Shown: positions 1 to 25,961 of the stretch, piece after piece
Numbering within the stretch: position 1 is the stretch's first letter
How the letters are laid out: each line of letters begins with the position of its first letter
Source of the DNA: a virus
IMG/VR virus record: IMGVR_UViG_3300047494_000120
Span: 1 to 25,961 of that record
DNA: 25,961 nucleotides
Direction: 5' to 3' (one strand)
The notes under the pieces: model-generated
Told to the model about the DNA's origin: nothing
The model's input: the letters and a program-made list of their open reading frames with translations, nothing else
Database searches by the model: none
Translations under genes and position numbers: made by a program

Positions 1-609
<609 letters not shown>

Positions 610-1175
610 TCAGGAGGCCTCCATGGTCTTACGGAAGCGGCGCCCGGCCTGGCACCAGAACTCGGCGTCCTGGGCCGTGAGCGCTTCCAGCTCGACGCGC
701 GTCCAGCCTCGGAAATGAAAGGCGACCTCGGCCAGAACTACGGGCCAGTCGCGCTGCCATTGTCCAAAAAATAGCTGATGACCTGGGCGCAGGACATGAC
801 ATCGGCACCGTCCATCTGGTCATGCAGACGGTCGAAGATCAGCGGCCGGATACGCACCGAGCGCGCGATCGCGACTGTTGCCGAGTTCTTCCCGGCGTTC
901 TGGATGGCGCGCATGTCCGCGCCCGTCAGCCGGTGGAAGGTGAACGTGTCGTAGATCTGCTCACGAACGTCGCCGGCGCCTTCCTTGATCTTGAGCGTCA
1001 CCGGACGCTTGATCGGCAGGACCACGCGGCCGTCGGGAAGCTCGGTCGCATGGGCCGGCAGCTTCTCGGCCTCGGCATCCGTTTCGGGCACGAGAACGAC
1101 ATCCGCGTCAACGGGCTTCGTGTCCGTCTCGTCCGTCTCGCCGGCGAGCGGGATAGTGATGACTTGGTCGTCCAT
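610..1175 (-). CDS. Tail assembly chaperone, -1 frameshift fusion product
   Basis: Reading 1175-765 in frame 0 and then stepping back one base (next codon 765-763) gives a 188-residue fusion: 137 zero-frame residues plus 51 new ones ending at TGA 610-612, immediately before the tape measure GTG. The extension (GQWQRDWPVVLAEVAFHFRG and on to RRFRKTMEAS) has no start of its own with a sensible position and resembles the GpE/T-type extensions made by frameshifting in P2 and lambda-like tail operons. In those systems the fused form links tail tube subunits to the tape measure. The zero-frame/fusion pair is inferred from sequence; no product data are available. Confidence 0.8.
738..1175 (-). CDS. 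Tail assembly chaperone, zero-frame product (Mu gp41-like)
   Basis: A 145-residue protein starting at ATG 1175 (MDDQVITIPL), four bases after the tail tube stop. It is the short form of a two-product gene. The central part (VVLPIKRPVTLKIKEG, then a segment containing RLTGADMRAI) resembles the Mu gp41-type tail chaperone family. Chaperones of this kind coat the tape measure protein during tail assembly and are not in the virion. Position between tube and tape measure genes supports the role. The last 8 codons follow a slippery heptamer, where part of the ribosomes should shift to make the longer form. Confidence 0.82.
   Translation of the reverse strand: MDDQVITIPLAGETDETDTKPVDADVVLVPETDAEAEKLPAHATELPDGRVVLPIKRPVTLKIKEGAGDVREQIYDTFTFHRLTGADMRAIQNAGKNSATVAIARSVRIRPLIFDRLHDQMDGADVMSCAQVISYFLDNGSATGP
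765..771 (-). other. Slippery heptamer T TTT TTG for -1 frameshifting
   Basis: In the message the zero-frame codons are TAT TTT TTG, so the heptamer T TTT TTG is in the canonical X XXY YYZ phase. A -1 slip joins exactly to the 51-codon open frame that ends at the next gene's start. Confidence 0.82.
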
Positions 1176-1179
1176 GCCG

Positions 1180-1533
1180 TCAGATCTCCGTATAGGTGCT
1201 GAAGGTCCAGGTGAGGGCCATCTTCCCGCCCTCCCCGCCGGTCGCCATCGGCGCCTCCTGCAGGAAGGCGTCCAGCGTGGTGACGGTTGTCCCGGTATCG
1301 AGCGACATCTGCAGCTCGCCTTCGCCGGCGGGCAGATAGGTGCTGAGCTTGTCGCCGGCGCGCAGCACGGTCGTCGCCTTGGCTTCGCCGCCCTGGAACT
1401 CGGCCGCGCGGTGGACCTTGTGGCCGACCGGAACGGGATTGTTCTTGTTGGCGGGCAGGCGCACGGACGCGCCCTTCTCGATGTCGAGCTGGGCGCCATT
1501 CCAGTAAATGTCGATAATACCAAGGGTCTGCAT
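1180..1533 (-). CDS. Tail tube protein (Mu gpM-like)
   Basis: A 117-residue protein (MQTLGIIDIYWNGAQLDIEK). Size, the short beta-rich N terminus, and the conserved-looking segment GEGELQMSLDTGTTVTTLDA match phage tail tube proteins of the Mu M type, which polymerise into the inner tube inside the contractile sheath. It sits 3 nt downstream of the sheath gene and 4 nt upstream of the chaperone gene, the standard order sheath-tube-chaperone-tape measure. Confidence 0.88.
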   Translation of the reverse strand: MQTLGIIDIYWNGAQLDIEKGASVRLPANKNNPVPVGHKVHRAAEFQGGEAKATTVLRAGDKLSTYLPAGEGELQMSLDTGTTVTTLDAFLQEAPMATGGEGGKMALTWTFSTYTEI

Positions 1534-1536
1534 GGA

Positions 1537-3039
1537 TCAGGCCTCGAACTGCAGGCTGTTGGCCAGGATGATGAGCGCGCCGATGACTTGCACGGCTAGC
1601 TGCGAGTCCAGGCGGTTGCGATCGCCTGCGTTGCGCGTGAAGACGCTTTGCGGCGCCGTCGTTGCTACATCCTCGATCCAGCCCTGCTGCTCGTAGAGCG
1701 TGCATCGTGCGCCCCAGCTCGCCTGGGCGCGTTTGGGCGTGATGACATTGGTGCCATAGGTGGCGGCGACGGAGCCATCATCCGAGAGCTTCGCCTGCGG
1801 ATAGGTCTGCTCCATATAGGTGTTCCAATCGTAGCGGATCGCCGTCATGGTCTTGGGCGTCATGATGTCGCGCCAAGCCGTCGTCGGCACGCCCTCCGGC
1901 GTCAACTGGCTGGTGGTGACAACACGCTCGAAGACCTCAGTCCCGTCCGGGTTCACCGTCGTGGTGCTGATGCCCACCTGCAGGAGCTGGTTGCGTTCCT
2001 CATCCGTGAACTGGTCGCCGTCCCGCGGCGGAAGCAGGCCCGTCAGCGTGAGGCCGCGCAGCTGCCGCGACGGATCGTTGGCCAGGTTGAACTCGGCGAC
2101 CGCGCCGGCGATCGCCGCGAACTTCCACGGCGGCGTCGGGCGCCCGGTCGACCCAAACGCCGAAAGCCACTGGCAGTTCATCGTCGGGCCGGTCGTGCAG
2201 AGCGCCGCATAGCCCTGGTTGAAGGCGATATAAAAATGCGCGTCCAACTTCACCATCGCATTGTAGCGGCGTGCGGCTTCGGTGAAGAGCGCGGTCAGGT
2301 TGGTCGAGTCCGTCCACGGAATGATGAAGCCGGTGTAGAGCTTGGCCGCGACCGCGGTGAAGACTGTGGCGAGGCTCGGGTTCCCCGATCCGCCCGTCAT
2401 GGCGACCGTCGTGCAGACCAGGCCATCAACGATCTGGTCGTCGCGGTAGTTTGCGCCGAGATAGATATCGTTGCCGCAGGCGCCGCCGTGGATCGCCGTG
2501 AAGGTGACCGTCGCGGCGGAGGCGCCCGTGCCCTGCACGGCCGTCACAGGCAGATCGGTCGCCTGCGCGACCGCCGCGACCAGACTGGCCGCCCAGGCGG
2601 ACGGCGTCGTGGCAGGATCGACCGGAAATGACACCGTCACGTCGGCGATCGTGTAGTAGGCGGTTGTAGCGACGAGAGGCTCGCCGGACAGCGTGACGGT
2701 GCCCGATGCCTTCGTGCTCGACGTGGCATCGGGCACCGCGAACACGTCGATCGGCGTGAACGGGTTCGCTTCGAGCGCTGCCTGCGCCATGACGGATGCC
2801 ATCGACCCTTCGCCAAAGAAGGCATCGCACTGCGCCGCCTGCTGCACATTGACGACGCGGCTCAGCTGCTTGCCGGCCAGACCCTGGCCGACGACAAGGA
2901 TACGTGACGGCCGGGCATTGAGCCCGCTGTTCGTGTACAGCGGCTTGATCTCGGTGTAGGAACCCGGGACCAGATAGCCGTTCGGAATCTCGTCGAAATC
3001 GATCACCGCCATCGGCGTGGTGGATGTCGTCGCGCTCAT
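1537..3039 (-). CDS. Contractile tail sheath protein (Mu gpL-like)
   Basis: A 500-residue protein, typical length for Mu-type sheaths (about 490-500). The N terminus (FDEIPNGYLVPGSYTEIKPL, then ARPSRILVVGQ) is the classic start of Mu-like sheath proteins; the C terminus contains VITPKRAQASWGARC and ends LIILANSLQFEA, where sheath subunits exchange strands with neighbours. A strong AGGAG lies 8 nt before ATG 3039, which overlaps the upstream stop as ATGA. The sheath contracts to drive the tube through the cell envelope. Confidence 0.95.
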   Translation of the reverse strand: MSATTSTTPMAVIDFDEIPNGYLVPGSYTEIKPLYTNSGLNARPSRILVVGQGLAGKQLSRVVNVQQAAQCDAFFGEGSMASVMAQAALEANPFTPIDVFAVPDATSSTKASGTVTLSGEPLVATTAYYTIADVTVSFPVDPATTPSAWAASLVAAVAQATDLPVTAVQGTGASAATVTFTAIHGGACGNDIYLGANYRDDQIVDGLVCTTVAMTGGSGNPSLATVFTAVAAKLYTGFIIPWTDSTNLTALFTEAARRYNAMVKLDAHFYIAFNQGYAALCTTGPTMNCQWLSAFGSTGRPTPPWKFAAIAGAVAEFNLANDPSRQLRGLTLTGLLPPRDGDQFTDEERNQLLQVGISTTTVNPDGTEVFERVVTTSQLTPEGVPTTAWRDIMTPKTMTAIRYDWNTYMEQTYPQAKLSDDGSVAATYGTNVITPKRAQASWGARCTLYEQQGWIEDVATTAPQSVFTRNAGDRNRLDSQLAVQVIGALIILANSLQFEA

Positions 3040-3281
3040 ACCTGGTGCTCCTCGGAGGTTTGGTCGCCGACCGCATCATCGACGGTGGCCGGCGGCGGAC
3101 CCTCGGGCGTTGCGCCCGGAACCGCCGGCTGTGCTTCGACGACCTCGACCTCCTTCTGATCGATCCGGCGCTGGACGAAGAGAGACTTCCGCACCAGCGC
3201 GCCCTCCGGCGGCAGCACGCGGCTGTTCGGAAACCGGATCTTCACGTCTCCGACGGGGCGGATATGAATGCGGTCTGCCAT
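3036..3281 (-). CDS. DUF2635 family small tail protein (Mu gp38-like)
   Basis: An 81-residue protein (MADRIHIRPVGDVKIRFPNS...LPPEGALV). The N-terminal half has the DUF2635 pattern seen in small proteins encoded just upstream of Mu-type sheath genes; the C-terminal half is Pro/Val/Glu-rich and looks disordered. Its ATG shares one base with the upstream stop (TGATG) and its stop overlaps the sheath ATG. The molecular role is not established; position implies tail assembly. Confidence 0.8.
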   Translation of the reverse strand: MADRIHIRPVGDVKIRFPNSRVLPPEGALVRKSLFVQRRIDQKEVEVVEAQPAVPGATPEGPPPATVDDAVGDQTSEEHQV

Positions 3282-3856
3282 CAATCTTTCCTGATCTGAT
3301 CGGTATCGGCCGAGATCGCCCCACCGAAATCCCATGTGTTCTGCAGCCGCAGAAATTCGTCGAGCGCTTCGAAAGACGGCGGATCGGTGAGCTCGACGCC
3401 ATCGACCTCGACCATGATCCCGGCCATGGCCTGGTCCATGCGGCCCCAATTTTCGGCATAAAGGTTGCCGATATCGGTCACCATGGCCGAGCCCTCCGGC
3501 GTCAGGAACCCGTGGACGACGGCCGCCGCCATCTGGCTCATCCCGAACAAGCCGGGCAGCGATGCGTCCCCCACCATGAGGTTGTCCGGGCGGGGGTTCT
3601 GCGCCACGACATAGATCCCGAATTTTACGGTGCCGCGATAACGCCGGGCCGCGCTCTTTGCCGACCAGCCGATCCAGCTCAGACCGATGAAAGGGGTACG
3701 CCGCAGCAGGTCTTCCCAGATCTGCGGCGTGATGCGGGCTGGCACGTTTCCGTGCTGGAACTTCGTGATCGGGAAGTACTGGCGCAGCCGCTCGGACAGC
3801 GCCGTCTGGATGCGCTGGAGCGGGCCCGAGACCAGGAGCTGCAGCTGCTCCGTCAT
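3281..3856 (-). CDS. Mu gp37-like tail protein (DUF1834)
   Basis: A 191-residue protein starting MTEQLQLLVSGPLQRIQTAL. It resembles the DUF1834/gp37 family of Mu-like phages: an N-terminal helix followed by an alpha/beta domain with RYRGTVKFGIYVVAQNP. It lies between gp36- and gp38-type genes as in Mu (gene K position), so a part in head-tail joining or tail completion is likely. It overlaps its neighbours on both sides by 1-4 nt. Confidence 0.8.
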   Translation of the reverse strand: MTEQLQLLVSGPLQRIQTALSERLRQYFPITKFQHGNVPARITPQIWEDLLRRTPFIGLSWIGWSAKSAARRYRGTVKFGIYVVAQNPRPDNLMVGDASLPGLFGMSQMAAAVVHGFLTPEGSAMVTDIGNLYAENWGRMDQAMAGIMVEVDGVELTDPPSFEALDEFLRLQNTWDFGGAISADTDQIRKD

Positions 3857-4305
3857 GGCCAGAACTCATCCGGCGACGGCCAGCCCGATCCGAGGGCGCC
3901 GGGTCCCAGCGGCCCGCGCCGATCGGAGGTGCGCGCGAAGGAGACCTGGCCCTCGGGCTGCGACCCGTCGAGCGTCACGCGCCCCTCGGTGATCGCGGTC
4001 AGCCAGGCGATCGCATCCTTGCGGCCCGCGCGCATCGCTTCGGAGGGCGTCGTGCTGGGGCCGTTGGCCAGGTCGTATCGCGCGAGCTTGCAGCAGGCAT
4101 CGACCACCGTCGGATCGGGCGAGGTGAGCGGCACCGCGTAGCGGCGGCGCAGATAGCTGTCGATCTCGGACGACGCATTCGTCAGCGACAGGAGCGCGCG
4201 CGTCTGGTTGATCTGGGTGAGGTCCTGACCCGTCGGCGCCGTGAGGCTGATGATCTCCGCCTCGCCGTATCGGTCGATCAGGTCCTGGACGGCCGCGTAG
4301 GGCAT
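3853..4305 (-). CDS. Mu gp36-like head-tail protein (DUF1320)
   Basis: A 150-residue protein (MPYAAVQDLIDRYGEAEIIS). The N-terminal helix with DLIxRYGE and the later segment EIDSYLRRRYAVPL followed by CCKLARYDLA are the hallmarks of DUF1320, Mu gp36 (J). Related proteins look like the helical head-completion/connector proteins of other tailed phages, so it is probably a neck component. Starts overlap the gp35-like stop by one base. Confidence 0.88.
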   Translation of the reverse strand: MPYAAVQDLIDRYGEAEIISLTAPTGQDLTQINQTRALLSLTNASSEIDSYLRRRYAVPLTSPDPTVVDACCKLARYDLANGPSTTPSEAMRAGRKDAIAWLTAITEGRVTLDGSQPEGQVSFARTSDRRGPLGPGALGSGWPSPDEFWP

Positions 4306-4613
4306 CAGAACTCGTAATCGCCCACGAAGGGCATGCCGACGCCGGCGCCCGCGGTATCGGCCGGCACGGGTTCACCGCCGAACGCCATCAGCTCCAGCTC
4401 GGGCTCCCCATTGATCGCGTCCAGCTGCTCCTGGGTGAAATAGTCGAGCGGATAGATGGCACGGAGCGGATGCACGATACCGGCGCGCCGGAACCCGGCC
4501 GTGCGGCTGACGATGCTGATGAAGCCTCCCGGCTTCGCCGCCGCCGCATCGCCCATGCTCTGGTCGAGCTCCGGCGCCGGCGTGACGGCAACTTCGGTCT
4601 TGCGCTGAGCCAC
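4305..4613 (-). CDS. Mu gp35-like protein (HI1506-related)
   Basis: A 102-residue protein with a GTG start at 4613 (GGAG 9 nt upstream). The core FRRAGIVHPLRAIYPLDYFT followed by EQLDAINGEPELELM is a Mu gp35/FluMu-type motif: a small domain recognising an aromatic-rich segment, then a Gly-rich acidic tail. It lies directly downstream of the major capsid gene, as in Mu. The function is unknown; it may be a head accessory protein. Confidence 0.78.
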   Translation of the reverse strand: MAQRKTEVAVTPAPELDQSMGDAAAAKPGGFISIVSRTAGFRRAGIVHPLRAIYPLDYFTQEQLDAINGEPELELMAFGGEPVPADTAGAGVGMPFVGDYEF

Positions 4614-4680
4614 TGTGTGTTACTCCGGTCGCGTCTGTTGGATCGGCGGAAGAGGGACGCCCAGCCCTTGGAAAGCCGGC

Positions 4681-5613
4681 CTAGGATAGCCAGGCCGACT
4701 TCTGATACTCGGCGGTGCCTTTCCAGGGGTTGCTGACCATTGTGTAGGTCACGCCGTCCGCATTCAGCATGCTGACGAACTCCGAATTGCAGATCATCCG
4801 GCCCTGACCTTCCAACGACGGCCCCGTCACCAGCAGGTTCGGCGTGATGCCATAGGGCACGCCATCGCGACGGCGCAGGCTGCCCATCGCTTCGCGGGCC
4901 GCCTGGTAACTGGTGGCCGTCAGCGGCACGGTGCTCATATAGGCCACCTGCCACAGGCCGTAGCCGGCGTTGCAGCGGCCGTCGACGCCCCACTCGAACC
5001 GCTTGTTGTAGAAGACGTTGTCGTCGTTCAGGGCGATCTTCGGCGTTACCACGAACGGACGCCGCGGCTGGTAGATCATCGGCTTCATCGGACGCGTCGT
5101 GTCGAACAGGAACCACGGCGCAACCGGATTGGAGCTTGGCGTCGCGATATTCGCGTAGGCGACGGGCGTGCCGGCCGCCGTGTAGGAGACGTGATCTGTG
5201 TCGAAGAAGTACTGGCCGTCATAGCATTTCGTCGAACTGCCCTGCAGCAGCGTCTTGTAGACGAGCAGGTCGGGCAGATCGGCGGCGTTCTTCGCGAGCT
5301 GCTCGATCGCGATGTTGAACATGCCGAACTGGTCGTCCTCGATATCCTCGCGCGCGATCCCGAGCGTCTCTTCGAACGTCTTGTTGGTGATCGAGTAGGC
5401 GCTCATGGCGAGTTCGTTGACGACGCGATCGCCGAGCCACTCCCGCAGGCCGGGAATTTCGTCGAGACGGGGATAGAAGTTCTCGCGGCCGACGGACGGG
5501 ATCTCCATCGCGATCGACTTCCACAGCGACGGCGCAGCCTGCAGCCACATGTTGAAGCGGGCGCTGACAGCCGTGCTCAGCGAAATCATATAAGGAGTGG
5601 TGATCTCCGGCAT
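4681..5613 (-). CDS. Major capsid protein (Mu gpT-like)
   Basis: A 310-residue protein, close to the 305 of Mu T. The N-terminal region has the expected ENFYPRLDEIPGLREWLGDR motif and ITNKTFEETLGIAREDIEDD, and the middle has YDGQYFFDTDH, all typical of Mu-type major head subunits (HK97-like fold). It forms the icosahedral shell. The gene follows the protease/scaffold and decoration genes and lies 67 nt upstream of gp35. Confidence 0.95.
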   Translation of the reverse strand: MPEITTPYMISLSTAVSARFNMWLQAAPSLWKSIAMEIPSVGRENFYPRLDEIPGLREWLGDRVVNELAMSAYSITNKTFEETLGIAREDIEDDQFGMFNIAIEQLAKNAADLPDLLVYKTLLQGSSTKCYDGQYFFDTDHVSYTAAGTPVAYANIATPSSNPVAPWFLFDTTRPMKPMIYQPRRPFVVTPKIALNDDNVFYNKRFEWGVDGRCNAGYGLWQVAYMSTVPLTATSYQAAREAMGSLRRRDGVPYGITPNLLVTGPSLEGQGRMICNSEFVSMLNADGVTYTMVSNPWKGTAEYQKSAWLS

Positions 5614-5622
5614 GGTGCTCTC

Positions 5623-6057
5623 TCAGATCGAAACGTAGGGGTTGCCGAGCTCGTCGAACCCGTCGAGGGTGCCGACCTGCAGGCGCGCGCCGGAGCTGCT
5701 GCTCAGCGACACGGTCTGATCGTCGATCGCGTAGACCGCTGCCCCCTCGTTCGCGCCCGTGGGCGCCGTGTCGAACGGCAACTGGTAGACGCCGCGGTAG
5801 ATCTCGACCGGCGCCGATCCGCTCCAGGGCGACGGCACCTGGCTGGACGTGTTGTCCTGCTGATGCGACGCGATGCCGACGATCTTGACGATGGCCGGGT
5901 TCGCGCCGGTCGCGCCGGCGGGGACGATCGTCTCGTCCCCGCAGATGGCGACGATGCTGCCGCGCCAGATCTTGAAGCCCGCCTGGACGCTATAGGCGTA
6001 TGTCTGCCGCGGCGCGCTCGTGCGGAACTGCAGCAGCCGATCTGCGGTGAGGGCCAT
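5623..6057 (-). CDS. Probable head decoration / structural cement protein
   Basis: A 144-residue protein (MALTADRLLQFRTSAPRQTY). It is beta-rich with many small residues (GSIVAICGDETIVPAG, VEIYRGVYQLPFDT, EGAAVYAIDDQTVSLS), a composition and size seen in capsid decoration proteins encoded between protease and capsid in many Mu-like phages. No catalytic motif is visible. Its ATG overlaps the protease stop by one base and it ends 9 nt before the capsid gene. The family call is by position and composition rather than by a diagnostic motif. Confidence 0.6.
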   Translation of the reverse strand: MALTADRLLQFRTSAPRQTYAYSVQAGFKIWRGSIVAICGDETIVPAGATGANPAIVKIVGIASHQQDNTSSQVPSPWSGSAPVEIYRGVYQLPFDTAPTGANEGAAVYAIDDQTVSLSSSSGARLQVGTLDGFDELGNPYVSI

Positions 6058-6593
6058 CAGTGCGCTCCCGTCGTTGCGCGATGCGCCACCAGCTGCTCCT
6101 TGGTGATCCCAAGACTCCGGGCGGCGAGCGTGTCGGCGTCATCCTGGGGATTGGCGCGGCCGACCTGGCGCTGCGCCGGCAGGCCACCCGAATGCAGCGA
6201 CGGCATTCCGTCCATCACGCCCTGCACGAAGACGGGATCCTTGACGTAACGGTCGATCCACTCGTCGCGCTTCTGCTGCGGGATCGCCTTGCCGGCCGCG
6301 AGGGCCGCATCGATCGCTTTCTCGGCCGCGCCGCGCGCGAGCTGCGTCTTAAGCTCGCTCACCTGCGACTGCAGCACCACGACCTGCGCATCGGTCGTGC
6401 CGCGCGTCTGCAGCCCGGTGACGATGGCGTCGGGCACAGCATCGGCCGCGAGGCCGGCCGCGACGGCGATCCGCGAAATCTGGGTCGAATGCGTCTGGAC
6501 CGTGGCGCGGGTGTTGCGTGCGGCCGCGAGGATCGCGGCCTCGTCGGCGTCGGCCGGAAGCCCCAAGGCCTCCCGGAGTGCGGTGAGGTTCAT
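6057..6593 (-). CDS. Nested head scaffold protein (in-frame internal start, Mu gpZ-like)
   Basis: An in-frame ATG at 6593 has AGGA seven bases upstream and would give a 178-residue protein (MNLTALREALGLPADADEAA) made only of the helical C-terminal part of the protease gene, with a coiled-coil-like stretch VVLQSQVSELKTQLARGAAE. Mu makes its scaffold Z from an internal start of gene I, so the same arrangement is inferred here. The separate product is not demonstrated. Confidence 0.6.
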   Translation of the reverse strand: MNLTALREALGLPADADEAAILAAARNTRATVQTHSTQISRIAVAAGLAADAVPDAIVTGLQTRGTTDAQVVVLQSQVSELKTQLARGAAEKAIDAALAAGKAIPQQKRDEWIDRYVKDPVFVQGVMDGMPSLHSGGLPAQRQVGRANPQDDADTLAARSLGITKEQLVAHRATTGAH

Positions 6594-7040
6594 CTGGGGT
6601 TCCTGGCTGTGGAGATGCTGGAGCGGCAGGTTCGGGGCGTTGGTCAGGCTGGCCCGCACGATTTCCGAGACCTCGCCGGAGGTCTCGCGGACGGCGATCG
6701 CCGGCGAAATGCCGCGATAGGCGCGATCCGCCATCAGCTTCTTGCCGGAGGGCGTCCAGTCGACGCGGCCCCAGACGCCGTCCTGGCGGTTCTGCAGCTC
6801 GACGATCCAGCCGCGGGCGGGCGCTTCGCCGCCGTGGGTCATCGCATGATCGGTGCTATGGTTCTCGTCGAGCACGAGCTTGCCGCGCGCGGCCTGCGCG
6901 GCGACGATCGCATCGGGATTACGAACGCTGTAGGGACCGCGACCGTCGGCACCACGGAACGTCCCGGCCGGCAGGAGATGCACCCACTCGGGTGCGCCGC
7001 CGGTCTCGGGCAGGATGTTGTGGAGGTGGACGATCTGCAT
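6057..7040 (-). CDS. Head maturation protease with C-terminal scaffold region (Mu gpI/Z-like)
   Basis: I place the start at ATG 7040 (MQIVHLHNILPETGGAPEWV), giving 327 residues; ATG 7076 is the alternative. A start further upstream at TTG 7115 is unlikely because it overlaps a terminator. The N-terminal half matches Mu-type phage proteases: EWVHLLPAGTFRGADGRGPY, then VLDENHSTDHAM (probable catalytic His region) and YRGISPAI (probable catalytic Ser). The C-terminal half (from about residue 150) is helical and Ala/Gln-rich, as expected of a scaffold. The protease cleaves scaffold and capsid proteins during prohead maturation. Confidence 0.87.
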   Translation of the reverse strand: MQIVHLHNILPETGGAPEWVHLLPAGTFRGADGRGPYSVRNPDAIVAAQAARGKLVLDENHSTDHAMTHGGEAPARGWIVELQNRQDGVWGRVDWTPSGKKLMADRAYRGISPAIAVRETSGEVSEIVRASLTNAPNLPLQHLHSQEPQMNLTALREALGLPADADEAAILAAARNTRATVQTHSTQISRIAVAAGLAADAVPDAIVTGLQTRGTTDAQVVVLQSQVSELKTQLARGAAEKAIDAALAAGKAIPQQKRDEWIDRYVKDPVFVQGVMDGMPSLHSGGLPAQRQVGRANPQDDADTLAARSLGITKEQLVAHRATTGAH

Positions 7041-7113
7041 GGGCGGAGACTGCCCGCGCGACCATCCGGCAATCATCCCAATGAGCGTGGGAGGCCTCGG
7101 AGGAGGTAGCCCC

Positions 7114-7136
7114 AAAAACCGCGCGCCAGAGGCGCG
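7114..7136 (-). terminator. Rho-independent-type terminator between G and protease genes
   Basis: In the message direction the stem CGCGCC, loop TCT and stem GGCGCG (7136-7122) are followed by CGG and a run of five T (7118-7114). Stem and tail match an intrinsic terminator of the minus-strand operon, although the U-run is short. Confidence 0.55.
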
Positions 7137-7227
7137 ATCGGGCCGCAGGCTATGACGGTGCCTCCGGAGACGGCAACCCCGTTATTAGCGTTCTTAAACC
7201 GCTCTTAATTTGAAGTTGGCAGGCTGA
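7137..7227 (-). promoter_or_regulatory. Intergenic gap at the Mu PI position; candidate late control region
   Basis: Ninety-one bases between the end of G and the terminator. In Mu the C-activated promoter PI lies in the same place. Two 9-bp direct repeats, CGTTCTTAA (7189-7197) and CGCTCTTAA (7200-7208), are offset by 11 bp, about one helical turn, as in tandem activator half-sites. Just downstream is an AT-rich TAATAA (7187-7182). I cannot define convincing -35/-10 boxes; the terminator downstream of it would require some read-through or antitermination if transcription starts here. Confidence 0.4.
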
Positions 7228-7755
7228 TCAGGTCGGCCAGGGCTGCCCGGTGATCACCCGCTGCAGAAAGTGATCCGTCGTCGCCAGAACGGTGACCCGA
7301 TCCGCGTCGGAAAACCCGAGGTAGGGACGCGCCGGAATCGTCACCTTCTTCGCGAAGACGACGCCGTCCGCGAGGCGGAAGACGAGCGCGCGGGCTTTCA
7401 CGGGCACGATCGTCGCACCGAACTGATGGACGGCCGCGTAGACCTTCGAGCTGCCGATCGCGACCTGGTGGTTGTTCGGCTGAGAGGTGATGCTGTCCTG
7501 CAGGCCGCCGTTCATACCGAGGCCGATCAGGATGCTCGGGCCCTCCTTGATCCTGGCATAGTCCGGCCGGAGCGCTTTCCACGGATGGTCGTCGGGATCG
7601 CGTCCCGCCCTGAACCGATCGCGCGTGTTACTGACCAGGGCGTGGCCGATCGACGCCATCAGCGGCGTGAAGTCGGAGCTGAGCTTGCGCAGCTGGGCGA
7701 GCGCCGTGTCGATCTGGCCGCTGTCGATTTCGACGGTGAATTCTACGCCGGCCAT
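7228..7755 (-). CDS. Virion morphogenesis protein (Mu gpG-like)
   Basis: A 175-residue protein from ATG 7755 (MAGVEFTVEIDSGQ); CAGG lies 7 nt before it, which favours it over the ATG at 7761. The N-terminal sequence, the central DRFRAGRDPDDHPWKALRPD and the motif VYAAVHQFGATIVPVKARAL are typical of the phage virion morphogenesis/tail completion family (Mu G, P2 S type). These act at the head-tail joining end of the tail. It is separated from F by 139 nt in which I see no convincing gene. Confidence 0.88.
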   Translation of the reverse strand: MAGVEFTVEIDSGQIDTALAQLRKLSSDFTPLMASIGHALVSNTRDRFRAGRDPDDHPWKALRPDYARIKEGPSILIGLGMNGGLQDSITSQPNNHQVAIGSSKVYAAVHQFGATIVPVKARALVFRLADGVVFAKKVTIPARPYLGFSDADRVTVLATTDHFLQRVITGQPWPT

Positions 7756-7894
7756 GCACATGCCTGGATATGACGCCGGCGGCGCGCTATATGTCTTGGC
7801 GGCGCGCCGGAGACCACGGTGACATTCTCCCTGCCGAAGGACGGCCCCATGTGGCCGGCCCGAATGGGGTTCTGCGGGAGGCCCCGCCGGCGCG

Positions 7895-9304
7895 TCACGA
7901 TCCTCCCCCGCTACCCTTGTCGTCGCGATCGAGCGCTGCCACGCTTCCGAAAATGACCACGTATTGCTTCAGCAGACGCTGCAGCGTCATCGCGCGGATG
8001 CGGTGGAAGCTCACCACATAGATCGCGTCGCCGGCGCGCGTGGCTTTGACCACGGCCCGGTAGAGCACGCCCTGCCGCTTGATCAACATGACACGCTGGC
8101 CGTCCTGCCGAAGAACGAGCGACGGATGCGTCACCACGGCCTGCAGCAGCCCATACTCGGCGGCCGCCAGGTCCGGATGGCTCGCACCCTGCTTGCCCAA
8201 GGTCTCGGCCGAGAGCCGGACGGATGGCGCCTCGGCGCCGATCGCGCGCTGCACCTCGGGCGTGGTCTCGCCGATGACGATCGAGCCCTTCGGGTTCGCG
8301 ACGAAGGCGCGCACCTCTTCGGGCGTCGCCGGCGTCTCGGCGCTCTCGCCCGCAGGCGCCGGCAGATGCTTGCCGGGGTTCTGCGGAGGCGTCCTCGGCT
8401 TCCTGGGCGCTTCGGCCTCGGGCGGCCGCGGAATGGGATGCAACTGATGCGGCGCGCCCTGGTCGACCGTGACAGGCCCGTTATCCGGCGCCTCGGCCGG
8501 CGCGGCCATGGCGGGCGGTGGCGTGACGGCGTCGGCGCGGAGCTTGGTCTTCGGCGCGGACGCGGGAACCTCGCGCGTCTCCAGCGGCGCGATCTTCGGG
8601 CGCCCGGCGGCATCGATCCACGCCTTGCCAGGATTGTAGCCGAACCCCGGATCTATGCCGGCTGGCACCTTGAAGATCTGGCCTGTCTTCTTGTTCGTCC
8701 AGTCGCGCATGTCGAGCGGGGGCGCTTTGTCCGGCGCCGTCTTGCCCATGCCTGCGAGCTGCGGCCGCGAAATGGGTCTCACCGAACAGTGGCAGCGCCA
8801 GCCGTTGGGCGGCCAATGCGTATCCCACCACGGATCGTCCGCCCTTATCACCAGGCCATCCCAGGCGACGTGCTGCGGCCGCGGATGTGCGCAAGCATTG
8901 TGGACGTACTGCCAGTAGGGGAACGCGTCGAGGGTGAACGGCTGCGTCGCCTGGGCATAGCGACCGGCGCTGTAAGCCGTCGACAGGTTCGTCGTGTAGA
9001 TGATCTTCGCGCGCCAGGCGGCCGTGCCGTTGTGAACCCAGCCGTGCTTGGCGACGATCTGCTCGAACGACTTCTGGAACTCCCGCAGCGTGGTGCCGTT
9101 CTCCAGCGCGCCCTGGACCGCCTTGCGCAGGTCCGCGACGAGCGCTTCGCTCGCGGCGCCGGCGACCATGAATGCGCGCGCATGGGCCTCGTTCCAAACG
9201 TCCGCCCAGTGCGTGCTGGTGACATTGACCTTCTGCCGCAGGTAGGCGATCGCCTCCGACGGCTGGACGCTGACAGCCTGGGTTATTGTGCGGGGATCAG
9301 CCAT
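7895..9304 (-). CDS. Mu F-like minor head protein fused to a C-terminal nuclease-like (PBECR-type) domain
   Basis: A 469-residue protein. Residues about 30-185 are the Mu F head morphogenesis domain, with the conserved ACAHPRPQHVAWDGLVIRAD, WPPNGWRCHCS block at its end. Residues 245-330 are a Pro/Ala-rich linker. Residues about 338-450 form a separate domain: SIVIGETTPEVQRAIG, SVRLSAETLGKQGASHPDLA, YGLLQAVVTHPSLVL and VVSFHRIRAMT. That pattern fits the phage barnase-EndoU-colicin-RelE (PBECR) nuclease-fold domains often attached to phage structural proteins. F-type proteins are internal head components, so the extra domain could be injected with DNA; that is inference. Domain identity is by recognition only. 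Confidence 0.85.
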   Translation of the reverse strand: MADPRTITQAVSVQPSEAIAYLRQKVNVTSTHWADVWNEAHARAFMVAGAASEALVADLRKAVQGALENGTTLREFQKSFEQIVAKHGWVHNGTAAWRAKIIYTTNLSTAYSAGRYAQATQPFTLDAFPYWQYVHNACAHPRPQHVAWDGLVIRADDPWWDTHWPPNGWRCHCSVRPISRPQLAGMGKTAPDKAPPLDMRDWTNKKTGQIFKVPAGIDPGFGYNPGKAWIDAAGRPKIAPLETREVPASAPKTKLRADAVTPPPAMAAPAEAPDNGPVTVDQGAPHQLHPIPRPPEAEAPRKPRTPPQNPGKHLPAPAGESAETPATPEEVRAFVANPKGSIVIGETTPEVQRAIGAEAPSVRLSAETLGKQGASHPDLAAAEYGLLQAVVTHPSLVLRQDGQRVMLIKRQGVLYRAVVKATRAGDAIYVVSFHRIRAMTLQRLLKQYVVIFGSVAALDRDDKGSGGGS

Positions 9305-9309
9305 CTAGC

Positions 9310-9615
9310 TCAGCTGAACTCGCCCTCGAAGGCCTCGCACTCCTCGAAGCCAAGCTCGACAGTGTTATCCCCGAGCAACCAGGCCGCGCGCGCTACAGTG
9401 AGGATTCGGCTGAGCACCACCAGCTTGCTCTCCAGATATTGGATTTCGGCGAGCAGCTGCAGCTCCTCGCCGACTTGGCCCATTTCTCGAACGCGGAACT
9501 CGGTCGAAGGGTCGTCCGCTTTCTGCTTGAGCGCACGCAATTCGTCTTCCCGTCGGATTGACGCGCCGAAGCAGACCTCGTGAACCCTCTGTGCGTCCAG
9601 CCTCGCCTTGAGCAT
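9310..9615 (-). CDS. Unknown small coiled-coil protein between portal and F genes
   Basis: A 101-residue protein from ATG 9615 (MLKARLDAQRVHEVCFGASI), chosen because GGAG stands 6 nt upstream; an earlier in-frame start at 9654 lacks this. It is strongly helical and charged (REDELRALKQKADD, EELQLLAEIQYLESKLVVLS), so a coiled coil is likely, and ends in an acidic tail. It stops 5 nt before the F start. I do not recognise a family and Mu has no gene here. Confidence 0.6.
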   Translation of the reverse strand: MLKARLDAQRVHEVCFGASIRREDELRALKQKADDPSTEFRVREMGQVGEELQLLAEIQYLESKLVVLSRILTVARAAWLLGDNTVELGFEECEAFEGEFS

Positions 9616-9706
9616 TCTTCTCTCCGTTGAGACGATCCCCAAATGATCTGCCAAGCCAGAGGCGGCGTCCAGGGGTTATGCTGGCACGTCAGCGACGCGG
9701 TCTAAC

Positions 9707-11410
9707 CTATCCTTGGCCGAGTTCCTCCAACAGCGCGGCTTGGCCGGCGAGGTTGGCAATCGCGATGCCGCGCTGCATGGCCGTCGCGAACTCCTCCGAA
9801 TTCAGCTTCAGCCCGTGCAGGCGCTGCGCCATGTCGTGCAGGTCGTCCGCGCTCTCGATCACCTGCCGGACTTGCAGCGTCAGACCCTGGAGCGCGCCCT
9901 GGGCATCGCGCGCCAGGCTGTCCGTCATGCGGTCGATCAGATCGGGATCCAGCGCCTGCGTCTGCCGTTGCAACAGGAACCGCACCGTCGTGTGCAGCTG
10001 CAGCTCGGGTGCCGCGCCCTTCGGCGGGATCACGTCAGGGGGCACCTGGTCCGGAGGCGCCTGCTCGGCCGGCGCGTCGGTGGGTGGCAGCAGCTGGATG
10101 TCGCCCTGGCCGGTCGTGACGCGCGGGCCAAGGTCGCTCGGCGGCGTCATCGGCGGCGTTGCCATGCGGCCGCCCACGATCTCGTCGTTCGGGTCGGGCT
10201 CGCTCAGGTTCAGCCGCTCGCGCAGCTCGGATGCCTTCACCTTCAGGCCCTGCGGTCCCATCCACTGCACCGCGTCGATCAGATCCTTGATCTCCGCCTC
10301 GTCCGGACGGCCGATATTGCAGGTCGGATAGACATCCTGCGGCCCGAAGTTGAAGGCGACGATCGGCGCGAAGAGCTGGCGCGTGATCGTCGCGCTCAGC
10401 AACTGCGCGTCGAAGCGCTCGATGTCCTCCTGCACCAGGCGATGCGTCTGGCCCGCTGCGTGGCTGCCGGGGTTCGCATCCGTTGTTGCCGTCTGCCCCA
10501 ACACCAGCTTGCTGATCTGCTTGTCGAGCCAGTCGCAGCGCTTTTCATAGAGCTCTGCGGACGCGCCGAGATTGTCGTTCTTGACGAACTCGATATCCAT
10601 CGACTTCGGAATGATGGCCGCGCAGTCGCCGGCGATCTGCGACACCGCCTTCCAGAGCACGTCGCGGTCCGATTCGCTGGAGTCTGGCCCGTAGCGTCCG
10701 ACACGGATCGGGGCCCCGTAGTTCTGCACGAAGGTCGCCCAGTCGCGTGCGGTGAAGGACTTGTACATCCAGGCCCAGGCGGCGACGCGCGCCAGGCCGG
10801 ATCGCATAAGCAGCCCGCTCTTGCTAGGATGCCGATGCACCACGAACTTGTGCGGCATCATTTCCGTGAAACCGACCTGGTCTCGGATCAGCACGGTGTC
10901 GCCGTCGAAATAGTCGATCTCGAACCAGCGCTGCGGCCGATAGGTCAGCGCCTTGGGGAGCGTGGCCTTCGGCGTGAGCTCCCAATCGATCTCCATGGCG
11001 CAATAGCCCTTGGCGATCGCATCCAGCGTATCGAAAAGCGACTGGAGCAGCAGGCCGTTCTTGATCCAGTCGCGCAGAAACGCAGCATGCTTTTCATGCT
11101 CAGGATCCTCGGATGCGGCCGTCACCGTCAAAGGCAGCTGGCAGACGGCGCGTTTCCTCGTGGCAAGCACGGCGGCATAGTGCGGATCGCGCTCCTCGAT
11201 ATCTTCGGCCAGCTCCTGGAACGCCAGGCTGTTGCCCTGGTCGGCGGCGAAGATGATCTGCGCCAGGCGCGCGGGCGTTAGCCCCCAGACCGGATGGCCG
11301 CCGATGACCGGGCGGCTGCCGGCGATCGTGGGGCCGGCCTGGGTCTGCTTCAGCTGCGCAATTTGCTGCGCGCTGATCGGATTACCGTGCTGGTCGAGCA
11401 GCTGCGCCAT
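9707..11410 (-). CDS. Portal protein (DUF935, Mu gp29-like)
   Basis: A 567-residue protein. The N-terminal MAQLLDQHGNPISAQQIAQL, the segment LAEDIEERDPHYAAVLATRK and GYCAMEIDWELTPKATLPKA, RPQRWFEID are characteristic of DUF935 portals of Mu-like phages. The C-terminal 130 residues (after a Pro-rich linker around 400-450) form a helical region. The portal is the dodecameric ring at one head vertex through which terminase packages DNA. It lies downstream of the large terminase with one small insert gene. Confidence 0.93.
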   Translation of the reverse strand: MAQLLDQHGNPISAQQIAQLKQTQAGPTIAGSRPVIGGHPVWGLTPARLAQIIFAADQGNSLAFQELAEDIEERDPHYAAVLATRKRAVCQLPLTVTAASEDPEHEKHAAFLRDWIKNGLLLQSLFDTLDAIAKGYCAMEIDWELTPKATLPKALTYRPQRWFEIDYFDGDTVLIRDQVGFTEMMPHKFVVHRHPSKSGLLMRSGLARVAAWAWMYKSFTARDWATFVQNYGAPIRVGRYGPDSSESDRDVLWKAVSQIAGDCAAIIPKSMDIEFVKNDNLGASAELYEKRCDWLDKQISKLVLGQTATTDANPGSHAAGQTHRLVQEDIERFDAQLLSATITRQLFAPIVAFNFGPQDVYPTCNIGRPDEAEIKDLIDAVQWMGPQGLKVKASELRERLNLSEPDPNDEIVGGRMATPPMTPPSDLGPRVTTGQGDIQLLPPTDAPAEQAPPDQVPPDVIPPKGAAPELQLHTTVRFLLQRQTQALDPDLIDRMTDSLARDAQGALQGLTLQVRQVIESADDLHDMAQRLHGLKLNSEEFATAMQRGIAIANLAGQAALLEELGQG

Positions 11411-11419
11411 GATCGGTCC

Positions 11420-11746
11420 TCAGTCGAGTGTGATGGTTTCCAGCTCGACGTTCCCGCAATGCGGGCACTCGGCCGGCTTGACCGGCGGCGAGCCGATCCA
11501 GTCGCACTCAATGCAGACCCATTCCACGGATTTCGGGCGGCGATCGAGCTGGCTGTCGCGCATGGGATATCCTTCGCCTGGCTCAGGCCAGCGCCATGGT
11601 TTGAAGTTCGCCGGCATCGGCGCCTCTGCCTTTCGTGGCGGCCGCCACAAAGATCGGAGCGCAGGGATAGTCTTTGCCAGCACCCGGCTGAGCAGCGGCG
11701 CCGGTAACGAGCGGCCCACGCGAGGACGACGCTGCGTAGCACTCAT
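11420..11746 (-). CDS. Small zinc-ribbon protein between terminase and portal
   Basis: A 108-residue protein whose ATG (11746) overlaps the terminase stop as ATGA and has GGGGA 5 nt upstream. The N-terminal 40 residues are Arg/Pro-rich; the C-terminal part has two CxxC pairs (C78/C81 and C94/C97, CIEC and CPHC) that should bind one zinc ion. The motif suggests nucleic-acid or protein binding during packaging, but no specific function can be assigned. A shorter form starting further in is possible. Confidence 0.6.
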   Translation of the reverse strand: MSATQRRPRVGRSLPAPLLSRVLAKTIPALRSLWRPPRKAEAPMPANFKPWRWPEPGEGYPMRDSQLDRRPKSVEWVCIECDWIGSPPVKPAECPHCGNVELETITLD

Positions 11747-13308
11747 AGGTGTCCCCGCAGACCGTCCGTGCGCACGACGGCGTCTTCCTCGGCCTCGCTC
11801 GCCCGCGTGCGATATGACCGCGGCGCCGGGCCCTCGGTCTTCTGCACGTTGCTTGCCGAGCGATAGTCGTATTCCTCGGGATCGGCACGGGACGCCGCAT
11901 AGGCCATCGCCGCGGCGATCGCCGCGTCGCCGTGACGGCTCGCGCCCTCATCGGTCAGTGTCCGGTCGGGGACGCGGGCCACTCCGCGCACCAGGCGCAG
12001 GTTGCGGAGGTCGCCGATGATGTCCCGATCGCGCGGCAGCGTGAACATCGCGTCCTCGATCGCCGCCTTCATCGGCGGCATGTTCTCGCGATACCAGGGC
12101 TCGGATAGAAGGATGGCCTGGATGCGCTCGCCATAGCGCTGCGCGGTGACCTCGGCGAGATAGGCGCCGTTGCCGCCGGCATCCATGCAGCCGGCGCGGA
12201 GACGGGGGACGCGGTCCAGCACCCAATGGAGGATCTGCCTCTGCTGTTCAAAGGGGATGTTCCTGAGCTCGATCACCAGGCGCGTGCGCCGCACAAGATC
12301 GCGCCCGATCGCCAGCAACCAGATCACGGTGAGATCGCGGATACGGCCAAAGTCTTCACCCATTGCGTGAGGCTCATCCTTCAGCTCGGCCAGGATCGGC
12401 GCGAGAACGTCCTCGCACCAGGCGCGCGCCGCTGCGATCCGCGCGGCCTCGGTCGCCAGCCGGAACGCGGCCGGCTGCTCCCAGCGCGCGACTCGAACCG
12501 AGTCGTCGGTTCGAGCTTCCAGCAGCGCGGCCGGCAGATACGCGCCGGTGGTCGGGTTCGGGATGACGTGCAGCTCTTCGTCAGCATTGTCGCGGTATGT
12601 CGCCAGGATCTTCCGACGCCATGCCTCCTCGCCTTCCGGCGTCCATGCGATGCCGCGTGTCAGGCAGATGCGCTGGTAGAGGCCTTCCGCGACAGCCTCG
12701 TCGAAGGTCAAGCGCCCGACGAAGTATGGCAGTTCCCCCGAACGGATTTTGAAGATCAGCTGGTTGAAAGCATTCATCTCGCCCTTGTGGGTACTGATGA
12801 CGACAACCTTGCCGCCCCAGATCAGGAGCGCCAAGGCGGCCTTCAGCACCTCTTCGAGGTCATCCATGAAAGCGGCCTCGTCCAGGATAACGAGCCCCTG
12901 CTTGCCGCGGATGGCGCGCGCCACGGACGGCAGCGCGATCACTTCGAAGCCGGAGGCGAAGCGGATCCTGAACGCGCCGATGTCCTTGTCCGGCTTCTCC
13001 GGGTCACGCCAGACGAACTCTTCGACGGCGCCTGCCACCATCTGAAAGCTCTTCGCCCACATGGCCACATAGTCGATGAACTCGCGCGTCATCTCGCGCT
13101 CGTAGCCCATGTACAGCACGTCCATCCCGCCCTCGGACTTCTTCCGCGAGGCGAACTCGGCCGCCGGCGCGGCGACCGCCCAGCTGAAGCCGGTGCGCCG
13201 GCTCTTCTCCCATACCGAGACCTCATTCTCCTCGATCGACCGCCAGAGACGCTGCTGATACGGCAGGAAGACCGTCGGCAGGTCCGTGTCGGCGGGAACG
13301 GGTATCAC
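11743..13308 (-). CDS. Terminase large subunit (Mu gp28-like)
   Basis: A 521-residue DNA-packaging motor. ATPase domain: Walker A-type KSRRTGFS (35-42), Walker B LVILDEA (139-145) and the coupling motif STHKG (172-176). Nuclease domain (RNase H fold): GEDFG with D319, CMDAGG with D376 and RHGD with D461 are the likely metal ligands. It cuts DNA at the end of headful packaging and pumps it through the portal. The gene overlaps the small terminase by 4 nt. Confidence 0.95.
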   Translation of the reverse strand: MIPVPADTDLPTVFLPYQQRLWRSIEENEVSVWEKSRRTGFSWAVAAPAAEFASRKKSEGGMDVLYMGYEREMTREFIDYVAMWAKSFQMVAGAVEEFVWRDPEKPDKDIGAFRIRFASGFEVIALPSVARAIRGKQGLVILDEAAFMDDLEEVLKAALALLIWGGKVVVISTHKGEMNAFNQLIFKIRSGELPYFVGRLTFDEAVAEGLYQRICLTRGIAWTPEGEEAWRRKILATYRDNADEELHVIPNPTTGAYLPAALLEARTDDSVRVARWEQPAAFRLATEAARIAAARAWCEDVLAPILAELKDEPHAMGEDFGRIRDLTVIWLLAIGRDLVRRTRLVIELRNIPFEQQRQILHWVLDRVPRLRAGCMDAGGNGAYLAEVTAQRYGERIQAILLSEPWYRENMPPMKAAIEDAMFTLPRDRDIIGDLRNLRLVRGVARVPDRTLTDEGASRHGDAAIAAAMAYAASRADPEEYDYRSASNVQKTEGPAPRSYRTRASEAEEDAVVRTDGLRGHL

Positions 13309-13886
13309 ACCCGATCTCGTGTCACGCCGAAGATGCCGGCCTTGATATCCTCCATCACCTCGCGGCTGATGCCGCGTTCCTTGCCCACGGCTTCAACCCG
13401 GGTCGCGGCCTCCTTCTTTACCCGCGCTTCGGTGCGCGCCTCGGTCGCCTTGATGAAGTCCTCGTTCGTGCGGCTGGCCTTGGTGAGGTGGTCCAGCGCC
13501 TTGGCCAGCAGCATGACGCCCATCGGGTTACCGCGCTGCGCGGCCTGCGCATCTTCGTCGATCTCCTCGCCATCGGCCGAGCGCATCTGCACGTCGAGCA
13601 TGAGCGAGTGCAGCATCTCGATATTGACCCGGGCGGCCGTGCTCTCCGGCGCGTCGCCCAGCTCGCGCACCAGCGCGGTCGCCACATCCCGGCTGCGGCG
13701 CATCTTTTCGGCCATCGCGTCGAGGCCGCGCACATGCCGGCCGAGCGCCGAGCGGCTGGGCGCCTTCCCGTAGAGCGAGCGGAGGTGCTCCAGGATACGA
13801 TCGATGGTGACGCCCTGGGTTCGCAGCCGCCCGATCTCGCTCCGGATCTCGTCGGGCAGCTGGTCGATGGAGCTGGCGCGGCTCAT
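13305..13886 (-). CDS. Terminase small subunit (DUF3486, Mu gp27-like)
   Basis: A 193-residue protein. The N-terminal MSRASSIDQLPDEIRSEIGR, then GVTIDRILEHLRSLYGKAPSRSALGRHVR, gives the helix-turn-helix typical of DUF3486. The rest is helical with a charged coiled-coil region (TEARTEARVKKEAATRVEAV). Small terminases recognise the packaging end (pac) of phage DNA and regulate the large subunit. Position directly upstream of the large subunit matches Mu 27-28. Confidence 0.9.
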   Translation of the reverse strand: MSRASSIDQLPDEIRSEIGRLRTQGVTIDRILEHLRSLYGKAPSRSALGRHVRGLDAMAEKMRRSRDVATALVRELGDAPESTAARVNIEMLHSLMLDVQMRSADGEEIDEDAQAAQRGNPMGVMLLAKALDHLTKASRTNEDFIKATEARTEARVKKEAATRVEAVGKERGISREVMEDIKAGIFGVTRDRV

Positions 13887-13892
13887 CGCCGG

Positions 13893-14195
13893 CTACCGCG
13901 GCTGCGGCCGCGCGACGCCCGGATGGCTGCTGCCGTTGGCGACATCGAGGCCCGTCTCGGTCAGATGCAGGATCCAGAGCTCGCCCGTCTCCGTGGGGAG
14001 CTTCTCGATGCGGACCAGCCCGTGCAGCCGCAGATAATCGGCCTCGGCGCGCACCTGGTCGCGCGACATGGTGTGGCCGATATGGCCGAGCACCATGCGA
14101 AGGGACGCCTCGTTCAGCGCGTAGCCCTGGTCTTCCTTCAGCGAGGCCAGCATCATCCGGCGGCGATCGCGGGCCAGAACGTCTTCGAGGCTCAT
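13893..14195 (-). CDS. Small winged-helix protein (Mu gp26-like, VpaChn25_0724 type)
   Basis: A 100-residue protein (MSLEDVLARDRRRMMLASLK). A winged-helix fold is suggested by the helix LNEASLRMVLGHIGHTMSRD, the recognition-helix-like RDQVRAEADYLRLHGLVRIE and the strand pair ELWILHLTETGLDVANG. Proteins of this type sit between the DUF2730 gene and the small terminase in many Mu-like phages (Mu gp26 position). Its target is not known. It overlaps DUF2730 by 4 nt. Confidence 0.75.
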   Translation of the reverse strand: MSLEDVLARDRRRMMLASLKEDQGYALNEASLRMVLGHIGHTMSRDQVRAEADYLRLHGLVRIEKLPTETGELWILHLTETGLDVANGSSHPGVARPQPR

Positions 14196-14476
14196 GTCTT
14201 CTCACCCTTCCCGATCGACGCCTCGAAGATGAGGCTCAGCATGTGCTCGACGCGGCCGAGACCGTTCGCGACGGCCCTGACCTCGGTCCGGAGCACGGCC
14301 ATCTCCGTCTTCGCGGACGCCAGGTCATCGCTCACGTCCGACACGCGTTCCTCGACCCGGCGTATCTGGAACTCCAGGCCGCCATTGGTGATGACCCTGA
14401 TCAGCAGGGCTGCGACGCAGACCAGCACCAACACCAGGCCGAACAGCACCGCCGCGCGGAACTCTTCCTGCGTCAT
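14192..14476 (-). CDS. DUF2730 membrane coiled-coil protein (Mu gp25-like)
   Basis: A 94-residue protein from ATG 14476; the open frame extends further upstream but overlaps the preceding gene. One membrane segment (about residues 9-27, AVLFGLVLVLVCVAALLI) is followed by a long charged coiled coil (QIRRVEERVSDVSDDLASAK). DUF2730 proteins occur in the lysis-to-terminase interval of Mu-like phages. The topology is reminiscent of spanin-like lysis proteins, but that role is not shown. The start has no strong ribosome site. Confidence 0.75.
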   Translation of the reverse strand: MTQEEFRAAVLFGLVLVLVCVAALLIRVITNGGLEFQIRRVEERVSDVSDDLASAKTEMAVLRTEVRAVANGLGRVEHMLSLIFEASIGKGEKT

Positions 14477-14522
14477 CTCCGCGCGGAGCTCATCACGAAC
14501 CGAGACTGCGTAACCCGGGGCA

Positions 14523-15227
14523 TCAGGCGCCGGGCTGGACCGTCGCAGTCGAGGGCGACACCTGCGTCCCGGAAGCGCCGCTGGCGATCTTCGCGGCCAG
14601 CGTGGTCTCGACAAGCGCCGCGCCGTCGCTTCCAAGCTCGTCGCTCAAAAGGCCGGCCGTTGCGGTGTCGGCGATGCCGCCGATCGCCGCCGCGGCTGCG
14701 GCCGGCGACGCGTTCGCCAACGACGCTTGAGCGGCAACCATCGCCTTGGCCGCCACGGCGCCGAGCGTGCTGATGGCGTGCGCGGCCACTGCCTGACCAT
14801 CTGTTCCTTGCGAGGCGGGCGCCGTCGCCGAGGCCGCATTCGTCACGACGGCATGCACGATCGACGGCGCGACCAGCTTGCCCACCTCGCCGTTCAGCAT
14901 CGTTCCGAGGATGTCGGAGTTGGCGCCGAGCGCGTCGATCGCGTCCGGATAGTTCTTCTGGATCTGCTTCACGCCATCGGCGATCGCGGCGTTCTTCAGC
15001 GTCGTGATGTCGACGCCGGAGCCGATGCTCGGCGCCAGGTCCAGCGCGATCGAGCCAGCGATGCGGCCGAGGCCGCCCGTGATCTTTGCGAGCGCGCTGT
15101 CGACCTGGTCGTTCTTCTCGGAAGCGGCCTTCGCGGCGAAGTAGGCCGACGCGCTCTTGCCGCAGTAGCCGATGGCAGCCAAGCAGGCGATCGCCAGCGC
15201 GGGATAGGCGAAGGTTGCGAAGTCCAT
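14523..15227 (-). CDS. Membrane-anchored Ala-rich protein, candidate holin
   Basis: A 234-residue protein with one N-terminal hydrophobic segment (FATFAYPALAIACLAAIGYC, residues 3-22), then a soluble Ala/Gly-rich region. The segment GVKQIQKNYPDAIDALGANS resembles motifs of large single-span holin-like proteins (LLH type). It lies next to the endolysin gene, so a role in releasing or timing the lysozyme is likely. The very Ala-rich C terminus (about 120-234) is unusual. I am not sure of the family; it could be another virion or inner-membrane protein. Confidence 0.5.
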   Translation of the reverse strand: MDFATFAYPALAIACLAAIGYCGKSASAYFAAKAASEKNDQVDSALAKITGGLGRIAGSIALDLAPSIGSGVDITTLKNAAIADGVKQIQKNYPDAIDALGANSDILGTMLNGEVGKLVAPSIVHAVVTNAASATAPASQGTDGQAVAAHAISTLGAVAAKAMVAAQASLANASPAAAAAAIGGIADTATAGLLSDELGSDGAALVETTLAAKIASGASGTQVSPSTATVQPGA

Positions 15228-15263
15228 TGCGGGCGGTTCCTATTTTGCGGTCGGAGAAGGGTT

Positions 15264-15845
15264 TCAGGCCGCCGATTGCTGGGAGGCCGCCACATTGTCG
15301 TTGGCGCCGGCCGGCGCGAGCGACAGGCGGATCGCACTGACGGGAAGCGAGCAGAGCCGGCGCGCCCACCCACCGCTGAACTCGGACCAGGTGTCGAGGG
15401 AGGTCATCAGCAGCAGGCGCCGGGCCTGGAACTCAATGCAGACCGCATCCACACCGCTCTTCGCCAGCGCGGCCGAAACCGCCTTGGCCGTACCGGTGCC
15501 GAACAGGCCGTCCGCCGCCGTGCCGACCGCGCCCTGCAACAGCTTGATCGCTGCGACGACGCCGTTATTGACGGCCGCGTCGAAGACGAGCGCGCCGAGC
15601 TGAAGCGGCAGCGTGTCGCCGAAAACCTTGTTCCAGTAGAGAACGCGGTAGATCTGGATCGCCTGCGCCAGCGTCAGGCTGGCAATGTCGAGCGTCGGGA
15701 AGGCGCCTGCCGAGATCCCGTATTTGGTGCCACGCAGAATGCCGACGCCAACCACGCCGCCCGTCCAGTTCATGCGGTCGTTGCGGACGAGCGAAAGCAC
15801 GCCCTCGACATCCAAGGTGATTGGAACGACCTGCTCGAACGACAT
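15264..15845 (-). CDS. Endolysin, GH108-type N-acetylmuramidase
   Basis: A 193-residue protein. The N-terminal pattern, an acidic residue in LDVEG (E14, likely catalytic), then TKYGIS (40-45) and FPTLDIASLTLAQAIQIYRV LYW, fits the GH108 lysozyme family; the following VFDAAVNNGVVAAIKLLQGA and VGTAADGLFGTGT match its associated peptidoglycan-binding helix domain. The enzyme degrades the cell wall at the end of infection. It corresponds in position to Mu lys, directly after the C-like activator. No signal peptide is evident, so a holin or similar is needed. The usual EGG is EGV here. Confidence 0.85.
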   Translation of the reverse strand: MSFEQVVPITLDVEGVLSLVRNDRMNWTGGVVGVGILRGTKYGISAGAFPTLDIASLTLAQAIQIYRVLYWNKVFGDTLPLQLGALVFDAAVNNGVVAAIKLLQGAVGTAADGLFGTGTAKAVSAALAKSGVDAVCIEFQARRLLLMTSLDTWSEFSGGWARRLCSLPVSAIRLSLAPAGANDNVAASQQSAA

Positions 15846-15918
15846 GAGGACCCCCGGTGACAGGCCAGCAATCGCATCGCGCGCGTGAGGTCGTCAGACC
15901 TACGGGCGTTGGTGGTGG
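15846..15918 (-). promoter_or_regulatory. Short gap at the Mu Plys position, possible late promoter
   Basis: Seventy-three bases between the activator and the lysis gene, where Mu has the C-activated Plys. A small hairpin (AGGTC, loop TGAC, GACCT) is present near the activator end. I see no clear -35/-10 pair and no copy of the 9-bp repeats found in the gap upstream of the protease gene. The assignment is by position only. Confidence 0.25.
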
Positions 15919-16338
15919 TCAGTCGAACCGGAGGGAGAGCTGGCGGATCTGCAAGGCTGCGGCGCGGCGCTTCTGCGCCTTGCTCGGATCGGCGACCGTC
16001 ATGCCGGCCTGCTGCAGTATCCTGCCGACCGATACAACATCAAGCCCGAGGCGCCGCGCTATCTGCGGGTGCGTCTCGCCGCGCGCGCGGTAGATCTGCG
16101 CCCGCCACGCCTTGCAGGACGGGATGCGGACGTAGTTCCCGGCGTATTCGGCGGCCAACGCGGCCGCGCCCTTTTCGGTGATCGCCGCGACGACGGCATT
16201 GATGCCGAGCGCCGCGTTGCGCGGCACATACTGGCGCGTGCCGGCATAGGCTTCCACCACGGCAAGCGCCGCGGGCTCGCCGACCAGGTCGACGAGCCAC
16301 AGCAGCTGGGCGGGCGGAAGGATGGGCTGGTCAGGCAT
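15919..16338 (-). CDS. Mor/C-family transcription activator
   Basis: A 139-residue protein. Two related blocks, VGEPAALAVVEAYAGTRQYV and EKGAAALAAEYAGNYVRIPS, form the dimerisation region typical of Mor/C, followed by a helix-turn-helix (about 88-110, THPQIARRLGLDVVSVGRIL). In Mu, Mor activates the middle promoter and C the late promoters. Only one such protein is visible here, directly before the lysis genes, so it probably drives the late operons (C role) or both steps. It overlaps the upstream gene by 8 nt. Confidence 0.87.
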   Translation of the reverse strand: MPDQPILPPAQLLWLVDLVGEPAALAVVEAYAGTRQYVPRNAALGINAVVAAITEKGAAALAAEYAGNYVRIPSCKAWRAQIYRARGETHPQIARRLGLDVVSVGRILQQAGMTVADPSKAQKRRAAALQIRQLSLRFD

Positions 16339-16642
16339 CCGGAGCGCTGATGCTCCCGAGGTGGAAGAAGTTCAGCTTCGGCGTCTCAACCGCGAGACTC
16401 GCGCCTGTCTTCCCCACGACGAAGGACTGCGAAACGACCACCGAGCACTTGCCCGCGCGGCGCCGCCAGATCAAACGCACGCGGATCGTGCCGTCCGCCC
16501 GGCGCCGACCCTGAGCCTTCGCGGCCAGACGGAAACCGTCCGACAGCAGCCGCTCGTGCATCGGGCCGAAGACCGGGCCTTTTACGAAGGCCGCGCTGTC
16601 GGCGTGGAACGGCACGCCCATCGGTTTTCGCCGTGCGCTCAT
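16331..16642 (-). CDS. Unknown basic protein
   Basis: A 103-residue protein (MSARRKPMGVPFHADSAAFV) with a basic middle (GRRRADGTIRVRLIWRRRAG) and a beta-rich C terminus (CSVVVSQSFVVGKTG). I do not recognise a family. It is joined by 4-nt and 8-nt overlaps to its neighbours and so is probably translated with the activator gene. Confidence 0.6.
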   Translation of the reverse strand: MSARRKPMGVPFHADSAAFVKGPVFGPMHERLLSDGFRLAAKAQGRRRADGTIRVRLIWRRRAGKCSVVVSQSFVVGKTGASLAVETPKLNFFHLGSISAPDA

Positions 16643-17091
16643 GATGCCTCCGCGACCTGCGGGCGGGCCACTCCGGCGCCGTCGAGAAGGCTATCGAGCT
16701 CGGCGCGCACGAGCTCTTCCAGCGTGTCGGCGCCCGCGTAGGAGATGCCACTGTCCCAATCGATCTTGAGACCGAGCATCTCGGCCGCGGCCGCCATCGT
16801 GGCGTAGGCGCCGCCCATCCAGACCCAGACGAGCGGACTGGCGGCGACGGGCGCGGGCGTCTTGCCGCAATCGTCCGCCATCGACCAAGGCTCACAGGCT
16901 TTCCAGATGGCGCGCGCGGTCGCCTCGGCGACGGCGGCTTCGACGGCGGGGATGATGAGGCCCTCGGCATAGTCGAAGGCCGTCACCTCGACCGGCTTGA
17001 CGAATGTCTTCTTCCGCTCGGCGTCGCGGCCGAGCGCCACGGCGTTCCGTATCGATGCCCGAATGGCATAGCGAACCGTATCTTCCTTCAC
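16639..17091 (-). CDS. Unknown 150-residue protein
   Basis: I start this at GTG 17091 (VKEDTVRYAIRASIRNAVAL), which overlaps the GemA stop as GTGA and has GGGAG 7 nt upstream; the longer ATG start at 17130 would overlap GemA by 43 nt. The sequence is largely helical (DYAEGLIIPAVEAAVAEATA, then WKACEPWSMADDCGKT and a helix with DTLEELVRAELDSLLDGAG). No known domain is apparent. Confidence 0.6.
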   Translation of the reverse strand: MKEDTVRYAIRASIRNAVALGRDAERKKTFVKPVEVTAFDYAEGLIIPAVEAAVAEATARAIWKACEPWSMADDCGKTPAPVAASPLVWVWMGGAYATMAAAAEMLGLKIDWDSGISYAGADTLEELVRAELDSLLDGAGVARPQVAEAS

Positions 17092-17525
17092 GTCGGAGCT
17101 CCCTGCTTGCTGCGCTCGCGCGCCAGCCATGATTTGAGACCCTCGATCACCTTGTTGGCCTGCGCACCGTCGAGGAACTCCGGCGCGTCGATGCCCGTCT
17201 GGCGCTGCACGAAGGCGCGCAGAGCCTTTTCCTTGTCCTCGGCCGCGACGAACGGCTTGAGGTCGTTCCAGACGCCGTAGATCATGCGGATGTTCGGCCG
17301 CTTGCTGATGCGCGCGGCCGGCTTGGGCTTGAAGCCGAGGCGCTTGAATTCGCGAAGCACGTCGTCCAGCTGCGCCGCCGTGCAGGTGGAGGCACTGGTC
17401 TGCCCCGTCACCCGCGAGATGACGGCGCGGTAGTCATCCTCATTTCGGAACAGCTCTTTGCGCGCGATATGCACCTTCGCGAGCATGGCGCGGCGCATCT
17501 CGCTGGCTCTCACGGGGGCGCTCAT
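17088..17525 (-). CDS. GemA/gp16-like regulatory protein (DUF1018)
   Basis: A 145-residue protein. The N-terminal AMLAKVHIARKELFRNEDDY with YRAVISRVTGQTSASTCTAA and the C-terminal RQTGIDAPEFLDGAQANKVI, EGLKSWL are diagnostic of the GemA (gp16) family. Mu GemA changes host gene expression and DNA supercoiling, linked to gyrase; the mechanism in this phage is unknown. It lies upstream of the Mor/C activator as in Mu. Confidence 0.9.
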   Translation of the reverse strand: MSAPVRASEMRRAMLAKVHIARKELFRNEDDYRAVISRVTGQTSASTCTAAQLDDVLREFKRLGFKPKPAARISKRPNIRMIYGVWNDLKPFVAAEDKEKALRAFVQRQTGIDAPEFLDGAQANKVIEGLKSWLARERSKQGAPT

Positions 17526-17549
17526 CGAGCGTCCCCGCCAAGGTTATCG

Positions 17550-17735
17550 CTACAGCCGTTCGAGGGTGCGCTGCATATCCTCGTGCAGCAGCTTGCAGAT
17601 GTGCCCCACGCCGGAGAGCGGGAGGCCATGGAGTTCGTCGTCGGGCCGATCGAGCAGGACCGAGAGGAACTCCAGCGCGGCGACGTTGCGGTAGATCTCC
17701 GCCACCGCCGCGTAGTCCGTGTCGTTACCCGGCAT
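17550..17735 (-). CDS. Unknown small acidic protein
   Basis: A 61-residue protein (MPGNDTDYAAVAEIYRNVAA) that looks like a single helical unit (LEFLSVLLDRPDDELHGLPL, then HICKLLHEDMQRTLERL). It overlaps the upstream gene by 11 nt and ends 24 nt before GemA. No family is recognised. The sensible protein composition and coupling are the only support. Confidence 0.5.
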   Translation of the reverse strand: MPGNDTDYAAVAEIYRNVAALEFLSVLLDRPDDELHGLPLSGVGHICKLLHEDMQRTLERL

Positions 17736-18084
17736 CGCGTAGCTTGGCCGCGAGTTCGATGGCCTGGATAGAGTAGCCGAACCGGTCTGCCATCTTGTGA
17801 AGCTCGGAAAACTCCTCGTCCGCCTCTTTCCGTATCTTGGTCGCGCGCTCGTAGTCCTGGACCAATTCTTCCAACGTAGGCGGCCCGGAAACGTTGGCGT
17901 GGATGATGCTGCCGGTCTCCGTCATGTCGAAGACACAAAACAGGCTCAGCCGTTTCGCGCAGAGCTTCGCATGGGCTCGGTCGAGCTCGTTCAATGCCTC
18001 TTCCGTGCCCAGTTCCAGCGCGACTTCCGCGAAAGCCCCGGTAAGATCCTCTTTCTTGACGATGACGATTTCTGTCCAATCCAT
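17725..18084 (-). CDS. Unknown 119-residue protein
   Basis: Begins MDWTEIVIVKKEDLTGAFAE, three bases after the BRO-like gene. The first half is predicted alpha/beta, the second half contains a charged coiled coil (LEELVQDYERATKIRKEADE, EEFSELHKMADRFGYSI). Its base composition is somewhat less G+C-rich than the head genes. No domain is recognised; because it follows the BRO-like gene directly it may be part of the same small module. Confidence 0.55.
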   Translation of the reverse strand: MDWTEIVIVKKEDLTGAFAEVALELGTEEALNELDRAHAKLCAKRLSLFCVFDMTETGSIIHANVSGPPTLEELVQDYERATKIRKEADEEFSELHKMADRFGYSIQAIELAAKLRDAG

Positions 18085-18087
18085 GGC

Positions 18088-18738
18088 TCAGCCCTCTTCC
18101 GTATCGAGCGAAAGCGAAAGTTGGTTCGCCCGCGCGAGTTGCTTCACATGCCGCTGCACCGACCGATCGCTGTAGCCCGCGAACACGGCTTCGTTGTTGT
18201 TCTCCCGCAATGCGGCCTCGATCCGAGCTTTTTGCTTGGAGAGCTCCACCCTCTGGACGGCCAGACGGTCCATCAGTGGGTCGGCCAGCGGCGGACCATC
18301 CCCACGTTGCAACGCTTTGATGGCCTCGACCGTGAGTGTGCCGTCCTGGAACTGGCGCAGGACTTCGTCCAGCGCCAAAATCCCTTCCTTGGGCAGCGGC
18401 GCCAGGTGTCGCGCTGCGCGAACAAGGGCTCGCTTCGGAGGCTCGAAGACGGCGGCGATGAGCCAGTCCACCACCTCGTCCTTTCCTTCCGTGTTGGAAT
18501 AGCACATCATCTTGAACACGCCCTGCTTGCTGAAGTAGCGCACGTTCTGAGTGCCGCCCTTGGTCTCCTCCGGGATCAGAACAGTCTCTCGATCCGTGAA
18601 GTTGTGCTTCGCCAACATCCTTTTGAGGGTTGCCGAATGGATGCCAAGGGTGGCGCAAATTTGCGCCCCCCTTACCCATATCTGACCGGCCGCCGAAGAC
18701 ACGGTAGGCGGCAATGTGGTGAATGATAACGCAGTCAT
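18088..18738 (-). CDS. BRO-N antirepressor-like protein
   Basis: A 216-residue protein with an excellent ribosome site (AGGAG, 6 nt before ATG 18738). Residues about 18-100 follow the BRO-N pattern: W21 and GAQICATLGI, a central segment RETVLIPEETKGGTQNVRYF, then FSKQGVFKMMCYSNTEGKDE and VVDWLIAAVF, corresponding to the SGLY...S...F..W block. The rest is helical and charged, with RSVQRHVKQL near the end. BRO-N proteins of phages bind DNA and often act as antirepressors. Unusual for the centre of a Mu-like early operon; preceded by a structured leader. Confidence 0.65.
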   Translation of the reverse strand: MTALSFTTLPPTVSSAAGQIWVRGAQICATLGIHSATLKRMLAKHNFTDRETVLIPEETKGGTQNVRYFSKQGVFKMMCYSNTEGKDEVVDWLIAAVFEPPKRALVRAARHLAPLPKEGILALDEVLRQFQDGTLTVEAIKALQRGDGPPLADPLMDRLAVQRVELSKQKARIEAALRENNNEAVFAGYSDRSVQRHVKQLARANQLSLSLDTEEG

Positions 18739-18754
18739 AATGCGCTCCTAGAGT

Positions 18755-18867
18755 CGGAACGGCCCCATGCCATTCCGGGTGGTGGAAAGCTGCTCTAGGG
18801 ACAGCCGCGCATGTCTTTAGGTCGCGCTTTCGCGCCACCATTGGACATTCACATGCGCCACCCGGAA
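18755..18867 (-). promoter_or_regulatory. Structured leader with nested and mutually exclusive inverted repeats
   Basis: Within a 273-bp gene-free stretch (18739-19011). In message direction: outer arms TTCCGGGTGG (18867-18858) and CCACCCGGAA (18782-18773), a perfect 10-bp pair; inside it GCGCATGT (18858-18851) and ACATGCGC (18814-18807), a perfect 8-bp pair; inside that a hairpin GGU-G-GCGC, loop GAAA, GCGC-G-ACC (18839-18820). The 3' outer arm shares CGGAA with a second hairpin, CGGAATGGC/GCCGTTCCG (18777-18755, one mismatch), which stops 5 bases before the AGGAG of the BRO-like gene. The two folds cannot form together. A perfect -35 hexamer TTGACA (18982-18977) lies upstream but has no good -10. 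Confidence 0.45.
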
Positions 18868-19011
18868 GTAGGGGATTGCCCGCTACGCGGAGGCCGGCGC
18901 CTAGATCAGCTTCACCTGCGGGTCGGTTTCCACACCGTCCCGAGGCGGCCGAACGGTGGAACCGGACCGCGCATTCTGTCAACTGGTTTGTGAAACGCGT
19001 GGGAGACGGCC

Positions 19012-19371
19012 TCATCGGCAGTCCTCCGGCGGCAGCGGGTCGCCGGGCTGCGTCACGTCGGCCGCCACGGCCGCAAGAACGGCCAGATCCTCCGCCGCCG
19101 TGAACTCGGGACAGCAGGCGCAGGAATGCCAAGGCTCCCGCTCCTCGGCGGTCTCCGCGACGCAGCGCAGCCAGCTGGCGGAGCCGACGGTTCGGTCGTC
19201 CAGGAGGAACAGTGTGTACTCGAGCACCCGCTGCTCCCCGCGGAACCGAAAAGGCACCGCGTAGATCGGATAGGGCGGCCGAGTGCCGATCCACTTGGCG
19301 ATCGGCTGCTCAATGCCCGCAGAGAAGGGCTGCCTCATCAACTCTTCAGGAGAAATGGTCAAGGCAAGCAC
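19012..19371 (-). CDS. Unknown protein with Cys-rich patch
   Basis: Up to 119 residues. The start is ambiguous: GTG 19371, TTG 19362 (TTGA overlap with the upstream stop) and ATG 19338 are all in frame. The middle looks like a beta-rich domain (GTRPPYPIYAVPFRFRGEQR, VLEYTLFLLDDRTVGS), followed by a HSCACC cluster. No family is recognised. The gene ends in an ATGA that also begins an open frame with a GGAGG ribosome site. Confidence 0.5.
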   Translation of the reverse strand: MLALTISPEELMRQPFSAGIEQPIAKWIGTRPPYPIYAVPFRFRGEQRVLEYTLFLLDDRTVGSASWLRCVAETAEEREPWHSCACCPEFTAAEDLAVLAAVAADVTQPGDPLPPEDCR

Positions 19372-19544
19372 TCCCGTAGATGCGCGCTGAGAGGCGGCTC
19401 AAGGATACGGAAATTTGTAGAGCAGGACTCGACTCCACGGTCATACGATTGCTTAAACGCAATATTAAAGCAACCGACGAGGGAAAAGCCGAATGCTGCC
19501 AGGCCGAACATAAGTGCGAAGAGGAAGGCTAGAGCTTTGCGCAT
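19359..19544 (-). CDS. Small secreted or lipoprotein-like protein
   Basis: A 61-residue protein whose first 24 residues are a signal peptide-like segment (MRKALAFLFALMFGLAAFGF) followed by LVGC, a plausible lipobox with Cys25. The remaining 36 residues are polar. GGGAG stands 8 nt before ATG 19544. If processed, a 37-residue lipoprotein would be left at the envelope; otherwise it is a one-span membrane protein. Small envelope proteins of early prophage operons often affect superinfection, but nothing here proves it. Confidence 0.5.
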   Translation of the reverse strand: MRKALAFLFALMFGLAAFGFSLVGCFNIAFKQSYDRGVESCSTNFRILEPPLSAHLRECLP

Positions 19545-19741
19545 GCCTGCCTCTCCCTCGCAACGGTTCGATCGATCTCATTGGTGATCTCGGCCAGGGA
19601 AAGCGCCTGCAGGCGGACCAGCTTGCTCACCTCGCGCACGTCCTGGCCTGCCAGCAGCCGCGTTCCGAGATCGATGATGGCCTGGTCAAACCCGCGGCGG
19701 GACGCGAAGACCAGGCGCGCCAATTCGTCTCGCGCCATCAC
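19529..19741 (-). CDS. Unknown small helical protein
   Basis: A 70-residue protein (MMARDELARLVFASRRGFDQ), all helical by appearance (AIIDLGTRLLAGQDVREVSK, LVRLQALSLAEITNEIDRTV). It overlaps the DUF3164 stop by 4 nt and the next gene by 16 nt. No family is recognised. Confidence 0.5.
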   Translation of the reverse strand: MMARDELARLVFASRRGFDQAIIDLGTRLLAGQDVREVSKLVRLQALSLAEITNEIDRTVARERQACAKL

Positions 19742-20346
19742 ACCCTCGCCAGATCGAGCGGAACCTGCACGAAGTCGGCATCCGGCGTCGGGCGCGCGTA
19801 GAACCGGATGTATTCCTTGCTGGTCACCACGCGCACCGCGTCGCCGATCGCGGCCATGGCACGCTTCCAGCGCTCGTCATCGATGTCGAGGCGACGCAGC
19901 CCCAGGATGCGGTCAACGTCCAGCTTGCCGGCCTTGCCGACCTGGAAGACATCCTCGATAAGCGCCCGCAGCTCGGAGCGCGCGCCATCGGTCCAGGACC
20001 GAAGGCATTCGTCGATCAGGCTCTTCGCGACCTGCAGCTCCGGCCCGAAGGACAGCGTGTCCCCGATCGCGACCTGCACCCGCATCATGCCGTCGTAACT
20101 GATCAGCGTGACGTTGCCGCGCACGCCGCCGCGCTTCGCGCCGTGCTCTTGCGCCAGCACTTCGAGGTAGCTCCGCACGCTCTCCTGCGCGGTCTCTCGG
20201 AACATCTTGAGAATTCCGGAAAGGCATCGGGCCTCGGCCATCAGCTGGCGGACGATCTCGTCCTCCAGCAGGTGCTCGGGCTTGACGCTGTCTTTGGGCA
20301 CCAGACGCCCCTGGGCGTCCTGCATATAGCCATCAGGAATAGACAT
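19738..20346 (-). CDS. DUF3164 family protein
   Basis: A 202-residue protein from ATG 20346 (MSIPDGYMQDAQGRLVPKDS), chosen for GAGG 5 nt upstream over the ATG at 20376. The N-terminal GYMQDAQGRLVPKDSVKPEH, followed by a helical region and GNVTLISYDGMMRVQVAIGD and a C-terminal RRLDIDDERWKRAMAAIGDA, RVVTSKEYIRFYAR, are clear DUF3164 features. The family is common in early operons of Mu-like phages; its function is not known. Confidence 0.88.
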   Translation of the reverse strand: MSIPDGYMQDAQGRLVPKDSVKPEHLLEDEIVRQLMAEARCLSGILKMFRETAQESVRSYLEVLAQEHGAKRGGVRGNVTLISYDGMMRVQVAIGDTLSFGPELQVAKSLIDECLRSWTDGARSELRALIEDVFQVGKAGKLDVDRILGLRRLDIDDERWKRAMAAIGDAVRVVTSKEYIRFYARPTPDADFVQVPLDLARV

Positions 20347-20569
20347 GCGATCCTCGGGATTCTGGCGCGCGGACATGGGCCGTAGGCGCCGGGTGAAGCT
20401 CTACAGACGGGTTGGCCGCTGCCGCCCTCTGGCGGCGACGGTGCGCAATCCACTCGCGCTCGGCCCGATCCGTGCAGGCCGGGCAGGCATCGACATCCCA
20501 AGGCTTCCGGCCGAGGCGGATCGAGCCCGTGCCGCGGCAGGTGAAGCAGTTGAGACGCCGAATGGTCAT
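20333..20569 (-). CDS. Small zinc-finger protein
   Basis: A 78-residue protein from ATG 20569. CFTCRGTGSI (C8, C11, with a DnaJ-like CxxCxGxG) and CPAC (C29, C32) would coordinate one zinc ion. The C-terminal part is Arg/His/Pro-rich and likely disordered. It overlaps DUF3164 by 14 nt. Function unknown. Confidence 0.6.
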   Translation of the reverse strand: MTIRRLNCFTCRGTGSIRLGRKPWDVDACPACTDRAEREWIAHRRRQRAAAANPSVELHPAPTAHVRAPESRGSHVYS

Positions 20570-20573
20570 GATC

Positions 20574-20846
20574 TCAGGACCGCCGGCCGCAGACGGTGAC
20601 GGCCGAATCGGGCACGGACGGAATCGTGAGAGCCCGAGGCGAATAGGGCGGCAGCGGCTCAATCTCAGCGGGCGCCAAAAGCACGACGTTCGGTCCAACC
20701 AGAGGGCGAACCCGAAAGCACAAGGTCTTGCCATCGACGGTGACGTGGCGCCCGATAACCGTTCCGACCTGGCAGGGAGGGTCCCTCAGCGCCCCATCGG
20801 CGATAAGGCAGGCCCACTCCTCCGTCTCTGGGATGTCCCGGATCAT
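20574..20846 (-). CDS. Unknown 90-residue protein
   Basis: Begins MIRDIPETEEWACLIADGAL, overlapping the MuB stop as ATGA. The middle looks like a small beta barrel (VGTVIGRHVTVDGKTLCFRV, RPLVGPNVVLLAPAEIEPLP). No family is recognised. Coupling to MuB supports its reality. Confidence 0.5.
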   Translation of the reverse strand: MIRDIPETEEWACLIADGALRDPPCQVGTVIGRHVTVDGKTLCFRVRPLVGPNVVLLAPAEIEPLPPYSPRALTIPSVPDSAVTVCGRRS

Positions 20847-21826
20847 GGCGCGCTCGCGTAGCCGGAGATGCTCGCCCAGGCCGCGTTCAGATGCTTCTCA
20901 GTCGGCGCTGAGAGGCCGCTGCGGGCCGCCGTCATGTGCGCGATCCGCAGGGCCTTGGTCATACCCCGCAGGGCGCCAGGCTCGCGTGCGATCTCCTCGG
21001 CGCGCTTCCTCACGAAATCGTCCTGCAGGTTCCAGGCATCCAGCAGGATGGCCACATCACGCTTCGTGGGCTTCTGCCGGTTCACGCGCATGCCGATTCG
21101 AGAGAACAGCTGGGCGAACTCCTCGCCCCGGCTGCCACCCTCCAAGCGGGTCTTCACGGTGTTGTTGCCGACAAGGGCAATGCCGATCTGCGCGCGGTCA
21201 TGCAGCGCGCGAAGCTGGTCCATGGCTTCGGTCTTCAGCTTCTGTGCCTCGTCGACGATGATGAGGCCGCCGGACCCGATGAGACGGCGGGTCAGGATGC
21301 TGGAGAGGCGATTTGCGCTGGCTCGGCCACGATCGAGCACGCCGCAGAGGTCCGCAACCTCCACCAGCACCTGACGCGGGGTCGCGATGCTCGCATCGGC
21401 CGTCAGAACCCACACATTGGGGCTGCCCTCGGCATAGGCCTCGATCGTCATCGTCTTGCCGACGCCCGGCGCGCCGGTGATGAGCACCATGTCCGGCGCA
21501 TGCTGCGCGAACTCCAGCGTGTCCATGATGCTGGCCGCCGACGGCGTCATCAGGAAGCCGGGCGCGACGGCCAGGTGCTTCTTCGTCTTGGCCTTGGCAC
21601 CCTGGCTGCTGATCCAGGGCCGCAGCCGCTCCGCCACGTTGTCGTTACGGCCGGCATAGGCGCCCTTCACGAAGGCGCTCAGCGTGCCGTAGGGCACGCC
21701 GCTCTCCTCGGCGATGACGCGCAGGCTGACGCCGCCAGCGACCTCGGCGGCGATCGTGGAGCGCACCTCCTCGATCTCGTCGGCAGCGGCCGCTCTGTGC
21801 TTCGTGATATCGATCGTGTTAGACAT
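20843..21826 (-). CDS. Transposition target-selection ATPase (MuB-like)
   Basis: A 327-residue protein from ATG 21826 (AAGGAAG upstream); the frame extends further but into the transposase tail. N-terminal helix-turn-helix (about 34-57, SLRVIAEESGVPYGTLSAFV), then a AAA+ ATPase: Walker A GAPGVGKT (118-125), Walker B GLIIVDEA (187-194) and a sensor-like ALVGNN (217-222). C-terminal helical domain. MuB binds target DNA as an ATP-dependent filament, activates MuA and gives target immunity. It lies 61 nt after the transposase gene. Confidence 0.93.
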   Translation of the reverse strand: MSNTIDITKHRAAAADEIEEVRSTIAAEVAGGVSLRVIAEESGVPYGTLSAFVKGAYAGRNDNVAERLRPWISSQGAKAKTKKHLAVAPGFLMTPSAASIMDTLEFAQHAPDMVLITGAPGVGKTMTIEAYAEGSPNVWVLTADASIATPRQVLVEVADLCGVLDRGRASANRLSSILTRRLIGSGGLIIVDEAQKLKTEAMDQLRALHDRAQIGIALVGNNTVKTRLEGGSRGEEFAQLFSRIGMRVNRQKPTKRDVAILLDAWNLQDDFVRKRAEEIAREPGALRGMTKALRIAHMTAARSGLSAPTEKHLNAAWASISGYASAP

Positions 21827-21887
21827 TCTTGGTTCTTCCTTGCCGGTTGTTTGAACCGGCCGCGAGCTCTTGCACGGCTCGCGGCCG

Positions 21888-23537
21888 TTACTCCTGGGAC
21901 CCGCCCACGATCTGGTCGGGCCCAATCTCTCTGTTGCGGAACAGGCTCATCGTCTCGCGGATCGCGCGCTGCTGATCGCTCTCCTCGTCATCGTCGAGCA
22001 GAGGTTCCGGCTCTTGCTTCACAGCCAGGTTTCCGGCCGCGCGCGGGAACAGCGGGCGCACGACCTTGGTTTCCGGTAGAGGAGTCGGATGCGCGGGCGG
22101 CGGCATTGCCGCAGCGACCTGCTCGATAGAAATCGCCAGCAGAGCCTTGGCACCATCCCTGTTGGCGCGGTCATACCTGCTGCGAAGCGCTTTATGAGCT
22201 CGCGCTGCCTCGCTGCTGTCAAAGCCGACTGCCTCAAGGCATGGCGCAGCCCCGATGAAAGAGCCGTCGAGCCGATAGACGCGCAACTCGTCGTGCAGAT
22301 TCTGAGGGTCAAAACGCACAACCAGCTTCTTGCCAATGTGCTCGTTCAGGAACGGCGCCCAATAGCGATTTTCGGCCAGAAAGAGGGCACCATCAGGTGC
22401 TCTGGCTGTGACACCCTCTACCGCCAGCAGGAAAAGCGCTCTCTGCTCATCGGTAGCCTTCGTGACAATTGACTTGGCATACGACTCATCAAAGGCGGCC
22501 TGAAACGAAAGCTCGCCACCGCAAACTCGGCTCCGTCGTCCCTCGCGCGTGTTGTGCTCTCGAATACCCTCTGCGACCGTCGCCAGAAAAACGTCGAGCG
22601 GAACAGCTTTGCTCGCGTAGTTCTCCGGCTTCTCCATTGGATTGTTGCCGGTATAGGCGCCAGCAAATTTCGGGTGCTTTGCGAGATCCTGGGCCATGTC
22701 GCGGAAAGCGCGCTCGATGGGCTTGGACTGCCCGGAATACGGAGTTGCCCAGTGAATTGTGATGCCCAGCAGCGTCATGATCCCTGCGGGGTCTTCCTCT
22801 TTCACTTTGAAGCGAAAGCGGTTTGGCGTTCCACCTGTCAGCCACTTGCTCGCGAACGTGCGCGTGATTGTCCAGCCCACCGCCTTCGCCTTGGCTTCTA
22901 GCCGCCGATAGCAGCTGCTGATGGTTGGACGCTCAAGCCGAAGGAAATCCGTCTTGAACTCCTCCCAGGCGTCGCCGTCGAAATCGACCTTCTTAAGACG
23001 GCCGGGGTGATGCGACGCTAGAAAAGGCAGCCAGTCGGAGCGATCCGCGCCTCGAACTTCGGCCTGCCACCGGCGAAGACTGCTTGCAGAGAAACCGCTG
23101 CGCGCTGCGATTTCTTCCTCTGCCGCCGTTTTCGGGACCCCTGCGGCGAGCAAGATCGCGAGATCATCTAGTGCGGTCGCGCGATCAGCTGCGTCAGCCT
23201 TTTTCTTGGCACTCAGGCCGTCAAACCTGCGCCAGAGATCACCGCGCTGCGTTGCGCAGAATGCGCTGGCTGAGCGTTCTTCAAAGGACGCAGTCGCTCT
23301 AAGCGAGATCGCCGCCTGAGTCGCCCGCGGCAGAACGGAAATATGATACTCGACAGGACCACCCCGGCCAGACGCGTAGCGCCAGCTCACTCCCTCACCG
23401 TCGGCGGACTTCCATCCTTCGCGATCGGCCCGCTTCTGGATGGCCTGCTTGCTAGCTCCCAGTCCAGGAAGGTCTTGCTGGATGAGAGACAAAATCGTGT
23501 GCCATTCTCGGCTTCCGGATGAGGCGATCCTAGTCAT
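21888..23537 (-). CDS. MuA-type transposase lacking the first two DDE residues (internal in-frame deletion)
   Basis: A 549-residue protein; Mu A has 663. Residues 1-70 are the N-terminal Mu-type DNA-binding domain (SKQAIQKRADREGWKS), 105-224 the end-binding region, 225-430 the catalytic-core remainder and the rest the B/ClpX-binding side. At I224/T225 (about 22865/22866) the sequence jumps from the end of the end-binding region (AKAVGWTI) to TRTFASKWLTGG, where Mu A has DNTRG...KWLTGG. Both Asp residues of the DDE triad (D269 and D336 of Mu A) are therefore absent; the third, Glu in SKPIERAF (E275), remains. Frame and flanks are intact. The first start codon overlaps the upstream gene by 8 nt and has no strong ribosome site. 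Confidence 0.92.
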   Translation of the reverse strand: MTRIASSGSREWHTILSLIQQDLPGLGASKQAIQKRADREGWKSADGEGVSWRYASGRGGPVEYHISVLPRATQAAISLRATASFEERSASAFCATQRGDLWRRFDGLSAKKKADAADRATALDDLAILLAAGVPKTAAEEEIAARSGFSASSLRRWQAEVRGADRSDWLPFLASHHPGRLKKVDFDGDAWEEFKTDFLRLERPTISSCYRRLEAKAKAVGWTITRTFASKWLTGGTPNRFRFKVKEEDPAGIMTLLGITIHWATPYSGQSKPIERAFRDMAQDLAKHPKFAGAYTGNNPMEKPENYASKAVPLDVFLATVAEGIREHNTREGRRSRVCGGELSFQAAFDESYAKSIVTKATDEQRALFLLAVEGVTARAPDGALFLAENRYWAPFLNEHIGKKLVVRFDPQNLHDELRVYRLDGSFIGAAPCLEAVGFDSSEAARAHKALRSRYDRANRDGAKALLAISIEQVAAAMPPPAHPTPLPETKVVRPLFPRAAGNLAVKQEPEPLLDDDEESDQQRAIRETMSLFRNREIGPDQIVGGSQE

Positions 23538-23841
23538 CGACCGGCATCGCCCTCCAACCGAGCGCCTCTCGGGCGTTTCTGATCGCTCTCAAGAAGGGCA
23601 GATTTGGATCGGCCACCTCACGCTCGCGTTGCTCTGCGGCAAGAAGAGCAATGTGCGCCACCATGGCCCACTCGTAAGTCGAGAAGTCTACGGCCCATGA
23701 AAAGGAAGCGGATTTCATCCCGCTTGCGCCTATGTCCAGCAAGAATGCCGCGACGCTGGATCTGGGCCTCGCCAGTGACTCGTCGAGGAGCTCACTGCAG
23801 AGCTTACCGACTTCCTCTGATCGTTTGACCTTGTTGGTCAT
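23530..23841 (-). CDS. Unknown 103-residue protein upstream of the transposase
   Basis: Begins MTNKVKRSEEVGKLCSELLD; helical and Trp-containing (SFSWAVDFSTYEWAMVAHIA, FLRAIRNAREALGWRAMP). It overlaps the upstream stop by one base and the transposase by 8 nt, so it is translated as part of the early operon. No family is recognised. Confidence 0.6.
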   Translation of the reverse strand: MTNKVKRSEEVGKLCSELLDESLARPRSSVAAFLLDIGASGMKSASFSWAVDFSTYEWAMVAHIALLAAEQREREVADPNLPFLRAIRNAREALGWRAMPVDD

Positions 23842-24302
23842 TACCTTCCCCCTCGCCGGACCTCGCGGCGCAGCATCTGCGCGCGAGCCGCCATCTCCCG
23901 GCGCCGCTCTTCGATGGCTGCGAGCTCGATCATCTTGATGTAGGACTTGTCCACGGCGACGAGCCCGTGAGGCTCGGCGATGAACTGGATTAGGCGAACG
24001 TCCCCGGTTGCTTCGGCGAGCGCGTGAAAGCGAGGAACGCTGATCTGGTGACTTTCCCTCTGCGGGGACGAGTAGGCGTTCAGGATGTTGACGCTGATGC
24101 TGCGGCCTATGATGGTCGACATGCGATCAGCGATTTCGTAACGCGATCGACCGCAGCTTTCGAGTGAGACGGCGATTGCTCGGGCAAGCCGCCCTTCGAA
24201 GGTGCTTCCACGAATGACGCGCTCCTCGAAACGCGTGACGGCCTGAGGTGGCTCCCAATCGAGCAGGCTGAGCTGCTCGTCGACAGTTGCGCGCCGTCGC
24301 AT
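23841..24302 (-). CDS. Unknown early protein
   Basis: A 153-residue protein from ATG 24302, chosen for GGAGG 6 nt upstream and the one-base overlap with the ParB-like stop. Begins MRRRATVDEQLSLLDWEPPQ. The central part (RLARAIAVSLESCGRSRYEI, ADRMSTIIGRSISVNILNAY) resembles a helix-turn-helix or DNA-binding helical bundle, and the C terminus is basic. Related uncharacterised proteins accompany the ParB-like gene in Mu-type early regions. Function unknown. Confidence 0.6.
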   Translation of the reverse strand: MRRRATVDEQLSLLDWEPPQAVTRFEERVIRGSTFEGRLARAIAVSLESCGRSRYEIADRMSTIIGRSISVNILNAYSSPQRESHQISVPRFHALAEATGDVRLIQFIAEPHGLVAVDKSYIKMIELAAIEERRREMAARAQMLRREVRRGGR

Positions 24303-25132
24303 CAGGCGCCTCCCTTCCTGCGGAGGGCACTTGGAGCGCTCACATAGGCGAGGATTGCTTTTTTCTCGTCGTTGGTCGCCTTGGCCCACAGCAAAAGGAA
24401 CTTATCGTAGATCCCCGGAGCGGCCTTCTTCGGCCGCTGCTGCACAGTGCGGAGGATGTCTTCGACGATCCGGATTTTCGACTCCGGGTTTTCGGCGATG
24501 AACTGGGCGACGGCCTTTTGCTCGTCGGGTGTCTTCCGGCTCAGCGCTTCCAGTTGCGTCTGGCTGTTCGCGAGCCATGTGGTGCTGATCGTCGCTCGGA
24601 CATCTGGCCTGATATGATCGTTCAGTGCCAGGGCGCGGCGGATCGCTCGCGGCGACAGCCCGACCCTCTCACGCTGTGCTTCCGTGAAGGTAGGCACCAA
24701 ATGGCCAAGCTTGGCCATACGGTCTAACTTATTGTTTTGTCTAGTTTTCGGATCGCCGCCATGAGCGGTTTCCGGATACATCTCGTCGTGGATCGCCTTT
24801 AGCTCTGCGAGGAAGACGGCCCGGTCGAGTGGCGTAAGCTCGCGCCTGCGAAGGTTCTCTTCGATCTCCAGGCGCCGGGCGACCATGTCGTCCGCCTCCA
24901 AGATGACGGCGAAGATTGTCTCGGAGCCGAGGAGCTGCTTTGCCCGCAGCCGATGCGCTCCAGCGATGAGACCATAGATACCGGACTGGCGCCCGATTTT
25001 CCGGACCTCGATAGGTGTCCGCTGACCGTCCTCCTCCATGGATTCGGCGATCAGCTGCGCGTAGTCCTCGTCGATCGCTCGGAGCCGATCGCCGATCCGG
25101 ATCTTGGCGATAGGGATCTCTTCGACGTTCAC
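24302..25132 (-). CDS. ParB/Srx-fold nuclease-like protein of the early operon
   Basis: A 276-residue protein. The N-terminal ParB domain (1-100) has IPIAKIRIGDRLRAIDEDYA, the box LIAGAHRLRA (55-64) replacing ParB's GERRYRA, and EIEENLRRRELTPLDRAVFL (89-108). A helix-turn-helix segment follows (about 150-175, LSPRAIRRALALNDHI). The C-terminal part is helical and basic. In chromosomal ParB this fold binds CTP and parS DNA; in phages similar proteins may be nucleases or DNA-binding regulators. The gene overlaps the Ner-like gene by 4 nt. Which activity it has cannot be told from sequence. Confidence 0.82.
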   Translation of the reverse strand: MNVEEIPIAKIRIGDRLRAIDEDYAQLIAESMEEDGQRTPIEVRKIGRQSGIYGLIAGAHRLRAKQLLGSETIFAVILEADDMVARRLEIEENLRRRELTPLDRAVFLAELKAIHDEMYPETAHGGDPKTRQNNKLDRMAKLGHLVPTFTEAQRERVGLSPRAIRRALALNDHIRPDVRATISTTWLANSQTQLEALSRKTPDEQKAVAQFIAENPESKIRIVEDILRTVQQRPKKAAPGIYDKFLLLWAKATNDEKKAILAYVSAPSALRRKGGA

Positions 25133-25434
25133 GCGGCGGTCCTTTTTGCACGCAGCGCATCCGCCGGTGTCCGGGTAGGACTGCGGTCAGCACGATGCGA
25201 AAGAGGAGAGCCATCCGGTGACCACCGATCAGGCCATAGAATGTGGAGGTCCACTTGCAGCTCGGCGGCGATCAGTCGCTCGACGTGTCGCGAGTAGCCA
25301 GGGGCACTCAAGGTCGCGGAAATCGCGGTCGGGCTCTTCAGCCCCCAATGATGGCCGAGGGCTGACAGCGAGCCGTATCGCTTTCTCAGCTCTGCCTTAA
25401 TATCCTCAATATGCCAGGTCTTCTGGCTGTCCAT
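25129..25434 (-). CDS. Ner-like early transcription regulator
   Basis: A 101-residue protein from ATG 25434 (AAGGA, 6 nt upstream). Residues 1-72 resemble Ner/Nlp: DIKAELRKRYGSLSALGHHW and ALGHHWGLKSPTAISATLSA (helix-turn-helix), then HVERLIAAELQVDLHILWPD and the characteristic WPDRW end. The C-terminal 30 residues are basic and extra to short Ner proteins. Ner of Mu turns down the early and repressor promoters once lytic growth starts. First gene of the minus-strand early operon, divergent from the repressor. Confidence 0.86.
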   Translation of the reverse strand: MDSQKTWHIEDIKAELRKRYGSLSALGHHWGLKSPTAISATLSAPGYSRHVERLIAAELQVDLHILWPDRWSPDGSPLSHRADRSPTRTPADALRAKRTAA

Positions 25435-25600
25435 TTGCTGTCCTTTCCGAGGCAATCCATCCGTCTGTCACGAAAACCATCCGAATGATCGTCTGAGCAT
25501 CTTATGCGTCCATCTTGCTGTCACGTCCACCATCAAATCAGTTGTCGGTTCGATTTTTATAGTAGCTGAGCCAACTTATTGATAAAACACGGAATATTTC
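25435..25600. promoter_or_regulatory. Divergent early/repressor control region
   Basis: One hundred sixty-six bases between the Ner-like gene (minus) and the repressor (plus), the place of Mu Pe/Pc and operators. Two 17-bp direct repeats with 3 mismatches, CTGTCACGAAAACCATC (25465-25481) and CTGTCACGTCCACCATC (25518-25534), and one arm GTTGTCGGTT (25541-25550) of the palindrome found at 25625-25652 lie in it. An AT-rich segment (25554-25600) separates these from the repressor start. I cannot place convincing -35/-10 boxes. Confidence 0.6.
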
Positions 25601-25961
25601 ATGATGACCGATCAAATCGGCCCAGTTGTCGGTTCGAGCTCCAACCGACAACCGCCGAGCCGCGCCGACAGGGTGAAAGAGGCCGTCAGGCTGCTGGGTG
25701 GAAACAAGGCTGCCGCTCAGCAAACTGGTGTCCCGCTCAGCACGCTGGGGCTGTACTTAATCGACGGCCACGAGGCGCGAGTGTCTGTCCTTGAGCGGCT
25801 TGCATCGGCTGCCGGTCTCAATGCCGAGTGGCTGTTGACCGGAAGGGGACCGAAACTCGCCAGCGAAGATTGGCCTGCTGCCTGCCCGCCGCCGGCCAAC
25901 CCGGATCAGCCTCAGTGGGTCACTATTAAGTATTTTGATCCGTTTTCTGCAGATAAGGTGG
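25601..25961 (+). CDS. Phage repressor, N-terminal part (runs off the window)
   Basis: The only rightward gene, open from ATG 25601 (GGA, 7 nt upstream) to the window edge with 120 residues. Residues about 25-56 are a helix-turn-helix (RVKEAVRLLGGNKAAAQQTG, VPLSTLGLYL), followed by RVSVLERLASAAGLNAEWLL and TGRGP, the usual pattern of repressors of Mu-like phages whose C terminus is an S24/LexA-type domain; the last visible residues (WVTIKYFDPF) may be its start. GTG 25673 is an alternative start and would leave the palindrome outside the gene. Controls lysogeny by blocking the early promoter; divergent from the Ner-like gene. Confidence 0.85.
   Translation, partial: MMTDQIGPVVGSSSNRQPPSRADRVKEAVRLLGGNKAAAQQTGVPLSTLGLYLIDGHEARVSVLERLASAAGLNAEWLLTGRGPKLASEDWPAACPPPANPDQPQWVTIKYFDPFSADKV
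25625..25652. repeat. Operator-like palindrome inside the repressor's first codons
   Basis: GTTGTCGGTT (25625-25634) and AACCGACAAC (25643-25652) form a perfect 10-bp inverted repeat with an 8-base spacer. A further direct copy, CAGTTGTCGGTTCGA, stands at 25539-25553 and again at 25623-25637. Symmetry and repetition suggest a repressor binding site; it covers codons 9-17 of the repressor as annotated. Confidence 0.65.

Follow-up and report, generated by a model that had tools for sequence, protein, structure and literature searches.

A probable C4-type antisense RNA gene upstream of the Bro-N antirepressor gene of a Mu-like phage

The CI RNA of satellite phage P4, a small RNA released by processing, pairs with sites in the leader that precedes it, a trait through which it is likened, by description only, to the RNA discussed here. 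The C4 RNA of phages P1 and P7 (RF01695; c4-a1b1, RF03163) is encoded 5' of an antirepressor gene. In phage P1 it has three stems and is processed by RNase P; its b' segment covers ribosome sites, and its a' segment gives specificity (PMC5320573). The order at the phage P1 locus is a1, b1, c4 RNA, a2, b2 over the ribosome site, icd and ant. As read from the sequence, the P3 loop contains b' (TCACTAAC), the partner of b2 (GTTAGTGA), and the linker contains a' (CTGTCAA), the partner of a2. The sar RNA of phage P22, a different antisense RNA that is also likened by description only, pairs with the ant mRNA and blocks antirepressor translation (PMC12197685). sRNA-Xcc1 (RF02221) is a Northern-confirmed Xanthomonas RNA, with no function established in that work (PMC2996969). 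A literature search on C4-like antisense RNAs returned only an Acinetobacter paper.

The window, meaning the whole stretch of 25,961 nt analysed here, is a fragment of a Mu-like phage that encodes MuA, MuB, DUF3164, GemA and gp27, with genes on the minus strand. Positions 18739-19011 (273 nt, between the gene for a 119-aa protein and the Bro-N gene) score as non-coding by codon usage, and a protein-coding reading was rejected on that ground. An element at 18867-18773 on the minus strand, just 5' of the Bro-N antirepressor gene, has the architecture of the phage P1 C4 antisense RNA, not that of a riboswitch, attenuator or MITE. We put the probability at about 0.88 that it is a C4-type antisense RNA gene, whose three-stem RNA would act on the antirepressor transcript. 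In a relative 81% identical to the window (L002), homology ends exactly at 19011. L002 from 5206 on, compared with window 17526-19011, has the element and the Bro gene replaced by a cassette with a protein that by eye is GcrA-like; the two are swapped together, which suggests a regulator module exchanged as a whole. The window also holds a palindrome (GGCGCAAATTTGCGCC) at 18650-18675, within the start of the Bro gene, which may be chance or an operator. Early regulators at 23841-25455 on the minus strand comprise an HTH_35 protein and a ParB_N protein, and the same region has a weak match to phage CII (CP76) just under its cut-off.

The nested stems described in the initial annotation are all present in this leader. 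The 10-bp pair joins 18773-18782 with 18858-18867, and the 8-bp pair joins 18807-18814 with 18851-18858, base 18858 being common to both. The hairpin at 18820-18839 has a GAAA loop and a G-G mismatch, and the second hairpin at 18755-18777 has 9 bp with one G-U; its CGGAA is indeed part of the outer stem as well, an overlap also found in relatives. Folding of 162 nt of the minus strand, a check the annotation had proposed, gives -76.5 kcal/mol versus -62.1 in shuffles (z -3.19; 2 of 200 shuffles as good), and the 111-nt core of that strand reaches z -3.59, with none of 200 shuffles as good. Folding of the plus strand is less unusual (z -1.97). Beyond what had been annotated, the leader contains a 3' hairpin (18806-18788) with a loop complementary to the Shine-Dalgarno sequence, as well as two complementary sites upstream of the element (a1 and b1). 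The gene and the parts of the fold are as follows.

18088-18738, minus strand: Bro-N antirepressor, the regulated gene (Pfam Bro-N, E 1.1e-6; PHROG anti-repressor Ant, E 3.8e-9)
18858-18867, minus strand: P1 stem, 5' strand (TTCCGGGTGG), found by pairing and paired in relatives
18773-18782, minus strand: P1 stem, 3' strand (CCACCCGGAA), found by pairing and paired in relatives
18851-18857, minus strand: P2a stem, 5' strand; 7 of 8 P2a pairs have changes on both sides in relatives
18808-18814, minus strand: P2a stem, 3' strand, with covariation in relatives
18843-18848, minus strand: P2 internal loop, conserved AUGUCC side, from the alignment; the opposite side is CUAAAG (18820-18815)
18820-18839, minus strand: P2b apical hairpin with GAAA loop, from the fold and the alignment of relatives
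18788-18806, minus strand: P3 hairpin presenting b'; at least half of b' is in the hairpin loop in 39 of 46 homologues
18755-18777, minus strand: P4 hairpin, with CGGAA in common with P1; a stem of at least 6 bp in 83% of homologues versus 12% in shuffles

Relatives were found through the form of the element. Searches of the window against Rfam, at the gathering cut-off and at E up to 10, gave nothing significant; nucleotide searches of phages and plasmids gave no homologue. The Bro protein as bait recovered no close relative, only weak matches, and DUF3164 as bait recovered Mu-like relatives that nearly all lack the element. Four matches to a 17-mer of the loop were judged to be chance. A gapped DNA search pattern based on the outer stem yielded two true homologues (L096 and L098), which directly precede antirepressor genes (P22_AR_N and Bro-N); two further matches to this pattern (L095 and L097) were rejected as unrelated hairpins. 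A covariance model of three sequences (R1) then added L100, L104 and L099 and, more weakly, L060, L016 and L018, and a second pattern, built from relatives of that stage, gave 64 stretches. Records very near the window may be absent from these searches. The set analysed, which counts the window's own copy, consists of 53 elements of viral contigs, all with complete flanks and with loop regions that differ from one another. Most of it came from a pattern in which CCGGGTG, ATGTCC and AAAG were required, and these bases therefore carry no independent weight. The conservation of AUGUCC is partly imposed by the search, but the motif is also present in L096, L060 and L016, which were found without that pattern.

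The leader stems are real and conserved. The covariance-model check for covarying bases, also proposed in the annotation, finds that the stems covary. Across P1 and P2a in 50 sequences, where the P1 core is fixed by the search pattern and so is uninformative, 95.1% of cells are paired, 144 cells show double changes versus 33.7 in shuffles, and the covariation score is 0.433, compared with 0.156 for shuffles and at most 0.151 for slid versions. In the genome matches of model R2, read by eye, the P1 sequence itself changes and stays paired. The outer stem, the 8-bp stem and the hairpin at 18755-18777 recur in homologues with compensatory changes, and the apical hairpin recurs with altered sequence. 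Homologous leaders in which stems break without compensation were looked for, and the stems hold. The domains ORF6N, P22_AR_N, Bro-N and pRha occur in phage antirepressors and in regulators related to them. Of 46 downstream proteins, 16, 14, 10 and 5, respectively, match these domains, and the search pattern is blind to downstream genes.

The loop of P3 and the linker that follows it are complementary to sequences on both sides of the element, at the sites below.

18977-18982, minus strand: TTGACA box, probably the -35 element of the promoter that serves the antisense/antirepressor unit; TTGAC is conserved in homologues
18927-18933, minus strand: a1 (GTGGAAA), complementary to a' and covarying across homologues
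18900-18905, minus strand: b1 (TCTAGG), complementary to b' and covarying across homologues
18793-18799, minus strand: b' (CCTAGAG), complementary to b1 and b2, from the sequence and comparison with homologues
18782-18788, minus strand: a' (TTTCCAC), the linker, complementary to a1, from the sequence and comparison with homologues
18747-18753, minus strand: b2 (CTCTAGG), overlapping the Shine-Dalgarno AGGAG (18745-18749), from the sequence and comparison with homologues

In the family, b' complements the Shine-Dalgarno region of the gene that follows the same element. Most members have a second site for b' some 35-51 nt before the element; the site complementary to a', which lies in the linker after P3, is about 61-78 nt upstream. 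The longest perfect match of the P3/linker region to the flanks was scored in all 53 members, and flanks of other members and shuffled flanks are given as controls because some matches are chance. A match of at least 7 nt to the downstream flank is found in 0.906 of members for their own flank, 0.160 for those of other members and 0.078 for shuffled ones; the upstream values are 0.981, 0.191 and 0.125. For a' and the upstream flank, matches of at least 6 nt occur at 0.925 (own) and 0.121 (other members). The first three members keep the b'-b2 pairing by compensation (CCUAGAG/CUCUAGG, UCCUUCG/CGAAGGA and UCCUGCA/UGCAGGA). Ten of the 53 members, mostly of other subtypes, have a downstream match to a' of at least 6 nt, like a2 in phage P1, and in the window no a2 site is present between the RNA and its target gene. 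In 41 of 52 homologues TTGAC stands about 120 nt (95-130) before the element, compared with 3% of shuffles; a good -10 hexamer was sought for this putative promoter and not found.

The directly supported features (stems, covariation, complementarity that is kept within elements but mostly fails between them, position before antirepressor genes and the conserved TTGAC box) are consistent with the following course, which most likely amounts to a small antisense RNA keeping the lysogeny-breaking antirepressor of a Mu-like phage switched off, as C4 does in phage P1. Transcription from a promoter near 18982 would run through a1 and b1 into the three-stem RNA, in which P1 bears the arms P2 and P3, and on into the antirepressor gene. 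The RNA would be processed out of the transcript, as by RNase P in phage P1, and would display b' in the loop of P3 and a' in the linker. Acting in trans, b' would pair with b2 on other copies of the transcript and cover the Shine-Dalgarno sequence, so that no antirepressor is translated. In addition, a' and b' may bind a1 and b1 close to the 5' end, with early arrest of transcription as the probable result. A lysogen full of the RNA would stay quiet, and loss or outrunning of the RNA would free the antirepressor. Action in trans is suggested by analogy with phage P1 and by the pairing itself: a single b' can occupy only b1 or b2 at a time, which favours a separate RNA. One point against the scheme is the conserved P2 internal loop, which antisense action does not explain.

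The RNA could be a direct homologue of Rfam C4 (RF01695) to which the Rfam model gives too low a score, a question of descent and not of mechanism, so that its likelihood overlaps with that of the C4-type reading itself. The two agree in topology, in how the sites are arranged and in the type of gene targeted. However, at E values up to 10 the Rfam C4 model matches neither the window stretch nor L060, L016, L099, L100 or L104, with phage P1 c4 scoring 68.8 bits as a control in the same search; nor does it find a match at the gathering cut-off in 37 loci. Model R2 in turn does not match phage P1 c4, and P2 differs from that of C4 in sequence and form. With the same plan, the RNA would work as C4 does; direct homology, given that neither model finds the other's RNA, is less likely than not.

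The initial annotation proposed that competing stems control the ribosome site in the manner of a riboswitch or attenuator. The structured leader of the Bro gene, its overlapping stems and its bearing on the ribosome site all stand. The riboswitch or attenuator design was rejected as most likely wrong in favour of the C4-type architecture, since a variable, covarying loop complements the Shine-Dalgarno sequence and an upstream site; Rfam searches of the window matched no known riboswitch family. A purely cis-acting switch has also been considered, in which b' forms a pseudoknot with the Shine-Dalgarno sequence of the same mRNA and P1 alternates with P4, the choice being made by a ligand or protein bound at the AUGUCC/CUAAAG loop. 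It would suit the spacing of b' and b2 (some 40 nt from each other on a single transcript), the conserved P1/P4 overlap and the existence of the internal loop, but it leaves b1 and a1 unexplained, though both covary equally well. The wider group (genome loci and sRNA-Xcc1) keeps mainly the upstream sites, and the loop letters vary freely, as expected of antisense specificity. Such a switch is therefore improbable as the whole account, and some of the pairing could still take place in cis. The suggestion of a degenerate palindromic mobile element (MITE or REP) lying in the leader by chance draws on the palindromic arms and on L002, which lacks both leader and Bro gene, but it can be given next to no weight, as a single copy is present in the window record and in each of three related phage records, which were searched in full, antirepressor genes stand downstream of the copies, the element covaries with flanking sites and has its own conserved TTGAC box, L002 swaps a whole regulator cassette and not the element alone, and no dispersed, regulator-independent copies with target-site duplications were seen.

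The family of the C4-type element is widespread and so far absent from Rfam. In a sample of 289 genomes from the class to which a metagenome-assembled proteobacterium belongs, 30 are matched by model R2. In the 21 matches that were read, upstream complementarity of at least 7 nt is found in 95% for own flanks and 16% for others, and downstream complementarity in 29% and 8%; by eye, most of these 21 do not lie before recognisable antirepressor genes. Many of the genome loci L169-L188 keep a1/b1-like upstream sites, without b2, before unrelated genes, and L183 has two copies about 330 nt apart. The Mu-like phage locus L060 carries a type II hammerhead ribozyme (7182-7256, plus strand; 61.9 bits, gathering 37) between its DUF3164 gene and the antisense RNA.

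sRNA-Xcc1 looks like an RNA of the same kind, judging from sequence. Its model aligns end to end with the window at 19.1 bits and with L104 at 29.0 bits, below the gathering score of 53; several genome places are matched by both this model and R2, and in both families the loop and linker match their own upstream sequence. sRNA-Xcc1 differs in its P2 and has little downstream complementarity. Among loci from the sRNA-Xcc1 search (L192-L221), most of which score under that family's cut-off, upstream complementarity of at least 8 nt is found in 77% for own flanks and 7% for other loci. sRNA-Xcc1 and its sub-threshold relatives are probably C4/CI-type antisense RNAs, which suggests a function for this orphan family.

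Compared with C4 of phages P1 and P7, the window has a three-stem RNA likewise 5' of an antirepressor gene, with b' in the P3 loop complementing b2 at the ribosome site and b1 upstream, and a' in the linker complementing a1 upstream. Unlike C4, its family has a longer P2 with the AUGUCC/CUAAAG internal loop and adjoins a Bro-N, P22_AR_N, ORF6N or pRha gene with no intervening icd; the window itself lacks a2, having the P4 hairpin in its place, and its phage is Mu-like, unlike P1 and P7. C4-type control would thus extend to four antirepressor domain families beyond the reach of the Rfam C4 model, and the covariance model also flags antirepressor loci in raw sequence. The letters of a' and b' should predict which phages silence each other's antirepressors, giving a readable immunity code for many phages. 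Tentatively, and with the odds somewhat against so broad a scheme, C4, sRNA-Xcc1 and the window family may be branches of one large, mostly unrecognised superfamily of phage and mobile-element immunity antisense RNAs, in which a single three-stem scaffold would carry interchangeable a'/b' letters that define immunity groups, act on upstream sites only (by termination) or also on the ribosome site, and bind a common host factor through the AUGUCC/CUAAAG loop.
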